Shown piece after piece: positions 1-64,000 of a stretch of DNA of 64,000 nt (within the stretch, counting starts at the first letter, position 1; every line of letters starts with the position of its first letter). Location: NCBI GenBank assembly GCA_903903635.1, contig CAIUZK010000256.1, positions 1 to 64,000 of the forward strand, read 5' to 3'. The translations under genes were made by a program, and so were the position numbers. This DNA is from an uncultured Bacteroidota bacterium. GTDB taxonomy: Bacteria; Bacteroidota; Bacteroidia; Chitinophagales; Chitinophagaceae. Under the pieces are notes generated by a model. It was given only the letters and a program-made list of their open reading frames with translations. It did not search any database and was not told the origin of the DNA.

Positions 1-3000
1 GCCGCCGGTGCCTATAGATGCTATCGATATATTACTGCTAGTCCATACACCTGATGGTGTAACGTCTGATAATGTTGTTGTCTGGCCAACGCATATATTG
101 GTTGCTCCGCTAATTGCGGATACTACCGGTAATGCATTAACTGTAACTACCGTTGTGGTACTGCAGCCTGTGCTTAAAGAATATGTAATTGTTGAATTAC
201 CCGGACCAACACCTGAAACTACACCACTGGTGGCATCAATTGTTGCAACGCCCGGTGAAGCGCTGCTCCACGTGCCGCCACCTGCATCGGTAAGTGTAAC
301 ACTTCCTCCAACGCATATCGGCGCATTGCCTGATATGGCTGATGGATTTGCATTGACTGTAACGCCCCTTGTTGAGAATGCCGTACAGCCTGCGCTCGTA
401 ACTGTATAGGAAATAGTTGCAGTGCCTGCCGAAGCTCCTGTAACAAGGCCGCCCACTACACTTGCGATAGTTGCATTACTACTGCTCCAGGTTCCACCTG
501 GGGTAGCATCTATCAAGGACGTTGTCTGGCCCTGGCACATGGTCGCTGTTCCGGTGATGGCTGCTACCACTGGCATTGGATTAATTGTAATCACCTGTGT
601 TGCCAGGCAACCTGTACCTAATGAATAGGTAATAGTTGTCGTGCCACCACTTAAACCTGTTACAAGACCACTGACAGATCCGATGGAAGCCACCGATGGA
701 TTGCTGCTGGTCCATGTACCAAATGCGGTTGCATCTGTTAGTGTTGTTGTAGTTCCCTGGCAAAGCGAGAATGTTCCCAATATTGCTGTTGGCAACGGAT
801 TAACAACCAGCCATAGTGTAGTAAGACATCCTGTTGGTAACGTATAAGTTATTGCAACAGTACCTGGTGATACTGCCGTAACAAATCCTGTTGTTGGATT
901 GATGTTAGCAATACCTGGTGTAGCACTGTTCCATGTACCACCCGGTGATGCATTTGTAAAGGTTGTTGTAGTTCCCTGACACATAAATGCAGGACCTGAA
1001 ATCAAAGCAGGCAATGGATTTATTGTCAAAGGAGATGTGGCATAACAACCTGTTGAACTAAATGTAAATGATATAGTAGTTACACCTGCCGCAACACCGG
1101 TAATTATACCTGTTCCGGAACCAATTGTGGCCAGAGAAGGCGATGCGCTGCTCCAGCTACCACCTGGCGATGCTTCCGTTACCAATCCAGTTGTGCCGGG
1201 GCAAATTGTTGATATACCTGCTATAGGCAATGGTGATGCCCCTACCACTGTGGTATTGCTAGCCGGAGACAATCCCGAACATCCGAATGAATTCTGGTAA
1301 TTAACGGTTACTGTTTCAGATCCGGTACTTGGCCAGCTGAGTGTTATTGTATTGCTGCTGGTACCGGCGCTGCCTGATATTAAGGTATATCCGCCTGGTA
1401 TGGTCCAGTTGTAATTGCTGTAACCTGGCTGTGTCGAATAAGTTACTGCATCACCGGCGCAACTTGCTGCTGAAGGTGAAACTGTAAAGGTTGGAGTTGG
1501 TGATGGATTTACCGACACCATTACTGTTGCTGTACTGCTGCACGTTCCGTTCGATCCGGTTACTGTATAAGTTGTTGTTATAGTCGGACTGGCTGATACA
1601 GAAACGCCGGTAGTTAACGATAATCCTGTTGCAGGCGACCATGAATAGGTAGTTGCGCCGCCAGCCGTCAAAGTAGTACCGGTGCCAATGCAGATCGTAA
1701 CTCCTGGACTTACTGTCACAATCGGCAATGCATTTACCGTTACAGTTCGCGTAGCGGTATTGCTGCACGTTCCGTTCGATCCGGTTACTGTATAAGTAGT
1801 AGTAGTCAGCGGTGTAGCAGTTACTGTTGTTCCTGTTGAAGAGGAAAGACTTCCTGCCGGCGCCCACGTATAGGTTGTACCGCCTGTGCCTGTAAGGGCA
1901 GTTCCTGTTCCGGAACATACTGCTGATGTACCACCTGTAATACCAATAGTTGGCGCTACATTAACAGTAAGGGTAACAACTGATGAATTACTGCACCCTG
2001 CTGCTGAAGTACCGGTTACAGTGTATGTGGTAGTCACTGTAGGTGAAGCGGTAACACTGCTGCCCGTAGAAGCCGATAAGCTTGCTGCCGGAGACCAGGT
2101 ATACGTCAATGCTCCGGTAGCATTAAGCCCTACAGATACATTGCTGCAGGTTACTGTACTTACACCGCCACTCACTGTTGGCAGCGGATTAACTGTTACT
2201 GCTGCAGTTGCTGTATTGCTGCAACCATTACTGTTTGTTCCGGTTACTGTATAGGTAACAGATGAAACAGGGTTTGCATTTACACTTGCCCCTGTGGTAG
2301 CCGATAGTCCTGTTGCAGGCGACCAGATATAGCTAGTCGCGCCCGATGCAGATATTGCTGCCGGGCCTGCGCCTGTGCAGAAACTGTTGCCTGTGGCAGT
2401 TACAGTTGGTAATGGATTGATGGTAATTGTAGCTGTCTGATAACAACCTGTACCAACAGTATAAGTAATAACTGATGTACCAGCTGTTACTCCTGTTACT
2501 ACACCTGTTGTTGACCCTATGCTTACATTACCGTTATTGCTGCTCCATGTGCCACCTGAAGGGGTGCAATTTACAGTTGCGGATGCGCCAACGCATAGGG
2601 CTGTTACTGGTGGTATGGTATAAGAAATAATAACAAAACCATTCCCACTCGAATTGTAGCCTTGGGTATGTGTGAACCCTGTAACCAAAACAGGATCCGT
2701 AAACGATGACCCGCCGCCACCACTGCTATAAGAACCGCCGCCGCCACCGTAATAACCGCCGCCGCCGCCAGCACCCCAGGTAGCTGATGCAGCATTACCG
2801 CCATTCCCAAGGGATCCGGGCGATCCGGGTGATCCTCCTACACCGGCAGATGTTCCACCCGCACCACCAGCTAACTGTGTTCCTCCTCCTCCTCCAGCAC
2901 CACCTCCGATAGTAGACACACCGGATTGTCCAGTTAGCCCACCACCATGTCCTGCCGCAGCAGGACCGGAATAATAACTTGCACCACCCGCACCACCTGC

Positions 3001-6000
3001 AATTACGACCCTATTAGACAACGCAATACCACCAATACGTATATCAGATGCTCCACCTCCGCCTCCTGCGTATGAATAACCTATACCTGCATTCCCGCCA
3101 CCATTAAAACCACCTAAAGCAGAAGCACCTCCAGAAAAGTTACCTGCGTCACCAATTCCACCGACATAGATATTTAGCACCTGGCCAGCTGTAACAGCGA
3201 GATTGCCCTGAACCCTGCCCCCGTAACCTTGAGGTACGCTACAGCATCCATAAGCTCCACCTTCGGCACCCTGAACATCAAAAGTTAAACTAGAAACACC
3301 AGCTGGTACGATATATGTCTGAGCACCTCCTGTATAATTAAATGTGCTGGTTGATAAACCACCACCTGAAAATGATATAGCACCCGGCAACGGATTAACG
3401 GTTACCGTAACATAACCTATACCCGTGCATGTGGTACCTACACCTGTAATGGTATAAGTAGTAGTTACAGTTGGCGATGCAGTTACGCTCATTCCTGTTG
3501 TAGAATTCAAAGAAGCGCCTGGAGCCCATGTATAGGTAATACCTCCTGTTGCATTAAGTGCAATATTCCCTCCGTTGCATATAGATACACCTGGTCCTGC
3601 ACTGATTACTGGCAACGGATTAACAGTTACTGTTGCTGTTGCTGTATTGGTACAACCTGCTGCAGTTCCTGTTACTGTATAAGTTGTTGTTACTGTCGGG
3701 CTGGCCGTAACCGGAGAACCGGAAGTTGCCGATAGCGCCGTGCCCGGTGTCCATGTATAGGAGGTTGCGCCGCCAGCAGTTAATGAAGCTGAACCTGCTC
3801 CGCTGCAATAAGGTGCACCAGCCGATGCTGTTACTGATGGTAATGGATTAATGGAAACCATTACTGTTGCTGTACTACTACAGCCTGCTGTTGTACCGGT
3901 TACTGTATAAGTTGTTGTTGATCCTGGTGTTGCATTTGGATTAGAACATCCGCCACATGATAAGCTGCCTGATGGCGACCATGAATAAGATGTTGCTCCG
4001 CTTGCGCCCAAAGGTACTGGTACACCTGCGCACACTGTTGCGCCGCCGCTTGCACTTACCGATGGGTTAGGAGTAATGGTTACTGAAGCATGAGTATTAC
4101 AACCGCTGGCGCCTTCCGTTACTGTATAAACGGTCGATGAACTTGGGTTCGCAATAACTGTAGAACCGGTAGTAGTGCTTAATGATGTACCCGGAGACCA
4201 GGTATAACTTCCTGATCCGCTAACTGTTACTGATGTTGAACCGGTAAAACAGATAGTTGATGATGGAGTAAATGTAAGTATCGGTGAAGCATTAACAGTT
4301 ACTGTCATTGTTGCCGTGCCGCTGCAACCCGCTGTTGTCCCGGTTACTGTATATGTTGTAGTTGATAATGGCGATGCTGAAGTACTTGCACAAGTAGAGC
4401 ATAACAAACCAGTAGTTGGCGACCAGCTATAAGTAGTGCCGCCACTTGCTGCAAGCGTTGTCGAATTGCCTGAACAAATTGGAGTAACTGTAGCTACGGT
4501 AATAGTCGGTATCGCATTAACCGACACTGTTACAGTTCCTGTTCCGGTACAGCCTGCGCCACTGGTACCCGAAATAGTATAGGTAGTAGTAGTGGCTGGC
4601 GTTGCCGTAACATTAAAACCTGTAGATGCATTTAATGATGATGATGGCGTCCACGTATAAGTCAGAGCTCCTGAAGCGGTAAGGGTAGTATTGCCGCCTG
4701 GGCATATGCCTGCACCTGATCCTGCACTGATGGTTGGCAGCGCATTAACGGTTACTGTTGTTGTTCCTGTCGCACTACATCCCGATGTTGTAGTAGCTGT
4801 AACAGAATAAGTACCTGCTGCTGCACCGGTTATTGATGAAATAGAAGGTGTTGCAATTGTAGAAGTAAATAATGATGGCCCGCTCCATGAGTAGGTTACA
4901 GCCGGTGCATACCTTGCCTGTATATATAAACGTTTTGTGGTACCAAAGCACGGATCAGTAAATGTTGTATTATCAGCCATAATTGTTGCGCTGTTATGCC
5001 CCAATAAATAGCTGCTTACCACTGATACACTATTAGATCCGTTACAGGTTCCTATAGTATATGCACCACATGCTCCGTTTGGTGTACCATAACTTGCAAA
5101 ATCAATCGCTACAAACACCGTGCCTGCTGGCGCTGTCATAATTACCGGGCTGTTTTCAGTTGCGGTACCACATATAGTACCTGTACCTGGTGCGACATTT
5201 GCATTGAAATTCACAGTACCACCCGCACAAACCGGACTGGTATTGGTAGGTGCGAGAACAGGTAATGGATTAACAGTTGCTGTTACCGATGATGTATTTA
5301 AACATCCCGATAAAGATGTCCCTGTAACAGTATAAGTAGTTGTAACCGTCGGACTGGCTGTAACACTGGCTCCTGTTGATGATGATAAACTGCCCGATGG
5401 TGTCCAGGTATATGATGAGCCTCCTGATGCGGTTAATGTTCCTGATGACCCGTTGCAAATAGTAATACCTGAACCTCCGCTGATACCCGGTAATGGATTA
5501 ACAGTTACAGCCACTGTAGCAGTAGCTATGCAACCAATACCACTCGTCCCGGTAATTGTATAAACTGTTGTTGAACCAGGATTTGCCAGAACACTGGTCC
5601 CTGTGGTGGATGATAATCCCGTTGATGGCATCCAGGTATATGTGGTCGCACCCGATCCAGTTAGAGTTGCTCCTGACCCGCCGGCACAAATAATTGCACC
5701 GGAGCCGCCACTGACTGTTGGCAACGCATTAACTGTTACTGTTACATAGCCCACATTGCTGCAACCTGTTCCGCTTGATCCGGTTATGGTGTACGTAGTC
5801 GTTGATGTTGGATTTGCAGTAACAGTAGTACCTGTTGTTGCCGAAAGACCTGTGCCCGGAGACCATGTATAAGTAGTAGCGCCTGAGGCAGTAAGCGGAG
5901 TAGAGCCGCCGATGCAGATAGCTACACCAGGACCGGCACTTATTGTCGGTGTTGAGTTAACAGTTACTGTTACTGTATTTGTGATACTGCAACCAAAACT

Positions 6001-9000
6001 ATTATACCCTGTAACAGTATATGTTGTTGTCACGGTAGGGCTGGCAATAACTGCCGGGCCTGCCGTTGATGATAAACCTGTTGATGGCGACCAGGAATAG
6101 GTAGTTGCGCCGCTTGCGGAAAGTGTTGTACTGTTTCCGCTGCATATTGCCACACCCGGACTAACCGTGATGGCTGCCGGTAATGCGTTAATCGTAACAT
6201 TCAGTGATGCCGGAGTAGAGCAGCCGTTGCTTGTACCCCACACCCCTACTGTATAGATACCAGTAACAGTTGTTGTAAATACTGTACTTGGTCCGGTAGT
6301 AGTTGAAAGACCGTATGACGGATACCATGAATAGGTAGTAGCTCCGGAAATGCTTAACGGAACGCCTACACCGCTGCAACCGGAGAAGCTGGTTGGTGTT
6401 AAGGCAAGAACCGGGTAAGGATTAACTGTAACCACTGCAGTTGCAACACTCGTACAGCCAAAACCATTGGTTGTTGAAACTGAATAAGTAGTTGTCGAAG
6501 GTGGGTTGGCGATTACCGCATAGCCGGTTGAGGCGGTGAGATAAACGTTGGGCGACCAGGTATATGTCGTTCCGCCTGTAGCAGAGATCGGGGTAAACCC
6601 GCCGGTACAATAAGCGCCGCCTGTAGCAATCAGAGCCGGCGACGGATTAATATTAACAGTAGCAGTTTTAGTAGCGCTGCAACCGGCACCGCCTGTTACC
6701 ACTACAGAATAAACAGTTGTTACCGTAGGTGTAGCTATTACACTGGCGCCTGTGGATGATGATAATGATGCAGCCGGTGTCCAGGAATATCCTGTACCAC
6801 CCGATGCGGTAACAGTAGTCGGAACTCCACCACATACAAATGGTGAAGAAGTTGGCGTAACACTGGTCGGGAACGGTGTTACTGTTACATTCACGGTAGT
6901 AGTAGTAACAATGAAACCATCATTTATCTGCACTACGAATGCATCACTGCCTGAATAAGTATAGTTTGGTGTATAGCTCATACCGGTCGGGGTGATTACA
7001 CCGCCGGTTGAGGTAGCAGTATATGAAGCCACTCCTGTCAGCGAGCCATGAAGCGGTGATGTTACCACAGTCCATGTTTCTGTCTGCGACAGGTCGACAT
7101 CACTGATCTGCATATTGCTATTGATACTATTGGCAGTGCTGCCCTGGCAAACAGTCAAAGTCTGCGTACTGCCTGCTGTAAATACTGGAGGACTGTCTGG
7201 TACATTAAGGAATGTCGATAAAAACGCGGAACTAAAGTGAGATACGGCCATGTCTGGCTTTCCATCTCCGTCAAGGTCACCCACAGATACACTATACGGA
7301 CTATTATCTGTTGTCTCCGGTACAGCAGCTGCAAAAGAAATACTACCAGTACTACTTGTATTTCTGAGTACCGATAAACCCGATACGCCGGTGGAGCCAC
7401 TGTTCGCCACTACCACGTCGGGCTTACCATCTCCATTGAAATCACCAAGATCTATGGAAGTTGGTTGGCTGCCAACAGACACCGGCACCCTTGCGGCAAA
7501 ACTTACTGAACCAACTCCTGAACTTGTATTTAGGAAGCAGGAAATAGTTCCGCCAGTTCTGTCTGCAGTTACTAAATCCAGCTTACCATCTCCATCAAGA
7601 TCCCCGATACTCACATGAGTTGGATTTGCACCCGTACCGATATCAATTCTTGTGCCGAAAGTGAAGGAACCAGGTGTGCTGGTATTTCGCCATACCGATA
7701 CATTATTCGCAGAGACATTGGAGACAGCGATATCTGTTATATGATCTCCGTCAAAATCGCCAACAGCTATTGAACCGATGTCACTAGACCCAGCTGAAGT
7801 TAACGGAATTGCTGAGCCAAAACCTATAACGCCGACGGATCCCGTATTAGGAAAAATCTGAACGGTAGAGCTGGAACTATTTGAAACAATAAGGTCAGGC
7901 CTGCCATCTCCGTCAATATCCGCAACTGCAACCGATAATGGGCCAGAAATGGTAGGGATTGCTACCCCAGTGGCAAAACTGATAATTCCAGGTGCAACAG
8001 TGGTATTCCTGAAAACTGCAACCTTATTGTCAACGTTTTGAGTTACTATCACATCTGGTTTACCATCACCATCTACATCCTGAACAGCTAAAGAAATAGG
8101 ACCAGAACCGGACCCTGTGCCGAATGACATACCTCCAAGTACACTGATACTGCCAATACTTCCGTTATTCCTGAATACTCTAAATGTATTACTTGATCGA
8201 TCAATTGATATTACATCAGCCTTGCCATCACCATCAATATCCGCAATCTGTGTCATAAATGCAGTGGTATTACTAGCAAAATCCACCTTCGGATTAAAAT
8301 GCACTGTAGTCAGGATCACCCCTGCATAAGTAGGCATGAAGTAAGGTGAAGAATAAGCAATGGCGTTACAGCCTGTATTATCCACAGTTATCATCCTGTC
8401 GGTACCTTCATTGGGTACTGTCACATTCAATACTGTAGCACTGGCAGTATTTACCGTTGCCTTTGTGGCGCCAAACCACACTATATTATTGGCAGGGGTT
8501 GTATTAAACCCTGTACCATTTATATTCATTGTTGTTGCAGGTACACCCGAACTAGCACTAAGCGAACTGATCGTTGGCGGGTTTATTACGTTTAGTGTAG
8601 TAGTTGCTGTTGCGCTGCATCCTGCTACCGAAGTTCCTGTTACTGTATAAGTTGTAGTTACCGAAGGCGTTGAAGTTACCGTAGCTCCTGTACTGGCCGA
8701 TAAGGCAGTTGCAGGAGACCATGAATAAGTTGATGCCCCGGTTGCTGTTAATGCTACTGAAGTTGTTAAGCACACATTCTGGGAAGGTGTAACATTTACC
8801 GTAGGTGTAGCATAAACGGTTACTGTAGAAACCGTATAGCAACCTGTACTCAAAGAATAGGTAATATCTGCAGTTCCTGCTGCTACGCCTGTAACTGTTA
8901 CAGTAGTGGTAGCTGTTCCTGAAAGGCTAACATTACTGCTTAGGCTACTCCATGTGCCACCACTTGTAGCATCTGTCATGGTAATAGATGAACCCGTACA

Positions 9001-12000
9001 AAGTAAAGAAGATTGTGGTGTAATAATAACAGTACCATTACCAGATTGCATGCCACTTAATGTAACACCTCCGGTAACACCACCCAGATAAGAAGAACCG
9101 CCACCGCCGCCGGCTGCAAAAGCGCTGCCGCCGCCGTAATACCCTCCACCGCCACCAGCTACATGATAGCTCCCCCCCATCATACCTCCAATACCCAAAC
9201 TTCCGGCAATACCAGGAGAAGAACCTGCAGTACCACCGCCCACCTGAGTGCCACCTCCACCTGGAGTAAAGCCACCAAAACTAATACCTATACTACCTGA
9301 TAACCCGCCACCAGCACCACCGGCGCCATAATCCGGACAACCTGTGACACCGCCACCACCGCCACCGGCTACGATTACCCTGTTAGCTAATCCTGTTCCG
9401 CCAACACGAATATCGGAAGCACCGCCGCCGCCGCCGCCATATTGGCCCGATGATCCACCACCGTTATATCCACCAACTGATGACGGAGTTGAACCAATAA
9501 TTGTTGAAGGCTGACCGCCAACATACACATTTAAAACCTGACCGGGCGTAACACTTAATGTACCATATGCATAACCGCCCAGGCCTCCGTCATTTTGCAA
9601 AGTCCCACCACACACTTCCGACTGACCTCCCTGTGCGCCATATAGCGCTAAATTAACACTGGTAACCCCAGCAGGAACTACATAACTCTGAATAGACCCT
9701 GTATAATTAAATGTTGTAGGGCTGCCGCCACCACCTGTGCCGCCAGCTATCGCTGCAGGCAACGGATTAATTGTTACCTGTATTGTAGCAGTATTGCTGC
9801 AACCCGATGTTGTTCCCGTTACTGTATATGTAGTAGTTACTGTAGGGCTGGCTGTTACTGTAGCTCCTGTGGTTGCTGTAAGGTTTGTATTCGGCGCCCA
9901 GGTATAGGTAGTGCCTCCTGTGCCGGTAAGGCTTGTGCCGGTACCATTACATATTGGGCTGGTGCCACCGGTAATGCCAATGGTTGGAATTGGATTCACT
10001 GTCACCTTAACACTATCCATACAGCTATGACCGTTAAAAGTGGTAGTACAGTAATAAGTTGTTGTTACTGTTGGTGTAACAGCTATCGATACTGTTGTAG
10101 CTCCTGTTGACCATAAATAAGTCTTTGCATAGTCAAATTCAATAATGTAACGTAATACAGATGAAAGAGGTAAATCATTCCATGCACCTCCGCCTCCGGT
10201 AACCATTTGTCCCCAGTCCTCTGATCCTCCTGAATTATTCGGTTCACCCGGATTCCACGCAGTAAAAGTAACAGCCTCTCCATCCGACCATTCCCAGCCA
10301 CCGGCAGGTTCGCTATAGAATGGAGATGCGTGATTCTGCCACAAACCTATCCAGCATCCGGCACTCGCCACAAGTCCGTTTACAAACGTATTCTCTGCGC
10401 TGCTGGTAATAGAAACCAGGTGGCCTGATGTGCTTGATGCCGCAGTATTGGCAACGGTCCTGTTATAAGCGCCGACACTGGTATAATAGGTATGTCCTGC
10501 ATAAATTTGTGGTGCACCATATAATGTCGGATTGAGCTGCGCAGCTGTAGGGGTGGCGCTTAATGATATAGTCGCTCCTGTACATATAGCCGTATCATGG
10601 CTAAGCAAATGGCCGTCGATAATACTAACATATGTACTGTGGCTCATTGTACAGCTATAAGTATTGGTCATGGTATAACTAACCACCCCGACTGTATTAA
10701 CCGTAATCGACGATGATGTTGCACCGGTACTCCACGCATAACTTGAATATCCGGTGGTCTGTGCCAGTACGGCAATAGAATCACAACTGAAAACAGAATC
10801 CGGAATTGTTTGTGGAGGCAATGGGTTAACGGTCACAGTCACATTAGCCGAAGTGCTGCAACTTCCTGTAGTACCAGTTACAGTATAAGTAGTTGTTACC
10901 GTAGGACTGGCAGTAACACTAGCCCCTGTTGAAGCAGAAAGCGTAGCTGCCGGAGCCCATGTATAAGTAGTAGCCCCCGTTGCCGAAATTGATCCCGGAC
11001 CTGCACCCGCACAATAACTGGCGCCTGTACCTGATACAGTTGGCGCTGCATTAACAGTAATAATAGCTGTAGCTGCACATCCACCAGGCATTGTATAACT
11101 GATAGTATCCACACCGGCTGTAAGCCCTGTTACAGTACCACCTACCACACTGGCGCTGCTATTGCTGGCACTCCAGGTACCACCCGGGGTTACATCGCTT
11201 AAAACAACTGTGGCACCGGTACATACCGTACCGCCGGCACTGCCACTAACAGCTATTTTACGCAAACGTGAACCAATAAATTCGCCGGTCAAAATATTAC
11301 CGCTAATATCAGAATACACCACCCAGGGATTATTGAAAGTTGCAGCAGTTGCTGGTCCTCCATCTCCCGAATAGCTGCTTGCACCGGTACCTGCAAAAGT
11401 GCTAATGATCCCGGATGAATTTATTTTCCGGATCTTATTCGTATTAAAACTTGCCACATACACATTGCCACTGGCATCAGTACATACACCATTATAATTA
11501 TTACCAATTTGAGCTGAGGTTGCCGGGCCACCATCTCCGGTAGCGCCAGCGCCGCCATTGCCCGCATAAGTACTTATTATGCCCGAAGTATTGATTACAC
11601 GGATTGTTCCTGAACCATCGTTTCCTATATAAAGGTTCCCTGCAGCATCAAATGCCAGGCTGAAAGGATATGCTAATGTCGCTGCTGTTGCAGGGCCGCC
11701 ATCACCGGTGCTTCCCCAAGTACCTGTTCCGGCAAAGGTGCTGATAATACCGGACGTATTTACCTTACGTATAGTATTATGCGCTCTATCAGTCAGATAC
11801 AGATTACCACTGGCATCAAACGCTGTACTCAACACATTACCAATATTAGCGGCAGTTGCCGGACCTCCATCTCCTAAAATACCCCCGCCACCAGCAAAAG
11901 TTGTAATAATACCAGAGGTGTTTACCTTACGGACACGAAAATTGCTTTGATCTGCAATGTATAAATTTCCACTTACGTCAATAGTAAGGCCAAATGGAGC

Positions 12001-13932
12001 ATTTAATTGAGCAGCAGTTGCAGGGCCGCCATCACCGCTAAACCCGTTGGTACCATTACCTGCAATGGTAGATATAATACCCGATGTATTTATTTTCCGG
12101 ACACTCTGATTTGAATAATCTGTAAAATAAATATTTCCAAGTGCATCCGTAACAATACCTGATACTCCATTTATTCCCGAAGTTGTTGCAGGTCCGCCTC
12201 CAACATAAATGCTCGTGCCATTACCAGCTATAAGGCTTATAATACCTGGAGTTACACCACCCGTGCCGCCTGTAATCGGCGCAGCACTAGGGTTAACCGT
12301 AACAGCAGCTGTAGCAGATGAACTGCAACCTGCTGTAGTACCAGTAACCGTATAAGTAGTTGTTACCGTAGGGCTCGCAGTAACACTTGCACCCGTAGAA
12401 GCTGAAAGCGTAGCTGATGGTGTCCATATATAAGTTGTAGCCCCCGTTGCCGAAATTGTTGCCGGACCCGCACCGGAGCAGTAGCTTGCGCCGGTGGCTG
12501 CAACGGTTGGGGTGGTATTTACACTCACCTGAATTGTGGCAGTATTGCTACAAGTACCATCGGATCCGGTAAGTGTATAAGTAGTAGTTGATCCAGGGTT
12601 GGCTGTTACAGGTGTTCCGGTAGTTGCCGATAGTCCAGTATTGGGCGCCCAGCTAAAGGTAGTTGCTGTACCTGTTGCCGACAATGATGTCCCCGCGCCG
12701 CCGGTACATATAGGCGTAGCTCCACCTGTAATGCCAATAGTCGGCAATGGGTTCACCGTCACCTGCACCGTTGCCGTGGCGCTGCAACCCGATGTAGTAC
12801 CCGTTACTGTATATGTAGTAGTTACTGTCGGGCTGGCTGTTACTGTAGCTCCTGTGGTTGCTGTAAGGTTTGTATTCGGCGCCCACGTATAAGTAGTGGC
12901 GCCGGAACCACTCAGCGTAGCGCCCGATCCTCCGAAGCATATTGGCGTCGTGCCCCCGGAAATTCCCGAAGTCGGTGTAGTATTCACAGTTACCTGCACA
13001 GTAGCGGTGTTAGAACTCCCTCCGGTGGTTCCGGTTACTGTATAAATAGTAGTGATCGTGGGGTTGGCAACCACCGAGATGCCTGTAGTAGCAGACAGAC
13101 CTGTGGCTGGCGCCCAGGTATAGGTTGTGGCGCCGGTGCCGGTAAGCGTTGTTCCAGGCCCTCCGGTACATATGGGCGTGCCTCCCCCGGTAATGCCTAC
13201 TGTCAATCCAATCAGTGATAACTTGATACCCGGAGTCCATTGTTCATAGCCGGTGGATGGAGTTGTAACTGTTGTAAGGTCGCAACGATAGTAAGTAGTA
13301 GCAGTAACAGTAGCTGTATAGGTAGCATTAGTAGCGCCGGACACAGGTGACCATGTAGCACTGTCGGTAGAAGACTGCCACTGGTAACGCATTACTGTAC
13401 CTGAGATATTTACAGAAAGGTTAGAAGTAAAAGAAGGGCCTGCACCACCTGTGGTAGTAGCATAGGTCATAAGTCCTCTGAGACTATCATAAAGAACACC
13501 GTTAATAACCGCATAGGCATTTTGATGACCGGGGAGGTCGGTACGTAACCAAAGGCCGGTGTCAATGCTCCCATCATTGAAATCAATTGTATCACCAACA
13601 TTACAGGTAATACTGTTGTAAACCTGGACAGGATATGGGAAAAAACAAAGTTTGTTACCATGTGTGGTAAAGTCGTAAATTTTGGTTGTACCCAAACGGG
13701 TAAACCAGATCGGGCCATATATATTAAACGACCCGCCTGCAGTGGTATCAATGTATACACCTGAGTTTCTGAACTCACCTGGTGTTGCCACTGCGCCATA
13801 GCCGCTGCCCATATTAAAAGCAACCCCGTTATTAATAACAGTAGTCCCGGCTTTGATGGTTACAATTCTAATTTGCCCATGAGCGATAGTGATAGCCAGC
13901 AAACAACACAGCGTAAATAGTAGTTTTCTCAT
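1..13932 (-). CDS. Giant multi-domain, multi-lectin surface adhesin (C-terminus off window)
   Basis: One uninterrupted minus-strand frame of 4644 codons from the ATG at 13930-13932 to the left edge; the end, presumably a T9SS sorting domain, lies outside. Order by approximate residue: signal peptide 1-20 (MRKLLFTLCCLLAITIAHGQ); unique N-terminal region to 165; an Ig-like domain; Ig-like repeats of the CHU_C-associated type (WAPxTGLSATTG then TYTVTGT); a six-bladed NHL propeller 548-898; one BIG2 domain; a C-type lectin domain 1135-1276; a glycine-rich domain 1391-1640; an IPT/TIG domain followed by seven FG-GAP/VCBS calcium loops 1868-2245; a cadherin-like stretch 2250-2350; many further Ig repeats; a SUEL-type lectin domain 2928-3008; a second glycine-rich domain 3515-3778; then Ig and BIG2 repeats. 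Inferred role: secreted or cell-surface glycan-binding adhesin. Domain names come from motif reading, not a profile search. No frameshift was seen. Confidence 0.9.
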   Translation of the reverse strand, partial: MRKLLFTLCCLLAITIAHGQIRIVTIKAGTTVINNGVAFNMGSGYGAVATPGEFRNSGVYIDTTAGGSFNIYGPIWFTRLGTTKIYDFTTHGNKLCFFPYPVQVYNSITCNVGDTIDFNDGSIDTGLWLRTDLPGHQNAYAVINGVLYDSLRGLMTYATTTGGAGPSFTSNLSVNISGTVMRYQWQSSTDSATWSPVSGATNATYTATVTATTYYRCDLTTVTTPSTGYEQWTPGIKLSLIGLTVGITGGGTPICTGGPGTTLTGTGATTYTWAPATGLSATTGISVVANPTITTIYTVTGTTGGSSNTATVQVTVNTTPTSGISGGTTPICFGGSGATLSGSGATTYTWAPNTNLTATTGATVTASPTVTTTYTVTGTTSGCSATATVQVTVNPLPTIGITGGATPICTGGAGTSLSATGTATTFSWAPNTGLSATTGTPVTANPGSTTTYTLTGSDGTCSNTATIQVSVNTTPTVAATGASYCSGAGPATISATGATTYIWTPSATLSASTGASVTASPTVTTTYTVTGTTAGCSSSATAAVTVNPSAAPITGGTGGVTPGIISLIAGNGTSIYVGGGPATTSGINGVSGIVTDALGNIYFTDYSNQSVRKINTSGIISTIAGNGTNGFSGDGGPATAAQLNAPFGLTIDVSGNLYIADQSNFRVRKVNTSGIITTFAGGGGILGDGGPATAANIGNVLSTAFDASGNLYLTDRAHNTIRKVNTSGIISTFAGTGTWGSTGDGGPATAATLAYPFSLAFDAAGNLYIGNDGSGTIRVINTSGIISTYAGNGGAGATGDGGPATSAQIGNNYNGVCTDASGNVYVASFNTNKIRKINSSGIISTFAGTGASSYSGDGGPATAATFNNPWVVYSDISGNILTGEFIGSRLRKIAVSGSAGGTVCTGATVVLSDVTPGGTWSASNSSASVVGGTVTGLTAGVDTISYTMPGGCAATAIITVNAAPTVSGTGASYCAGAGPGSISATGATTYTWAPAATLSASTGASVTASPTVTTTYTVTGTTGSCSTSANVTVTVNPLPPQTIPDSVFSCDSIAVLAQTTGYSSYAWSTGATSSSITVNTVGVVSYTMTNTYSCTMSHSTYVSIIDGHLLSHDTAICTGATISLSATPTAAQLNPTLYGAPQIYAGHTYYTSVGAYNRTVANTAASSTSGHLVSITSSAENTFVNGLVASAGCWIGLWQNHASPFYSEPAGGWEWSDGEAVTFTAWNPGEPNNSGGSEDWGQMVTGGGGAWNDLPLSSVLRYIIEFDYAKTYLWSTGATTVSIAVTPTVTTTYYCTTTFNGHSCMDSVKVTVNPIPTIGITGGTSPICNGTGTSLTGTGGTTYTWAPNTNLTATTGATVTASPTVTTTYTVTGTTSGCSNTATIQVTINPLPAAIAGGTGGGGSPTTFNYTGSIQSYVVPAGVTSVNLALYGAQGGQSEVCGGTLQNDGGLGGYAYGTLSVTPGQVLNVYVGGQPSTIIGSTPSSVGGYNGGGSSGQYGGGGGGASDIRVGGTGLANRVIVAGGGGGGVTGCPDYGAGGAGGGLSGSIGISFGGFTPGGGGTQVGGGTAGSSPGIAGSLGIGGMMGGSYHVAGGGGGYYGGGSAFAAGGGGGSSYLGGVTGGVTLSGMQSGNGTVIITPQSSLLCTGSSITMTDATSGGTWSSLSSNVSLSGTATTTVTVTGVAAGTADITYSLSTGCYTVSTVTVYATPTVNVTPSQNVCLTTSVALTATGASTYSWSPATALSASTGATVTSTPSVTTTYTVTGTSVAGCSATATTTLNVINPPTISSLSASSGVPATTMNINGTGFNTTPANNIVWFGATKATVNTASATVLNVTVPNEGTDRMITVDNTGCNAIAYSSPYFMPTYAGVILTTVHFNPKVDFASNTTAFMTQIADIDGDGKADVISIDRSSNTFRVFRNNGSIGSISVLGGMSFGTGSGSGPISLAVQDVDGDGKPDVIVTQNVDNKVAVFRNTTVAPGIISFATGVAIPTISGPLSVAVADIDGDGRPDLIVSNSSSSTVQIFPNTGSVGVIGFGSAIPLTSAGSSDIGSIAVGDFDGDHITDIAVSNVSANNVSVWRNTSTPGSFTFGTRIDIGTGANPTHVSIGDLDGDGKLDLVTADRTGGTISCFLNTSSGVGSVSFAARVPVSVGSQPTSIDLGDFNGDGKPDVVVANSGSTGVSGLSVLRNTSSTGSISFAAAVPETTDNSPYSVSVGDLDGDGKPDMAVSHFSSAFLSTFLNVPDSPPVFTAGSTQTLTVCQGSTANSINSNMQISDVDLSQTETWTVVTSPLHGSLTGVASYTATSTGGVITPTGMSYTPNYTYSGSDAFVVQINDGFIVTTTTVNVTVTPFPTSVTPTSSPFVCGGVPTTVTASGGTGYSWTPAASLSSSTGASVIATPTVTTVYSVVVTGGAGCSATKTATVNINPSPALIATGGAYCTGGFTPISATGGTTYTWSPNVYLTASTGYAVIANPPSTTTYSVSTTNGFGCTSVATAVVTVNPYPVLALTPTSFSGCSGVGVPLSISGATTYSWYPSYGLSTTTGPSTVFTTTVTGIYTVGVWGTSNGCSTPASLNVTINALPAAITVSPGVAICSGNSTTLSASGATTYSWSPSTGLSSTAGPAVIASPTVTTTYTVTGYNSFGCSITNTVTVTVNSTPTISAGPGVAICIGGSTPLTASGATTYTWSPGTGLSATTGTTVTANPTSTTTYTITGSSGTGCSNVGYVTVTVNALPTVSGGSGAIICAGGSGATLTGSGATTYTWMPSTGLSSTTGTSVLANPGSTTVYTITGTSGIGCIATATVAVTVNPLPGISGGSGITICNGSSGTLTASGGSSYTWTPSGSLSSSTGASVTASPTVTTTYTVTGTSLSGCLNTSSVTATVNPLPVLAPTNTSPVCAGGTVNFNANVAPGTGTICGTATENSPVIMTAPAGTVFVAIDFASYGTPNGACGAYTIGTCNGSNSVSVVSSYLLGHNSATIMADNTTFTDPCFGTTKRLYIQARYAPAVTYSWSGPSLFTSTIATPSISSITGAAAGTYSVTATTTSGCSATGTTTVTVNALPTISAGSGAGICPGGNTTLTASGALTYTWTPSSSLNASTGFNVTATPATTTTYTISGTSGAGCTGTGTVTVSVNAIPTITVATVTPICSGNSTTLAASGGTTYSWSPTTGLLCSTCASTSASPLSTTTYTVTGTTAGCSGTATMTVTVNASPILTFTPSSTICFTGSTSVTVSGSGSYTWSPGTSLSTTTGSTVIANPSSSTVYTVTEGASGCNTHASVTITPNPSVSASGGATVCAGVPVPLGASGATSYSWSPSGSLSCGGCSNPNATPGSTTTYTVTGTTAGCSSTATVMVSINPLPSVTASAGAPYCSGAGSASLTAGGATSYTWTPGTALSATSGSPVTASPTVTTTYTVTGTAAGCTNTATATVTVNPLPVISAGPGVSICNGGNIALNATGGITYTWAPGASLNSTTGMSVTASPTVTTTYTITGVGTTCTGIGYVTVTVNPLPGAISFSGGGLSTSTFNYTGGAQTYIVPAGVSSLTFDVQGAEGGAYGCCSVPQGYGGRVQGNLAVTAGQVLNIYVGGIGDAGNFSGGASALGGFNGGGNAGIGYSYAGGGGGASDIRIGGIALSNRVVIAGGAGGASYYSGPAAAGHGGGLTGQSGVSTIGGGAGGGGGTQLAGGAGGTSAGVGGSPGSPGSLGNGGNAASATWGAGGGGGYYGGGGGSYSSGGGGSSFTDPVLVTGFTHTQGYNSSGNGFVIISYTIPPVTALCVGASATVNCTPSGGTWSSNNGNVSIGSTTGVVTGVTAGTSVITYTVGTGCYQTATITINPLPTVTATGNSFCTGAGPAAISASGATSYIWSPATGLSATTGASVNANPVSSVTYTVTGTNSNGCSNTATAAVTVNPLPTVSGGVSTVTCSNVSVGLNATGALTYTWSPAASLSASTGSSVTASPTVTTTYTVTGTSAAGCSNSSVVTLTVNVAPTIGITGGTSAVCSGTGTALTGTGGTTYTWAPAGSLSSSTGTTVTATPLTTTTYTVTGSNGTCSNTATRTVTVNALPIVTVSPGVTICIGTGTTLTAGGATTYSWSPATGLSLTTGVSVSASPTITTTYTVTGSNGTCSSTATVMVSVNPSPTPTFTVSPSAASCAGDAVTYSTQPGYSNYNWTIPGGYTLISGSAGTSSNTITLSWPSTGSETVTVNYQNSFGCSGLSPASNTTVVGASPLPIAGISTICPGTTGLVTEASPGGSWSSASPSLATIGSGTGIITGVAAGVTTISFTFSSTGCYATSPLTINPLPALISGPAFMCQGTTTTFTNASPGGTWNSATPGIANINPTTGFVTAVSPGTVAITYTLPTGCLTTLWLVVNPLPTAILGTFSLCQGTTTTLTDATAFGTWTSSNPSVASIGSVSGLVTGLSGGTTTITYSLGTGCLATQVITINPMPVVAAITGTATMCQGQTTSLIDATPGGTWSSSNATIASVVGGLVTGASAGTATISYTVTSAGCTAFSTRGVTVNANPSAISGNAPICVGGSVTLTDAGGGTWSSASPGVATIDATSGVVSGVGPGNSTITYSLSTGCSTTTVVTVNALPVVSAISGATNICVGQTTTLSDVTPSGVWTSSNISIASIGTGG
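2600..3390 (-). other. Glycine-rich domain 2 of the giant adhesin
   Basis: Encodes FNYTGGAQTYIVPAG, then a long glycine-rich tract with the marker GGGGGASDIRIGG and a following NRVVIAGG. It has the same layout as the domain at 9010-9770. This matches the glycine-rich family first named from ALK-type receptors and common in secreted Bacteroidota proteins. Its function in bacteria is not established. Confidence 0.7.
4909..5150 (-). other. SUEL-type (rhamnose/galactose-binding) lectin domain in the giant adhesin
   Basis: The translated stretch has the SUEL pattern: AIDFASYGTPNGAC, then GTCNGSNSVSVV, a central conserved block, then FTDPCFGTTKRLYIQARY. The family hallmarks are A-x-YG-x-P near the start and F-x-DPC-x-GT-x-K-x-L near the end. 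The usual family binds L-rhamnose or D-galactose; ligand binding here is inferred. Confidence 0.65.
7200..8330 (-). other. Seven FG-GAP/VCBS calcium-loop repeats in the giant adhesin
   Basis: Seven loops of D-x-(D/N)-GD type are readable in order on the minus strand: DIDGDGKADV, DVDGDGKPDV, DIDGDGRPDL, DFDGDHITDI, DLDGDGKLDL, DFNGDGKPDV and DLDGDGKPDM. Seven loops fit a seven-bladed, integrin-like beta-propeller. An IPT/TIG domain precedes it (about 8350-8570). Confidence 0.8.
9010..9770 (-). other. Glycine-rich domain 1 of the giant adhesin
   Basis: Encodes FNYTGSIQSYVVPAGVTSVN, a glycine-rich core containing GGGGGGASDIRVGG and NRVIVAGGGGG, and ends near SGNGTVIITPQ. It is a clear paralogue of the domain at 2600-3390 in the same protein. 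Confidence 0.7.
10105..10530 (-). other. C-type lectin domain in the giant adhesin
   Basis: The reading contains GHLVSITSSAEN, GCWIGLWQN, GGWEWSDGEAVTFTAWNPGE, then PNNSGGSEDWGQM and AWNDLPLSSVLRYIIEFD. These are the C-type lectin hallmarks in order: the WIGL core, the EPN calcium/mannose-type triplet and the WND motif. The usual disulfide cysteines are mostly absent, as in many bacterial members. Calcium-dependent sugar binding is inferred from EPN plus WND. Confidence 0.85.
11240..12290 (-). other. Six NHL repeats (beta-propeller) in the giant adhesin
   Basis: Six copies of an NHL-type unit are readable, each with a G-N-(L/I/V)-Y strand and a basic (V/I/L)RK(I/V)-type end (SVRKI, RVRKV, TIRKV, TIRVI, KIRKI, RLRKI). 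Most are followed by SGIISTxAG and by GDGGPAT linkers. This fits a closed six-bladed propeller. Confidence 0.8.
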
Positions 13933-14164
13933 AATCTTTTCTTTAATGTCCGTATTCAATAATTTTCAATAATGATAGATTCAGCAACTTTTCTAAAATT
14001 TGTAAAATCTTATTTTATTTCAATCTCTTTTTAAAATACCTTTACTCAAATCCCTGACTCTTATCTTATCATTCAATTAATCTATTACACCATCCGTAAA
14101 AATTGATCCGGACAACCTCTCACCCATTATTCCTTCTTCTTCCGCGATTCACATCCTTCGCGAT

Positions 14165-14189
14165 GTTGTTGGTGAAGAACACCAACAAC
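14165..14189. terminator. 10-bp perfect hairpin after the fibre-like gene; possible terminator
   Basis: Inverted repeat GTTGTTGGTG / CACCAACAAC with a 5-nt loop, starting 11 nt past the stop of the gene at 14201-15268 on the minus strand. There is no T-tract after it, so factor-independent termination is uncertain; it may instead be an RNA 3'-end stabiliser. The rest of 13933-14200 is AT-rich and holds no gene I can support. Confidence 0.4.
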
Positions 14190-14200
14190 GGCGGAAAATA

Positions 14201-15268
14201 CTAATGATACTTGGTTGTGATCTGGGTGTGGCATAAACCGCAACTAAGGCCACCGCCCGGCTGGTCTATCTGGTACTGAACCATGCTTCCTGCAGGTATT
14301 ACTACACCCGGACTTATTGTATTCGTATAAGTTGCCAAAGTAGCCGATCTGGTATAGGAGTGAACTGTGGCAGCAGTTGTCCAACTGTTAGCCTGTGCAT
14401 TTGTAGGAGTGGCATATTTAAGGGAAACGGTTACGGTCCCTGAGGAAACCGATCCACCTGCATCATACATAAGATAATCGATCTGGTCAACTGTTACTGC
14501 AGTAGGAAAGTACTGTTCGAACGACGCATTGTTATTCGTCCCGGTAGAAGCTCCGCTGGGCGCCACGTACCAGCTTGCATTGATATTGTTGCCGGCAATA
14601 GATGCAAACAGGTATGATGCACCTCCGCCTCCACTGGGGGTTTGCCAGCTAGGGGCAACGCCTGCTCCGTTGGATGTCAGCACCTTGCCCGATGCAGCCG
14701 CATTAAGCTTAGACAGCGCTGTAGTGGCAGATGCATAAAGCAGATCGCCCACAGTATAGCTGGTATTACCTGTGCCGCCCACGCTAGCCGCTACTGTACC
14801 AGATGCAAGGTTACTGGCATTGAGGTTGGTAAGGTTGCTGCCATTCTCAGCCGGGAATGTGCCACCGCTGGTGAGATTTCCGGGCGTAAGGTTGGTGAGG
14901 TTAGCCCCGCTTATTGCCCCAAGGTTGGCAACGGTAGGGTTGGGGTAACTGCCCGTAAGATCGCCGCCCGCTGTGGTGGCGGAATTGGTTATATTAACCC
15001 AGGCACTGCCATTCCAATAATAAAAACCGGTAGTACCATCTGTCTGGTATACCAGCAAACCTGTTGCGGGTGAGCCGAGAGTACCGCGCTGCGACGCGGT
15101 CATGCGCGGCACCAGCATACCCTGGGTGGTGCTCGAAACATCGAGTATAGCGCTTGCATTGGCTGCCGCACCTGAGTTATTAATGGCAGTTTCCTGGGCC
15201 ATGGCGCCCTGTGCACCCAGCATCAATGTAGCAGCAATAGCGATTGTGAGTAGATGTTTCTGTATCAT
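14201..15268 (-). CDS. Secreted fibre-like protein of unknown function
   Basis: A 355-residue reading from the ATG at 15266-15268. I prefer this start over one 19 codons upstream because it gives a clean signal peptide (MIQKHLLTIAIAATLMLGAQ, cut near GAMAQ). The N-terminal half has the common Bacteroidota pattern SAILDVSSTTQGMLVPRM, then GLLVYQTDGTTGFYYWNGSA, then GGDLTGSYPNPTVA and short Asn/Leu repeats (SGANLTNLTPGNLTSGG). This resembles tail-fibre-like or collagen-like surface proteins. The C-terminal about 130 residues look like a beta-sandwich with no family I recognise. The last residues include CGLCH, which has the form of a c-type haem site but is probably fortuitous. The gene lies upstream of the giant adhesin on the same strand, 268 bp away. 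Exported location is well supported; function is unknown. Confidence 0.8.
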   Translation of the reverse strand: MIQKHLLTIAIAATLMLGAQGAMAQETAINNSGAAANASAILDVSSTTQGMLVPRMTASQRGTLGSPATGLLVYQTDGTTGFYYWNGSAWVNITNSATTAGGDLTGSYPNPTVANLGAISGANLTNLTPGNLTSGGTFPAENGSNLTNLNASNLASGTVAASVGGTGNTSYTVGDLLYASATTALSKLNAAASGKVLTSNGAGVAPSWQTPSGGGGASYLFASIAGNNINASWYVAPSGASTGTNNNASFEQYFPTAVTVDQIDYLMYDAGGSVSSGTVTVSLKYATPTNAQANSWTTAATVHSYTRSATLATYTNTISPGVVIPAGSMVQYQIDQPGGGLSCGLCHTQITTKYH

Positions 15269-15693
15269 TTTGTGTGGTTTTATTTTGGTTTTATTTAATA
15301 TGAAAGCACGCATTTTGAATGTCATTTTGTTAACACATTTTTTTGAGGTATAAATGTAAAAAAAAATTTGATGATTATTATGTTTTTACGCAGGTTTTTT
15401 TAGCAAATATTTTTATTTTTAATTAAATAGAGACATAAACGTCTTTATTTGCGCTATTGAGTTACTTGCTTCTTACACAACCCATAACCTTTGAAATTTC
15501 ATAAATATTAGTTAATTCGCTAAAAATGAATACAAAATGATTAACTAATTTAATTAATTCGTCATTGGTCCGTTAAATAATTGTTATGCATTAAAACTAA
15601 ACGAAAATCAAGCTGAAAATCAAGAATATTCATAATCAAACCGCTCAATTTGAAATAAAGAACCTGCACATTTGAAATAATTCATTGTGCAAA
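15269..15693. other. AT-rich gap with no gene
   Basis: Very AT-rich leader and promoter region for the minus-strand gene at 14201-15268. I see no convincing TAnnTTTG box at a fixed distance, no RNA gene and no ORF worth reporting. Confidence 0.5.
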
Positions 15694-16326
15694 CTACGAA
15701 AACGTCATCCACTGCTGAATACCGAAAAATGCAATTTTATACCCCGGAAAATACCCCTCGCTGGTGTATGCCAATTCCAGTTTCACAGCCTTGCAGCCCA
15801 GGCAGCACACTATGAGGACATTCTGAGGATCTATAGCTATTATGGTGCCCGGGGCTATGGCGCTGGCATCGCCATCAAGGTTCACATTGCCTATATCCAC
15901 CACCCCTATTTTCCAGCCATTAATGCTTGTTGGTGTGCCCCTGCCTATAGGGTTGCAGCCCTGCACAAGGGCTACAATTTCTTCCGCCTGCATTTATCCC
16001 ACCTTAGGGTTATCTCTGCCTCCCCTACCTTGGGCCAGTATCTCGCCTTACTTTCATTCTGAACTGTAACCGGCATCCCATTCCAGCCACCGGCAACACC
16101 GCTCTCCGCTCTCCGCACCACGCTCTCCGCACCACGCTCTCCGCTCCACGCTCTCCGCTCCCATCTCTCTGCTCCCTGCTCACACAATATGCATTGCCTC
16201 GGCATCAGTATCGGCTGTAGCTACTGCACACAGCACGCCCTCATTCATCAGCCGCATCATCACCGGCATCGCCATTTTGTTGTTGCAGAGCAAGGCAATT
16301 TTTATGTTGCAGTTCATAGCTTTCAT
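15694..16326 (-). pseudogene. Decayed formyltransferase-family gene (Fmt/ArnA-like)
   Basis: Two pieces of one formyltransferase are separated by a tandem repeat. The N-terminal piece (about 16326 to 16180) begins MKAMNCNIKIALLCNNKMAM and continues with PVMMRLMNEGVLCAVATADT, the first strand-helix unit of the formyl transferase N domain, then stops at TGA. The C-terminal piece starts near 16062 with PVTVQNESKARYWPKVGEAE and RWDK. It then needs a one-base frameshift near 15990 to continue as MQAEEIVALVQGCNP and GTIIAIDPQNVL, the linker and C-terminal OB-like domain. About 140 residues of the catalytic domain (where an HxSLLP-type motif would be) are missing. Whether it was a methionyl-tRNA or a sugar formyltransferase cannot be told. 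Confidence 0.6.
16100..16181. repeat. GC-rich 14-bp tandem repeat inside the formyltransferase remnant
   Basis: Units CGCTCTCCGCACCA, CGCTCTCCGCTCCA and CGCTCTCCGCTCCC follow each other at 16121-16162, with degenerate flanking copies. It occupies the place of the missing catalytic core and is far richer in GC than its surroundings. Confidence 0.75.
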
Positions 16327-16520
16327 TTTAAAAAAGTAATTATGGCGAGCCCAATATTTCGTGTCATAGCAGCGTCGCCAAACCATAACTAGCTGTGTTC
16401 TTACATTGTAGCCAAATAGCATTTTGATAGCAGCTAATTATAACAATAACGCAAACGGATACATCCTGTTAATACACAATGCTGGCAATGACAAAAAAAT
16501 GGCCCCCAGGCGTCATAAAA

Positions 16521-16555
16521 AAATGGGCGCTCCTGTTGCGGAGTGCCCATTTTTA
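16521..16555 (-). terminator. Rho-independent terminator of the 2780-residue adhesin gene
   Basis: An 11-bp stem (16523-16533 with 16540-16550, one G-T wobble) with a 6-nt loop, followed on the minus strand by seven T residues. It lies 28 nt past the stop at 16578. A short T-run on the plus side means it could act both ways. Confidence 0.85.
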
Positions 16556-16577
16556 TTAAATAAATATTCAGTACTTA

Positions 16578-19500
16578 CTATTGCTCAATAACAAGATGGA
16601 ACACTTTGCTTTCGGCGCTGGTACGAACAGAGAGCATATACATACCATTGGCAATACCACTGCCAAGATTTACGTGCTCATTCAGTTTGCCGTTCTTAGC
16701 CAACACCTTGCCATTGTATACTACCTGACCCAGTACATCTGTTATCTCCAATGATACCGTTTCATCGGCCAGTGTACCCAGTGTTCCCTTAACTATAAAG
16801 TCTCCCTTGTTAGGGTTAGGTACTACGCTGATATCACTGTTCGTATTGGTAAGATTATGTACACCCACATTGGCTACCTGTATAAATACCCACTGGTGAC
16901 CAGTTGCCTTACACAGGTCATTATTAGTTACCTGTACAGATACTGAGTCATTTTCCTGAGTAGTTAATGTGCTGTTCACATATACTGCATTGGTTGCAGC
17001 CGCAGCAGGAATACTATTGTTATACCACTGATAAGTAGGAGCCGAACCGCCATTTACCACACTTGCTGTCATAGTAACCGGCTGACCCGCGCTTATCAAT
17101 GTATTTGGCGATACACTGATGGATACTACAGGCATAAGAGCCGTATCGATCTTGAAAACAATATTGGCGCTGGTATCGGCGTTTGAAAGACGGCAAGGAT
17201 AGTTGCTGTTCATGATACAGTAGATCACGTCATGATTAACCGGTACATAAGTATAAACTGATCCTGTACCTGAAATGGCGCCATCCAGCATCCAGGTATA
17301 CAATGGAGCCGAACCTCCTCTTACAGGGTTAGCTGTCACACTTACTATGGTACCCTGACAAACTGTATCATTCGGATTTGCTGCTATGCTGACAGAAGGA
17401 TTAACAAACGGCTGAACGGTCATGGTCATGCTTCCTGTTCCTGTTGCTGGTAAAGGACAAACAGCATTGCTGGTCATGGTTACAGATACCACATCGCCAT
17501 TGGCAGGAATGAACGCATAAGTATTGCTGGTAGATACCAGTGTACCATTCACACTCCACTGGTAAACAGGGCCTGCGCCGCCATTTACCGGGTTAGGTGC
17601 AAAGGTTACTGCTGTACCCGCGCAAACGGTATCATTAGGCGTTGGCGTAATTGTTACCGCCGGAGTTACTGTGGGTATTACAGTTATCGTTACACTTCCC
17701 GACATAGCCACACTACATCCTGTTGCTGTTGTGGTAGCAACAACCGTATAAGTACCGCCTACTGTCTGCAAGCCAAATGATATCGGACTACCTGTACCCG
17801 CGAAGGTTCCTGTTGCAGTTGTTCCGCGGTACAGCATATAGTTGACACCAACTGCTGAATTACTCAAACCAATCAATACACCAGAACCGCCTGCGCAGAA
17901 GCTGCCACCGCCGATCACGTTATATATCACTGGTAATGGAACCACGTTCACATTCAGGGTAGATTTACATCCGCCCGGATAAATTGTATAAGTAATAGTC
18001 GATGCGCCCAGTGCGTTACCAAATACTATACCTGTACTGTTTACAGGTGCAATAGCTGGATAAGTGCTGGTCCATAATCCGGTTGGAGTAGCATCATACA
18101 GATGCGATGTACCACCGATACAAACTATTGGATTACCGGTGATAGGAGCAGGCTGTACATCAACTGTTACAGGATGATAAGCCGAACAACCATTTACGGT
18201 ATATTTTATTGTTGAATACCCTGGAAGAAGAGCGCCCATAACACCTGTTACAGAGTCGATAGTAGCTACCAGCGTATCCGAACTCACCCATTTTCCTGAA
18301 GGAGTAGCATCTGTAAAGAACAGGAACTGACCCTGGCATACCGAATCGGTGCCGGAGATCGCTGCAGGATTGGCTATAACTGTTACTGTAGCAGTTACGA
18401 AGCATGATGCACCCAATGTAAATACGATATCCGAAGTACCGGCTGCAATACCTGTTACCACACCAGATGTACTTACTGTTGCCACACCTGGGTTCAGGCT
18501 GCTCCAGCCTGTACCTGGTATTGCATCATGCAATGTGGTGGTAAGACCAACGCACACCTGCAAAACACCGGTAATAGGATATGGAACCGGATTAACCGTT
18601 ACATGCATGGTTGCAGGACAAACAGTTCCTGACATTGTATAAGTAATATCAGTAGTACCAGGTGCAACACCATATACATTTCCTGTCGCATCTACTGTAC
18701 CTGCTGAAGTATTGCTGCTGGCCCATGTTCCGCCCGGCAAAGCATCAGCCAGTAGAGAATACTGCCCTACGCATACTGAAGGTATACCTGTAATAGCTGG
18801 AGGCGATGGATCAACATTTACATTCGTAGTTAATGCACAACCGGTACCCAATGTATAGGTTATAACAGTAGTACCCGGATTCATACCGGTTACCAATCCA
18901 GAACTTGAACCTATTGTAGCTGTGAAAGGAATACTGCTCGTCCAGGTACCGCCAAATGGATAGGTAGACAATGTGCGGGTGTCACCAACACAAATGTTGA
19001 TAGGTGCGATTCCGCCAGGCGTTGGATTAACAGTAACCACAGTTGTTGCATTGCAACCTAATCCTGTAGAATAGGTAATGGTTGCTGTACCAGGCAACAG
19101 GCCGGTAACATAACCGGTTGTAGCATCTATATACGCCGTTGCTGGCGCACTGCTCGACCATGTACCTAAAGGAGTAGCATCATACAATGTAATTCCGGAA
19201 CCCACACACATAACTGCTGGACCGGTTGAAGTAATAGCCGATGGCGGATTAATAATATTTACCGGTTTAGAAGTTACGCAACCGGTACTTGTTAATGTAA
19301 ACGATACAATTGTTGTACCCACAGCCAGGCCGCTTAACAGACTACCGGTAATGAAGGAGGCATATGCAGGTACAGTGCTAAGCCATGTTCCTGCTCCCGA
19401 TCCATCGGTATAGGTTGCGCTTGAACCTACGCACATATTATCCGGGCCTACAATGTTTGCAGGTAAACTATCAACAGTAACAGCATACGTAACAAAGCAA

Positions 19501-22500
19501 CCGGTTGTTGCCAATGTATAAGTTATGGTTGCTGATCCTGTAGCTGCGCCCGTAACCACACCAAATCCTGAAACAGGTGCAACCGCACTGTTGCTGCTGC
19601 TCCAAGAGCCACCTGGAGTAAGATCACTCACACTAAGATTCTGGTAAAGACATACATGATGCGAAGGACCGGTAATTGGAGTAGGCAATGAATTTACAGT
19701 AAGTGTTCTGTATGCCTTACAACCTGTAAAAGGATTCAGATATTCTATCAGACCGCTGGTAGATGCTGCCACGCCGGTAACGATACCTGTTGTTGATCCT
19801 ACACTGCATACAGCAGGTGTAAGCGAACTCCAGTTACCTCCAAGAGAGGTATCAGTCAGCAATATTGTTTGACCAATACATACCACTGAATCGCCAATAA
19901 TATCCGACATTGGGTTAATCACGATTGGTGTTGTTTTAAAGCAACCGCTTGCGCCGCCATAACTGATAACTACTGTTCCTGAAGCAATACCATGAACCTC
20001 ACCGGTAGCGCTTATGGTAGCCAGTATTGGGTTACCGCTGCTCCATATACCACCTGGTGTGATATCTGTCAATAATATGGAATCACGCACGCAAACATTA
20101 GATGGACCGGCTATAGGGGCAGGAGGCGCCAATACGGTAAATACTGTAGTGGCAGCGCACAAGCCAACTGTATAACTGATAGTAACCGGACCTGTAAGTG
20201 ATGGACCCGTTGTTATAATACCCGTACTTGCGACTATCGATGCAACCAGAGGTATCGTGCTGCTCCATGCGCCACCTGGCGTAGGATCGGTCATAACAGC
20301 GCCATAACCAACGCAAACATTGGCTGGGCCAAAGATAGGCGACGGTGTAGGATTAACTGTTATTGGCATTGAGCGCGCGCAACCTGTAGGAAGTGTATAA
20401 GTTACACTCGCTGCTCCTGGTAACAGTCCATAAACATTACCTGTAGTAGGAGTAATGGTAGCGGTAGTTATCGGAGCAATAGTCCATGCACCGCCTGGTG
20501 ATGTTGAACTTAAGGTTACGGTAGAAAACTGGCATACATGCGTAGTACCGGTAATGGATGACGGTAATGGATTAACGGTTACGCTTGCAGTAGCCGAACA
20601 ACCCAGCACTGTATAGGATACTATACTTGGGCTACCGGCAACATTACCCGTTAACACCCCTGTAATAGCATTAATAGATCCATAGGTAGTAGGAGATATG
20701 CTCCATGAACCACCCGGTGTTACATCGCCTAATGCCAGGGTTGAGCCTACGCACACATCAAATGAAGGTGCGGTAATCGGCGCAGGCAATGGATTAATAG
20801 TTACAAATGCCCAGTTTCTACATCCTGTGGCGGTAATGGTATATAATATAGTAGCCACAGTTTGTGTTGATCCGCCGGTAATTATCGCGGTTACATTTCC
20901 TGTTGCCGGATTTACTGTAGCAAGTGATGTTGAGCCTGGAGCAACCGACCACGTACCACCTGGTGTACCATCATGTAGCACGGTAGAACCACCCTGGCAT
21001 ATTGTAAAGGTAGTAGCAGTAACCAATGCAGGCTGTGGATTTACTGAAATCACCTTAACCACGGTACAACCCGATCCAAGTGAATAAGTAATGGTATCAA
21101 CACCCGTATTGTTACCTACTACATGACCATTCAGCGAACCAACGGTAGCAACTATTGAAGTGCTTCCTGTCCATATACCTCCTGGCACAGCGTCAGACAA
21201 TGTAATTGAATCTGCAACGCAAACTGTGGAAGGTCCGAGAATAGTTGTAGGAGAACTGCTCACATTTATTGCCACGGTGCTTGAACATCCTGCAGGTGCA
21301 GGAGAAGTACAGGTAATGGTAACCGGACCACCGGTACTAATACCTGTTACAATACCTGTAGTGGCACCAATTGTAGCAGTACCAGGCGCACTGCTGGTCC
21401 AGGTCGAACCAGGTATGCTGCTCACCTCTGTCATGGTTGCACCCACACATAATGCGGTAGGTCCGGTAATTACGGGCAATGGATTAACAATTATGGTAGC
21501 CGTACCGGTCATCGTTCTGCTGCAACTTGTAGGATAAGTTGCAACAACTGAATACACACCGGCAGCTAATACAGGTCCGAAATCAAGTACAAGACCTGTA
21601 CCTGATAATATTGGTCCGGTAAGTACTCCCAGCAATTTCAACTGGTAAGTAGCTCCTACTGTCGATCCGGAGAGATAAATATGTGGTGCTGTACCACCGG
21701 CACAATAGCTGCCTCCACCCGTTACACTAAACAATGGTGGTATCGGATTTACTGTTATTACAGTAGTAATGGAACAGCCTGTGGCCAGTGTATATTTCAC
21801 AGTGGCTGTACCGGCAAGTATACCGACAAAGACACCGCCACTAGGTGAAATAGTTCCCTGTGCAGGGTTCATACTCACCCACGTTCCACCCGCCGACGGA
21901 TCGGTAAGCGTAATAGTAGAGTTAACGCAAACAGTTGTCGGACCTGCAATTGCCAGTGGCAACGCATTCACATTCACTGTGGTCATCCTTATGCATCCTG
22001 TAGGAGCTGTATAAGTAAACACCTGTGGTCCTGCACTGATACCGAGCACGATTCCTGTTACCGCACCAATAGATGCATTAACTACAGCTGCTGTTCCCCA
22101 TGTTCCGCCTGGTGAGGTCGGATCGGCAAGGGTAATAGTACTACCAACGCACACAACAGGTGATGAAGGTGTTATCGGACCAGGCATTGGACTAACAGTA
22201 ACAACAACTGAAGCAGAACAGCCTACTCCCAGTGCATAAGTAACAGTAGCGGTTCCTGGAGCTACTCCAGTCACGGTAGCGGTTGTTACACCACCTATTA
22301 TTGTAGCAATTGTTGTAGGCGTTATCGTCCAGATACCACCCGAAATAACATCATTTAATATAGTGGTCATACCCTGGCACACAGTAAGTATACCGGTAGG
22401 GGTAGGAGGAGTTGTCTGCACAGTTACAGTAAATGTTCTGTAACATCCTGCAGCGCCTGGTCCTGTATAAGTAATAGTCTGAGGGCCAACACTCGTACCT

Positions 22501-24920
22501 GTTACTACGCCACCCGATGAAACGTTGGCATGCACACCAATAGAAGGTCCCCATGTTCCGCCAAAGGTAGCATCGGTAAGTGTTATCGTAGTTCCTACGC
22601 AAAGCGTGTGCGGGCCGGATATAGTATCAGGCAACGGACTAACATTCACCGTAGTGGTGATCTTACATCCGTTAAGATTGGTATAAGTTACAACCGATGA
22701 ACCTACATTAACTCCGGTTACTATACCTGTAGTTGCTCCTATGGTAATGTTTGGCGGGGTACATGCCCATGTACCTCCCGGATCCAGATCCATCAATATT
22801 AAAGTTGATCCAAGACAAACATCCGTAGATCCTAAAATTGCCGGTGGCAATGGATTAATGGTTATTGCGTAGGTTGCGGCACAGCCCATGGCATTAACAT
22901 AAGATATTACATCTGTACCTGCGCTGATACCAATAACGGTATCTGTAGTTGCTGCGAGCGGTGCCATACAGCCTGCATTACCCACAACTGACAGCCATGA
23001 TCCGCCGGCGGTAGCATCGGATAATATAATATAATCGCCCACACAAACATGTATCGGACCTGAAATAGGTGTTGGTATCGGATTCACAGTAAAGTTAGCG
23101 GTAACACTACAACCTGCCGCTGTAGTATAGGTTACTGTTACTACTCCGGCGGCTATCCCGGCTAATACTCCGGTAGCAGAATTAATGGTTCCGGTTGCTA
23201 ATGGCGAACAACTCCATGTACCTCCGGGTGTGATATCCAGTAGATTGAGTGTCCCTCCCACGCATACGCTGGTCGATGACGAAACAATTGCGCTTGGTGT
23301 CGGACTGACAGTGACCGATCGTACTACATAACAACCGGTACTTGTAACTGTATAAGTAACAGTAGCTGTCCCTGCTGCTATACCGGTTACTACGCCGGTA
23401 GTACTGCCAACACTTATTATACCCGAACTCACACTCCAGGTACCTCCGGGTGTAGCATCATATAATGTTGTGGTATAACTCACGCACATCAGTGCGGTTC
23501 CCGTTATCGCTAAGGGGTTGGGGTTAACCGTGACGGGTGCCCATACACGACAACTGCCTCCTAATGTATAGGTAACAATTGCCGTAGTACTTACTGCCAC
23601 TCCCGTTAGTATTCCCGTTGTTGATGTCACACTGGCAAGAGCAGGGTTACTGCTCGACCAGGTACCGCCTCCTATACCATCAGTCAATGTAAGCGTGGAA
23701 CCCAGGCAGACCTGTATAGGCGAGGGCGCTATTGGTGTAGGCATTGCGAATAGTGTAACATGTATCGTATCCGTCCTTGTACATCCGCTGGCATCGGTAG
23801 TTTTCACCCAATAGTTCGTCGAAACTGTTGGTGTAGCTATGGGCGATGAGCAGGTAGAACAACTCAGTGTTGAAGATGGCCCCCATAAATAAGTTATGGG
23901 TGTATATAAAGATGTAGCGCCGGCAGTAAGCGTAAGACTGGTACCGGAGCATATAGCAGTATCATGCGTAGGACTCGTAACAAGCGAAGTGGGCACTACC
24001 CTGGTATACAGTGTATCCGGACATCCATAACCTGAATATGGTGTAAGCACCACAGCATAGGTGGCGGTAACCGTAGGTGAAGTAATAACTATTGATTGCC
24101 CTGAACCTACGAATGCCCAGGTTGTAGAGTCATACCAGTTATAAGCCGAAAATCCATCAGGACCCAAAAGCGTGGTAGTACCCGATGCACAAGTAATCAG
24201 TGAATTGGCATAAAATCCGCAGCTCATATCAACATAACCATAACCAAAGTGACCCGATTGGGTACATCCTGATGCAGTAAACTGAACAGTAACGGTATGA
24301 CCGCCCAAGCCAGGGAATTTCATATTACCCATGGTCCAGGTTTTATAATATACATCGGCTGCTCCTGAATAGAGAGAAGTAACCATCGACAACAAAAAGC
24401 CGGGCTGCGTGCCATCCCCAACATAGGTATAAGAGTCACAGGCAATAGCTGGTCCGCCAAGTGAGTCAAATGCTTTTACAACAAAACGAGGTTCTGTCCA
24501 ATAGGTGTGACCAGCTGTTGGGTTTTCCAAAACCGCTGCATACCTGTATAACAGACTGTAAACTCCTGGTCCGGTTGGTACATGCACATTATATTCTGCA
24601 CGCATTGTTGCATAATAACCAGAATCCTTTCCCAGCCTTAGCGAATGAGCGCCTCCACCTGCAGGTGCTACTACCGGAAATCCACCATAGTAGTCAGTAG
24701 CAGGCATAGTGGTTATGGTATGCAAACCCGGCACGGCCGCAGTAGCAGAAAGTGTATAGGTTGGCGGAACCGCACCCGGACTTGAACAAGTACCTCGGTA
24801 ATACAACCAGTTGGCTGTGGTACCCAGCTCAAAGTCAATATTAGTAGGGCATTGGGCCTGTGCCTGAAACAGAAATCCCAGAATAAAGAGGGGGAGAATA
24901 AGTGTAATTTTACGGTTCAT
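16578..24920 (-). CDS. Giant BIG2/Ig-repeat surface protein with T9SS type A sorting domain
   Basis: A 2780-residue reading from the ATG at 24918-24920, chosen because it starts a clean signal peptide (MNRKITLILPLFILGFLFQA); an upstream ATG adds 14 residues of no obvious use. After an N-terminal jelly-roll-like region (to about 230) and one or two Ig domains come about 25 BIG2-like repeats of 75-85 residues. Each follows the scheme CVGxxxxLxDxTPGGTW, then TGxVxGxxxGT, then ITYTxxxGC. The first and last cysteines recur in nearly all repeats. Two variant Ig units (GGGSYCAGG, GGGSFCAGG) and three PKD-like units with PNDTVC follow. The last 90 residues (VVPNPNKGDFIVKG to VFHLVIEQ) are a type A sorting domain, so export by T9SS and surface anchoring or release are expected. 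The ligand is unknown. A strong terminator follows. Confidence 0.9.
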   Translation of the reverse strand: MNRKITLILPLFILGFLFQAQAQCPTNIDFELGTTANWLYYRGTCSSPGAVPPTYTLSATAAVPGLHTITTMPATDYYGGFPVVAPAGGGAHSLRLGKDSGYYATMRAEYNVHVPTGPGVYSLLYRYAAVLENPTAGHTYWTEPRFVVKAFDSLGGPAIACDSYTYVGDGTQPGFLLSMVTSLYSGAADVYYKTWTMGNMKFPGLGGHTVTVQFTASGCTQSGHFGYGYVDMSCGFYANSLITCASGTTTLLGPDGFSAYNWYDSTTWAFVGSGQSIVITSPTVTATYAVVLTPYSGYGCPDTLYTRVVPTSLVTSPTHDTAICSGTSLTLTAGATSLYTPITYLWGPSSTLSCSTCSSPIATPTVSTNYWVKTTDASGCTRTDTIHVTLFAMPTPIAPSPIQVCLGSTLTLTDGIGGGTWSSSNPALASVTSTTGILTGVAVSTTAIVTYTLGGSCRVWAPVTVNPNPLAITGTALMCVSYTTTLYDATPGGTWSVSSGIISVGSTTGVVTGIAAGTATVTYTVTSTGCYVVRSVTVSPTPSAIVSSSTSVCVGGTLNLLDITPGGTWSCSPLATGTINSATGVLAGIAAGVVTVTYTTAAGCSVTANFTVNPIPTPISGPIHVCVGDYIILSDATAGGSWLSVVGNAGCMAPLAATTDTVIGISAGTDVISYVNAMGCAATYAITINPLPPAILGSTDVCLGSTLILMDLDPGGTWACTPPNITIGATTGIVTGVNVGSSVVTYTNLNGCKITTTVNVSPLPDTISGPHTLCVGTTITLTDATFGGTWGPSIGVHANVSSGGVVTGTSVGPQTITYTGPGAAGCYRTFTVTVQTTPPTPTGILTVCQGMTTILNDVISGGIWTITPTTIATIIGGVTTATVTGVAPGTATVTYALGVGCSASVVVTVSPMPGPITPSSPVVCVGSTITLADPTSPGGTWGTAAVVNASIGAVTGIVLGISAGPQVFTYTAPTGCIRMTTVNVNALPLAIAGPTTVCVNSTITLTDPSAGGTWVSMNPAQGTISPSGGVFVGILAGTATVKYTLATGCSITTVITVNPIPPLFSVTGGGSYCAGGTAPHIYLSGSTVGATYQLKLLGVLTGPILSGTGLVLDFGPVLAAGVYSVVATYPTSCSRTMTGTATIIVNPLPVITGPTALCVGATMTEVSSIPGSTWTSSAPGTATIGATTGIVTGISTGGPVTITCTSPAPAGCSSTVAINVSSSPTTILGPSTVCVADSITLSDAVPGGIWTGSTSIVATVGSLNGHVVGNNTGVDTITYSLGSGCTVVKVISVNPQPALVTATTFTICQGGSTVLHDGTPGGTWSVAPGSTSLATVNPATGNVTAIITGGSTQTVATILYTITATGCRNWAFVTINPLPAPITAPSFDVCVGSTLALGDVTPGGSWSISPTTYGSINAITGVLTGNVAGSPSIVSYTVLGCSATASVTVNPLPSSITGTTHVCQFSTVTLSSTSPGGAWTIAPITTATITPTTGNVYGLLPGAASVTYTLPTGCARSMPITVNPTPSPIFGPANVCVGYGAVMTDPTPGGAWSSTIPLVASIVASTGIITTGPSLTGPVTISYTVGLCAATTVFTVLAPPAPIAGPSNVCVRDSILLTDITPGGIWSSGNPILATISATGEVHGIASGTVVISYGGASGCFKTTPIVINPMSDIIGDSVVCIGQTILLTDTSLGGNWSSLTPAVCSVGSTTGIVTGVAASTSGLIEYLNPFTGCKAYRTLTVNSLPTPITGPSHHVCLYQNLSVSDLTPGGSWSSSNSAVAPVSGFGVVTGAATGSATITYTLATTGCFVTYAVTVDSLPANIVGPDNMCVGSSATYTDGSGAGTWLSTVPAYASFITGSLLSGLAVGTTIVSFTLTSTGCVTSKPVNIINPPSAITSTGPAVMCVGSGITLYDATPLGTWSSSAPATAYIDATTGYVTGLLPGTATITYSTGLGCNATTVVTVNPTPGGIAPINICVGDTRTLSTYPFGGTWTSSIPFTATIGSSSGLVTGMNPGTTVITYTLGTGCALTTNVNVDPSPPAITGIPSVCVGQYSLLADALPGGTWASSNTSAGTVDATGNVYGVAPGTTDITYTMSGTVCPATMHVTVNPVPYPITGVLQVCVGLTTTLHDAIPGTGWSSLNPGVATVSTSGVVTGIAAGTSDIVFTLGASCFVTATVTVIANPAAISGTDSVCQGQFLFFTDATPSGKWVSSDTLVATIDSVTGVMGALLPGYSTIKYTVNGCSAYHPVTVDVQPAPITGNPIVCIGGTSHLYDATPTGLWTSTYPAIAPVNSTGIVFGNALGASTITYTIYPGGCKSTLNVNVVPLPVIYNVIGGGSFCAGGSGVLIGLSNSAVGVNYMLYRGTTATGTFAGTGSPISFGLQTVGGTYTVVATTTATGCSVAMSGSVTITVIPTVTPAVTITPTPNDTVCAGTAVTFAPNPVNGGAGPVYQWSVNGTLVSTSNTYAFIPANGDVVSVTMTSNAVCPLPATGTGSMTMTVQPFVNPSVSIAANPNDTVCQGTIVSVTANPVRGGSAPLYTWMLDGAISGTGSVYTYVPVNHDVIYCIMNSNYPCRLSNADTSANIVFKIDTALMPVVSISVSPNTLISAGQPVTMTASVVNGGSAPTYQWYNNSIPAAAATNAVYVNSTLTTQENDSVSVQVTNNDLCKATGHQWVFIQVANVGVHNLTNTNSDISVVPNPNKGDFIVKGTLGTLADETVSLEITDVLGQVVYNGKVLAKNGKLNEHVNLGSGIANGMYMLSVRTSAESKVFHLVIEQ

Positions 24921-25412
24921 AATACTATATATAAGAAAGCTAAAAAACAATTTGTTCATCAAAAATTAATACAACAACACACCCTTTAGAAAATATAATT
25001 ATCTTAAAGATGTAGCAAGTTATATAAACTTTAGGAATTTCAAAAGATTTTTACGAAAATCGATCGAATTCCTGCTTAAATTAACCCCCTACTTATAAAA
25101 TATTTTATATCCAAATGTCTAACAGGAGACCCTATTTTACTATAAGGCGTTAATTTAGGAATAAATGTTAGGCTTGAAAACAAATATATTTTGTTATGTT
25201 ACAACTTTGATACTGTAAGACTGAAAATGCTTCAATCCTTATCTAAATAATTCACAACAAAGAAATATTTTTACCATACATTGCTTGAGTTGACTAATTT
25301 CATTATCTATTTATTTCATATTTTTAATACACACACCACAGCAACTACTTTAAAATATAATACCTCGACTACTAACTTTACGGAGAATATACCTGTTATT
25401 TCCAACAAAAAT
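24921..25412. other. AT-rich divergent intergenic region
   Basis: About 490 bp between the minus-strand adhesin gene and the plus-strand HPt gene. It is strongly AT-rich and must hold both promoters. I see no ORF, RNA gene or clear repeat. Confidence 0.5.
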
Positions 25413-25420
25413 TATCTTTG
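25413..25420 (+). promoter_or_regulatory. -7 box TATCTTTG upstream of the HPt gene
   Basis: Exact match to the Bacteroidota -7 consensus TAnnTTTG. Transcription would begin around 25425-25428, which makes the GTG at 25431 an unlikely start and supports the ATG at 25476. No clear -33 TTG is seen. Confidence 0.5.
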
Positions 25421-25475
25421 CCTTTAAAACGTGAATTCGGCTCGTGATATTGGATTTGCATATTATAAAAATACT

Positions 25476-25823
25476 ATGACTGAACCAAGCACTAAATTAT
25501 ATGATCTTTCCCTGATACAATCAATGGGAAGCGAGGATCCCAAATTCGAAAAAAACATTATCAACTTATTTATTGATACTATGCCCTCTGTTATGGCAGA
25601 ACTCACCAGTGCCAATAATGCCAGGAACCTGGAACTGGTAAAAAAAATAGTCCATAAAATGAAATCAAGTATAGACCTTATGGGCATTACCCAAATTAAA
25701 AAAATGATAATTGCCATCGAAAAACTGGATTCCCCCGGCACTGAGCTTAATGCTTTAATACAATCAATAGGCGACACCCTGCCAAAGGTTTATACCCAGC
25801 TTGGCCAGATCACGTACCCATAA
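25476..25823 (+). CDS. HPt (histidine phosphotransfer) domain protein
   Basis: A 115-residue protein made of a single four-helix HPt domain. The phospho-accepting histidine is probably His60 in IVHKMKSSIDLMG, which matches the family HxxKSS pattern. Such proteins relay phosphate between a hybrid histidine kinase and a response regulator in the cytoplasm. No kinase or regulator gene is adjacent, so it is an orphan relay with a partner elsewhere. Start: the ATG at 25476 is preferred to a GTG 45 nt upstream because the -7 box at 25413 would place transcription start almost at that GTG. It is monocistronic in appearance; the next gene begins 157 nt later with its own -7 box. Confidence 0.8.
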   Translation: MTEPSTKLYDLSLIQSMGSEDPKFEKNIINLFIDTMPSVMAELTSANNARNLELVKKIVHKMKSSIDLMGITQIKKMIIAIEKLDSPGTELNALIQSIGDTLPKVYTQLGQITYP

Positions 25824-25968
25824 CATTCCAACTTCAGCGAACCTGAATCAACGCAATTATAATTTCATTGCTTATTACATGCGCCTTGCCTGCTTAATTA
25901 CCGCTTGCCGCGAAAGGTGGCACTAATTTTAATTCGTCACATATTCGTTCCTTATCCGTCAATTCAGC

Positions 25969-25976
25969 TATATTTG
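25969..25976 (+). promoter_or_regulatory. -7 box TATATTTG directly before the MscS gene
   Basis: Exact TAnnTTTG, followed by four bases and ATG at 25981. This geometry puts the transcription start at or next to the first ATG: either a leaderless mRNA or use of the second ATG at 25993. Confidence 0.55.
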
Positions 25977-25980
25977 ACTT

Positions 25981-28404
25981 ATGAGTCACCTAATGAAAAA
26001 GGAAGATCATCTGCTTGCGCGACTTCTCTGTTGCGCCTGTTTCCTTTTTCTCCTGGCCCTGTTACCCCAACGGCTTCAGGCACGGCATGCTAAAGACACT
26101 GTTCATTTCAAACTCTCGGTAGCCGAAAAGAAATCGCTGGTATTATCCGATAGCGTATTGAACGAAATTGGCCTGGACAGCCTGCTCAATAAAGTCCAGA
26201 ATGTTCACCTCACGCTCGATCAGATCAACAATGCGACAAGTCTGGGTTTTGATCTGCGTGATCTTATAAAAAACTATGCCGAAATAGATTCAAACATTGA
26301 CAACATCAGCGATAATCTGACGATGTATAACCAGATACTTGATGTAAAGAACCTGCAGATGTTTGAAGTGTTGCTGGCCGACCTCCAGGGGCAGGTGGCC
26401 GAATGGCGCGCAATGCTCATAGACTACAACAAGCAGCTTACCGCCATGGGTGGCGAAATGACCGCTTTCAGAAAAGACACCGTATTAAAGTCACTCCTTG
26501 CCGATTCCGCTTTTAAGTCCATCTACCCTGTCGAAATCACTGATCTCAAAACAAAATGGCGTGCTGCAAAAAAATCGATAAACGAGAACCAGTCCATCAT
26601 CAAGCAATGGCTGGCTATAACCACTAATGAATATTTTGAAACAATCGATCTTCAGAATAAACTCAAAAGTCTGCTGCGTAAAATTAGTTTACAATCTCTG
26701 GGCAAGGAATATGATTACCTGTGGAATATACACAGTAAAACAATTGGCCAGAGCGCCGAAGCCAGCCAACTGGCGCAAAGATCCTATCATGGTCAGCGCA
26801 GGATACTGATAGATTACTTCAGGCGACATTGGGAATACCAGTTCTGGATGCTCATCTGCGGCCTGTTATTCGGATTATGGGTTTGGTTTAACTTCAGAAA
26901 AGTAAATGGCTTAAGAAAAACAGATACGCCCGGCCTCCAGTCCTTAATTTTTATTAATAAATTACCTGTGCTGCCCGCCATAGTTGTGCTGCTTAACCTG
27001 GCGCCTTTTTTCGATATACACCCGCCCACTGCTTACGTGGAGATAACAGGTCTCCTGCTTGTAATAGCCGTTACCTTTCTTAATTTCAAAACATGGCCGC
27101 GGAACTTGTTTTATTTCTGGCTCATTATTGTTGCATGCTATATCGCATTTTCGCTTACAGGCACATTTTTCACACCTACCTTGGGCTTCCGGATATTGTT
27201 GCTTTCGTTGAATATCGCCGCTGTTTTGTTCTCAGTTGTATGGATAAGAAAACTCTACAGGCACACCTTGCTTTTTTCAACAATGATCAAAGTAGTATCC
27301 GTTATTTTCCTGCTGCTCAATATTACTTCCATCGGCTGCAACCTTTTTGGTCGCTTGAGTCTGGCTAAAATATTCAGTGTTACCGCCGTATATGGTCTTA
27401 CCCAGATCATCGGACTTACCGTGTTCATACAAATAATGCTGGAAGCCTTTCATTTGCAAACCATCGTAAACCAGCTCAAGGGCGGACTAATAGCAAAACT
27501 GAATTTTCACCGCATACAAAAATTACTGAACAGATTGCTGATGGCAACCTCCATATGTTTGTGGACGATAGTATTTACCATAAGCCTGAATGTTTATAAT
27601 GCTGCGTTTACATGGATCACCGCATTTTTGGTTAAGCAAAGAAAAATCGGCACTACAACCTTTGAAATCGGAAGCATATTGATGTTCATTCTGATCATCT
27701 ATATTTCCAACCTTTTGCAGCAGGGTGTTGGTTCTTTGCTGGGCAAATCTGAAGGCGCCTGGGACCCCGATGTAAAAAAGAATGGCAGCCGTCTTGCTAT
27801 GACCCGCCTGGTTTTAATCGTACTCGGATTCCTCATTGCCGTAGCTGCTTCAGGATTACCTGTTGATAAGATCACTATTGTATTGGGTGCCCTTGGTGTA
27901 GGTATCGGACTTGGCTTGCAGGGCATTGTCAATAACCTCGTATCTGGTGTCATTCTCATTTTCGAGCAGCCGTTCAGAATAGGCGATTATATACAGATCG
28001 GCGATAAAAGAGGACGGGTACTGGACATAGGTATCCGCTCCAGCAGAATGGTGATGGAAGAAGGCGCGGAACTGATTATGCCCAACGGCGACCTGCTTTC
28101 GGGTATGGTGGTCAACTGGACAACTCGCAATGATAATGTGCGCATTTCCCTGCCGCTTAATGTCGAGACTTCACACACCTACGACGAAGTCCGGAAAATA
28201 ATTTTCGACGACCTGAAAAATAATAATCATGTAGTGCTTACACCCGCTCCCGAGATCTTACTGAAAAGCCATACAGATAAAATTCTGTCGCTGGATATAC
28301 TGATATGGATAAGCAATGTTCACCAGATGCAAACCATTAAAAGCGAAGTGCTCAAAAGCATTTACGACTGCCTCCTCAAAAACGAAATAAAGATTACTAT
28401 TTAA
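25981..28404 (+). CDS. Large MscS-family mechanosensitive channel (MscK/MscM-like)
   Basis: An 807-residue inner-membrane channel that would release solutes on hypo-osmotic shock. Residues 5-35 look like a signal peptide (the ATG at 25993, MKKEDHLLARLLC, may be the true start). A periplasmic, partly coiled-coil domain spans about 40-280. It is followed by about eleven membrane segments (290-625) and the MscS pore helix and beta domain. The pore helix reads GVGIGLGLQGIVNNLVSG (about 638-656) and is followed by FEQPFRIGDYIQIGD and the C-terminal alpha/beta cage. The long periplasmic and extra-membrane part makes it MscK/YbdG/YnaI-like in architecture rather than small MscS. Its stop codon overlaps the convergent stop of the DUF1003 gene. 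An exact TAnnTTTG box lies four bases before the first ATG. Confidence 0.88.
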   Translation: MSHLMKKEDHLLARLLCCACFLFLLALLPQRLQARHAKDTVHFKLSVAEKKSLVLSDSVLNEIGLDSLLNKVQNVHLTLDQINNATSLGFDLRDLIKNYAEIDSNIDNISDNLTMYNQILDVKNLQMFEVLLADLQGQVAEWRAMLIDYNKQLTAMGGEMTAFRKDTVLKSLLADSAFKSIYPVEITDLKTKWRAAKKSINENQSIIKQWLAITTNEYFETIDLQNKLKSLLRKISLQSLGKEYDYLWNIHSKTIGQSAEASQLAQRSYHGQRRILIDYFRRHWEYQFWMLICGLLFGLWVWFNFRKVNGLRKTDTPGLQSLIFINKLPVLPAIVVLLNLAPFFDIHPPTAYVEITGLLLVIAVTFLNFKTWPRNLFYFWLIIVACYIAFSLTGTFFTPTLGFRILLLSLNIAAVLFSVVWIRKLYRHTLLFSTMIKVVSVIFLLLNITSIGCNLFGRLSLAKIFSVTAVYGLTQIIGLTVFIQIMLEAFHLQTIVNQLKGGLIAKLNFHRIQKLLNRLLMATSICLWTIVFTISLNVYNAAFTWITAFLVKQRKIGTTTFEIGSILMFILIIYISNLLQQGVGSLLGKSEGAWDPDVKKNGSRLAMTRLVLIVLGFLIAVAASGLPVDKITIVLGALGVGIGLGLQGIVNNLVSGVILIFEQPFRIGDYIQIGDKRGRVLDIGIRSSRMVMEEGAELIMPNGDLLSGMVVNWTTRNDNVRISLPLNVETSHTYDEVRKIIFDDLKNNNHVVLTPAPEILLKSHTDKILSLDILIWISNVHQMQTIKSEVLKSIYDCLLKNEIKITI

Positions 28405-28871
28405 GCTACTTTACCTGAATCTTTATCTTCTATTCTCTGAAGTATTTTAAGTATAAGCTCACCTTGGTTTTCAAGGTGAAGCAGAATGGTTTCTATCTCC
28501 TGCTCCGCTTTAATATTCACCTCAAAATCAGCCTCTGCCCTGAACTCGGAGTGGCGCCCCTGCAGGTTCTGACCTACCATGATCAACGGCATCAGAAATA
28601 TCTGGATCATGTTGGAAATAAACAACCATAAAACAAATGCCGGGAACGGATCAAACTGCATGTTCTTTGGGGCAAAAATATTCCACCCCAGCCATATTAT
28701 CGTCCAGACAAGAATAATGAAGAAAAACCCCATAGTACCCACTTTTTCCGTAATAACCACAGCCAGTCTATCCGTGGCCGATAAACTTTGCTGATGCACA
28801 GCGTTTACGTTCACCAGTTTCTTCCTGGTCTTCTTAATTTCTTCAAGAGATCTTACCGGTTTTGTAGCCAT
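28401..28871 (-). CDS. DUF1003 family membrane protein
   Basis: A 156-residue protein matching the DUF1003 layout: DRLAVVITEKVGTMGFFFII, two membrane helices at about 47-68 and 77-100, the linker FDPFPAFVLWLFISN, then IMVGQNLQGRHSEFRAEADF and an acidic helical tail with an NIKAEQEI stretch. The function of the family is unknown. The stop overlaps that of the convergent MscS-type gene by three bases. A -7 box TATATTTG lies 41 nt upstream (minus strand, 28912-28919), giving a leader of about 35 nt. Confidence 0.85.
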   Translation of the reverse strand: MATKPVRSLEEIKKTRKKLVNVNAVHQQSLSATDRLAVVITEKVGTMGFFFIILVWTIIWLGWNIFAPKNMQFDPFPAFVLWLFISNMIQIFLMPLIMVGQNLQGRHSEFRAEADFEVNIKAEQEIETILLHLENQGELILKILQRIEDKDSGKVA

Positions 28872-28911
28872 ATAACTTGAGTTTATTTTTTCTTAAAATT
28901 AATTATTGCAA

Positions 28912-28919
28912 CAAATATA
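28912..28919 (-). promoter_or_regulatory. -7 box TATATTTG of the DUF1003 gene
   Basis: Exact TAnnTTTG on the minus strand, 41 nt from the ATG at 28871. This is a normal leadered arrangement, in contrast to the boxes at 25969, 29086 and 58428. Confidence 0.5.
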
Positions 28920-29085
28920 TTCTATTAGGTTAAGAATATCTTCAAAGAAAGATAAGCCTACAGGTTAATTCCTACACCAAAATGCGCAACTTCTGCGCAA
29001 TTAGGTACCCAAACAATAATCTACATAACTGACATTTATCATCAACCTACCTGATATTGGTCAATAGCATTACTTATGCACCTCA

Positions 29086-29093
29086 TAATTTTG
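29086..29093 (+). promoter_or_regulatory. -7 box TAATTTTG directly before the 80-residue gene
   Basis: Exact TAnnTTTG followed by four bases (TAGT) and ATG at 29098, the same geometry as at 25969 and 58428. It suggests a leaderless transcript, since no alternative ATG with a plausible product lies close downstream. Confidence 0.55.
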
Positions 29094-29097
29094 TAGT

Positions 29098-29340
29098 ATG
29101 AATATTTATAAGAAAACAATTAACGGCCTACCGTTATTGCTCGAAAAGCAAAGCCTTACCCCTACAGTAAAAATATTCATGGTATCTATTCAGGGAGACC
29201 CCGTAAAATTCCCGATGATCTATAAAAAAGAATTTGGAGGCTGGTTTTTTGTAGATAAAATGACCCTGATGGAATTCAAGGAAATTGAAAAAGAAATATC
29301 AGAGGCCATTGAATCCTACGAAAAATTACTGGCCTTATAA
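29098..29340 (+). CDS. Small protein of unknown function
   Basis: An 80-residue soluble protein (MNIYKKTINGLPLLLEKQSL) with an N-terminal beta-rich half and a C-terminal helix rich in Glu and Lys (EFKEIEKEISEAIESYEKLL). There is no signal peptide, membrane helix or motif I recognise. It sits alone between the DUF1003 gene and the end of the nuo operon, convergent with the latter (17-nt gap). The upstream TAnnTTTG box four bases before the ATG supports it as a real gene. Confidence 0.6.
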   Translation: MNIYKKTINGLPLLLEKQSLTPTVKIFMVSIQGDPVKFPMIYKKEFGGWFFVDKMTLMEFKEIEKEISEAIESYEKLLAL

Positions 29341-29357
29341 AAATATAAGTTCGTCAA

Positions 29358-29798
29358 TTACTTCATCCAATACCATTCTTCTGCCTTAGGCGCGGCTTCC
29401 TGTTGCTTCCAGTATGCCGATGTAACAACAGCGCCTTCAGGGGTGTTCAATTCTCTGTTAAACACAGCATTTGTCGGACTGAAGGTAAGATCAGTAACAC
29501 CCACAGTATAGGTATCCGGAGGCGGTGGTGGTGCAGGCGCTTCAACTACCGGAGGTGGCGGCGGCGGCGGTGGTGCAGCTTCTGCGCCATCGGCCGGAGG
29601 CGGGGGCGGGGCAGCAGGCTTTGGCGCAGCGGGTTTGGCAGCTTTAGGTGGCGGGCTCTTTTGTACCACAACGGTAAAGCCATTAAACTCGAGTACTTTT
29701 TTAATGAAATCAACACGTTCAGGGGTACAGTTCTTCTCCACTATAGCGCACTTTACTTCGCCCAGATCTTCAAACGTATGATTAGGATTAAGAGCCAT
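29358..29798 (-). CDS. Pro/Ala-rich linker protein coupled to nuoN
   Basis: A 146-residue protein. The N-terminal about 47 residues (FEDLGEVKCAIVEKNCTPER, VDFIKKVLEFNGFTVVVQ) look like a small alpha/beta domain. A long Pro/Ala linker follows (PPPKAAKPAAPKPAAP and several polyproline runs, about 48-95). The C-terminal domain carries TYTVGVTDLTFSPTNAVFNR and ends in EEWYWMK. It starts one nucleotide after nuoN and is the last gene of the operon. I do not recognise a family. Position and coupling suggest a Bacteroidota-specific accessory or assembly factor of complex I; this is inference. No terminator is visible before the convergent gene. Confidence 0.7.
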   Translation of the reverse strand: MALNPNHTFEDLGEVKCAIVEKNCTPERVDFIKKVLEFNGFTVVVQKSPPPKAAKPAAPKPAAPPPPPADGAEAAPPPPPPPPVVEAPAPPPPPDTYTVGVTDLTFSPTNAVFNRELNTPEGAVVTSAYWKQQEAAPKAEEWYWMK

Positions 29799-29799
29799 A

Positions 29800-31209
29800 T
29801 TATTTTCCGGTTATTGTATTAATGTATTCAAACAATCCACTGGCAAAACCCATGGTTATCGCGCCAAAAATACAGATTGTCAAAGCTATTTTCAGACTTA
29901 AACTGCCATGAAGTTTTTCAATAGGCCGCTCATTTTCATCAATGAAAATAGCTTTCACCACCTTAAGATAATAAAAGAGGGAGATAACCATATTCATTAC
30001 CGCGATAGAGATCAGCCAGTAATTTCCTTTGGCAGCCCCGGCGGTCACCAGAAACATCTTGGCAAAGAAACCTGCCGTGGGTGGAATACCTGCAAGAGAG
30101 AACAGGCAAATTGCCATTACCCAGGAAGCAAATTTATTGTGGGTATAAAAACCTTTAAAATCACTTATCTTATCCTTCCCTGTTTTGGCAGCCACAAGCG
30201 AGATCACGCCGAATGCCCCGAGATTGGAGAACGTATAAACCATAAGGAAGAAAAGGGCCGATGATACACCCATTATTGTGCCCGATGATATACCCAGTAA
30301 AATATAACCTACCTGGGCTATTGATGAAAATGCCAGAAACCTTTTTATGTTATCCTGACGGATGGCAAACAAATTACCAACTGTAATGGTAAGCAGGATA
30401 GAGAGATACAGCATATGGTACCACATAGGTCCGTAATTCTGAAACAACTGAAACAATGCGGTGATAAAAATGAAAACAATCGATGCCTTTGAAATAACAG
30501 AAAGATAGGCCGTAACGGGCACAGGAGCGCCTTCATATACATCGGCAGTCCATAAATGGAAGGGCACTGATGATAGCTTGAACGCAAACCCCGCAAAAAC
30601 AAAGATAAATGCCAGGGTCTGCAGATTACCATGCCCCAGGAGCGGAGCCATTTCCACAAAATTAAGTGTACCTGTAGTACCATAAAGCATCGAGATACCA
30701 AACAAAAGGATACAGGAAGCAAATGCCGACGACAAGATCATTTTCACCGCCGACTCTGATGATTTAATACTATGCAGGTCATAATTACACAAAGCAGCAA
30801 GTGGTATAGAAGAAAGTTCAAGACCCAGGTAAAACATCAACAGATTGCCGCTGGAGATCATAAAGTCCATACCCAGCAGCGTGCACAGCAACAGGATATA
30901 AAATTCAAGCAGATGCTTATGATCTTTAAGCCAGTCGAAAGCCATCATAGAAATAAGGAACGTACCCACATTCAGAATGGTTTTCTCCAGTACCAAAGTA
31001 TTATTGGTATGAAACATGCCGCTGAACAATTCACCATTGGTATTAAAAAACAAGCCCGCAACCACATTAAGGAACAACAATACATTGGTAATATGCAGAA
31101 GCGAATTATTCGATTTAATACCATCCCACACCTTCAGAAAGAGCAGGAAAAAGATAATACCCGTAAGTATCATCTCCGATTTCATTATTTGCAAATATTC
31201 AATACCCAT
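29800..31209 (-). CDS. nuoN: NADH-quinone oxidoreductase (complex I) subunit N
   Basis: A 469-residue antiporter-like membrane subunit with about fourteen helices. It has the conserved proton-channel region PFHLWTADVYEGAPVPVTAY and, further on, FLAFSSIAQVGYILLG and AGIPPTAGFFAKMFLV, all typical of NuoN. It forms one of the proton-pumping units of the membrane arm. It is preceded by a 28-unit octamer array and followed after 1 nt by the Pro-rich gene. Length is normal for the family. Confidence 0.95.
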   Translation of the reverse strand: MGIEYLQIMKSEMILTGIIFFLLFLKVWDGIKSNNSLLHITNVLLFLNVVAGLFFNTNGELFSGMFHTNNTLVLEKTILNVGTFLISMMAFDWLKDHKHLLEFYILLLCTLLGMDFMISSGNLLMFYLGLELSSIPLAALCNYDLHSIKSSESAVKMILSSAFASCILLFGISMLYGTTGTLNFVEMAPLLGHGNLQTLAFIFVFAGFAFKLSSVPFHLWTADVYEGAPVPVTAYLSVISKASIVFIFITALFQLFQNYGPMWYHMLYLSILLTITVGNLFAIRQDNIKRFLAFSSIAQVGYILLGISSGTIMGVSSALFFLMVYTFSNLGAFGVISLVAAKTGKDKISDFKGFYTHNKFASWVMAICLFSLAGIPPTAGFFAKMFLVTAGAAKGNYWLISIAVMNMVISLFYYLKVVKAIFIDENERPIEKLHGSLSLKIALTICIFGAITMGFASGLFEYINTITGK

Positions 31210-31272
31210 AACCCGAATTCTAAATTCTAATTAAAACGATTTTCATTCATCTTACCAACCCACACCATTCAC

Positions 31273-31496
31273 ATATCAACTAATCAACTAATCAACAAAT
31301 CAACCAATCAACCTATCAACCTATCAACCTATCAACCTATCAACCTATCAACCTATCAACCAATCAACCTTTCAACCTATCAACCAATCAACTTATCAAC
31401 CATTCAACCTATCAACAAATCAACCTTTCAACCTTTCAACCATTCAACCTATCAACCATTCAACCAATCAACCAATCAACCTATCAACTATTCAAC
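31273..31496 (-). repeat. Octamer array R1, 28 units, between nuoM and nuoN
   Basis: Twenty-eight 8-bp units in unbroken phase. TCAAC is invariant on the plus strand and the other three bases vary within a small set (CTA, CAA, TAA, TTA, CTT, CAT and so on). Read in the transcript direction the unit is GTTGAWNN. The array begins 4 bp past the nuoM stop codon and ends 63 bp before the nuoN start. Confidence 0.95.
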
Positions 31497-31500
31497 AAAC

Positions 31501-33009
31501 CTACCTCCCCACTACGCTTCTAGAAATATTATCCATGATGATCTGTGTATCAGGTGAAATCAGGTTGGTAAGCCAGAAAGGCGCCATACCAATTGCCAGT
31601 ATGCAGAGTATCAAGGTTACAGAAGCAAGTTTTTCATTCCAGCGTGCATCTTTAAATGTCAGGTAATCAGCATTCTTAATTGGTCCCATCCCGGTAGAAC
31701 CTACAGCTCGCAAAATATAGACTGCCGTCACCACAATAGAAGCACAAGCAAGCACAGTAGATACCCGGTAGAAAGTATCCGGATTTTGCCATGAGCCCAT
31801 AAATACGGTCATTTCGGCGGCAAACCCGCTTAAGCCGGGTAAACCAAGTGAACACAAACCCGCTATAACAAAAACAGTAATAATAAATGGAATCGTTTTC
31901 AGCAATCCGCCCAGTTGAGCCACCTGCCTGGTATGTGTGCGCTCATAGATCATGCCAATAGCTGCGAAGAAAAGGGCCGTCATCAAACCATGAGATACCA
32001 TCTGCATTACAGCGCCTGTAATTGCCGTTTTGGTGAGCATGCCAATACCAAAGATCACAAAACCGCAATGGCTCACTGAAGAGTATGCGTTAATGTACTT
32101 AAGATCGGTCTGCATCAGGGTGGCAAATGCCCCGTAAATAATGGCAATCGTAGAAACCAGTATGATGATCCAGGAATACTCATGAGCAGCTTCCGGCATC
32201 AGGAATGCAGCCACCCTGAGGCAACCATACCCACCCAGTTTCATCGATATTCCTGCAAGGAACATAGAAGCTGCTGTTGGCGCTGAAGAGTGACCATCGG
32301 GCGCCCATGTATGAAATGGGAAAATAGCAGTAAACACACCAAACCCAACAAACATGAGCGGGAAAATAAACCGCTGTGCCTCGATAGAAATATGCATATG
32401 CGATATCTTCATCAGGTCGAATGTATGCATCCCGTTTCCTGCATCTGTATTAAAATAAAGACAAAGCAAACCAATAAGTACTAATGCCGATCCGCCCATA
32501 AGCATAAGGGCCAGCTTCATGGCGCTGTATTCCTTCTTGCCGCTGCCCCAAATACCTATCAGCAGGAATTTAGGAATTACGGCCACCTCAAGGAAGAAGA
32601 ACATGGTAAACAAGTCGAGCGAAATGAAAAAGCCATATGCCCCGAAACTCAATAAAACGATCAGGAAAAAGAACTCCTTGGTCATTTTTTCAACGCTCCA
32701 CGAAATAAGTATGCCCGTCATTACCACAACAGCCGTAAGCATGATCATTGCCACCGATATGCCATCTACACCCACATAATACTCAATATTCAGATTGCTG
32801 AACCAGCTCACCTTCGCTTCATAAAGCATAGGCGACTTATTACCGGCAGCACGCTGCGACATATAATCAAACATGATCAGACTGGAGTAACCCAACTGGA
32901 CCACCGACCCAAGCAAGGCCGTCATCCGCACCTGTGCAGCATTACGGCAAAGCATTACCAGCACTGCCGTTACCAGGGGGATTATTAAGAGTATGGATAA
33001 ATTTATCAT
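31501..33009 (-). CDS. nuoM: NADH-quinone oxidoreductase (complex I) subunit M
   Basis: A 502-residue antiporter-like membrane subunit. Markers include FGAYGFFISLDLFTMFFFLE (transmembrane helix 5 region with the essential Glu), FPFHTWAPDGHSSAPTAASM, and AYSSVSHCGFVIFGIG, followed by LPGLSGFAAEMTVFMG. It forms a proton channel in the membrane arm. It lies between two octamer arrays, R2 upstream and R1 downstream, and uses an ATG start. Length is normal for NuoM. Confidence 0.95.
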   Translation of the reverse strand: MINLSILLIIPLVTAVLVMLCRNAAQVRMTALLGSVVQLGYSSLIMFDYMSQRAAGNKSPMLYEAKVSWFSNLNIEYYVGVDGISVAMIMLTAVVVMTGILISWSVEKMTKEFFFLIVLLSFGAYGFFISLDLFTMFFFLEVAVIPKFLLIGIWGSGKKEYSAMKLALMLMGGSALVLIGLLCLYFNTDAGNGMHTFDLMKISHMHISIEAQRFIFPLMFVGFGVFTAIFPFHTWAPDGHSSAPTAASMFLAGISMKLGGYGCLRVAAFLMPEAAHEYSWIIILVSTIAIIYGAFATLMQTDLKYINAYSSVSHCGFVIFGIGMLTKTAITGAVMQMVSHGLMTALFFAAIGMIYERTHTRQVAQLGGLLKTIPFIITVFVIAGLCSLGLPGLSGFAAEMTVFMGSWQNPDTFYRVSTVLACASIVVTAVYILRAVGSTGMGPIKNADYLTFKDARWNEKLASVTLILCILAIGMAPFWLTNLISPDTQIIMDNISRSVVGR

Positions 33010-33115
33010 TTCCTTTCCTATTCTATTATTTCAAAAACATCATACAAAAAAACCTATGAAACTATCACCTTATCAACCTATCCTTGTCCGCCGAAGCTCC
33101 AGCGAAGGAGAAAAC

Positions 33116-33299
33116 CAATCAACTTACCAACCAATCAACCAACCAACCAATCAACTTATCAACTTATCAACTTATCAACCAATCAACCAATCAACCAATC
33201 AACCAATCAACCAATCAACTTATCAACTATTCAACTTATCAACCAATCAACCAATCAACTTATCAACTTATCAACTTATCAACCTATCAACTATTCACC
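33116..33299 (-). repeat. Octamer array R2, 23 units, between nuoL and nuoM
   Basis: Twenty-three 8-bp units in phase of the same family as R1 and R3, mostly CAATCAAC and TTATCAAC, with three imperfect units (TTACCAAC, CAACCAAC, and a final TATTCACC). It begins 5 bp past the nuoL stop. About 105 bp of non-repeat sequence, including a short stray TTATCAACCTATCC piece near 33070, separates it from nuoM. Confidence 0.93.
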
Positions 33300-33304
33300 A
33301 ATCC

Positions 33305-35257
33305 TCACGTCCACAAATAAATAAACACCAGCACAAAGCCAAGCACACCGGCAAAAAAGTAAGCTGCATAATTCTGCACCTTACCCGATTGCAGCCCTTT
33401 TATCAGGAACGATATTTTTCCTGTCACATCCGCCAGCAAGTTCATAAATCCGTCTACTATATTACGATCTATCCATGCTGCCGGACGGCCTATCAGATTA
33501 AACACCACCTTCTTGGTGATGAACAGATAGATCTCATCAATATAAAATTTATGGTAGGCGCCCCTGTACAGGCCACTCATGCCATCAGCCATTTTCTGAG
33601 GTGCAGCGCTCTCCTTTTTATAAAAAGACCAGGCTATAACAATACCCAGTGAAGCCAGTAATACCGGTGCAATAGAGAACGTCGGATGAAATTCTGTCAG
33701 TAAAAACTTACCATCCGATGTCACAAATTTTCCAAATGGAATAAACCCTGCTACAATGGAGAGTAAAGCAAGAAAAAGCAACGGAAACTTCATTGTAAAT
33801 GGCGCTTCGCCATAATGGGCATCATGACCTCCATGACTATCTCCATGAGCATGATATTCTTTGTTCCAGAAAATATTGAAATACAAACGGAACATATAAA
33901 AAGCTGTTATTGCCGCAGTAAGAATGGCAATACCAAATATGGCTTTATTAGAATTGAATGCAGCCTGTAGTATTTCTTCCTTGCTGAAGAATCCCGCAAA
34001 AGGAGGTATGCCGGCTATAGCCAGGCAAGCTATCAAGAAAGTAAGATGAGTCACCGGCATTAATTTCCTGAGGCCGCCCATATCTTTCATCTCATTGCTA
34101 TGCACATAATGGATCACTGCGCCGGCGCCAAGGAACAACAGGGCCTTGAACATGGCATGTGTAAACAAGTGGAACATAGATGCCATGTACCCCAGGCCAT
34201 TCTCGCCACCATAGCGCGATACACCAAGGGCAAACATCATGTACCCTATCTGAGACATAGTAGAATATGCCAATACCCGCTTGATATCGGTTTGGGTACA
34301 GGCAATGATAGCAGCAATAAAGGAAGAAGAAGCGCCCACCCACATCACAATATCGAGTGCCGTGGGGCAACTAATTGAATATACAGGGAACAACCGTGCT
34401 ACCAGAAACACACCTGCTACCACCATGGTCGCCGCATGAATCAATGCAGATACAGGCGTTGGACCTTCCATCGCATCGGGCAACCATATGTGCAGCGGGA
34501 ACATAGCCGATTTACCTGCGCCGCCTATAAACACCAGCACCAGGCCCCATGTAAGTGCTGAGCACCCCAGAAATGATGCAGCCATAATACTATGCAACTG
34601 GTCGGTAGGGGTAGTCAGCCTGGTAATCAATGTCTGAAAATCGAGTGTGCCGGCATAATAAGATAACACCAATATACCTACCAGGAAACCAAGGTCAGCA
34701 AAACGGGTCACAATAAACGCCTTCTTCGATGCCGCCACAGCCGATGGTTTATCGAAATAGTACCCAATCAGCAGGTAAGAGGAAACACCCACCAACTCCC
34801 AGAATATGTATATCTGGAAAATATTGGACGACATCACCAGGCCAAGCATAGAGAAAGTAAACAGACCAAGGAAGGAATAATAAGTAGCATAACGCTCTTC
34901 GCCCTTCATATACCCCAGGCTGTAAAAATGCACCATCAATGAAATAAGCGTAACCACTACCAGCATCATAACAGAAATAGGATCCAGCAGGATGCCCATA
35001 TCAATCGCAACATTGGGCGTAAACTGCAGCCAGGTCATTTTGAACGGAATGATCTGCTGATATACCTCGCCCACCTTACCCACTACAAAAAAATAATCGT
35101 AGGCAACCGTAGCTGCCAGCAGGAATGAGGTTAATAAAGAAAGGGTACCCAATATCCCGCACAATGAAGGAAAGTACTTTCTGCCTGCCAGTGCTATCAG
35201 CACAAACGTCAGCAGTGGCAGAAGCGGTATTAATATGATTAATGATGTACTCAGCAT
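33305..35257 (-). CDS. nuoL: NADH-quinone oxidoreductase (complex I) subunit L
   Basis: A 650-residue distal antiporter-like subunit. It has LFTFSMLGLVMSSNIFQIYI, FWELVGVSSYLLIGYYF, the channel region MFPLHIWLPDAMEGPTPVSA, LIHAATMVVAGVFLVARLFP, and LAYSTMSQIGYMMFALGVSR. The C-terminal part contains the long lateral (HL) helix region and a last membrane segment. It starts 5 nt after nuoK, the usual coupling, and array R2 follows its stop. Confidence 0.95.
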   Translation of the reverse strand: MLSTSLIILIPLLPLLTFVLIALAGRKYFPSLCGILGTLSLLTSFLLAATVAYDYFFVVGKVGEVYQQIIPFKMTWLQFTPNVAIDMGILLDPISVMMLVVVTLISLMVHFYSLGYMKGEERYATYYSFLGLFTFSMLGLVMSSNIFQIYIFWELVGVSSYLLIGYYFDKPSAVAASKKAFIVTRFADLGFLVGILVLSYYAGTLDFQTLITRLTTPTDQLHSIMAASFLGCSALTWGLVLVFIGGAGKSAMFPLHIWLPDAMEGPTPVSALIHAATMVVAGVFLVARLFPVYSISCPTALDIVMWVGASSSFIAAIIACTQTDIKRVLAYSTMSQIGYMMFALGVSRYGGENGLGYMASMFHLFTHAMFKALLFLGAGAVIHYVHSNEMKDMGGLRKLMPVTHLTFLIACLAIAGIPPFAGFFSKEEILQAAFNSNKAIFGIAILTAAITAFYMFRLYFNIFWNKEYHAHGDSHGGHDAHYGEAPFTMKFPLLFLALLSIVAGFIPFGKFVTSDGKFLLTEFHPTFSIAPVLLASLGIVIAWSFYKKESAAPQKMADGMSGLYRGAYHKFYIDEIYLFITKKVVFNLIGRPAAWIDRNIVDGFMNLLADVTGKISFLIKGLQSGKVQNYAAYFFAGVLGFVLVFIYLWT

Positions 35258-35262
35258 ATTGA

Positions 35263-35577
35263 TTAAAATTTCATTGAATCAGCCTCTTCAACATCAATTG
35301 TTTTATGATTGCGGTAAAGATTGATAATAATAGCTATTGCCACAGCAGCCTCAGCGGCAGCTATGGTAATGATAAAAATGGTAAAAAACAGTCCATCAAG
35401 CTTATCTACGTACAGATATTTGTTGAACGCTACAAAATTGATATTTACGCTGTTTAAAATTAATTCCACAGACATCAGCATCGTTATCAGGTTTCTGCGC
35501 GTAAGGAAGCCATATACCCCAATAAAAAACAGGGCACAGCTTACAAACAGAAAGTGTAAAAGTCCTATATCGTTCAT
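35263..35577 (-). CDS. nuoK: NADH-quinone oxidoreductase (complex I) subunit K
   Basis: A 104-residue three-helix subunit with LTRRNLITMLMSVELILNSV (conserved membrane Glu) and FIITIAAAEAAVAIAIIINL (second conserved Glu). Length is typical. It is followed by nuoL after 5 nt. Between it and nuoJ lie 65 bp of degenerate TCAAAAT-type repeats. Confidence 0.95.
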   Translation of the reverse strand: MNDIGLLHFLFVSCALFFIGVYGFLTRRNLITMLMSVELILNSVNINFVAFNKYLYVDKLDGLFFTIFIITIAAAEAAVAIAIIINLYRNHKTIDVEEADSMKF

Positions 35578-35642
35578 TTTTATTTCAAAAATTAAAAGTC
35601 AAAATCAAAATTCAATACTTCTGCTATCACTAATAGTTTCAA
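35578..35642. repeat. Degenerate TCAAAATT word repeat between nuoJ and nuoK
   Basis: The short gap is built from repeats such as GTCAAAATCAAAATTCAATA. It resembles, in a simpler form, the octamer arrays elsewhere in the same operon. Confidence 0.45.
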
Positions 35643-36248
35643 TTATAAGGCCTCATTACCCGCTGCTCCTTCTATCTTCAGATTATCTGGAGTAGCAATA
35701 AGTTCATCCTCACCTTTTTCAGGCAATATTTCGTGTGCCGGTACCTTTACCTTAATGGCTATTACGATACAACCTATCATAGCTGCAAGCAATAACATAC
35801 TCACCACCTCAAAAGGCAAAATATAACCATGTTCGGTAGTACTTAGCATCTGCGCTCCTATATTACCGGCATTGGGTTCAACCGCTGCTTTATTAGAAAC
35901 AACAAAAATCTGATTCATAATAAAGTACATGGTAAGCATGCATCCGAAAATTGCGGCCAATGCCGAAAATGCAGCCCGGAGCAAATGCGGTCGCTTCATG
36001 TCTTCGCCCGAACCATGAGTAAGAAATATGGAAAAAATGATCAGAACCACAATACCACCTACATACACTACAACCTGCACAGCGCCTATGAATTCATAAT
36101 CCATATAAAAATACAAACCCGCTATCCCTATCAGCGAGAATAGAAGAAATACGGCCGACCTGAAAATCTTTAGCGATGTAACCGCCATTATCGCGCCACC
36201 AATGATGGTAGCAGCCAAAATATAAAATATGATTATTGATGCGCTCAT
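35643..36248 (-). CDS. nuoJ: NADH-quinone oxidoreductase (complex I) subunit J
   Basis: A 201-residue membrane subunit with five helices. The conserved NuoJ core is GLYFYMDYEFIGAVQVVVYV followed by GGIVVLIIFSIFLTHG. The cytoplasmic tail (KGEDELIATPDNLKIEGAAG) is longer than in enterobacteria. The start codon overlaps the nuoI stop as TAATG, so the two genes are translationally coupled. Confidence 0.95.
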   Translation of the reverse strand: MSASIIIFYILAATIIGGAIMAVTSLKIFRSAVFLLFSLIGIAGLYFYMDYEFIGAVQVVVYVGGIVVLIIFSIFLTHGSGEDMKRPHLLRAAFSALAAIFGCMLTMYFIMNQIFVVSNKAAVEPNAGNIGAQMLSTTEHGYILPFEVVSMLLLAAMIGCIVIAIKVKVPAHEILPEKGEDELIATPDNLKIEGAAGNEAL

Positions 36249-36727
36249 TATTCTACTCCCTCCATGATTTTTGATCCTGGTTTATTCAGCACTTTCTTTA
36301 ATTGCTTTTTATCATATACACTATGCTCAAAACTCTGACCCATCTTTATTGCGTCTGATGGGCAGGCCGTAACACACATATTGCACAAAGTGCAAAGTTC
36401 AAGATGGTATACAAACGTATCAATCGCTTTTTTCTTCTTACCATCCGGCTGTAACTCCTGCTTGGTGATGATTTTAATGGTCCCGTTTGGACAGGCAATT
36501 TCGCAAGCCTGGCAGCCGGTACATCTATGCTCATTATTATCATCGTGAGGCATTGTTACCTCACCCTTGAATCTGTCGAACATAGTAAGAGTAGCCCTGT
36601 TATCAGGGTACTCCTCGGTTTTTATTTCTTTTCTTGCATGTGTAAAATAATACCCGGTCGTCTTCATGCCTATCAGCAAGGAGCGAACGCCCTTATAAAC
36701 TGTCCGGAAATACTCGGTTAAAAACAT
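36248..36727 (-). CDS. nuoI: NADH-quinone oxidoreductase (complex I) subunit I, 2[4Fe-4S]
   Basis: A 159-residue peripheral-arm subunit carrying two [4Fe-4S] clusters: CTGCQACEIACP (first motif) and CTLCNMCVTACP (second motif). It passes electrons to NuoB. In a complex without NuoEFG this subunit is the probable entry point for electrons from ferredoxin. Overlap with nuoJ is TAATG. Upstream are two AT-rich accessory genes instead of nuoH directly. Confidence 0.95.
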   Translation of the reverse strand: MFLTEYFRTVYKGVRSLLIGMKTTGYYFTHARKEIKTEEYPDNRATLTMFDRFKGEVTMPHDDNNEHRCTGCQACEIACPNGTIKIITKQELQPDGKKKKAIDTFVYHLELCTLCNMCVTACPSDAIKMGQSFEHSVYDKKQLKKVLNKPGSKIMEGVE

Positions 36728-36786
36728 TGATATATATTATGCGTTATTTTTATTCATTCTTTAAATCTAATACTTTAATCCAAGAA

Positions 36787-37704
36787 TTATGGACCAAATC
36801 TGTTACATTTTATAACTTTAATTTCATAACATTCCGGTTTTTGTGAACCTTCTATATTATATAAAGGATTAGTGGTCATTTGATCATTTTCAAGTACAAG
36901 TCGGTCTTCCAACCAGATACGATAATTCCAGCCTTTTATTGTATCCATTGAATAACATAAATTATCCACGACAGAATGACCAGTATTTTTATCGTAATTA
37001 TTAAATATACTATTCATCCACTCTGTGTTATCTGTGTATTTTATCTTTTCTCCAGTTGTTGTATTTTGCTCCAGTATAAAATAATAAATCCCATGTTTGT
37101 ATTTCTTAATTGTTTTAATTGAGCCTCTTTTTGTAGTCCATATCCCATCAAAGAAACCATTTTCATCAAACTGACCTTCATCTAATTCATAATCACCATC
37201 GGTTGAGCTTTCGTATTTAATTTTCCCAATAAAAACTCCATTTCTAAAGTGTGCTATTGATTTTATATCAATGTGCTTTTTCCATGATGGTGGCGTAATG
37301 CAACTTGCAGAATTGCTATAATTATATATCCATTCTCCATTAAATAATCCACTATCAAAACTCCCAAAAATATTCGTGTTTAGTTTTACTTTACAAAAAA
37401 AGCCTTGAGGTCCAATCATATGGTCCACTTTGTTATCTGAATTGATTTTCCATTTCCCGACTTTTATTCCATCCTTAAATGCTCCTTTTATATTCACGGT
37501 TTCACCTATAAAGCTAAAATTGCCGTGGAATGTTCTATCAAATGTTTTATTCTCATAGTATTGATATGTTGCTTTACCTGTTTCTTTGGCAGAAAAATTC
37601 CTATGTATAACGCCATCAAATTTTCCGCTGTAGGTTTTTATCTGACAAATTGAATTTGTCTGATAAACTAACAGGAGTAAACAAAAAGGTGTTAAAAATT
37701 TCAT
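36787..37704 (-). CDS. Secreted MORN-like repeat protein inside the nuo operon
   Basis: A 305-residue protein. The start at 37702-37704 gives a signal peptide (MKFLTPFCLLLLVYQTNSIC) and avoids overlap with the upstream gene. It contains several MORN-like units of the form F-x-G-x-x-x-G-x-W: AFKDGIKVGKWKIN, SFDSGLFNGEWIYNY, FRNGVFIGKIKYES and FDENGFFDGIWTTKRG. Function is unknown; such repeats often mediate protein or lipid contact. It is more AT-rich than the flanking nuo genes, uses different codons and lies between nuoH and nuoI with the gene at 37716, so it looks acquired. Confidence 0.7.
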   Translation of the reverse strand: MKFLTPFCLLLLVYQTNSICQIKTYSGKFDGVIHRNFSAKETGKATYQYYENKTFDRTFHGNFSFIGETVNIKGAFKDGIKVGKWKINSDNKVDHMIGPQGFFCKVKLNTNIFGSFDSGLFNGEWIYNYSNSASCITPPSWKKHIDIKSIAHFRNGVFIGKIKYESSTDGDYELDEGQFDENGFFDGIWTTKRGSIKTIKKYKHGIYYFILEQNTTTGEKIKYTDNTEWMNSIFNNYDKNTGHSVVDNLCYSMDTIKGWNYRIWLEDRLVLENDQMTTNPLYNIEGSQKPECYEIKVIKCNRFGP

Positions 37705-37715
37705 TTTAAAACTAA

Positions 37716-38072
37716 TTAATGAGCGATTACATGCCAATAAGCAACTACTATTGTTTTTTCATCTATTCTCATCCCAATCCCTCTATGAAATGGTTCTGGC
37801 TCTTTTTTTGTTGACCATTCAAAATGAAATACCATTTCATTTTCACTTTCTATAATTTCCAATTTGCAATTTGGCTTACCACCAAAGAAGAAGCAATCAT
37901 AGGTCCCTACTAAATTATTTCCTAAATTGTCACTTGATCTTTTTTTAGCGATTTCTGGATAAATATCACATTGGCTTGGATTTATTTTACTATCATTATT
38001 ACTAAAAATACCAGTCAAGCAACCATCAGGCTCAATATTGTATTTAATTATACCATTTAGATTCTGTTCCAT
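37716..38072 (-). CDS. Unknown 118-residue protein inside the nuo operon
   Basis: A soluble, probably beta-rich protein (MEQNLNGIIKYNIEPDGCLT) with four cysteines and the segment TYDCFFFGGKPNCKLEIIES; no family is recognised. It precedes the MORN-like gene by 11 nt on the same strand, so they are probably a pair. A partner or immunity role is a guess. It is as AT-rich as its neighbour and unlike the nuo genes. Confidence 0.6.
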   Translation of the reverse strand: MEQNLNGIIKYNIEPDGCLTGIFSNNDSKINPSQCDIYPEIAKKRSSDNLGNNLVGTYDCFFFGGKPNCKLEIIESENEMVFHFEWSTKKEPEPFHRGIGMRIDEKTIVVAYWHVIAH

Positions 38073-38106
38073 ATTTTAAGTTTTTACGCTTGCCATATTT
38101 ACTTTT

Positions 38107-38177
38107 TCATTCCTTTTCAAACTACTTTCCCAAGTCCAAATTCAATTCCAACGTTCTCCCCTTTAGGGGTAGGGGGT
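38107..38177 (-). repeat. CCCCTAAAGGGG hairpin plus TTGGAATT words after nuoH
   Basis: Directly after the nuoH stop the transcript would carry CCCCTAAAGGGG (a 4-bp stem), followed by GTTGGAATTGAATTTGGACT-type words. It looks like another intergenic repeat rather than a strong terminator. Confidence 0.4.
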
Positions 38178-39323
38178 TTAAAAATGCCAACCCATTATCG
38201 CCATCACAGTTACCAGAATTGTATTTACCATACTGATTGGCAACAAATATTTCCACTCCAGTGTCAACAACTGGTCAACACGCAACCTGGGGAATGTCCA
38301 CCTGAACTGCATGATGATAAATATCACGAAAAATGTTTTACTCAAAAACCAAAGCGAAGATGGCACATAATCCATTATATGGTTAAACGCCTCCCAATGC
38401 CCTATATGAAATGGCATCCATCCTCCAAGGAACAACGTCGCTGCTATTGCAGATACCACAAACAAGTTGATATACTCTGCCAGCAGGAACATTGCAAACT
38501 TCATACCTGCATATTCAGTATGGAATCCTGCTGTAAGTTCCTGCTCAGCCTCTGCAAGGTCAAATGGCGCACGATTAATTTCGGCCGTAGATGCTATTAC
38601 AAAAATCACAAAAGAGATCAGCACCGGCAGGTGGCCCCTGAATATCCACCAACCCGTTTCCTGGCTCATTACAATGTCCGACATTTTCAGGCTACCGGTA
38701 AGAATTACAATAGAGATAAGCGATAACCCGACCGATAATTCATAACTAACTATCTGTGCCCCGCTACGCATGGCGCCCAGCAGCGAATATTTATTATAAC
38801 TGCTCCATCCTGCCATCAGGATACCAATAACAGCCAGCGATGAAATTGCAGACACATACAGCACTCCTATATTAATATCCCATAGCTGGAAATCCTTTGC
38901 AAATGCAATGGGAGCAATAACGAGCATACAGGTAACAACAACGATAACAGGAGCAAGGTTAAACAGGAATTTATCTGATCCGGTAGGAGTAAGACCTTCT
39001 TTCATTAGCAGCTTTACGGTATCAGCCACGATCTGAAGTGAGCCATAAGGACCTACCCTGTTCGGGCCATACCTCATTTGCATAAACCCTGCAACCTTTC
39101 GCTCCATATAACCCAGAACAAAACACAGTGGTACCAAAAACAATAACAGGGCTACCCCGGCTATTACCATCTCTATTACCTTTGCCAGCAATTCGCTTGC
39201 TATATTACTCACCAGCCAGTGATGTATACCACCTGCTATTGACGAAAAGCTGACCATAAGAAGTAAGTTCAATTTCTGACTATTTAATTTATCAACAATC
39301 CCGGAATTAATATTCAAATTCAC
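38178..39323 (-). CDS. nuoH: NADH-quinone oxidoreductase (complex I) subunit H
   Basis: A 381-residue membrane subunit at the quinone chamber and junction of the two arms. The core reads [60 protein letters not shown] and [18 protein letters not shown] at 39321-39323 overlaps the stop of the Uma2 gene as GTGA. That start gives about 60 residues before the usual first helix, longer than most NuoH, so an internal ATG near 39257 is possible. nuoG normally precedes nuoH; here a nuclease-like gene does. Confidence 0.95.
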
Positions 39324-39931
39324 TTGTTGTGAACCTGCATAGTAATCACTTTTGTCTTTTTATAAACTTCTTTTAATGTTAATGAAATACCTATCGAATT
39401 TAATTCTAGTACTTCATCAATATCATTGTATTCTTTTAACTCCCAAAATCCATTACTATTGATATGATACGCTTCAATAATTACTGATAATGGATCAACT
39501 AAAACATATTCTTTCAAAGAATCCAATTCACGGTAAAACTTAAATTTCTCACCTCTGTCATAATTTTTTGTAGAAGGCGAAAGAACTTCAAAAATCACTT
39601 TAGGGTTCATTACATTCATCTGGTCGTTGTTGAGCGTAACTGGGTCTCCGCAAACAACCGTAACATCGGGATAGAAAAACGAATCAAGTTCTTCTATATA
39701 AACCCGCATATTGGAGTTATATGGTTGACACGGTTTGTCATTGAGTTCAGTTGAGAGCGCATTAAAAATATTTCCTTCAACAACAATATGTGGCAATTTA
39801 GCTCCCGACATAGCAAATATCTCACCACCATAATATTCATGCTTGATAACTGAAGTATTTTCCATCTCCAGATATTCTGCTATAGAATATTTCCGATTCC
39901 CATATGCCGCTGCCGGTTCTTTAACTTCCAT
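39320..39931 (-). CDS. Uma2 family (DUF820) putative PD-(D/E)XK endonuclease
   Basis: A 203-residue protein of the Uma2/DUF820 family. It has [20 protein letters not shown] near the start, [12 protein letters not shown] (catalytic Asp about residue 89), and [20 protein letters not shown] (catalytic Glu about 115). [16 protein letters not shown] follows. The fold is restriction-endonuclease-like; cellular roles are unclear, and the genes are abundant in cyanobacteria and some Bacteroidota. It is inserted between the nuoD-side octamer array and nuoH, overlapping the nuoH start by 4 nt, so it is co-translated with a core respiratory gene. Acquired cargo is the simplest explanation. Confidence 0.85.
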
Positions 39932-39963
39932 TTCTGTTTTTATCTACCGCAATTTCAACTAAA

Positions 39964-40123
39964 CCATCAACCAATCAACCAATCAACCAATCAACCAATC
40001 AACTTATCAACTTATCAACCAATCAACCAATCAACCAATCAACCAATCAACCAATCAACCAATCAACCAATCAACCAATCAACTTATCAACTTATCAACC
40101 AATCAACCTATCAACTTATCAAC
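39964..40123 (-). repeat. Octamer array R3, 20 units, between nuoD and the Uma2 gene
   Basis: Twenty 8-bp units in perfect phase, all ending TCAAC on the plus strand; dominated by CAATCAAC with TTATCAAC, one CTATCAAC and one CCATCAAC. It begins 7 bp past the nuoD stop and ends about 32 bp before the Uma2 start. Confidence 0.95.
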
Positions 40124-40130
40124 TACAAAC

Positions 40131-41252
40131 TCACCTGTCCACATCCGGAATAATAAGATCTATAGTCGACATAATAGCCACCAGATCCCCGATCTTAGAC
40201 CCTCTGGCTACTTTATCAAGCGCACAGAGATTACTGAAATTGGGAGACCTGTACTTTATTCTGTAAGGAGAAGCGGCTCCATCACTTACAATGAATACGC
40301 CTAACTCGCCCCGGGCTGTTTCTACCCTCTGGTAAAATTCACCTTTTGGCAATTTGAGCACCATCTTTGTCTTTGCCTGAAAATCTCCTTCCGGAATATT
40401 ATCAATCAGTTGTTCTATTATCGATACAGATTGCCTCATTTCATGCATGCGAACCATGTATCGTGAATAACAATCTCCTTCCTTACCAAGTATTTCATCA
40501 AACTGCACTTTGTCATATCCATCATACGGGAACCATTTACGCACATCACAACTTACGCCTGAACCTCTTGCCATTGGCCCGGTACAGCCATATGAAATGG
40601 CATCTTCAGCCGATAAAAAACCAACATCCTTATTCCTGTTTTGAAAAATCACGTTCCCGGTAAGCACATCATCATACTCCTTGAACTTCGACTTGATCTG
40701 TTTCATCACATCCTTTGTCCGTTTCTGGAAATTAGGATGAATATCAACCATAACTCCTCCTGGCACAGCATAATTCTGAGTAAGGCGTGCACCACAGGTT
40801 TCTTCCATTATCTCAAGTATAGCTTCCCGCTCACGAAATGCATAAAAAAACGGAGAAACAGCGCCAAGGTCAAGCCCGGTACATCCCCACCACAACTGGT
40901 GCGAGGCAAGCCTGGTTAGTTCGGCCATTATTAACCTTATCATCTGTGCCCTTGGTGGCGCTTCAATCTGTAATCCTTTCTCAACACATAAAGCACAAGC
41001 CTGATTGTTGATGTGGGCGCTCAGGTAATCCATCCTGCTGGTAGCATAGATAAAGTTGCGGTAAGAAAGACTTTCCGACATCTTTTCGATAGAGCGATGA
41101 ATATAGCCCAGGTGAGGTTGCACCTTCTTTATCGTCTCTCCATCCAGCCATACCTTTAAATGAAGCACACCATGTGTAGATGGGTGCTGTGGCCCAATGT
41201 TAATAACGAATTCCCCTTCTTCGGTAACAATATCTTCTCCCAACAAACTCAT
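40131..41252 (-). CDS. nuoD: NADH-quinone oxidoreductase (complex I) subunit D
   Basis: A 373-residue, 49-kDa-type subunit that lines the quinone site with NuoB. Motifs include FVINIGPQHPSTHGVLHLKV (quinone-site His), LGYIHRSIEKMSESLSYRNF, PFFYAFREREAILEIMEETC and the C-terminal DLVAIMSTIDLIIPDVDR. The start overlaps the nuoC stop as ATGA. Not fused to NuoC, unlike E. coli. In standard operons nuoE follows; here array R3 does. Confidence 0.96.
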   Translation of the reverse strand: MSLLGEDIVTEEGEFVINIGPQHPSTHGVLHLKVWLDGETIKKVQPHLGYIHRSIEKMSESLSYRNFIYATSRMDYLSAHINNQACALCVEKGLQIEAPPRAQMIRLIMAELTRLASHQLWWGCTGLDLGAVSPFFYAFREREAILEIMEETCGARLTQNYAVPGGVMVDIHPNFQKRTKDVMKQIKSKFKEYDDVLTGNVIFQNRNKDVGFLSAEDAISYGCTGPMARGSGVSCDVRKWFPYDGYDKVQFDEILGKEGDCYSRYMVRMHEMRQSVSIIEQLIDNIPEGDFQAKTKMVLKLPKGEFYQRVETARGELGVFIVSDGAASPYRIKYRSPNFSNLCALDKVARGSKIGDLVAIMSTIDLIIPDVDR

Positions 41253-41704
41253 AATGAAATCATATTTTCATCAACATAATTTTTTCTCAACGGATACCCT
41301 TCCCAGCTTTCATCCAGCAACAACCTCCGCATATCCGGATGATTTTTAAAATTAACCCCGAAAAGATCGTATACCTCGCGCTCATGAAAATTGGCTGTCT
41401 GGTAAATATCACAGATCGTTTCAATTTCCGGCTTTACTACATCTGCTATTTTCGCTTTTATAACTACAGTATGCCTGTGCGTTTTTGACAGAAGATGGTA
41501 TACCATCATCAGATTCGTTTTCCAATCTATACAGGTAAGGCAAAATAAATAATCAAACTTCAATGCGCTATCCTGACGAAGCCTCTCTACCAATGGCTTC
41601 AGTTCATTCGAAGCAATGAGTATATTTAAGAATTCCCCCGTTTCATCATAGGTTACGGTAGGAAATAGCGCACTGATATATTGTTTTAATTCTTCGTTAG
41701 TCAT
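41249..41704 (-). CDS. nuoC: NADH-quinone oxidoreductase (complex I) subunit C
   Basis: A 151-residue 30-kDa-type subunit. The start is the ATG at 41702-41704, which overlaps the nuoB stop as ATGA; the longer frame upstream is only the read-out of nuoB in another frame. Motifs: [40 protein letters not shown] and [20 protein letters not shown]. It belongs to the peripheral arm next to NuoB and NuoD. Confidence 0.95.
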
Positions 41705-42231
41705 TTGCCGCTCTCTTTTGTTTTCCCGAAATAGGTTTCGTGCTTTATCTTTTCCTGCAAAGTTATCATTGCATGCAACAGAGCTTCTGGTCTTGGCGGA
41801 CAACCCGGCACATATACATCCACCGGAATAATGTGATCCACACCTTTTACAACTGAATAGGTATTATAAAAAAACGGTCCGCCTGATATGGTACAGGCAC
41901 CCATTGCTATCACATACTTTGGATCTGGCATCTGATCATAAAGTCGTTTAAGTACCGGCGCCATTTTCATTACAATTGTTCCGGCTACAACAATCAGATC
42001 AGCCTGCCTTGGCGAGGCCCTGGCAACTTCAAACCCAAACCTTGACCAGTCATACTTGGCATCTGCAGCACTCATCATTTCTATCGCGCAACAACTGGTA
42101 CCGAAAACCAAAGGCCATAAAGAGTTAGACCGCGCCCAGTTGATCAGATCATCCAGTTTCGTAACCACTATGCCCCCATCAGGAGTCTGATGCAGTTGCG
42201 CAGGGAATATCAATTTTTCTGTTTCAGCCAT
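41701..42231 (-). CDS. nuoB: NADH-quinone oxidoreductase (complex I) subunit B, N2 cluster
   Basis: A 176-residue subunit that holds the terminal [4Fe-4S] cluster N2: tandem Cys47-Cys48 in [30 protein letters not shown], and [19 protein letters not shown]. It donates electrons to quinone. The start codon overlaps the stop of the HEPN gene (TAATG), where nuoA would normally be the neighbour. Confidence 0.96.
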
Positions 42232-42626
42232 TAGTTTTTATATAAAATCTTTTCAATCGTATTAATAAAATCTTTTGCAGGTGCAAATAAATGCACTACA
42301 TCTTCTTCTTCATAGTCGCAATAATCTTCATAATCACCACTTTGCCGCATGCCAAATATTTTAATGTAAAATTGATTTAAATCTTCGTCAATTATTCCTG
42401 TTTTTACGCAATGTAGTCCAAACATTTGTTTTGTACCTGCATGTGTTTTAGAATAAACCACTATGCTGGCAAGCAATGCGCTAACTGCATAAAAACAGGC
42501 ATAGTAAAGTCTGTTTATTGCGGTATTCCATAAGCCATTTTCTATGTGCACAACCACCTCTTCCCGCGTCTCTTTAGCCTTTTGAAATCTATACCTGATC
42601 AACTCGCTATTTTCTTCCCCGCTCAT
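42231..42626 (-). CDS. HEPN domain protein (UPF0332-like), partner of MNT nucleotidyltransferase
   Basis: A 131-residue all-helical HEPN protein. It shows [37 protein letters not shown] (the usual small-residue helix), [11 protein letters not shown] and [12 protein letters not shown]. The last has the R-x-x-GDY form of UPF0332-type HEPN proteins, not the RX4-6H RNase motif, so ribonuclease activity is doubtful. Paired HEPN/MNT genes form toxin-antitoxin modules in which MNT modifies or neutralises HEPN. It overlaps the nucleotidyltransferase by 4 nt upstream and nuoB by 1 nt downstream. Confidence 0.85.
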
Positions 42627-42943
42627 AGTATGACTCCCTCCTTGTTTACATTTTCATAGTATGGTGTTACTCTATGGTTTGCCCACCCTTTTTTGGTATA
42701 AACTACCGGGCTGATAATTGCCAACGTCTCCCACTCAATCCTGCTGATAAGTGAAATGATTTTCACTTTTTCATCCCATGTAATTTTCTCCTTATCTCTG
42801 TCAACTAAAATCAAAATATCAATATCCGAATCCTCCCTCTCATCGCCACGAGCATAAGACCCATACAATATTACAGTAGCATCCGGTTCTGTTTGCCGAA
42901 CAAAATCCTTTATCCTTTGCAATATGTATCTTTTATCTTTCAC
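42623..42943 (-). CDS. MNT-type minimal nucleotidyltransferase (antitoxin-like)
   Basis: A 106-residue protein of the polymerase-beta superfamily. The active-site signature is LYGSYARGDEREDSDIDILI (Gly28-Ser29, Asp40 and Asp42 as metal ligands). In HEPN/MNT modules this protein transfers AMP groups to the HEPN partner. It starts with GTG one nucleotide after the nuoA stop and overlaps the HEPN start (ATGA). The pair therefore sits seamlessly between nuoA and nuoB and must be expressed with complex I. Confidence 0.88.
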   Translation of the reverse strand: MKDKRYILQRIKDFVRQTEPDATVILYGSYARGDEREDSDIDILILVDRDKEKITWDEKVKIISLISRIEWETLAIISPVVYTKKGWANHRVTPYYENVNKEGVIL

Positions 42944-42944
42944 C

Positions 42945-43295
42945 CTACATCCACTTCAAAGCTCCTTTTTTCCAGGCATAAAGCAGGCCCATGAAAAGGA
43001 TAAACATGAAAATAATTATCTCAATAAGCCCCGGCATCCCTATTTTTTTCACCGCTACTGCCCATGGATACATGAAAACCAGCTCCACATCGAAGATCAG
43101 AAAGATAAGTGCAAACAGATAATAACCTACATTGAACTGTATCCAGGAGGTACCGGTGGTGGGTATACCACACTCATATGGCTCTCCTTTTACTATATTA
43201 GAGCTTGATTTCGCGATCAGACGGGAAATCAAAATACCACCTACGGCAAATGCAATTCCTAATATTACTAAAAGTATTAGCGCTGATGATCCCAT
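42945..43295 (-). CDS. nuoA: NADH-quinone oxidoreductase (complex I) subunit A
   Basis: A 116-residue, three-helix subunit, first gene of the operon. It has KGEPYECGIPTTGTSWIQFN (quinone-side loop with the conserved Cys) and FALIFLIFDVELVFMYPWAV (conserved Asp/Glu in helix 2). The gene starts about 20 nt after a probable -7 box. The expected neighbour nuoB is displaced by the MNT/HEPN pair. Confidence 0.95.
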   Translation of the reverse strand: MGSSALILLVILGIAFAVGGILISRLIAKSSSNIVKGEPYECGIPTTGTSWIQFNVGYYLFALIFLIFDVELVFMYPWAVAVKKIGMPGLIEIIIFMFILFMGLLYAWKKGALKWM

Positions 43296-43314
43296 AATGG
43301 TTCTTTTCGGGCAA

Positions 43315-43321
43315 CAAAGTA
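43315..43321 (-). promoter_or_regulatory. Probable -7 region of the nuo operon
   Basis: Minus-strand TACTTTG, a close match to TAnnTTTG with one base fewer. A TTG lies about 17-19 nt upstream within TGTTGACGTGC. The transcript would begin near 43309 and give a leader of about 15 nt. Confidence 0.4.
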
Positions 43322-43345
43322 CAATAATTATAGCACGTCAACATC

Positions 43346-43359
43346 ATGACCATGGTCAT
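43346..43359. promoter_or_regulatory. Perfect 14-bp palindrome in the nuo/ferredoxin divergent region; candidate operator
   Basis: ATGACCATGGTCAT is its own reverse complement. It lies just upstream of the putative nuo -33 element and about 90 bp before the ferredoxin start, so a dimeric regulator bound here could affect both directions. The regulator is unknown. Confidence 0.5.
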
Positions 43360-43447
43360 AAATTATGCTGACAATTATCACCCATAAATGTATAAATAAA
43401 TTTACTTTTACGGCCAAAATTTATACTTTTAAAAAAAAAATAAAACT

Positions 43448-43795
43448 ATGGCAATTAAAATCACAGACGATTGTATCAATTGTGGCGCTTGCGAGCCGGA
43501 ATGTCCTAATGGAGCGATTTACGCCGGAGGCGATGAATGGAGATTTTCCTATAAAACTTCATTGTCGGGTACTTTTACATCTAAGAGCGGACTAACTTCT
43601 AATGTTGATGACGGTCATGATGCAGTATCGAATGACATTTACTACATCGTTACAGACAAATGTACCGAATGTGTTGGCTTTCATGAGGAGCCGCAGTGCG
43701 CATCTGTATGTCCGGTAGATTGTTGTTTGCCTGACGAAGATAACGTAGAAAGCAAAGAAGAATTAGAGGCTAAAAAGAATTCTTTACACCCTTAA
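43448..43795 (+). CDS. 2[4Fe-4S] ferredoxin, Alvin type
   Basis: A 115-residue soluble ferredoxin. Cluster motif 1 is CINCGACEPECP (Cys9, 12, 15, 19). Motif 2 is CTECVGFHEEPQCASVCP, with the extra residues between its second and third cysteines that define Allochromatium vinosum-type ferredoxins, known for very low potentials. The segment between the motifs (DEWRFSYKTSLSGTFTSK) is longer than in classical members. It is divergent from nuoA and lies 216 bp upstream of korA. It is the natural electron acceptor of KorAB and a candidate donor to the EFG-less complex I. Confidence 0.92.
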   Translation: MAIKITDDCINCGACEPECPNGAIYAGGDEWRFSYKTSLSGTFTSKSGLTSNVDDGHDAVSNDIYYIVTDKCTECVGFHEEPQCASVCPVDCCLPDEDNVESKEELEAKKNSLHP

Positions 43796-43950
43796 TTGCT
43801 CCGTTCTTTTACGCGCTCCTTGCGTGATTGAGTTAATACTTTGACAAATTAAATATTCCTTTAGGCAGGCGTTTTTAATTCGTCTAATTTTGATTGCTTC
43901 GCTATTTCATTACCTGCGTAATAGGTCAGTCAGAATACATTTATAAAAAC

Positions 43951-43997
43951 AAATCCCCGACCGTCTGAGCATTGAAACCTCAGACGGTAAGGGATTT
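43951..43997 (+). promoter_or_regulatory. Strong two-part hairpin 15 nt before the korA start
   Basis: Inner stem CCGTCTGAG (43961-43969) with CTCAGACGG (43979-43987) and a 9-nt loop; outer stem AAATCCC (43951-43957) with GGGATTT (43991-43997). It could end the ferredoxin transcript, though only a weak T-run follows, or fold in the korA leader and control translation. On the opposite strand a T-rich run follows. Confidence 0.55.
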
Positions 43998-44011
43998 AAA
44001 ATATCTAAATA

Positions 44012-45889
44012 ATGGAATCAACTTTAGAAAAAAATGTGGGGCATGAAACAACCCTCATTGAGGCAGACAGTATTGTGATAAGGTTCTCCGGCGACTCAGG
44101 CGATGGCATGCAGCTTACCGGCACTCAGTTTACAGATACTGCTGCGTTTTTCGGTAATGACCTGAGTACATTCCCCGAATATCCGGCCGAGATACGCGCA
44201 CCTATAGGCACTACTGCGGGGGTATCTGGTTTCCAGGTTCACTTTGGCAGTAAGGAAATTTTTACTCCCGGCGACGAATATGACGTACTGGTAGCAATGA
44301 ATGCTGCCGCGTTAAAAGTAGATCTGCCCCGTTTGAAAAAAGGTGGTATTGTCATTACCAACACTGCAGGTTTCGACAAGAAAAACCTTGGACTGGCTAA
44401 CTTCCCTGATGGCATTAATCCGCTTGAAGATGGTTCTCTTGATAACTACATCGTTCACAAAATGGACGTAACGAAGTTAACCAAGGAATGTCTTTCCGGT
44501 TCTGGTCTCGGTATGAAGGAGATTGAGCGTTCCAAGAATATGTTCGTTCTTGGCCTCCTTTTCTGGATGTTTGATGAGCCAATGGATTATACCATCAACT
44601 TTATTAAAGAGAAATTTGCCAAGAAACCAGATATTGCAGATGCAAATATCAAAACATTGACTGCCGGTTGGAATTTCGGAGATAATACTGAAGTTTTCAC
44701 CACCCGCTTCCATGTCGCTCCTGCTCAGCTTCCTAAAGGCACTTACAGAAACATATCAGGTAACCATGCTACTGCAATAGGGCTGGTTGCTGCTGCCGAA
44801 CTTTCTGGATTACCATTATTCCTTGGTTCTTATCCTATTACTCCGGCATCCGATATTTTACACGAATTATCGAGGTACAAAACAAGTAACGTTAAAACTT
44901 TACAGGCCGAAGATGAGATTGCTGCAATTTGTGCTGCTATCGGCGCATCTTATGGTGGAGGCCTTGGAGTTACTACTACTTCCGGACCTGGTATGTCGTT
45001 GAAAACTGAAGCGCTCGGACTGGCTACAATCCTTGAAATACCATTGGTTGTTGTAAACGTACAGCGTGGAGGACCATCAACCGGTCTGCCAACAAAAACA
45101 GAACAATCTGATCTGTTGCAGGCAATGTATGGAAGACACGGAGAAGGCCCATTACCAATTGTTGCAGCATCTTCTCCTGCCGATTGTTTTGAAGCCGTTC
45201 TCGAAGCTTCAAGAATAGCGCTCGAACACATGACTCCGGTTATATGCCTTACCGATGGTTTCATAGCCAACGGCTCTGAGCCATGGCGCTTCCCGACTCA
45301 GGATCAGTTGAAACCAATTAATGTTACTTTCGCTACCGAACCAAATGGCCCTGATGGCACTTATCTTCCTTACAAGAGAGATGAGAAATTGTCAAGACCA
45401 TGGGCTATACCCGGTACTAAGGGTCTGATGCATCGTATTGGCGGTTTGGAAAAACAGCAGGAAACCGGTAACGTTTCTTACGATCCCAAAAATCATGAAG
45501 CCATGACCAGGATCAGAGCGGAAAAAATTGAAAAAATTGCTGATTATATTCCACTTATCAAACCCGAAAGTGGTAAAGACTCAGGCAAGCTGGCTATACT
45601 GGGCTGGGGTTCTACAGGTGGTGTTATTAAAACTGCGGTTCGTGAATTACTGGAAGAAGGACAGGATGTGGCACATATTCATCTGCGCTATCTCAACCCA
45701 TTCCCAAAAAATCTGGGTGAATTGCTGGCTGCTTATGAGCATATCCTCATACCTGAAATGAATTGCGGACAACTGTTGCAATTGATCAGGGCTAAATACC
45801 TGATACCTGCGGTTGGTTATTCTAAAGTTCAGGGTCTGCCGTTTACTACCAGTGAATTGAAAAACAAAATTCTCGAAATCCTTAAATAA
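44012..45889 (+). CDS. korA: 2-oxoacid (2-oxoglutarate):ferredoxin oxidoreductase, fused gamma-alpha subunit
   Basis: A 625-residue protein. The gamma domain comes first (about 20-200: IVIRFSGDSGDGMQLTGTQF, EIRAPIGTTAGVSGFQVHFG). The alpha (pyrimidine-binding) domain then runs to the end, with NHATAIGLVAAAELSGLPLF, LGSYPITPASDILHELS, and VTTTSGPGMSLKTEALGLAT followed by NVQRGGPSTGLPTKTEQSDL. It oxidises 2-oxoglutarate or a related 2-oxoacid to acyl-CoA with reduction of ferredoxin, together with KorB. The substrate is inferred from the two-subunit KorAB type. korB follows after 8 nt. A strong hairpin precedes the start. Confidence 0.92.
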   Translation: MESTLEKNVGHETTLIEADSIVIRFSGDSGDGMQLTGTQFTDTAAFFGNDLSTFPEYPAEIRAPIGTTAGVSGFQVHFGSKEIFTPGDEYDVLVAMNAAALKVDLPRLKKGGIVITNTAGFDKKNLGLANFPDGINPLEDGSLDNYIVHKMDVTKLTKECLSGSGLGMKEIERSKNMFVLGLLFWMFDEPMDYTINFIKEKFAKKPDIADANIKTLTAGWNFGDNTEVFTTRFHVAPAQLPKGTYRNISGNHATAIGLVAAAELSGLPLFLGSYPITPASDILHELSRYKTSNVKTLQAEDEIAAICAAIGASYGGGLGVTTTSGPGMSLKTEALGLATILEIPLVVVNVQRGGPSTGLPTKTEQSDLLQAMYGRHGEGPLPIVAASSPADCFEAVLEASRIALEHMTPVICLTDGFIANGSEPWRFPTQDQLKPINVTFATEPNGPDGTYLPYKRDEKLSRPWAIPGTKGLMHRIGGLEKQQETGNVSYDPKNHEAMTRIRAEKIEKIADYIPLIKPESGKDSGKLAILGWGSTGGVIKTAVRELLEEGQDVAHIHLRYLNPFPKNLGELLAAYEHILIPEMNCGQLLQLIRAKYLIPAVGYSKVQGLPFTTSELKNKILEILK

Positions 45890-45897
45890 TATTTATA

Positions 45898-46941
45898 ATG
45901 AGTACTATAACAGATAATGTGGTAACACCTAAACTTGTTGCAAAGGATTTCGCATCTAATCAGGAAGTGAAATGGTGTCCGGGTTGTGGCGATTATTCGA
46001 TAATAAAACAGGTTCAGACAGTATTCCCTGATTTTGGTGTGCCTAAAGAAAACATTGCTTTTATCTCGGGTATTGGTTGTGCTGCGCGTTTCACTTATTA
46101 CATGGATACGTATGGTATGCACAGTATTCATGGAAGGGCCGCTGCTATTGCTTCCGGGCTTAAGGCGCAGAACCCCGGCCTCAGTGTATGGATTGTATCC
46201 GGCGATGGCGATGCCTTCTCTATCGGTGGCAACCATTTCATTCACCTGATGCGCAAAAATTTCGATGTTAACTACCTTGTATTTAACAACCAGATTTATG
46301 GCCTCACAAAGGGTCAATACTCGCCTACGTCAGAAAAAGGAAAAGTTGCAAAATCCACTCCGTTCGGTTCAGTTGAGGAGCCATTTAACCCCAGTGAACT
46401 GGCGCTTGGCGCCAAGGCTAGTTTCGTAGCACGGTCCCTCGACCGCGACCCGAAACACCTGCAAATGGTGCTTAAACGCGCTCATGAACACAAGGGCACC
46501 TCATTTGTTGAAATTTACCAGAACTGTGCGGTGTTCAATGATGGCGCTTTCTTTGCTTATTCCGATAAAGAAACCAAGCAGGAACAGTCTATTTATCTCG
46601 AACATGGCAAGCCGCTAATCTTCGGTAACGGAGGCAATAAGGGGATCAAACTGGATGGAACAACTCCGGTAATTGTTGACCTGAGTGTAGAAGGCAATTC
46701 AGCATCCGATCTTTGGATACACGACGAACACGACAAGACTAAAGCGCATATTATAGCAAGTTTCTTCGATACTTCTTACAATGATGTGTACTTCCCTCGT
46801 CCGTTTGGTGTTATCTACTCCGAAGATCGTCCGACCTATGAGTATGGTATGGAGCATCAGATCGAAGAACTTATTGCCCGCAAAGGCAGGCCTTCTCTCG
46901 ATAAAATACTTTCAGGAGATAAGACCTGGACGATATTGTAA
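45898..46941 (+). CDS. korB: 2-oxoacid (2-oxoglutarate):ferredoxin oxidoreductase, beta subunit
   Basis: A 347-residue thiamine-diphosphate subunit. It has VKWCPGCGDYSIIKQVQTVF (cluster cysteines and TPP entry), SGIGCAARFTYYMDTYGMHS, GRAAAIASGLKAQNPGLSVW and the TPP motif SGDGDAFSIGGNHFIHLMRK with NNQIYGLTKGQYSPTSEKGK. It forms the active site with KorA. It is the second gene of a two-gene operon that ends at a clear terminator 26 nt later. Confidence 0.94.
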   Translation: MSTITDNVVTPKLVAKDFASNQEVKWCPGCGDYSIIKQVQTVFPDFGVPKENIAFISGIGCAARFTYYMDTYGMHSIHGRAAAIASGLKAQNPGLSVWIVSGDGDAFSIGGNHFIHLMRKNFDVNYLVFNNQIYGLTKGQYSPTSEKGKVAKSTPFGSVEEPFNPSELALGAKASFVARSLDRDPKHLQMVLKRAHEHKGTSFVEIYQNCAVFNDGAFFAYSDKETKQEQSIYLEHGKPLIFGNGGNKGIKLDGTTPVIVDLSVEGNSASDLWIHDEHDKTKAHIIASFFDTSYNDVYFPRPFGVIYSEDRPTYEYGMEHQIEELIARKGRPSLDKILSGDKTWTIL

Positions 46942-46966
46942 TCTTGTATGTACTATTATATTTGAG

Positions 46967-46996
46967 AAGCGGCCTCGGGATTGGGGCCGCTTTTTA
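46967..46996 (+). terminator. Rho-independent terminator after korB
   Basis: Stem AAGCGGCC (46967-46974) with GGCCGCTT (46985-46992), 10-nt loop, followed by TTT and an A-G break. It lies 26 nt after the korB stop. Confidence 0.88.
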
Positions 46997-47087
46997 GTTA
47001 CATTTATTATAGACCTGCATGATAAAAATAATCAGTTATCATATTAAATTTACATTTCATTTTTCGTGAACTAATTTGAAGTATTAA

Positions 47088-47453
47088 TTGAAAATAAGTA
47101 AAAAAATAAGGGATATTCACAAAGGACAATGGCTCTTTACCTGCCGTATGGAGCCTCAACAGTTTTCTCATTGGGAAAAAACGGATTGGGATGAGGACTA
47201 TATTGAAAAATTATCGGTTGACAAAATTGAGGATCTAATATTTACAAATTTCGCAACTTTAGATGGTTCAATACATTCTCTGAAACATTGTGGGTTGAGA
47301 CTTATTTCAGATAAATATGCACAGTTCTTTATGGAGAACAAATTATGGGAATTGTTTGATTCCAATGTCGATATTGAATTTAGATGGTTGAACTATGAAA
47401 ACAAAATTAAAACAATCTGCCTTGAAAAAAATATCTTTTATGAAGGGTTTTAG
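47088..47453 (+). CDS. Unknown 121-residue protein
   Basis: A soluble, acidic protein with many aromatic residues (GQWLFTCRMEPQQFSHWEKT, DWDEDYIEKLSVDKIEDLIF). The first in-frame codon after the upstream TAA is TTG at 47088, used here; the first ATG (47148) would give 101 residues and remove the conserved-looking KGQWLFTCRMEP start. I do not recognise the family. It is more AT-rich than korAB and lies alone on the plus strand, facing the minus-strand peptidase gene. Confidence 0.55.
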   Translation: MKISKKIRDIHKGQWLFTCRMEPQQFSHWEKTDWDEDYIEKLSVDKIEDLIFTNFATLDGSIHSLKHCGLRLISDKYAQFFMENKLWELFDSNVDIEFRWLNYENKIKTICLEKNIFYEGF

Positions 47454-47494
47454 CTTGACTATAAAGTATATTTAATTACAATGCTAAATTGAAA

Positions 47495-48178
47495 TTACTT
47501 CAATTGCACATGTAAATGATCATCGTGCCTCACCGCCCTGCAGCCATGAAACCTGATTTTGTTGCTGTTAAGTTGTAACCGCTTAACCAGGTGGGGCTCA
47601 ATGAAAATTTTTCCAGTTGCATCTTCTGATGCAAAAAATTCTACAAGCCCTTTTGTTTTAGTTTCGTTTAAAGTGAATATGGCCTTGTTGCCCTGGGGTA
47701 CTATTTGTCTCAGTAAATTATATTGCCAGAACCCTTTCCGGCCACAATCTTCAGCGGTGTTTATTTCATTGGCTTTGGGTTCCTCGCAAATACCGTAACC
47801 TATAGCAGATGGCACATCATTGGTTTCAATGCCCGTTTGGCTGTTATTATAACAGAAAGAAAGGTCTATTTTTTTGCCATCATTGTGGCTCAGATGAGGG
47901 AACAATGGGAAGCCGTTGATAAACGGGAAGCTGCAATCAAGATAATTCAATGTTGTGCCCGGATATTTTGATGCCATATTATCGGCGACATGATAAGCAA
48001 GATCTCTTAACTCTGGCCTCACATAGTTCCGGTTGAGGAGGCAGGTCCAGATTGTTACCGGGCGTATATGGCTGTTTGTGCTCATGGGCATGCGTACCCG
48101 GCCTAAAGGTTTAGCAATTATGGGGACGATTAAAAATGTACCAAGGCAATATAAAACAAGGAAAGTAGTCAATTTCAA
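47495..48178 (-). CDS. LAS-type metallopeptidase-like membrane protein, probably a truncated reading
   Basis: A 227-residue reading from TTG. An N-terminal membrane helix (FLVLYCLGTFLIVPIIA) is followed by GRVRMP and an extracytoplasmic domain. Zinc-ligand motifs of the LAS (M15/M74-like) peptidases are present: HNDGKKID (His98-X6-Asp105) and the end HDDHLHVQLK (His221-X-His223), with FHGCRAVR before it. Such enzymes cut peptidoglycan peptides, so a cell-wall role is likely but inferred. The same frame continues upstream through a single TAA (48185-48187) into a 46-codon ORF with another membrane helix. The natural gene probably spans 48325 to 47495 and carries a nonsense change, or reinitiates at the TTG. 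Confidence 0.55.
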   Translation of the reverse strand: MKLTTFLVLYCLGTFLIVPIIAKPLGRVRMPMSTNSHIRPVTIWTCLLNRNYVRPELRDLAYHVADNMASKYPGTTLNYLDCSFPFINGFPLFPHLSHNDGKKIDLSFCYNNSQTGIETNDVPSAIGYGICEEPKANEINTAEDCGRKGFWQYNLLRQIVPQGNKAIFTLNETKTKGLVEFFASEDATGKIFIEPHLVKRLQLNSNKIRFHGCRAVRHDDHLHVQLK

Positions 48179-48184
48179 CAGGCT

Positions 48185-48325
48185 TTAAATCCATCTGGTA
48201 TTTGTCTTTCCAATTATCCATCTGTATGTGCCAGTATTAATCAGATATACAATCCCGCCCGTTTGGGTTAGAATGGTGAGGAAGATAAAAGCAATGGTTT
48301 TTCTTAATATCGTTGCAAACTTCAT
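48185..48325 (-). pseudogene. 46-codon ORF, probable N-terminal part of the LAS-type peptidase gene
   Basis: ATG at 48323-48325 gives MKFATILRKTIAFIFLTILT followed by QTGGIVYLINTGTYRWIIGK and ends at TAA. It has one hydrophobic helix. It is in the same frame as the 227-residue gene and only two sense codons separate its stop from that gene's TTG. Two helices then a secreted peptidase domain would make a sensible single protein. A stand-alone small membrane peptide remains possible. Confidence 0.5.
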
Positions 48326-48568
48326 GGTTTTTTATTATCTCTTTTATTTACCTGATACAATATATCAATCCTATACTTTTATTTTAAACTGAACCATGCA
48401 GGTTACATTGCCACATTCTTCCAGGCGTTGCCAAATAAACAAATAGTTATTTTTTTCAGGATTTTTAAATCAGCCGATTTTACCTGCTTCGTTCCTTTGT
48501 AATACTTTCCGAAAATTGAACTCATTGTACAAGGTTATAAATATGAAGATTGATTGCAACAGCAGGAA

Positions 48569-49192
48569 TTATACAGTTTCCTTGTGAATTTTCTGTACCA
48601 CTAATACAATCGCCTGTACAATTCCATCGTTTAAATTCATATAGCTTGATTCCTCTGAAATGTATACCCTGAATTCAGTATCGTCTTTAAAAAGTTTTAG
48701 TGATTTGTTTGTTTTCTTATCTGTTTTTAAGAACAGCCACCCGTTTGGGTTTAGCAATTTTTTTATAGCTATTATATATTCCGGTTTATACTTTTTAGGA
48801 ATTAAAGCAAAACACCCCCTGTCAATAATCAGGTCAAACTGACCTGTAAGTTTAGATAATAAAATGTCGTCCTCTATAAATTTTACATCTGCCTTGTTTT
48901 GTGCTGCCAGTTTATTGGCATGTTTTATAGCAGATGGGGAAATATCAGTTGCCGTAACTTCAAACCCTTTTTCAGCAAGATAGATTGCCTGTTCTCCTGT
49001 TCCGGTACCAACATCAAGCAATTTACCCTTAGTAATATTAAGATTAGAAAGCTGCTTTTCAAAATCAGGATCAAGGCTGGCTTGTGGAGATAAAAAATGT
49101 TTGGAAACTGATTTATCAACAGCATTCTTTTTTCTGTAATTAGCTTCCCATTGTAAAGCCTGTATAACCTTCCCTAATGTAAAATCATCCAT
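48569..49192 (-). CDS. Class I SAM-dependent methyltransferase
   Basis: A 207-residue Rossmann-fold methyltransferase. Motif I is GKLLDVGTGTGEQAIYLAEK (about residues 57-75), post-I is FEVTATDISPSAIKHA, motif II is KFIEDDILL, and motif IV/V reads QFDLIIDRGCFALIPKK with LLNPNGWLFLKTD. It resembles TehB/TPMT-like small-molecule methyltransferases, such as those acting on tellurite or thiols; the substrate cannot be told. It is a single gene, with the peptidase gene downstream after about 240 bp of AT-rich sequence. Confidence 0.85.
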   Translation of the reverse strand: MDDFTLGKVIQALQWEANYRKKNAVDKSVSKHFLSPQASLDPDFEKQLSNLNITKGKLLDVGTGTGEQAIYLAEKGFEVTATDISPSAIKHANKLAAQNKADVKFIEDDILLSKLTGQFDLIIDRGCFALIPKKYKPEYIIAIKKLLNPNGWLFLKTDKKTNKSLKLFKDDTEFRVYISEESSYMNLNDGIVQAIVLVVQKIHKETV

Positions 49193-49347
49193 ATCCAGGC
49201 AGTTTTAACATGGTAAAGATAACTCTTCTATTTGGGTGAAAAAGAGTTTATCTGGTATAGAAAAATTTGGCCGTATTCCTGTTTCATGATACATATCCTG
49301 ATTGTTGCTTTTAAATGATAACGCGGTGCATTGTTTAATCGGTTTAG

Positions 49348-49449
49348 CCGCTCCTTTATAATCCTGCCATATTGATACTTGATGAGGCTACTTCTTCTAT
49401 TGACCGTGAAAGCGGAAAGGCCGGAAAGACCATAACCTTATTTTTTTGA
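49348..49449 (+). pseudogene. Fossil fragment of an ABC transporter ATPase (Walker B and D-loop)
   Basis: The plus strand reads PLLYNPAILILDEATSSIDR and then ES before turning into unrelated residues and a stop. This is the RALLxNPxILILDEATSSID Walker B/D-loop block of ABC exporters. A TAG precedes it in frame (49345-49347), and no signature motif, Walker A or membrane domain is nearby. It is a remnant lying between two minus-strand genes. Confidence 0.65.
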
Positions 49450-49469
49450 GTGAGCACAACCGTGCTGAA

Positions 49470-51446
49470 TTACTCATATATCTTAAAATGCGTCCGCTTC
49501 AGGTCCATCTTAGTGATCGGCGCTACCACCATCGGTATCTTCTCCGTTCGTGTTTCACTCGTATCCAGCCCGAACGACTTATCATCCGACAACGACAGGT
49601 GCTTCAGGAAGAAATAACTATGCAGGATAAATCCCTCACTGGCTGCAAATTCATTATCGGTAGATAAGAATGTTTCCAGTATTATAAACACAAAATCTGC
49701 CGCCAGGTGGTGCTTGTTCAGCGATGGATAAGGGCTCGATATATCCAGCTCATTATGCGATGCCATCTCCTCCACTACTTTGCGCATCATCAGGTTGATT
49801 CGCGGCTGAACCCGGAATCCCAGCCTGAACTCAACCCTGATTATCTTATCCTTCTTCAGTTCCTCTACTGTATATTCCATGGTATACGGCTCATCCGTTC
49901 GCTCTACATGCACAAACCAGTATATATCCGCCCGCTTGGGTTTCCTGCTGAATATCGAATAAATGATCCGCTCCTCTATCTGGTAGGTATTATTCGCCTT
50001 CGTCAGGAATATGGCATGTGTCGCAAATTTCGGCACCTTGGTATCCTTGCTCAGGTCATCCAGCAACGGTATATATTCTTTCATATTCACAAACTTCAGG
50101 AAACGGTTATGGATCTTCCTTGCCCGATACCATATATACATGGTAAATATCAGACCTATCTCAAATACCAGGAAGAACAACCTTTTCACGATCTTTACTG
50201 CATTGGCAATGAAAAAAGACGACTCAACCGATACAAATAAGAGCAGTATGATCACTACCACCCACAAAGGCCAGTGCTTCACATACCTAAGGAAGTAGTA
50301 CACAAGTATTGTAGTCATCAGCATCGCAATGGTTATCGAAAAACCATAGGCTGCTGTCATTGCTTCTGATGTCTGGAAATACAATACTACCAGTATGCAG
50401 CCCGCACAAAGTATCCAGTTAATACTCGGAATATAGATTTGTCCCCGCACGGTAGTCGGGAATTTCACCCGCACCTTGGGCCAGAAGTTCAGGCTTATTG
50501 CCTCGCTGATCAATGTAAATGACCCGCTGATCAATGCCTGGCTCGCAATAATAGTGGCTGCTGTAGCCAGTATGATTGACGGCAGCAGGAGCCCATGGGG
50601 AACGATCTCGAAAAAAGGGTTCACATCACCCAGCTTAGGCTTGTTTTGCAGCAACACCCACGCCCCCTGCCCCAGATAATTAAGCACAAGCGTTGTTTTC
50701 ACAAACAACCAGCTTACCTGTATGTTCCGCCTGCCACAATGCCCCAGGTCAGAATACAGCGCCTCGGCTCCTGTTGTACACAGGAACACCGCACCCAGCA
50801 GCCAGAACCCTTTCGGATGAAGGGTCAACAATTTAAATCCATATACCGGGCTCAGCGCCTTGAATATCTGCGGATAATGAAGTATCTGGTTAAGGCCATA
50901 AGTGCCCATCATCATAAACCACAATAACATGATCGGCCCAAACGACCAGCCCACCACCTTGGCTCCGAACCGCTGAAAAATAAACAAGAGAATGATTATT
51001 GTCAGCACCAGACCCATTACCAGGTGGTTGCCCGGTACGATCAGGTGTTCCATCCCCTTCACCCCGCTCAGTCCTTCAATTGCCGAAGTCACAGAGATCG
51101 GCGGAGTTATAATACCATCCGCCAGCAAAGTCCCTGCCCCTATCATAGCTGGCAGCATCAGTTTCTTCCCATACCGCCGCACAAGAGCATAAAGCGAAAA
51201 GATGCCACCCTCCCCCTTATTATCAGCCTGTAGCGTTATAAATATATATTTGAAGGTTGTCTGTAACGTCAGTGTCCAGAAAACACACGATATAGCCCCC
51301 AGCACCAGTTCTTCGGTAGCCTGCCCGCCTTCTTTCAGTATGGATTGAAATGTATATAATGGAGAGGTACCAATATCGCCGAATATGATCCCTAATGTAA
51401 TCAAAAGTCCGGCAGTCGAAACTTTCTTAATATGACCAACGTCCAT
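49470..51446 (-). CDS. kup: Low-affinity potassium transporter Kup
   Basis: A 658-residue KUP/HAK/KT family potassium:proton symporter of the inner membrane. The N-terminal core reads LLITLGIIFGDIGTSPLYTF, followed by ADNKGEGGIFSLYALVRRYG and LLADGIITPPISVTSAIEGL. Twelve membrane helices reach to about residue 435. A cytoplasmic tail of about 220 residues follows with EYIPLLDDLSKDTKVPKFAT and IYSIFSRKPKRADIYWFVHV. Length is normal. It appears monocistronic; the ABC fossil lies immediately downstream. Confidence 0.95.
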   Translation of the reverse strand: MDVGHIKKVSTAGLLITLGIIFGDIGTSPLYTFQSILKEGGQATEELVLGAISCVFWTLTLQTTFKYIFITLQADNKGEGGIFSLYALVRRYGKKLMLPAMIGAGTLLADGIITPPISVTSAIEGLSGVKGMEHLIVPGNHLVMGLVLTIIILLFIFQRFGAKVVGWSFGPIMLLWFMMMGTYGLNQILHYPQIFKALSPVYGFKLLTLHPKGFWLLGAVFLCTTGAEALYSDLGHCGRRNIQVSWLFVKTTLVLNYLGQGAWVLLQNKPKLGDVNPFFEIVPHGLLLPSIILATAATIIASQALISGSFTLISEAISLNFWPKVRVKFPTTVRGQIYIPSINWILCAGCILVVLYFQTSEAMTAAYGFSITIAMLMTTILVYYFLRYVKHWPLWVVVIILLLFVSVESSFFIANAVKIVKRLFFLVFEIGLIFTMYIWYRARKIHNRFLKFVNMKEYIPLLDDLSKDTKVPKFATHAIFLTKANNTYQIEERIIYSIFSRKPKRADIYWFVHVERTDEPYTMEYTVEELKKDKIIRVEFRLGFRVQPRINLMMRKVVEEMASHNELDISSPYPSLNKHHLAADFVFIILETFLSTDNEFAASEGFILHSYFFLKHLSLSDDKSFGLDTSETRTEKIPMVVAPITKMDLKRTHFKIYE

Positions 51447-51857
51447 TACTGATTTCCCTTGTTATATATGGGATGGCGAAGTTATACCACTTGTAAATCA
51501 TAAAAAAAAAATATTTCCGATAGTTTTGCAAAAATCTAATTTATCCCTCATAGTTGTGTATACAGGGTAGCTGTCCGGCAGGCAGGGAAAGCGCCGCCCT
51601 TTTTAAATTGCTGCGCCACCGCTAAAGCTAAGGCGGCACGCGGTCCGCGGCAAAAGGGGTAGCTCTACGCTGTGGTTGTTAGGGGAATGCTATTAAGGTG
51701 CGCCGCCAGGCGGTTGCTATTGAGCTTTTGTAATTCACTTAGGGATTTTGTTTAAACCTAGCCGACTTCTGCTTTTTTCATTAGCTATCGTATCTGCTAA
51801 AAAGGCAAGTCTAAGGTTTTAAGTGGATATTTGTGGTATGACCAAAATGCGATTGAT
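51447..51857. other. Intergenic region with a GC-rich block
   Basis: It holds the kup promoter side (near 51450-51540) and a GC-rich stretch at about 51570-51720, with CTAAGGCGGCACGCGGTCCG and GGTGCGCCGCCAGGCGG. No ORF or RNA gene was recognised in it. The sequence GATATTTG four bases before an ATG at 51831 nearly matches the -7 consensus. Confidence 0.4.
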
Positions 51858-52235
51858 ATGAAAAAGTGGCTGGGCCTGTTGATTGCGGCGGCATTAATGC
51901 CCTGCTGGGCCATTTGCCAGGATTGCCAGGTAATACCTGTACATACTCCCCGCACGTATGTGAAACCTGATGATTCTGCGGTTGAGGCAACTATTTTGCG
52001 TGGACAGGACCACTTTGTGGTAAAACTGGAAGAAAAACGCCGGTATGGCACCAGAAAGGAACACACCATATACCAGTGCGGCATATTGAGCGCCAACCTC
52101 GATACCATGTCGTTTTCCACCTTTCATGCGGTAGACCATGTGCGGGTAATAAAGGTGCGGAGTAAACAAAAAATATATTACTACGAAATAGGCGATGGCC
52201 TCAAGCTGATAAGGGAGGAGGAGGTTAGCCACTGA
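51858..52235 (+). CDS. Small secreted protein of unknown function
   Basis: A 125-residue protein with a signal peptide (MKKWLGLLIAAALMPCWAIC, cut before QDCQVIP). The ATG at 51858 is chosen for this; an ATG nine codons upstream is possible. The mature part is basic and beta-rich (TYVKPDDSAVEATILRGQDH, FVVKLEEKRRYGTRKEHTIY) with two cysteines. No known family. Periplasmic or outer-surface location is expected. Confidence 0.65.
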   Translation: MKKWLGLLIAAALMPCWAICQDCQVIPVHTPRTYVKPDDSAVEATILRGQDHFVVKLEEKRRYGTRKEHTIYQCGILSANLDTMSFSTFHAVDHVRVIKVRSKQKIYYYEIGDGLKLIREEEVSH

Positions 52236-52261
52236 TTGGGGCCGGGGTTACGTGCGTTGCA

Positions 52262-52280
52262 AATGCACTGCCGGTGCATT
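52262..52280. repeat. Extragenic palindrome AATGCAC-TGCCG-GTGCATT
   Basis: A perfect 7-bp stem with a 5-nt loop, 27 nt after the stop of the gene ending at 52235. It lacks a T-run. It may be a repetitive extragenic palindrome or a weak 3' hairpin. Confidence 0.4.
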
Positions 52281-52308
52281 CCAGTTACAAACGGGAACGA
52301 GGGAAGGT

Positions 52309-52351
52309 TTGAATTTCCAATTTCCAATGTAGCAATTTCCAATTTTGAATG
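52309..52351. repeat. TTTCCAA word repeat
   Basis: Three to four copies of AATTTCCAA in 40 bp, next to the helicase stop. It is of the same style as the other short-word intergenic repeats but of a different sequence. Confidence 0.5.
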
Positions 52352-52368
52352 AGTACTACATTAGGAAA

Positions 52369-55300
52369 CTAGCTCGCTGACAATTTTGCGGAATCTGTCC
52401 ATAAATAGGCTGGTAAAGGTTCGTTTAATTCCCAAGTAATATTCATTGGCTTTTGACCTTCATGTTCTATGTAATTTGCATCCCCTAAAAAAACATAACC
52501 AATTGTATTACCAAATTCATCATTGTTTCTCTCTCTAACAAAAAGCAATATTTTCTTATTGTTTACCCTTTGTTTCACATAACTCAACCCTGCTCCTATC
52601 TCCGCTTTTGCTGAATTTTGCGACTGCCAATGAAATAAGCGGTCACTGAAAGCATAGTCATTATATAATGTAGTTGGAGAATATTCTTTTTCGGATTTTT
52701 CTAAAGTGATAAATAGGATTTCAGTGTTTTTTGCATTTATATTAATAACACCGGCTTGAGAAACCTGTTTATTCTCAAAGGTATGATACCCAAAAGCACA
52801 ACATATTTGTTCCCTTGTATATCGACTGTGAATTTTCAATGGCATCGAATATCCTAAGTCGATTTCTTTCTCTATAAAATCGATTTTATCAATAAGAATT
52901 TCTAGAAACTCTATTAGCTCATGGTTTAGGATTATATTATTTCCGATTGCCTTTATACTATCATTTAAATTTTCAAATCCCTTAGGATTTTGCCATACAT
53001 CATAATGCAACATTAAGCACATTGTTTTTTCACATTCATCTAATTGGTCAATGTTTATGTTGAAATTTTGTTTAGCCAATTTCAAAATAAAGCTCAAATA
53101 CGAAATCGAATTATTTAATAGCCACTTTTTCCCAATTGCTCTTACCAATTCAATTTCGTTTTTTGCTGAGAAATCAGATAGAACCCCTGCCTCGGCACAT
53201 AATCTTGTCCAGCTACCTTTTTTATAAATATACTGAAGTGGGATTTTATACTCTTCTAAAAAATGTTGAAGAGTTAGAGGTTTATCAATATTATGTTTAT
53301 AACTGCGAATTTTCTCCAACAACTGTTTACGATTGAAATTAGTTGCAGCAGCAATATTCTGAAGTATATACTCCTTAGCCTTTTTTTCTAGAATAATGGA
53401 ACAGCCTAACGGCAAATGTGGAAATTCATCCTCAATTTCTTTAAAAGTTGATGTTTTTGTCTTTCCAATTAAGGCTCTGAATTTCATTTCGAAATCATAC
53501 TCAGGTCTCGAATTCCCAACAAAATCTAACACTGTTAAACAATCTTTATTTGTCGCTTTCCTTAATCCTCTGCCTAATTGTTGCAGAAATACAGTTAAGC
53601 TTTCTGTTGGTCTTAAAAACAGCACTGTATCAATTTCCGGAATATCAACACCCTCATTAAAAATATCAACTACAAAAAGATAACTTATTTCTCTTGATAG
53701 TAATTTTAACCTCAAAACATCTCTAAGATCACTGTTATTGCTTGTAAGGTAATCTGCACTAATTCCTGCTTGGTTAAAGCTATCAGCCATATATTTGGCA
53801 TGTTCTTGAGATACACAAAAGCCTAACGCACAAACATCCTTTGCATCAGTCAAGTATTTATTGAGATTAAAAAGAATCTCACTCAATCTCTGATTATTCT
53901 TTGTATAAAGTTCAGTTAATTCGCTTTGAACATATTTACCATTCTCCCAATGTACATTCGACAAATCAATACTATCTGTGATGCCAAAATATTGAAATGG
54001 GCATAAAAACTCTTTGTTTATTGCCTCTGGTAGCCTTATTTCAGCAGCAATTACATTACAAAAATCAGCAAGAATATTTTCATTATCCATTCTCTCTGGG
54101 GTGGCAGTTAAACCCAATAGAATTTTAGGACTAAACTTCATTAATACAGGCCTGTAACTTTTTGCAGCAATATGATGAACTTCATCAATTACAATATAAT
54201 CATAGTATTCAGCAGAAAGATCCAAATTCGATAATTGATTATTCAATGTTTGAATTGATGCAAAAACACAATCGTATCTTGTAGGAATCAGACCATCGAC
54301 CCATAATTCTCCGAAATTATTATCTTTCAATACTCCTCTAAAAGTTGCCTGTGATTGTTCTAGAATTTCTTTTCTATGAGCGATAAAAAGCAAACGAGAC
54401 CTTGAATTGTTTTCTTTAAAACTCCTATAGTCAAAGGCGGCAATTACGGTTTTCCCAGTTCCGGTTGCTGCAACAATCAAATTCTTATATCGTTTATGTA
54501 GTTCTCTTTCAGCAATTAGTTTTTCCAAAATTTCCTTTTGGTAATTATGTGGAGTTAAATCGAAATATGCAATAACAGGTGCATTGATGTTCTTTTGCCT
54601 ATCTAAGGAAGTTCTAAGCTTCTCCCTATCTTTTGACTGATCAAATAGTTCAAACCCTTCATCTTGCCAATAGGATTCAAATGTTTTCTTAAACTTATCA
54701 ATAACATGGCTGATTTCTTTTGTAGTGATTTTAATATTCCATTCCATCCCATTTGTTATTGCTGAACGAGATAGATTCGATGAGCCAATATAGCCTGTGT
54801 GGAAACCACTATCCCTTAAAAACAAATATGCCTTAGCATGAAGTCTTTCACTTTGGGTATTATAAGATATCTTGACTTCTGTATTCTTTAACTTTGATAA
54901 GTACTCAATAGCCTTTAAATCCGTAACTCCCATATATGAAGTAGTTAAGACTTTTAGCCTACCACCTGAATTTGTAAATTCTTCCAACTCTTTTTGAAAA
55001 ACTCTAATGCCCCCATACTTTATAAAAGAAACTAAAAAGCAAATTTCATTTGCAGATAGTATTTCCTTTTTCAATTCGCTTTCCAAAGTTATTCTCAGAT
55101 TACTCCCTCCTGTAAACAATTCACTCTGAGTAAATCTCGTATATGGTGTAATTTGTTTCAGTCGATAATCTAGATCGACATAATCATTATCCAACTTAGA
55201 TAGAATTGCCGTTAATATTCTTCCTTTGGTATCAATTAAATCCTCATCAAATGAGGAGGTAGCAAGTTCTTGATTCAATAATGTAATTATCCTGTTGGAA

Positions 55301-55509
55301 AGTTCAATTTGCCTCTCAATATTATTATCACTTGATAAGGATGAAAGGGCAGATTGAATTACTTCGCCTAAATATTTAGATAAATAACTAGCAGCTTCTA
55401 CTTTATCCAAGATAGCCTCTTGAACGTAAAACTTATTTCTATCTACTAGCTTCAATTTAGACGAAATGAGTCTATTTATCAATTGTTCGTATAATCCAAG
55501 TTCAAGCAT
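52369..55509 (-). CDS. PLD-nuclease / SF2 helicase / DUF3427 protein
   Basis: A 1046-residue cytoplasmic protein from the ATG at 55507-55509. A helical N-terminal region is followed by a phospholipase-D-type nuclease domain (about 130-270), with HAKAYLFLRDSGFHTGYIGS (the HxK motif) and NLSRSA. Then come the SF2 helicase: AATGTGKTVIA (Walker A, about 348-355), DEVHH (about 443), LTATPER (about 468), and QQLGRGLR (motif VI). A long C-terminal part matches the DUF3427 layout (GYHTFENKQVSQAGVINI, RLFHWQSQN, LFVRERNNDEFG). The reading frame overlaps the NUDIX gene by 8 nt. Proteins of this build occur in DNA repair and phage-defence neighbourhoods; the precise role is unproven. Confidence 0.9.
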   Translation of the reverse strand: MLELGLYEQLINRLISSKLKLVDRNKFYVQEAILDKVEAASYLSKYLGEVIQSALSSLSSDNNIERQIELSNRIITLLNQELATSSFDEDLIDTKGRILTAILSKLDNDYVDLDYRLKQITPYTRFTQSELFTGGSNLRITLESELKKEILSANEICFLVSFIKYGGIRVFQKELEEFTNSGGRLKVLTTSYMGVTDLKAIEYLSKLKNTEVKISYNTQSERLHAKAYLFLRDSGFHTGYIGSSNLSRSAITNGMEWNIKITTKEISHVIDKFKKTFESYWQDEGFELFDQSKDREKLRTSLDRQKNINAPVIAYFDLTPHNYQKEILEKLIAERELHKRYKNLIVAATGTGKTVIAAFDYRSFKENNSRSRLLFIAHRKEILEQSQATFRGVLKDNNFGELWVDGLIPTRYDCVFASIQTLNNQLSNLDLSAEYYDYIVIDEVHHIAAKSYRPVLMKFSPKILLGLTATPERMDNENILADFCNVIAAEIRLPEAINKEFLCPFQYFGITDSIDLSNVHWENGKYVQSELTELYTKNNQRLSEILFNLNKYLTDAKDVCALGFCVSQEHAKYMADSFNQAGISADYLTSNNSDLRDVLRLKLLSREISYLFVVDIFNEGVDIPEIDTVLFLRPTESLTVFLQQLGRGLRKATNKDCLTVLDFVGNSRPEYDFEMKFRALIGKTKTSTFKEIEDEFPHLPLGCSIILEKKAKEYILQNIAAATNFNRKQLLEKIRSYKHNIDKPLTLQHFLEEYKIPLQYIYKKGSWTRLCAEAGVLSDFSAKNEIELVRAIGKKWLLNNSISYLSFILKLAKQNFNINIDQLDECEKTMCLMLHYDVWQNPKGFENLNDSIKAIGNNIILNHELIEFLEILIDKIDFIEKEIDLGYSMPLKIHSRYTREQICCAFGYHTFENKQVSQAGVININAKNTEILFITLEKSEKEYSPTTLYNDYAFSDRLFHWQSQNSAKAEIGAGLSYVKQRVNNKKILLFVRERNNDEFGNTIGYVFLGDANYIEHEGQKPMNITWELNEPLPAYLWTDSAKLSAS

Positions 55510-55906
55510 CAATTGAGTTTATGTAATCATTAAGTATTGGAATATCGGCTGCTGCCCAATCTAATTCGGTAAGTTCGTCTATTCTGAACCACTTTGCGGC
55601 TTTATGCTCTATCAAAATCAATTCCCCTTCTAAATAATTAGAAATGAACGGAATTAAAACTATTGAAAAGGTTTCATAATCATATGGATAGTTCTTTAAT
55701 CGTTCAGTTATCTCAACTGAAATATTTAGTTCTTCTTTAAGTTCTCGCTTAATGCAGGTTTCCGGACTTTCACCGATATCTACCTTTCCACCTGGGAACT
55801 CCCATTTCAGCGGCAACGACATTTTGTCGCCTCGCTGAGCAACTAATATTTTATCGTCAAGTCTTATAATTGCACAAGCAACTGCTATTGGATCCTTTAT
55901 GGCCAT
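55502..55906 (-). CDS. MutT-like NUDIX hydrolase
   Basis: A 134-residue NUDIX protein. The box is present as GKVDIGE (Gly40-Glu46) and RELKEELNI (54-62), with Asn in place of the usual Gly in REUXEEXGU. It is preceded by VAQRGDKMSLPLKWEFPGG, typical of MutT-type (deoxy)nucleoside triphosphate pyrophosphohydrolases. It would clean oxidised or signalling nucleotides. Its last codons overlap the start of the helicase gene (ATGCTTGA), so the two are translationally coupled. Confidence 0.9.
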   Translation of the reverse strand: MAIKDPIAVACAIIRLDDKILVAQRGDKMSLPLKWEFPGGKVDIGESPETCIKRELKEELNISVEITERLKNYPYDYETFSIVLIPFISNYLEGELILIEHKAAKWFRIDELTELDWAAADIPILNDYINSIDA

Positions 55907-55969
55907 GCGATCATGTTTTGGGAATTCATTCTTAGGTTCCAGCTGAGTTTTTGGCCTTCTTTCATAACA

Positions 55970-56155
55970 TCAAGGTACAAAATCTTCATCTTCAATGCAC
56001 AAAAATTCATACCCACACTCCGGCCACAAACAAGTGTGTACCTCATAGACTCCATAATAACCATCTACCTTTTCATAGAAACGTGTTCGCGAACTGCATT
56101 TCGGGCAGGTAACCGGCTGGTCATTCAATAAAAGAAAATTCCACGTTTCACCCAT
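55970..56155 (-). CDS. Small zinc-ribbon protein
   Basis: A 61-residue protein with CPKC (about residue 17) and CLWPEC (about 42-47), the cysteine pairs of a zinc ribbon, and an acidic end (FLCIEDEDFVP). Unknown family. It precedes the NUDIX gene by 63 nt on the same strand and may be the first gene of the NUDIX-helicase operon. Confidence 0.6.
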   Translation of the reverse strand: MGETWNFLLLNDQPVTCPKCSSRTRFYEKVDGYYGVYEVHTCLWPECGYEFLCIEDEDFVP

Positions 56156-56593
56156 TTGGTAAATCTAACTAACCAATAGCATCGGGCATTCGACTATAAA
56201 TCACGTTATTGATACTATTATTTATTTAATAAAGCTTTTTTACAAGAAAGGAAAGTATTTTATCAACACAGGCAGACTTCACCTTGCACGCCCGCACGGT
56301 TATCACCCGCCAACCCGCAAAACCAACCCCAACAGCCTCTAAAAAATAAATATGCTAAATAATTAGGATTTTCCAATTACTCATTCTACCTTTGGCCCAA
56401 ATTTATACTAATATAGTGATATATTTAAATGTTAAGCAATCAAAAATCCAAATTATTTGTCGTTAATTATTTTTTTTATGCCAAAACAACCAATTATCCG
56501 TTGCCTCAACACACCTGTACATAGCCTGCCGATGTGTTCATTTTGGCAAAAAATTTATAAACCACTGAAAATGAATAAGTTGCGATTTTAAAA
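56156..56593. other. Intergenic region without recognisable gene
   Basis: AT-rich with a short GC-rich patch (about 56275-56340). No gene, RNA or promoter that I can support. Confidence 0.5.
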
Positions 56594-56709
56594 ACTTCCG
56601 GTTTCCGGAAACTTCCGGAAGCAAACCAGAAGTTTTTGCCCCAAAACCAGAAGTAAAACCAGAAGCAACCGGAAGTAAAACCAGAAGTGTTATGAAGCAA
56701 ACCGGAAGT
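56594..56709. repeat. CCRGAAGT word-repeat cluster
   Basis: About nine copies of CCGGAAGT, CCAGAAGT or CCAGAAGC spaced by A-rich linkers, plus an inverted ACTTCCGG at the left end that can pair with them. It lies directly downstream of the vsr gene. Confidence 0.75.
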
Positions 56710-56722
56710 GTTTGGGGGCTTT

Positions 56723-57148
56723 TTACCCCAGCCTTAAGGCCAGTTTCTTTACCACCGCAGCCAGCGTGCGGTTCAGGTGAGCAGGTTTCAGCACGCACTC
56801 CCAAACCAGTATCACCCGCCATCCCGCTTTCTTTAAAGCCTTGATGGCTTTGGCATCATTGTCGCGGTTGTGGTTTATTTTATTCAGCCACCATTCGGAG
56901 CGGGTCTTGGGCACTACATAGTATTTGCAACCTTCGTGCCCATGCCAGAAACAGCCATTAATAAAGATCACGGTGCGGTAACGGGGCAGCACTATATCGG
57001 GCTTGCCGGGCATATCCTTTACATGCAGGCGGTAACGGTAACCCAGGCCATGCAGGTAGCGGCGCACCAGCATTTCTGGCTTGGTGTCTTTGCCCTTAAT
57101 GCGGCTCATGTTGTAACTGCGCGTAGCTGTGCTATGAACGTCGGCCAT
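56723..57148 (-). CDS. vsr: Very short patch repair endonuclease Vsr
   Basis: A 141-residue Vsr nuclease. It has NMSRIKGKDTKPEMLVRRYL at the N-terminus, the catalytic Asp51 in KPDIVLP, zinc and active-site residues in FINGCFWHGHEGCKYYVVPK (His69, His71), and WWLNKINHNRDNDAKAIKAL. It nicks 5' of T in T:G mismatches left by deamination of 5-methylcytosine. Vsr genes usually neighbour a cytosine methyltransferase; none is seen in this window. It is flanked on both sides by word repeats (56594-56709 and 57153-57227). Confidence 0.95.
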   Translation of the reverse strand: MADVHSTATRSYNMSRIKGKDTKPEMLVRRYLHGLGYRYRLHVKDMPGKPDIVLPRYRTVIFINGCFWHGHEGCKYYVVPKTRSEWWLNKINHNRDNDAKAIKALKKAGWRVILVWECVLKPAHLNRTLAAVVKKLALRLG

Positions 57149-57152
57149 ATCA

Positions 57153-57227
57153 GTAATGCGAAGTTAATGCGGTAATGTGATGGAAATGCGGCAATGTGGG
57201 AGAAATGCGATAATGTGAGAGGAATGC
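57153..57227. repeat. About 19-bp tandem repeat upstream of vsr
   Basis: Three degenerate copies of AATGCGGYAATGTGRKRG follow each other, with two extra AATGCG words at the ends. They occupy the whole upstream region of vsr, so the vsr promoter must lie within or beyond them. Confidence 0.7.
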
Positions 57228-57233
57228 CCAATA

Positions 57234-57268
57234 ACAAAAAAACACCCGAAGCACAATGCCCCGGGTGT
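57234..57268 (-). terminator. Rho-independent terminator of the outer-membrane protein gene
   Basis: Stem ACACCCG (57242-57248) with CGGGTGT (57262-57268) and an uninterrupted T-run on the minus strand (TTTTTTTGTTAT). It lies 22 nt after the stop at 57290. Confidence 0.85.
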
Positions 57269-57289
57269 AGCAAAACAAACACACTGTTT

Positions 57290-58327
57290 TTAGAACCGTT
57301 TAAGGCTTATCGGCATAATGACGCCTACGTTGATATTTGTGCTGGTAAGGCCGCGGTCAAGAATGGGCCCATGAAAGTCGTAATTGGTATGCTTGGCATC
57401 GGCATATATCTGGAAGTTGTTGATGCCCACCGATAACTTTACACCTATGCTGTTGAAACTATTGGCCAGGTTTTCCTGCCGCAGGATATAGGTGAAGTCG
57501 CTTTTATCCTTATCGGGAATGTGTATGTAATTGTAATAAACAATCCCTGAAACCGATAGCATATAATCATCGCTGGGATGAAAATATATGGTTCCTTTAA
57601 GGCCTAATGTAAAGCTATTGACATTGAAATAAACACTGGTGTCTTTACCGTCAATCGCTTTGTTGCCAACAACCGTCTTATTTGAAAACTCAGTCATTAT
57701 TCCGTAATAGTAACTCCAGCCTTTATTGCCGTTTGTGTCGGGCGTATGCACATAGATGCCTATTTCGGGTGTAAACAGCACCGACGATTTGCCGAGGTCG
57801 GAAAACAGTATGATCTTTTCGGTGGCAGAATCTTTGTTGCTGGCATTTACATTAAATGACAAGAACATGGAGGTCATCAATTCTTTATTGGTTTTATGAC
57901 TTGCCCTGTTTCTATTGGCTTCTACAGTTGCCTTAGGGTCTACCCTATCCCGTATACAAAAGAAAGTACTCCATGGCTTAACATAGAAAGCCAGTTTGCC
58001 GGCGGCATTAACCTGCGATGTAGTCTGGGAGCTGACGTCCCCGATAGCAAATACCTCAAAGCGGGAAGGTTTGTATGGAGGAATGGAATCGAGAAATGTG
58101 GTTTTAACTTCTACAGTTTGGGAGGAGGTATCCTTTGCGGCTGTTGCCGAGGCGCTGTCTTTCAGCTTTTGAGTTGGCTTATTAATTACGGTTGTTACGG
58201 TTTTTTCAACCTTGGTTGCCTGGACACCTGGACTGGATTTTGAGATGGACGATACCGGTGTGTTTTGCTGCGCGAATACTGCTGTGGCGCTTGCCAGGGC
58301 AGCTACGAGTGTAATTAGTTTTTTCAT
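57290..58327 (-). CDS. Outer-membrane-type beta-barrel protein of unknown function
   Basis: A 345-residue exported protein with signal peptide MKKLITLVAALASATAVFAQ. Residues 21-90 are a low-complexity, Ser/Thr/Lys-rich linker. From about 85 the sequence has alternating aromatic/hydrophobic strands (YKPSRFEVFAIGDVSSQTTS, GWSYYYGIMTEFSNKTVVG) typical of an outer-membrane barrel. It ends INVGVIMPISLKRF, close to the usual C-terminal strand signature with a final Phe. It has a good -7 box and a terminator and stands alone. Substrate unknown. Confidence 0.65.
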   Translation of the reverse strand: MKKLITLVAALASATAVFAQQNTPVSSISKSSPGVQATKVEKTVTTVINKPTQKLKDSASATAAKDTSSQTVEVKTTFLDSIPPYKPSRFEVFAIGDVSSQTTSQVNAAGKLAFYVKPWSTFFCIRDRVDPKATVEANRNRASHKTNKELMTSMFLSFNVNASNKDSATEKIILFSDLGKSSVLFTPEIGIYVHTPDTNGNKGWSYYYGIMTEFSNKTVVGNKAIDGKDTSVYFNVNSFTLGLKGTIYFHPSDDYMLSVSGIVYYNYIHIPDKDKSDFTYILRQENLANSFNSIGVKLSVGINNFQIYADAKHTNYDFHGPILDRGLTSTNINVGVIMPISLKRF

Positions 58328-58350
58328 GTTTTTATGTGTTTTTGTTTCCT

Positions 58351-58358
58351 CAAAAGTA
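58351..58358 (-). promoter_or_regulatory. -7 box TACTTTTG of the outer-membrane protein gene
   Basis: Exact TAnnTTTG on the minus strand, 23 nt before the ATG at 58327; transcription would start near 58346. Confidence 0.5.
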
Positions 58359-58427
58359 GAGCGGGCAGGAAGGGATGCGCACCGTATTTTTCACGTATTT
58401 TAAACAACGGCCTTATCGAAATAAGTT

Positions 58428-58435
58428 TAAATTTG
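58428..58435 (+). promoter_or_regulatory. -7 box TAAATTTG directly before the PDZ protein gene
   Basis: Exact TAnnTTTG followed by four bases (CCGC) and ATG at 58440, identical in geometry to 25969 and 29086. It suggests a leaderless or nearly leaderless transcript. Confidence 0.55.
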
Positions 58436-58439
58436 CCGC

Positions 58440-59225
58440 ATGATGCTGATAACCCCAAAGACCGGAAGGATAAAAAAAGTGTTGCTTACTGTGGCCTTAA
58501 TGCTGGTGATGGCGGGCGGGGCAGTGGCCCAGAACATTGGCGGTATAGGCGCTCAGCTTATACCCGATACCACGGGGGGCTTCACGATGCCGCGCATCTT
58601 CAGCCTGGTGAAGGGCAGTCCGGCATGGGACAGCCTGAAGGCTACCGACTACATCATGAAGGTGAACGATGTGAGCTGCAAGGATAAATCGATAGAAGAA
58701 ATAGTGGCCCTGATAAGGGGCGAGGTGGGAACCACAGTGCGGATCACCACAGCCGATACCAAGCAGGGCGCAAGACCCAGGGAGCATGAGCTGACGCGTG
58801 TGGGCATGAACCTGGGCCCGGCAGCCGATCCGAAGGATGCGTTTTTTGCCGCCTGCGAAAAGGAGGCCCAGCAAATGAAACGGAAAGGGGCAACTATACT
58901 GAAGTCGTACAACTCGGATTGCGGCAGCTTCTTCTTCAACTTCAACGCAGGCGCGGGCAAGTGCTACATAAAAATAACCACACTGGCCGATGCTACCGAC
59001 AAGAGCGGCAAGGGATATACAGCCACCGCACGCGTGTTTGACAACGAGCATGAAAACGAGGCGGTAACCCTGAGCAAACTGGATTCAAAGTCGGGCGCCG
59101 GCGGCATAGCCACCATGGAGGGCAGCGCCACCTATCCGCACGACTGCGTGGGAACCATAAGCGTGCATATGGAAGACGAATCGCGCTGCAAGGCTATGTA
59201 TGTGCTGGTATGGACCATGCCCTAG
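58440..59225 (+). CDS. Secreted PDZ-domain protein
   Basis: A 261-residue protein with a signal peptide (about 10-30, VLLTVALMLVMAGGAVAQ). The PDZ domain (about 33-115) has GGIGAQLIPDTTGGFTMPRI, LVKGSPAWDSLKATDYIMKV and IEEIVALIRGEVGTTVRITT. The C-terminal half is beta-rich with cysteines (NSDCGSFFFNFNAGAGKCYI) and is not a protease domain. PDZ domains bind C-terminal peptides; here in the periplasm or at the outer membrane. It is convergent with the TPR glycosyltransferase gene (12-nt gap). A second ATG at 58443 is an equal start. Confidence 0.8.
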   Translation: MMLITPKTGRIKKVLLTVALMLVMAGGAVAQNIGGIGAQLIPDTTGGFTMPRIFSLVKGSPAWDSLKATDYIMKVNDVSCKDKSIEEIVALIRGEVGTTVRITTADTKQGARPREHELTRVGMNLGPAADPKDAFFAACEKEAQQMKRKGATILKSYNSDCGSFFFNFNAGAGKCYIKITTLADATDKSGKGYTATARVFDNEHENEAVTLSKLDSKSGAGGIATMEGSATYPHDCVGTISVHMEDESRCKAMYVLVWTMP

Positions 59226-59237
59226 CAGCGGCAAACC

Positions 59238-61262
59238 TCATTTATTTTTAAGGGACTGGTAGTAGGCATTATCTACATAGGGGTAACCGAGGCTGATGGC
59301 TTTGTCTGCATCCTGCCGGGCACGGGCATTGTTGTGCTGCTGTGTATCGCAGAAGGAGCGCAGATAGTAGAGTTCGGCGAGGTCGGGGTTCATGCGCAGT
59401 GCTGTTTCTATATCGGCAAGGGCCTGCGGCCAGCGGTTCAGTTTCTTCAGTAGTTTGGCACGGTTCACATAGAGCACATGGTTGGTGGTACTCATCTCCA
59501 CAGACCTGTTGTACTCCATGAGCGCAGAATCGTTTTTATCGATGGCCTCGTAGTAATTACCCAGGTTGCCATGACTGGCCGAAGACGGCCCGATCTCAAT
59601 AGCCTTGCGAAACCAATAGCCGGCAGAGTCCATGCGCTTATCGGTAAAGTAGGATATGGCAAGGGCGGTGGGCAGGTTGGAGTTTTTGGGGTTAAGCGCA
59701 AAGGCCCGCAGGTAGGTGGTCCTTGCCTGACCGGTAAGTCCTGATGCACGCTGCATCTCGCCCATAATGAGGTAGGGGTTAACGAATGCAGGCCGGGCGG
59801 CGATGGCCTTATTGAGTGCATAAAAAGCCGAGTCCATGAATATCTGTTTGTCTTGCGGCGTAGAGGCTGCGGCCCATCGCTGCGAATAGTAATAGCCTAT
59901 ATTGTTCCATGCCTGCGGGGCGCGGGCGGGCTCGCTGATGACCTCGTCGCTCCAGAGGCTAAGCTCGTCGTACCATACACTGCAACGGGCATGGCTTTGG
60001 TAACCAAGCAGGCCTGTATACAATATTGCCGCAACGATGATAACCGGTTTCAGTGCTGCTGGCGCCAGCCGTGTGAGCCCCAGGTAGACCAGCCACCCAG
60101 CCATAAAAAACAGGCCTATGCAGGGAATATAAAAATACCGCTCGGCCACTACCGACTCGCCCACCTGTATAAACTGCAGCAGCAGGATAATATTGGCCAG
60201 GAAAAATAATGATCCGAAAACAACGATGCGGCTACGGCGCGAAAAGCGCCAAACCAGCACTGCCAGCGCAATACAAACCAGCGGGTACAGATAATAAGCA
60301 AAAGGCAGCACGCCATTTACCTTATCGGGATACGGGTAGAGGCAGTGGCTATCGAGGGGCAGCAGGGCTTTCCAGAGGTAGGTAGTGAGGGCATAGCAGC
60401 CAAGGGCCAGCCGCTCGATGGGAGAGAAACTGGTATGCAGCATATCCATGGCTCCGGCGGCATGCTGCACCCTAAAGGTAATGACACCCAAGGCCAGTGA
60501 GAGCAGGAGGTGGGGTATCTTTTCGATGATGAGCATGGGCCTGAAAGAGCGGCCCTCGTAGTAGTCGATAAGCCATAAAGTGAGCGGCAGTGTGACGGCT
60601 ACGCCCTTGCTGAGCAGCGAGAAGATAAAAAGAAAGAGCGCCACCACATACCACAGCGCCCGCCTGCTACCGGCAGCCCGCAGATAGCCGAGCCATGCCA
60701 TGCATGAGGCCACATAAAACAGCGCGCACAGCAGGTCTTTGCGGCCGCTCACCCATGCCACCGACTCGATGTGCAGCGGGTGCAAGCCAAACAGCAGGGC
60801 AGCAACAACCGCTACCAGCGGCCTGCGTGCCAACTGCACCACAAAGGCATATACCAGCACGGTAACCATAGTGTGCAGCAGCAGGCTATGGAAATGATAC
60901 AGCCACGGATCGAGCTGCACCTGGCTGTACTCCCATGCAAAACTGAGTATGGTGAGCGGATGGTAATTGCCCATGACGGGTTTGGAGAAAATAGCTTTTA
61001 TGCCCTGCCAGGAAATGTCTTTTATAAAGACATCGTCGCGGAGGTAGGCGGTATCGTCCCAGGCGGTAATGGTATTGGCAAGACAGGGTTGCAGTACCAG
61101 CCATGTTATGATGGCGATGGCTGCGGCAACAAAAAAATGCGTGCGCAACTGCCAGCTATCTGCCAGCCACCAGGATGGCGATGGGCTGCGTGTCTCCGCC
61201 TTATCGGCAGGGTCGCGGCCAGAAGCGGCATTTGCTATTTTTTTGTTTTTGGCCGAAGTCAT
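59238..61262 (-). CDS. TMTC-like membrane glycosyltransferase with TPR tail (copy 2)
   Basis: A 674-residue protein. The N-terminal half has about ten to twelve membrane helices with GT-C-type loops: ITAWDDTAYLRDDVF (acidic pair about residue 68), GNYHPLTILSFAWEY, FGLHPLHIESVAWVSGRKDL and VVAERYFYIPCIGLFFMAGW. The C-terminal part (about 440-670) carries TPRs such as SHGNLGNYYEAIDKNDSALM and MEYNRSVEMSTTNHVLY, NRWPQALADIETALRMNPDL. The layout is that of eukaryotic TMTC O-mannosyltransferases and bacterial relatives. It starts 6 nt after copy 1 in a two-gene operon. The acceptor is not known. Confidence 0.8.
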   Translation of the reverse strand: MTSAKNKKIANAASGRDPADKAETRSPSPSWWLADSWQLRTHFFVAAAIAIITWLVLQPCLANTITAWDDTAYLRDDVFIKDISWQGIKAIFSKPVMGNYHPLTILSFAWEYSQVQLDPWLYHFHSLLLHTMVTVLVYAFVVQLARRPLVAVVAALLFGLHPLHIESVAWVSGRKDLLCALFYVASCMAWLGYLRAAGSRRALWYVVALFLFIFSLLSKGVAVTLPLTLWLIDYYEGRSFRPMLIIEKIPHLLLSLALGVITFRVQHAAGAMDMLHTSFSPIERLALGCYALTTYLWKALLPLDSHCLYPYPDKVNGVLPFAYYLYPLVCIALAVLVWRFSRRSRIVVFGSLFFLANIILLLQFIQVGESVVAERYFYIPCIGLFFMAGWLVYLGLTRLAPAALKPVIIVAAILYTGLLGYQSHARCSVWYDELSLWSDEVISEPARAPQAWNNIGYYYSQRWAAASTPQDKQIFMDSAFYALNKAIAARPAFVNPYLIMGEMQRASGLTGQARTTYLRAFALNPKNSNLPTALAISYFTDKRMDSAGYWFRKAIEIGPSSASHGNLGNYYEAIDKNDSALMEYNRSVEMSTTNHVLYVNRAKLLKKLNRWPQALADIETALRMNPDLAELYYLRSFCDTQQHNNARARQDADKAISLGYPYVDNAYYQSLKNK

Positions 61263-61268
61263 TACCGG

Positions 61269-63323
61269 TTACCTTGTTCTAAGCATATTCAGGTAGTTAG
61301 GGTCCATTTTGGCCTCCGTGAAACCAAGAGAAATGGCCTTTTTGACATCTTCGAGGGCCTTGGGTTTGTTGCCTTTAGCCACATCGGCAAATGAGCGGGC
61401 GTAGTATACCTCACCATTTTCGGGATTGAGCGCCATGGCAATTTCAAAATCCTTGATGGCATCATCGTAGCGTTTGAGGCGATAGAGCAGCCTGCCCCTG
61501 TTGAGGTGCGGCGCATACATATCGGGGTTCTGAGCTATGGAGAGCGCGTAATGCACAAGCGCCGAATCGGGCTGCTGGGTCATGTCGAAGAAGTTGCCGT
61601 AGTTGCTGTGCGCCTCGGGGAAGTGGGGTTTCTCATTAATGGCCTTTCTGAAATAGTAGCCCGATGAATCGAAATTGTGGTTGATGGCGTAAATGATAGC
61701 AAGACCAAGATAGGCATTGGGCGAGGCATCGAAGCTTTTGAGCGCGATGGCTTTGTAATAATGATTGCGGGCATCATCCCACTTGCCCATGGTGCGTTCC
61801 AGCTCGCCCAGCGATATGTAGGGCGTGGCAAAGGAGGGCTGCAGGGTTATGGCCATGGTCAGCAAGTAGGTGGCGGAGTCGTAGTATAATTTGCGCTCGG
61901 CGGGGTTAACCGATTCGTTGAATTTGTTGAAGTAATTAAAGCCAAGGTTGTTCCAGGCGTTGGGGGCATCGTGGGGTTCTTTTTCTATTTCATCGCGCCA
62001 GAGCGAGGTAGTGTCGTACCATACTTTGCAGCGCTCGTTGCTGAGGTAGCCGAGGTAGCCTGCATAGAGCAGCGTTACGGAAAGGGCAATATAGCCGGTT
62101 TGTTTACCAGCGCCCTCCTCGAAGAAACGGGATACCAGCCAGCCGGCCATAAAAAACAATCCCAGGTAAGGAATGTAGGTATACCTGTCGGCAATGATGG
62201 CGCCGCCTACGGGGAGGAACTGGAGCAGCAAAACAATGTTTACCAGGAAGAAGAGTGTGCCGAAAATGACCACTTTGTTCCTGCGGCCAAAGTAGATAAC
62301 CAGCGCCAGCAAAACCGATGCAAGGGCCGGATACATATAGTAGGATAGCGGCAATGCACCGTGCACCTTAAGCGGATAAGGATAAAAATTGCAGAGCTTA
62401 ACAGGGAGTACCGCCTTCCACAGATATGATATGAGGGCATAGCCGCCCAGCGCCATTCTTTCGAAGATATTAAAAGCGAGGTCATCGGTGGTGAGCGATC
62501 CGAATGCGTTCTGGTCTTTTATGGAACGGAGACCAAAATAAACAGCGCCAATGAAGAAAGGCACTTTATCGAGGAATACCGATACGTCGAGTTTACGTTT
62601 TTCGAAATAGTCGATACAGAATAAGGACATGGGTAAAATAACCGCCACCGGCTTGCCCAGCAGGGAGCATAAAAACAGGAGCAACACACTGGTGTAGAGC
62701 AACCAGCGTTTGGCGCCGGTGGCCCTGAGAAAGTATACATAGGCCACACAGGCCGCCATATAAAACATGCCATAAACCACATCCTTTCGGCCGGCAAGCC
62801 ATGCTACCGACTCCATGTGCATAGGGTGAAGACCAAATAACAAAGCGGCTACAGCCGCAGCCACGGGGCGGCGTGTAAGCAACTGCACAAACCAATAGAC
62901 CAACAGGGTAACCACAATATGAAAGAGCAAACTATCGAGATGGTACAGCCAGGGTTCGAGGCGCACATAGCTGTATTCTATGGCATAGCTGAGGATAGTG
63001 AGCGGGTGATAGTTACCCATGATGGGGGTAGAGAAAATACGTCCTAATCCCTCAGAAGAAATATCCTTGATGAGCGGGTTGTCTTTAATATAGCCGGGGT
63101 CGTCCCAATTGGTAAGCTGATTATTGGTGCAAACCTTGAGGAATAACCAGGTAATAACCGCAATGGAGCTTGCCAGGATGAGGTGGATATATTTTTTGAA
63201 GGCGGCACCCTCCTTGCCGGGCACGGTGGTGCCGGCAGATGGTTTTTGCTGCCTTTGCTGAGTGTCGGGCCTTGTTGCCTGTATATTGGGCCTGACGGGT
63301 TGTTTGTTGCTATTCTTAGACAT
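61269..63323 (-). CDS. TMTC-like membrane glycosyltransferase with TPR tail (copy 1)
   Basis: A 684-residue paralogue of the following gene with the same architecture: LTNWDDPGYIKDNPLIKDIS, GNYHPLTILSYAIEYSYVRL, FGLHPMHMESVAWLAGRKDV, DRYTYIPYLGLFFMAGWLVS and C-terminal TPRs including YDDAIKDFEIAMALNPENGE. The N-terminal cytoplasmic extension is Gln/Arg-rich (RPDTQQRQQKPSAG). Two adjacent divergent paralogues may form a heteromer or modify different acceptors. A near-consensus -7 box (TATATTTA) lies six bases before its ATG. A terminator of the upstream adhesin gene lies 28 bp from the start. Confidence 0.8.
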   Translation of the reverse strand: MSKNSNKQPVRPNIQATRPDTQQRQQKPSAGTTVPGKEGAAFKKYIHLILASSIAVITWLFLKVCTNNQLTNWDDPGYIKDNPLIKDISSEGLGRIFSTPIMGNYHPLTILSYAIEYSYVRLEPWLYHLDSLLFHIVVTLLVYWFVQLLTRRPVAAAVAALLFGLHPMHMESVAWLAGRKDVVYGMFYMAACVAYVYFLRATGAKRWLLYTSVLLLFLCSLLGKPVAVILPMSLFCIDYFEKRKLDVSVFLDKVPFFIGAVYFGLRSIKDQNAFGSLTTDDLAFNIFERMALGGYALISYLWKAVLPVKLCNFYPYPLKVHGALPLSYYMYPALASVLLALVIYFGRRNKVVIFGTLFFLVNIVLLLQFLPVGGAIIADRYTYIPYLGLFFMAGWLVSRFFEEGAGKQTGYIALSVTLLYAGYLGYLSNERCKVWYDTTSLWRDEIEKEPHDAPNAWNNLGFNYFNKFNESVNPAERKLYYDSATYLLTMAITLQPSFATPYISLGELERTMGKWDDARNHYYKAIALKSFDASPNAYLGLAIIYAINHNFDSSGYYFRKAINEKPHFPEAHSNYGNFFDMTQQPDSALVHYALSIAQNPDMYAPHLNRGRLLYRLKRYDDAIKDFEIAMALNPENGEVYYARSFADVAKGNKPKALEDVKKAISLGFTEAKMDPNYLNMLRTR

Positions 63324-63351
63324 ACAGCATAAATATACTTTTCTTGGGGCA

Positions 63352-63387
63352 AGCGTGCAAAAAAAAAGAGCCCCAAAAAAGGGGCTC
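63352..63387 (-). terminator. Rho-independent terminator of the right-edge adhesin
   Basis: Stem GAGCCCC (63368-63374) with GGGGCTC (63381-63387) and a run of nine T on the minus strand. It lies about 20 nt after the stop at 63408, separating the adhesin from the TMTC-like pair. Confidence 0.9.
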
Positions 63388-63407
63388 AGGAATTATTTGC
63401 AAAAAAG

Positions 63408-64000
63408 TTATTCTTTTACGAGTTTCTTAACCAATATTCTTTCCCCTTTCTCATCGTAAACCGAGATGAGGTAAATGCCGTTGGCGAGATGGCTGATGTC
63501 CATTTCTTTTGGATTGCTCTGCTCCATCTGCGCCCGGCCATCGAGACTGGCTATAATTACCCTGATATAGGATTGAGATTCGAAGTAAATGGCACTGCTG
63601 GCAGGATTAGGATAAAAACCTATGCCCTGCGCATTGGGCGTATTATTGATGCCCACCATGCTTACATTGTAGTAGATAGGGCCTGAAACACCCCTGCATC
63701 CGAAAGCATCGGTAACTACCACATAATAATAGCTGTTTTCGGTAGCGGCAATGGTAGATGATGTAGCGCCCGGAATAAGACCGGTAGTGCTGTCGTACCA
63801 CTGGTAGGTAGCGAAGCCGGGTGTAGCATACAAGGTTCCATAAACCCAGTTGTAGGTTATTACAGGCACAGGCAGCGGATCGACCGTAACCACAGCCGAC
63901 CGGTAGCAACCGGTAAGCGGTAAGGTATAGCGGATGGTTCCGTTACCGGAGGCAAGCAATGCAGTAACAATACCTGTAGAATCAACAACGAGCAACGAAC
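63408..64000 (-). CDS. C-terminal part of an Ig-repeat T9SS protein (N-terminus off window)
   Basis: At least 197 residues in a frame that continues past the right edge; the TTG at 63993-63995 should not be taken as a start. It begins inside a BIG2-like repeat (VVDSTGIVTALLASGNGTIR, then YTLPLTGCYRSAVVTVDPLP). One PKD/Ig-like unit (YATPGFATYQWYDSTTGLIP, then NSYYYVVVTDAFGCRG) follows. It ends with a type A sorting domain (GIGFYPNPASSAIYFESQSY to ILVKKLVKE). It is the third Ig-repeat secreted protein in the window, of the same type as 16578-24920. Confidence 0.9.
   Translation of the reverse strand, partial: SLLVVDSTGIVTALLASGNGTIRYTLPLTGCYRSAVVTVDPLPVPVITYNWVYGTLYATPGFATYQWYDSTTGLIPGATSSTIAATENSYYYVVVTDAFGCRGVSGPIYYNVSMVGINNTPNAQGIGFYPNPASSAIYFESQSYIRVIIASLDGRAQMEQSNPKEMDISHLANGIYLISVYDEKGERILVKKLVKE

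Follow-up and report, generated by a model that had tools for sequence, protein, structure and literature searches.

Octamer arrays with a TCAAC core mostly lie against gene edges in one orientation

What is the array of short repeats that stands directly behind a complex I gene of an uncultured Chitinophagaceae bacterium, how does it grow, and why does it stand there? In the 64,000-nt stretch of DNA analysed here (the window), positions 31273-31496 are taken up by 28 octamers (NNNTCAAC), with the pentamer TCAAC in 28 of 28 units and no phase break. A first-pass annotation of the same DNA had described 28 octamers in unbroken 8-bp phase directly after the nuoM stop and a TCAAC constant in every unit, and the recount bears out both descriptions. 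The array (R1, 31276..31496, plus strand) consists of 28 TCAAC cores with 27 triplets between them, and its TCAAC-3' end lies 4 bp off the TAG stop codon of nuoM (31501..33009, minus strand). This gene matches Proton_antipo_M and its C-terminus aligns with those of relatives; the name NuoM for the ORF 31501-33009 is taken from its position, with an L-like subunit on one side and an N-like one on the other. A nuoN-like gene (29800..31209, minus strand) has its start codon 66 bp from the TCAAC-5' side of R1. Read in the sense of the nuo operon mRNA the unit is GTTGAWWR.

Two more arrays in the window have the core, the strand and the placement of R1 relative to the gene ending alongside. R2 (33151..33291, plus strand) comprises 18 perfect cores, with imperfect units back to about 33113, and lies 13 bp off the TGA stop of nuoL (33305..35257, minus strand). 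R3 (39967..40123, plus strand) has 20 perfect cores and lies 7 bp off the TGA stop of the gene for the complex I 49-kDa subunit (40131..41252, minus strand). A three-unit pattern with up to two mismatches matches the window 67 times, compared with a mean of 0.11 and a largest value of 2 in 100 dinucleotide-preserving shuffles; therefore, R1 is not a product of chance. Rfam at gathering scores gives no match in the window or in the loci L025, L034, L074 and L085, hence no known structured RNA there. The window also contains a C-rich array of CCGCTCT with a 7/14-bp period (16099-16181) and, among the complex I genes beside R3, a Uma2-family gene (39320-39931; putative restriction endonuclease fold).

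A genome-wide search, suggested as a check by the first-pass annotation, finds 430 four-unit matches (274 + 156) in the genome of the window (G000; 275 contigs, 5.27 Mb). Forty stretches chosen around listed arrays contain, together with the window (725 kb in total), 63 perfect arrays with lengths of 4-31 units, which comprise 608 cores. Several contigs of G000 (C32, C110, C30, C84 and others) start or stop in or near an array, so that assembly probably fails in long arrays and understates their length. A second nuoL/M/N-like gene cluster is found at G000:C86:1400-6107, two of whose matches contain one in-frame TAA each.

The 27 triplets of R1 are of eight kinds; 25 of them read YWW and the other two AAA. 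In G000 as a whole the triplet positions are Y in 95%, W in 98% and W in 97%, and position 7 is A in 37% and T in 62%, in total A or T in 98%. The eight kinds are common in the arrays, unlike scattered point variants of one word, and the restriction of position 7 to A or T, with both frequent, hardly looks like drift of a single word, because A-to-G and T-to-C changes would be expected at least as frequently. Of the internal cores that have two perfect neighbours to either side, only 8 of 364 are imperfect (3 of 93 in the genome G031). The original picture of a fixed core with three varying bases thus holds for the core, while the triplet is restricted, mostly to YWW; constraint is visible on the core and on position 7. 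A strict rule of G-free triplets is broken by G031, where the core is TCAAC too and 18% of the triplets end in G (position 8).

Neighbouring triplets in G000 are identical more often (0.357 at lag 1, 0.372 at lag 2) than in shuffles within the same arrays (0.289 and 0.291), and since identity between arrays amounts to 0.157, triplets are more alike within an array than between arrays. In G031 the excess has the same direction, but lies inside the shuffle noise. Because of this likeness at lags 1-2, we conclude that the arrays grow through local duplication of one or a few whole 8-bp units. Copying in 8-bp steps, as proposed at the outset, is thereby supported; the accompanying statement that the arrays are unlike slippage was too strong, since whole-unit duplication accounts for the runs. 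Compared with a microsatellite formed by slippage of one word, the arrays of G000 lack the single repeated word and share the local unit duplication.

The arrays are polar: the C-rich strand, which reads TCAAC, lies with its 3' end against a gene edge, and the other side is far off. For scoring, arrays were clustered and read in the TCAAC direction, and from both ends the distance to the closest predicted gene was measured, gene edges being defined by a custom gene finder (with a coding fraction of 0.73-0.85) or, for stretches of the genome collection, by the longest ORFs. An initial, cruder gene finder placed the nearer gene on the TCAAC-3' side in 32 of 37 cases, and with the better one 37 of the 39 evaluable arrays of G000 (54 clusters) are polar. 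The same is true for 24 of 26 in G031 (28 clusters, one within an ORF), for 13 of 14 in G006 (6/7), G011 (4/4) and G032 (3/3) taken together, and for the single evaluable array in each of two further members of the order. In G000 and G031 the median distance to a gene is 15 bp on the TCAAC-3' side and 225-230 bp on the other. Stop codons within 20 bp are found on the 3' side of 22 (G000) and 11 (G031) arrays and on the 5' side of none in either genome; start codons within 60 bp on the 3' side of 9 and 10 arrays versus 1 and 0 on the 5' side. Several start-facing arrays run up to a TAnnTTTG box (TCAACCTACCTTTGCCTCATGG in L097, TCAACCTATCTTTGCGCC in L109), which is the -7 element of Bacteroidetes promoters according to PMC6847099. 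The polarity of the TCAAC arrays is new here and, like the other words used by relatives, goes beyond the first-pass annotation. Among the titles that a literature search listed, the word GTTGATTG included, none concerns TCAAC octamers, which is weak evidence as subscription journals are mostly uncovered.

The polarity could be an artefact of truncated ORFs or of spacer composition. Nine of the genes that end flush with an array have a close homologue, and all nine align to within five residues of both C-termini, so that the stops beside the arrays are native; ORF truncation is ruled out for these nine, the other 12 of 21 having no close homologue in the DNA searched. Ordinary spacers with arrays masked have a GC skew between -0.14 and +0.11 in all bins and sets, after stops as well as before starts, which is too little to make spacer composition the source. 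With native stops and little spacer skew, the polarity therefore belongs to the arrays. The adjoining genes themselves carry a trace: in the last 15 coding nucleotides of flush genes of G000, G amounts to 0.45 and C to 0.08, compared with 0.24 and 0.15 in 349 other genes (p=6e-9), and these nucleotides are also G-rich in G031 (p=0.002) and in the remaining genomes (p=0.05).

A scan of a genome collection with the YWW pattern yields at least 117 stretches from many phyla; as the pattern required YWW, this sample is uninformative on the triplets. Among the matches listed are Bacteroidota, Verrucomicrobia, Kiritimatiellae, Lentisphaera-named bins, Anaerolineae, several Proteobacteria and others, and among these listed matches 60 of 82 evaluable arrays are polar (p=3e-5), 42 of 58 if one array per genome is taken, with 26 of 36 in Bacteroidota and 28 of 39 outside. 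Stops within 20 bp are distributed 32 to 3 and starts within 60 bp 16 to 11 among the same listed matches, the latter being barely polar, and in 33 of the 82 evaluable arrays all triplets are of one kind. Random placement in other genomes and a sequencing or assembly artefact were the two outcomes that the first-pass annotation had named as speaking against it. Neither is found: the arrays elsewhere are polar and near gene edges, and they occur in many independent assemblies, named isolates such as Flavisolibacter ginsengisoli DSM 18119 included, by which an assembly artefact is rejected.

Among 60 genomes, the own one and others from its genus and order, a six-unit pattern occurs in 11. The own genome is among these, as are 7 of the 34 remaining genomes of the genus, and G016 and G040, also among the 11, match a reversed control just as often. 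In a phylum-wide draw 10 of 395 genomes match, the own included. Most of the other nine contain single-word runs, and G092 from the same family matches with mixed triplets. A nuoM homologue is present in 12 relatives, and a single one of them, G032, has an array, a degenerate one, in the nuoM-nuoN spacer. Arrays also recur at one and the same gene end in G031, where the protein is 93% identical, and in G006 (83%); among the 9 gene pairs listed with array-bearing genomes, 3 have an array in common.

Those sampled relatives that lack TCAAC arrays possess phased arrays of other words: YWCCAAA, YTATCWC, AACTGYM, TTAACCNW, TCATMAY and AGACTTW-like ones. In G027 an array of CACATTNN (L316 15025-15473; 8 bp, about 450 bp long, with a variable doublet) ends at TTACCTTTGCCCGATGG, a -7 promoter box followed by the start codon. 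With a stricter scan the samples of G028, G012, G010, G013 and G001 contain no array of another word, and the sample of G025 a single one, inside a gene. Oriented by their C-rich strand, five of six evaluable arrays whose lag identity is 0.86 or more, a threshold set after the rows were seen, have the gene edge nearer to the 3' side. If all printed rows are counted, weak and A/T-rich ones included, the polarity is 6/13 and, in a second set in which two halves of one array were merged and which has two loci in common with the first, 5/8. Independence of the polarity from the word inside the genus is thus a lead; it gains weight because the same polarity is published for GGGAATC and GGGGA(C/T)T and can be read from the TAACTGA sets of Flexibacter litoralis.

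As to the function, we tentatively favour the proposal that the RNA of the arrays may act like a Rho-utilisation (Rut) site and end transcription heading for the gene edge, a reading drawn from sequence which we regard as possible, though not as probable. RNA coming from outside toward the edge would be either antisense RNA entering the 3' end of a gene or readthrough into a promoter. Such RNA would be C-rich, G-poor, unfolded, ribosome-free and rich in YC steps; it would thus resemble a Rut site, and its transcription would be ended at the edge. The RNA leaving the gene (GUUGAWWR), being without C, would not be bound by Rho, and the gene's own transcript would pass. One function would in this way suit stop and start edges alike, because incoming transcription ends and outgoing transcription passes. 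Selection would purge the opposite orientation and keep those triplets that leave the C-rich strand G-free and unfolded.

Several properties, among them the polarity itself and the native stops beside the arrays, are consistent with this proposal. The C-rich-strand RNA has a C content of 0.32 and a G content of 0.02 in the 80 nt before the edge, and 14.5 YC steps per 80 nt, where the other strand has 0.9 and random 80-mers have 9.0. Its minimum free energy per nt (kcal/mol) is -0.004 in one set (29 arrays) and -0.006 in another (10 arrays), versus -0.207 for random stretches of the window, and in 39 of 39 cases (29/29 and 10/10) folding is weaker than for the same arrays with random triplets. 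On the antisense strand the C-richness continues into the gene, whose last 15 coding nucleotides are G-rich, and the organism has a rho gene (TIGR00767, 637 bits at a cut-off of 509). Rut sites are C-rich, G-poor and unstructured over 70-80 nt according to PMC6407284, and in B. subtilis about 80% of the Rut peaks are antisense to genes, as given in PMC12350095. In composition, lack of structure and mostly antisense position the octamers are like the Rut sites of these papers; natural Rut sites, in contrast, have neither a tandem array nor an invariant core, and the octamers have both.

Other observations argue against a Rut function. An invariant 5-mer in exact phase is unnecessary for Rho. 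While 20 of the 63 perfect arrays, R1-R3 among them, reach 77 nt, 43 are shorter and many of these are too short for a full Rut site. G000 has no excess of neighbouring genes that would fire into an array, neither of convergent ones (6/19 versus 62/211 gene ends, p=0.8) nor of tandem ones (5/8 versus 149/255, p=1.0), and G031 has only a trend (p=0.09 and 0.11). The triplets of G031 that end in G, and start edges that are barely polar in the collection scan, do not fit well either. A structured sense RNA was considered separately and rejected: R1 has z=-8.7 against dinucleotide shuffles, yet the GTTGA strand (-0.135 per nt) is less folded than random stretches of the window, and the order of the units has no effect on its folding.

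A doubtful but serious alternative is that 7-8-bp arrays arise by ordinary slippage or unequal exchange, while selection merely filters the sites where they survive, without any positive function. In the GTTGA sense an array has stops in all three frames and would be harmless after a stop codon, in the TCAAC sense it is stop-free and would not be harmless, and a G-rich strand would be avoided upstream of promoters. The local unit duplication agrees with this, as does the turnover of the arrays, seen in the single spacer array among the 12 nuoM relatives, though 3 of 9 gene pairs share theirs. Moreover, the unit can supply a TAG, and in G000 TAG is the stop of 15 of 21 flush genes versus 92 of 349 others (p=4e-5); this excess is absent in G031 (4/9, p=0.27) and in the remaining genomes (2/8). 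A filter leaves unaccounted for why arrays are flush with genes (0-20 bp) instead of scattered over the spacer. It is also at odds with GGGAATC of Xanthomonas, which by our reading of the word is stop-free both ways and whose polarity, according to PMC4692102, is alike.

We consider it unlikely that the polarity is a birthmark of mutagenesis at transcription edges, in which untranslated G-rich RNA leaving a gene end or promoter would cause R-loops or stalled forks and thereby slippage, so that arrays would arise at edges, the G-rich strand being the non-template one. This would explain the flush position and the strand, and it agrees with the G-rich coding tails and with a presumed displaced strand without C. 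GGGG occurs in the last 40 coding nucleotides of 8 of 21 flush genes of G000 versus 22 of 349 others; the excess is absent in G031 (2/9, p=0.63) and in the remaining genomes (0/8). By an energy estimate, RNA:DNA hybrids of the arrays are no stabler than the duplex and the strands hardly differ, so that an R-loop formed through hybrid stability finds no support, and start-side arrays would require divergent transcription.

Less likely still is a protein that coats the array as double-stranded DNA, contacting TCAAC via the major groove and W via the minor groove with a cooperative 8-bp spacing. The rarity of core changes (8/364) agrees with this, and a position 7 confined to A or T, both common, is what minor-groove contact predicts, but neighbouring species have other words in a similar layout, and 8 bp is not a helical turn. 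That a RAYT/Y1 transposase mobilises array and REP-like hairpin as one element is very improbable and largely refuted by the counts: hairpins lie in octamer phase beside several arrays and L074 has a 39-bp tandem, but the hairpin pattern is absent from the array-rich G031 and present in 12 copies in G025, which has no array match, and Y1_Tnp counts are unrelated to arrays (two in G000, one in G032, ten in the array-free G008).

The REP-like hairpin (CCCGCC...GGCGGG) itself sits between TC and AAC of an octamer (L074 395-515, and in the window, plus strand, with its core at 33088..33111 on the TCAAC-5' side of R2, in octamer phase). It is found beside some arrays only, and also in relatives without TCAAC arrays. 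A dispersed element of about 105 bp with inverted ends (ATTGCACAC...GTGTGCAAT; L034 9240-10200, L074 555-665 and 865-965) occurs in several copies, which often adjoin a TCAAC array and follow short ORF starts that resemble one another; it has no Rfam match.

For decades, short intergenic tandem arrays of bacteria have been listed with no function assigned to them. Polar placement that occurs without G-tracts, in several species and, at stops, across phyla narrows the matter to a small set of testable causes. The proposed Rut-like action, if true, would make the arrays modular and tunable insulators; if the mutagenesis reading were true, they would be relics of repeats to which transcription gave rise at gene ends. 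The placement of the arrays, in one orientation against gene edges, suggests that they may be a simple DNA device which keeps stray transcription out of genes.

Among known repeat families, the cyanobacterial STRR sequences and long simple sequence repeats have species-specific 7-8-bp units and are dispersed and intergenic like the octamers; to our knowledge, neither polarity nor a class-restricted triplet is part of their definitions. Closest in placement are the quadruplex-forming heptamers GGGAATC of Xanthomonas and GGGGA(C/T)T of Nostoc, for which PMC4692102 gives the same polarity: the 5' neighbouring ORF, whatever its direction, is 28 nt away and the next one 160 nt. These heptamers and the octamers are both short, phased, dispersed and mostly intergenic arrays, and the length of the heptamer arrays varies between relatives. 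The heptamers differ by their 7-bp period, G-tracts and quadruplexes, the octamers having 8 bp, GTTGAWWR and no GGG, and by a preference for four units, compared with up to 31 in the octamer arrays. As in the heptamers, the G-rich strand of the octamers leaves the ORF edge (37/39 and 24/26; 60/82 among the matches listed in the collection scan). Because the octamers are polar without G-tracts, a quadruplex cannot be the general cause.

The TAACTGA direct repeats, reported in PMC4679880 from Beggiatoaceae, Cyanobacteria and five Bacteroidetes with up to 43 copies, resemble the octamers in being intergenic, phased and without G-tracts, and the polarity is readable in the sets of Flexibacter litoralis given there. 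They consist of one invariant 7-mer and thus differ in word and period. Their author proposes translational regulation near start codons; among the octamer arrays 9 (G000) and 10 (G031) face a start within 60 bp, and 22 and 11 a stop within 20 bp. One might go further and suppose that many phyla repeatedly build one device from any 7-8-bp word, a polar, self-extending array pressed to the edge and insulating genes from incoming transcription. The word would then be a dialect and the C-rich, G-poor, unfolded strand toward the edge the constant, with the quadruplex heptamers, TAACTGA and the octamers as instances, but a generalization of this breadth is improbable. The octamers belong with the dispersed short-unit intergenic tandem arrays, and they have the placement of the G-rich heptamers without the G-tract that defines those.
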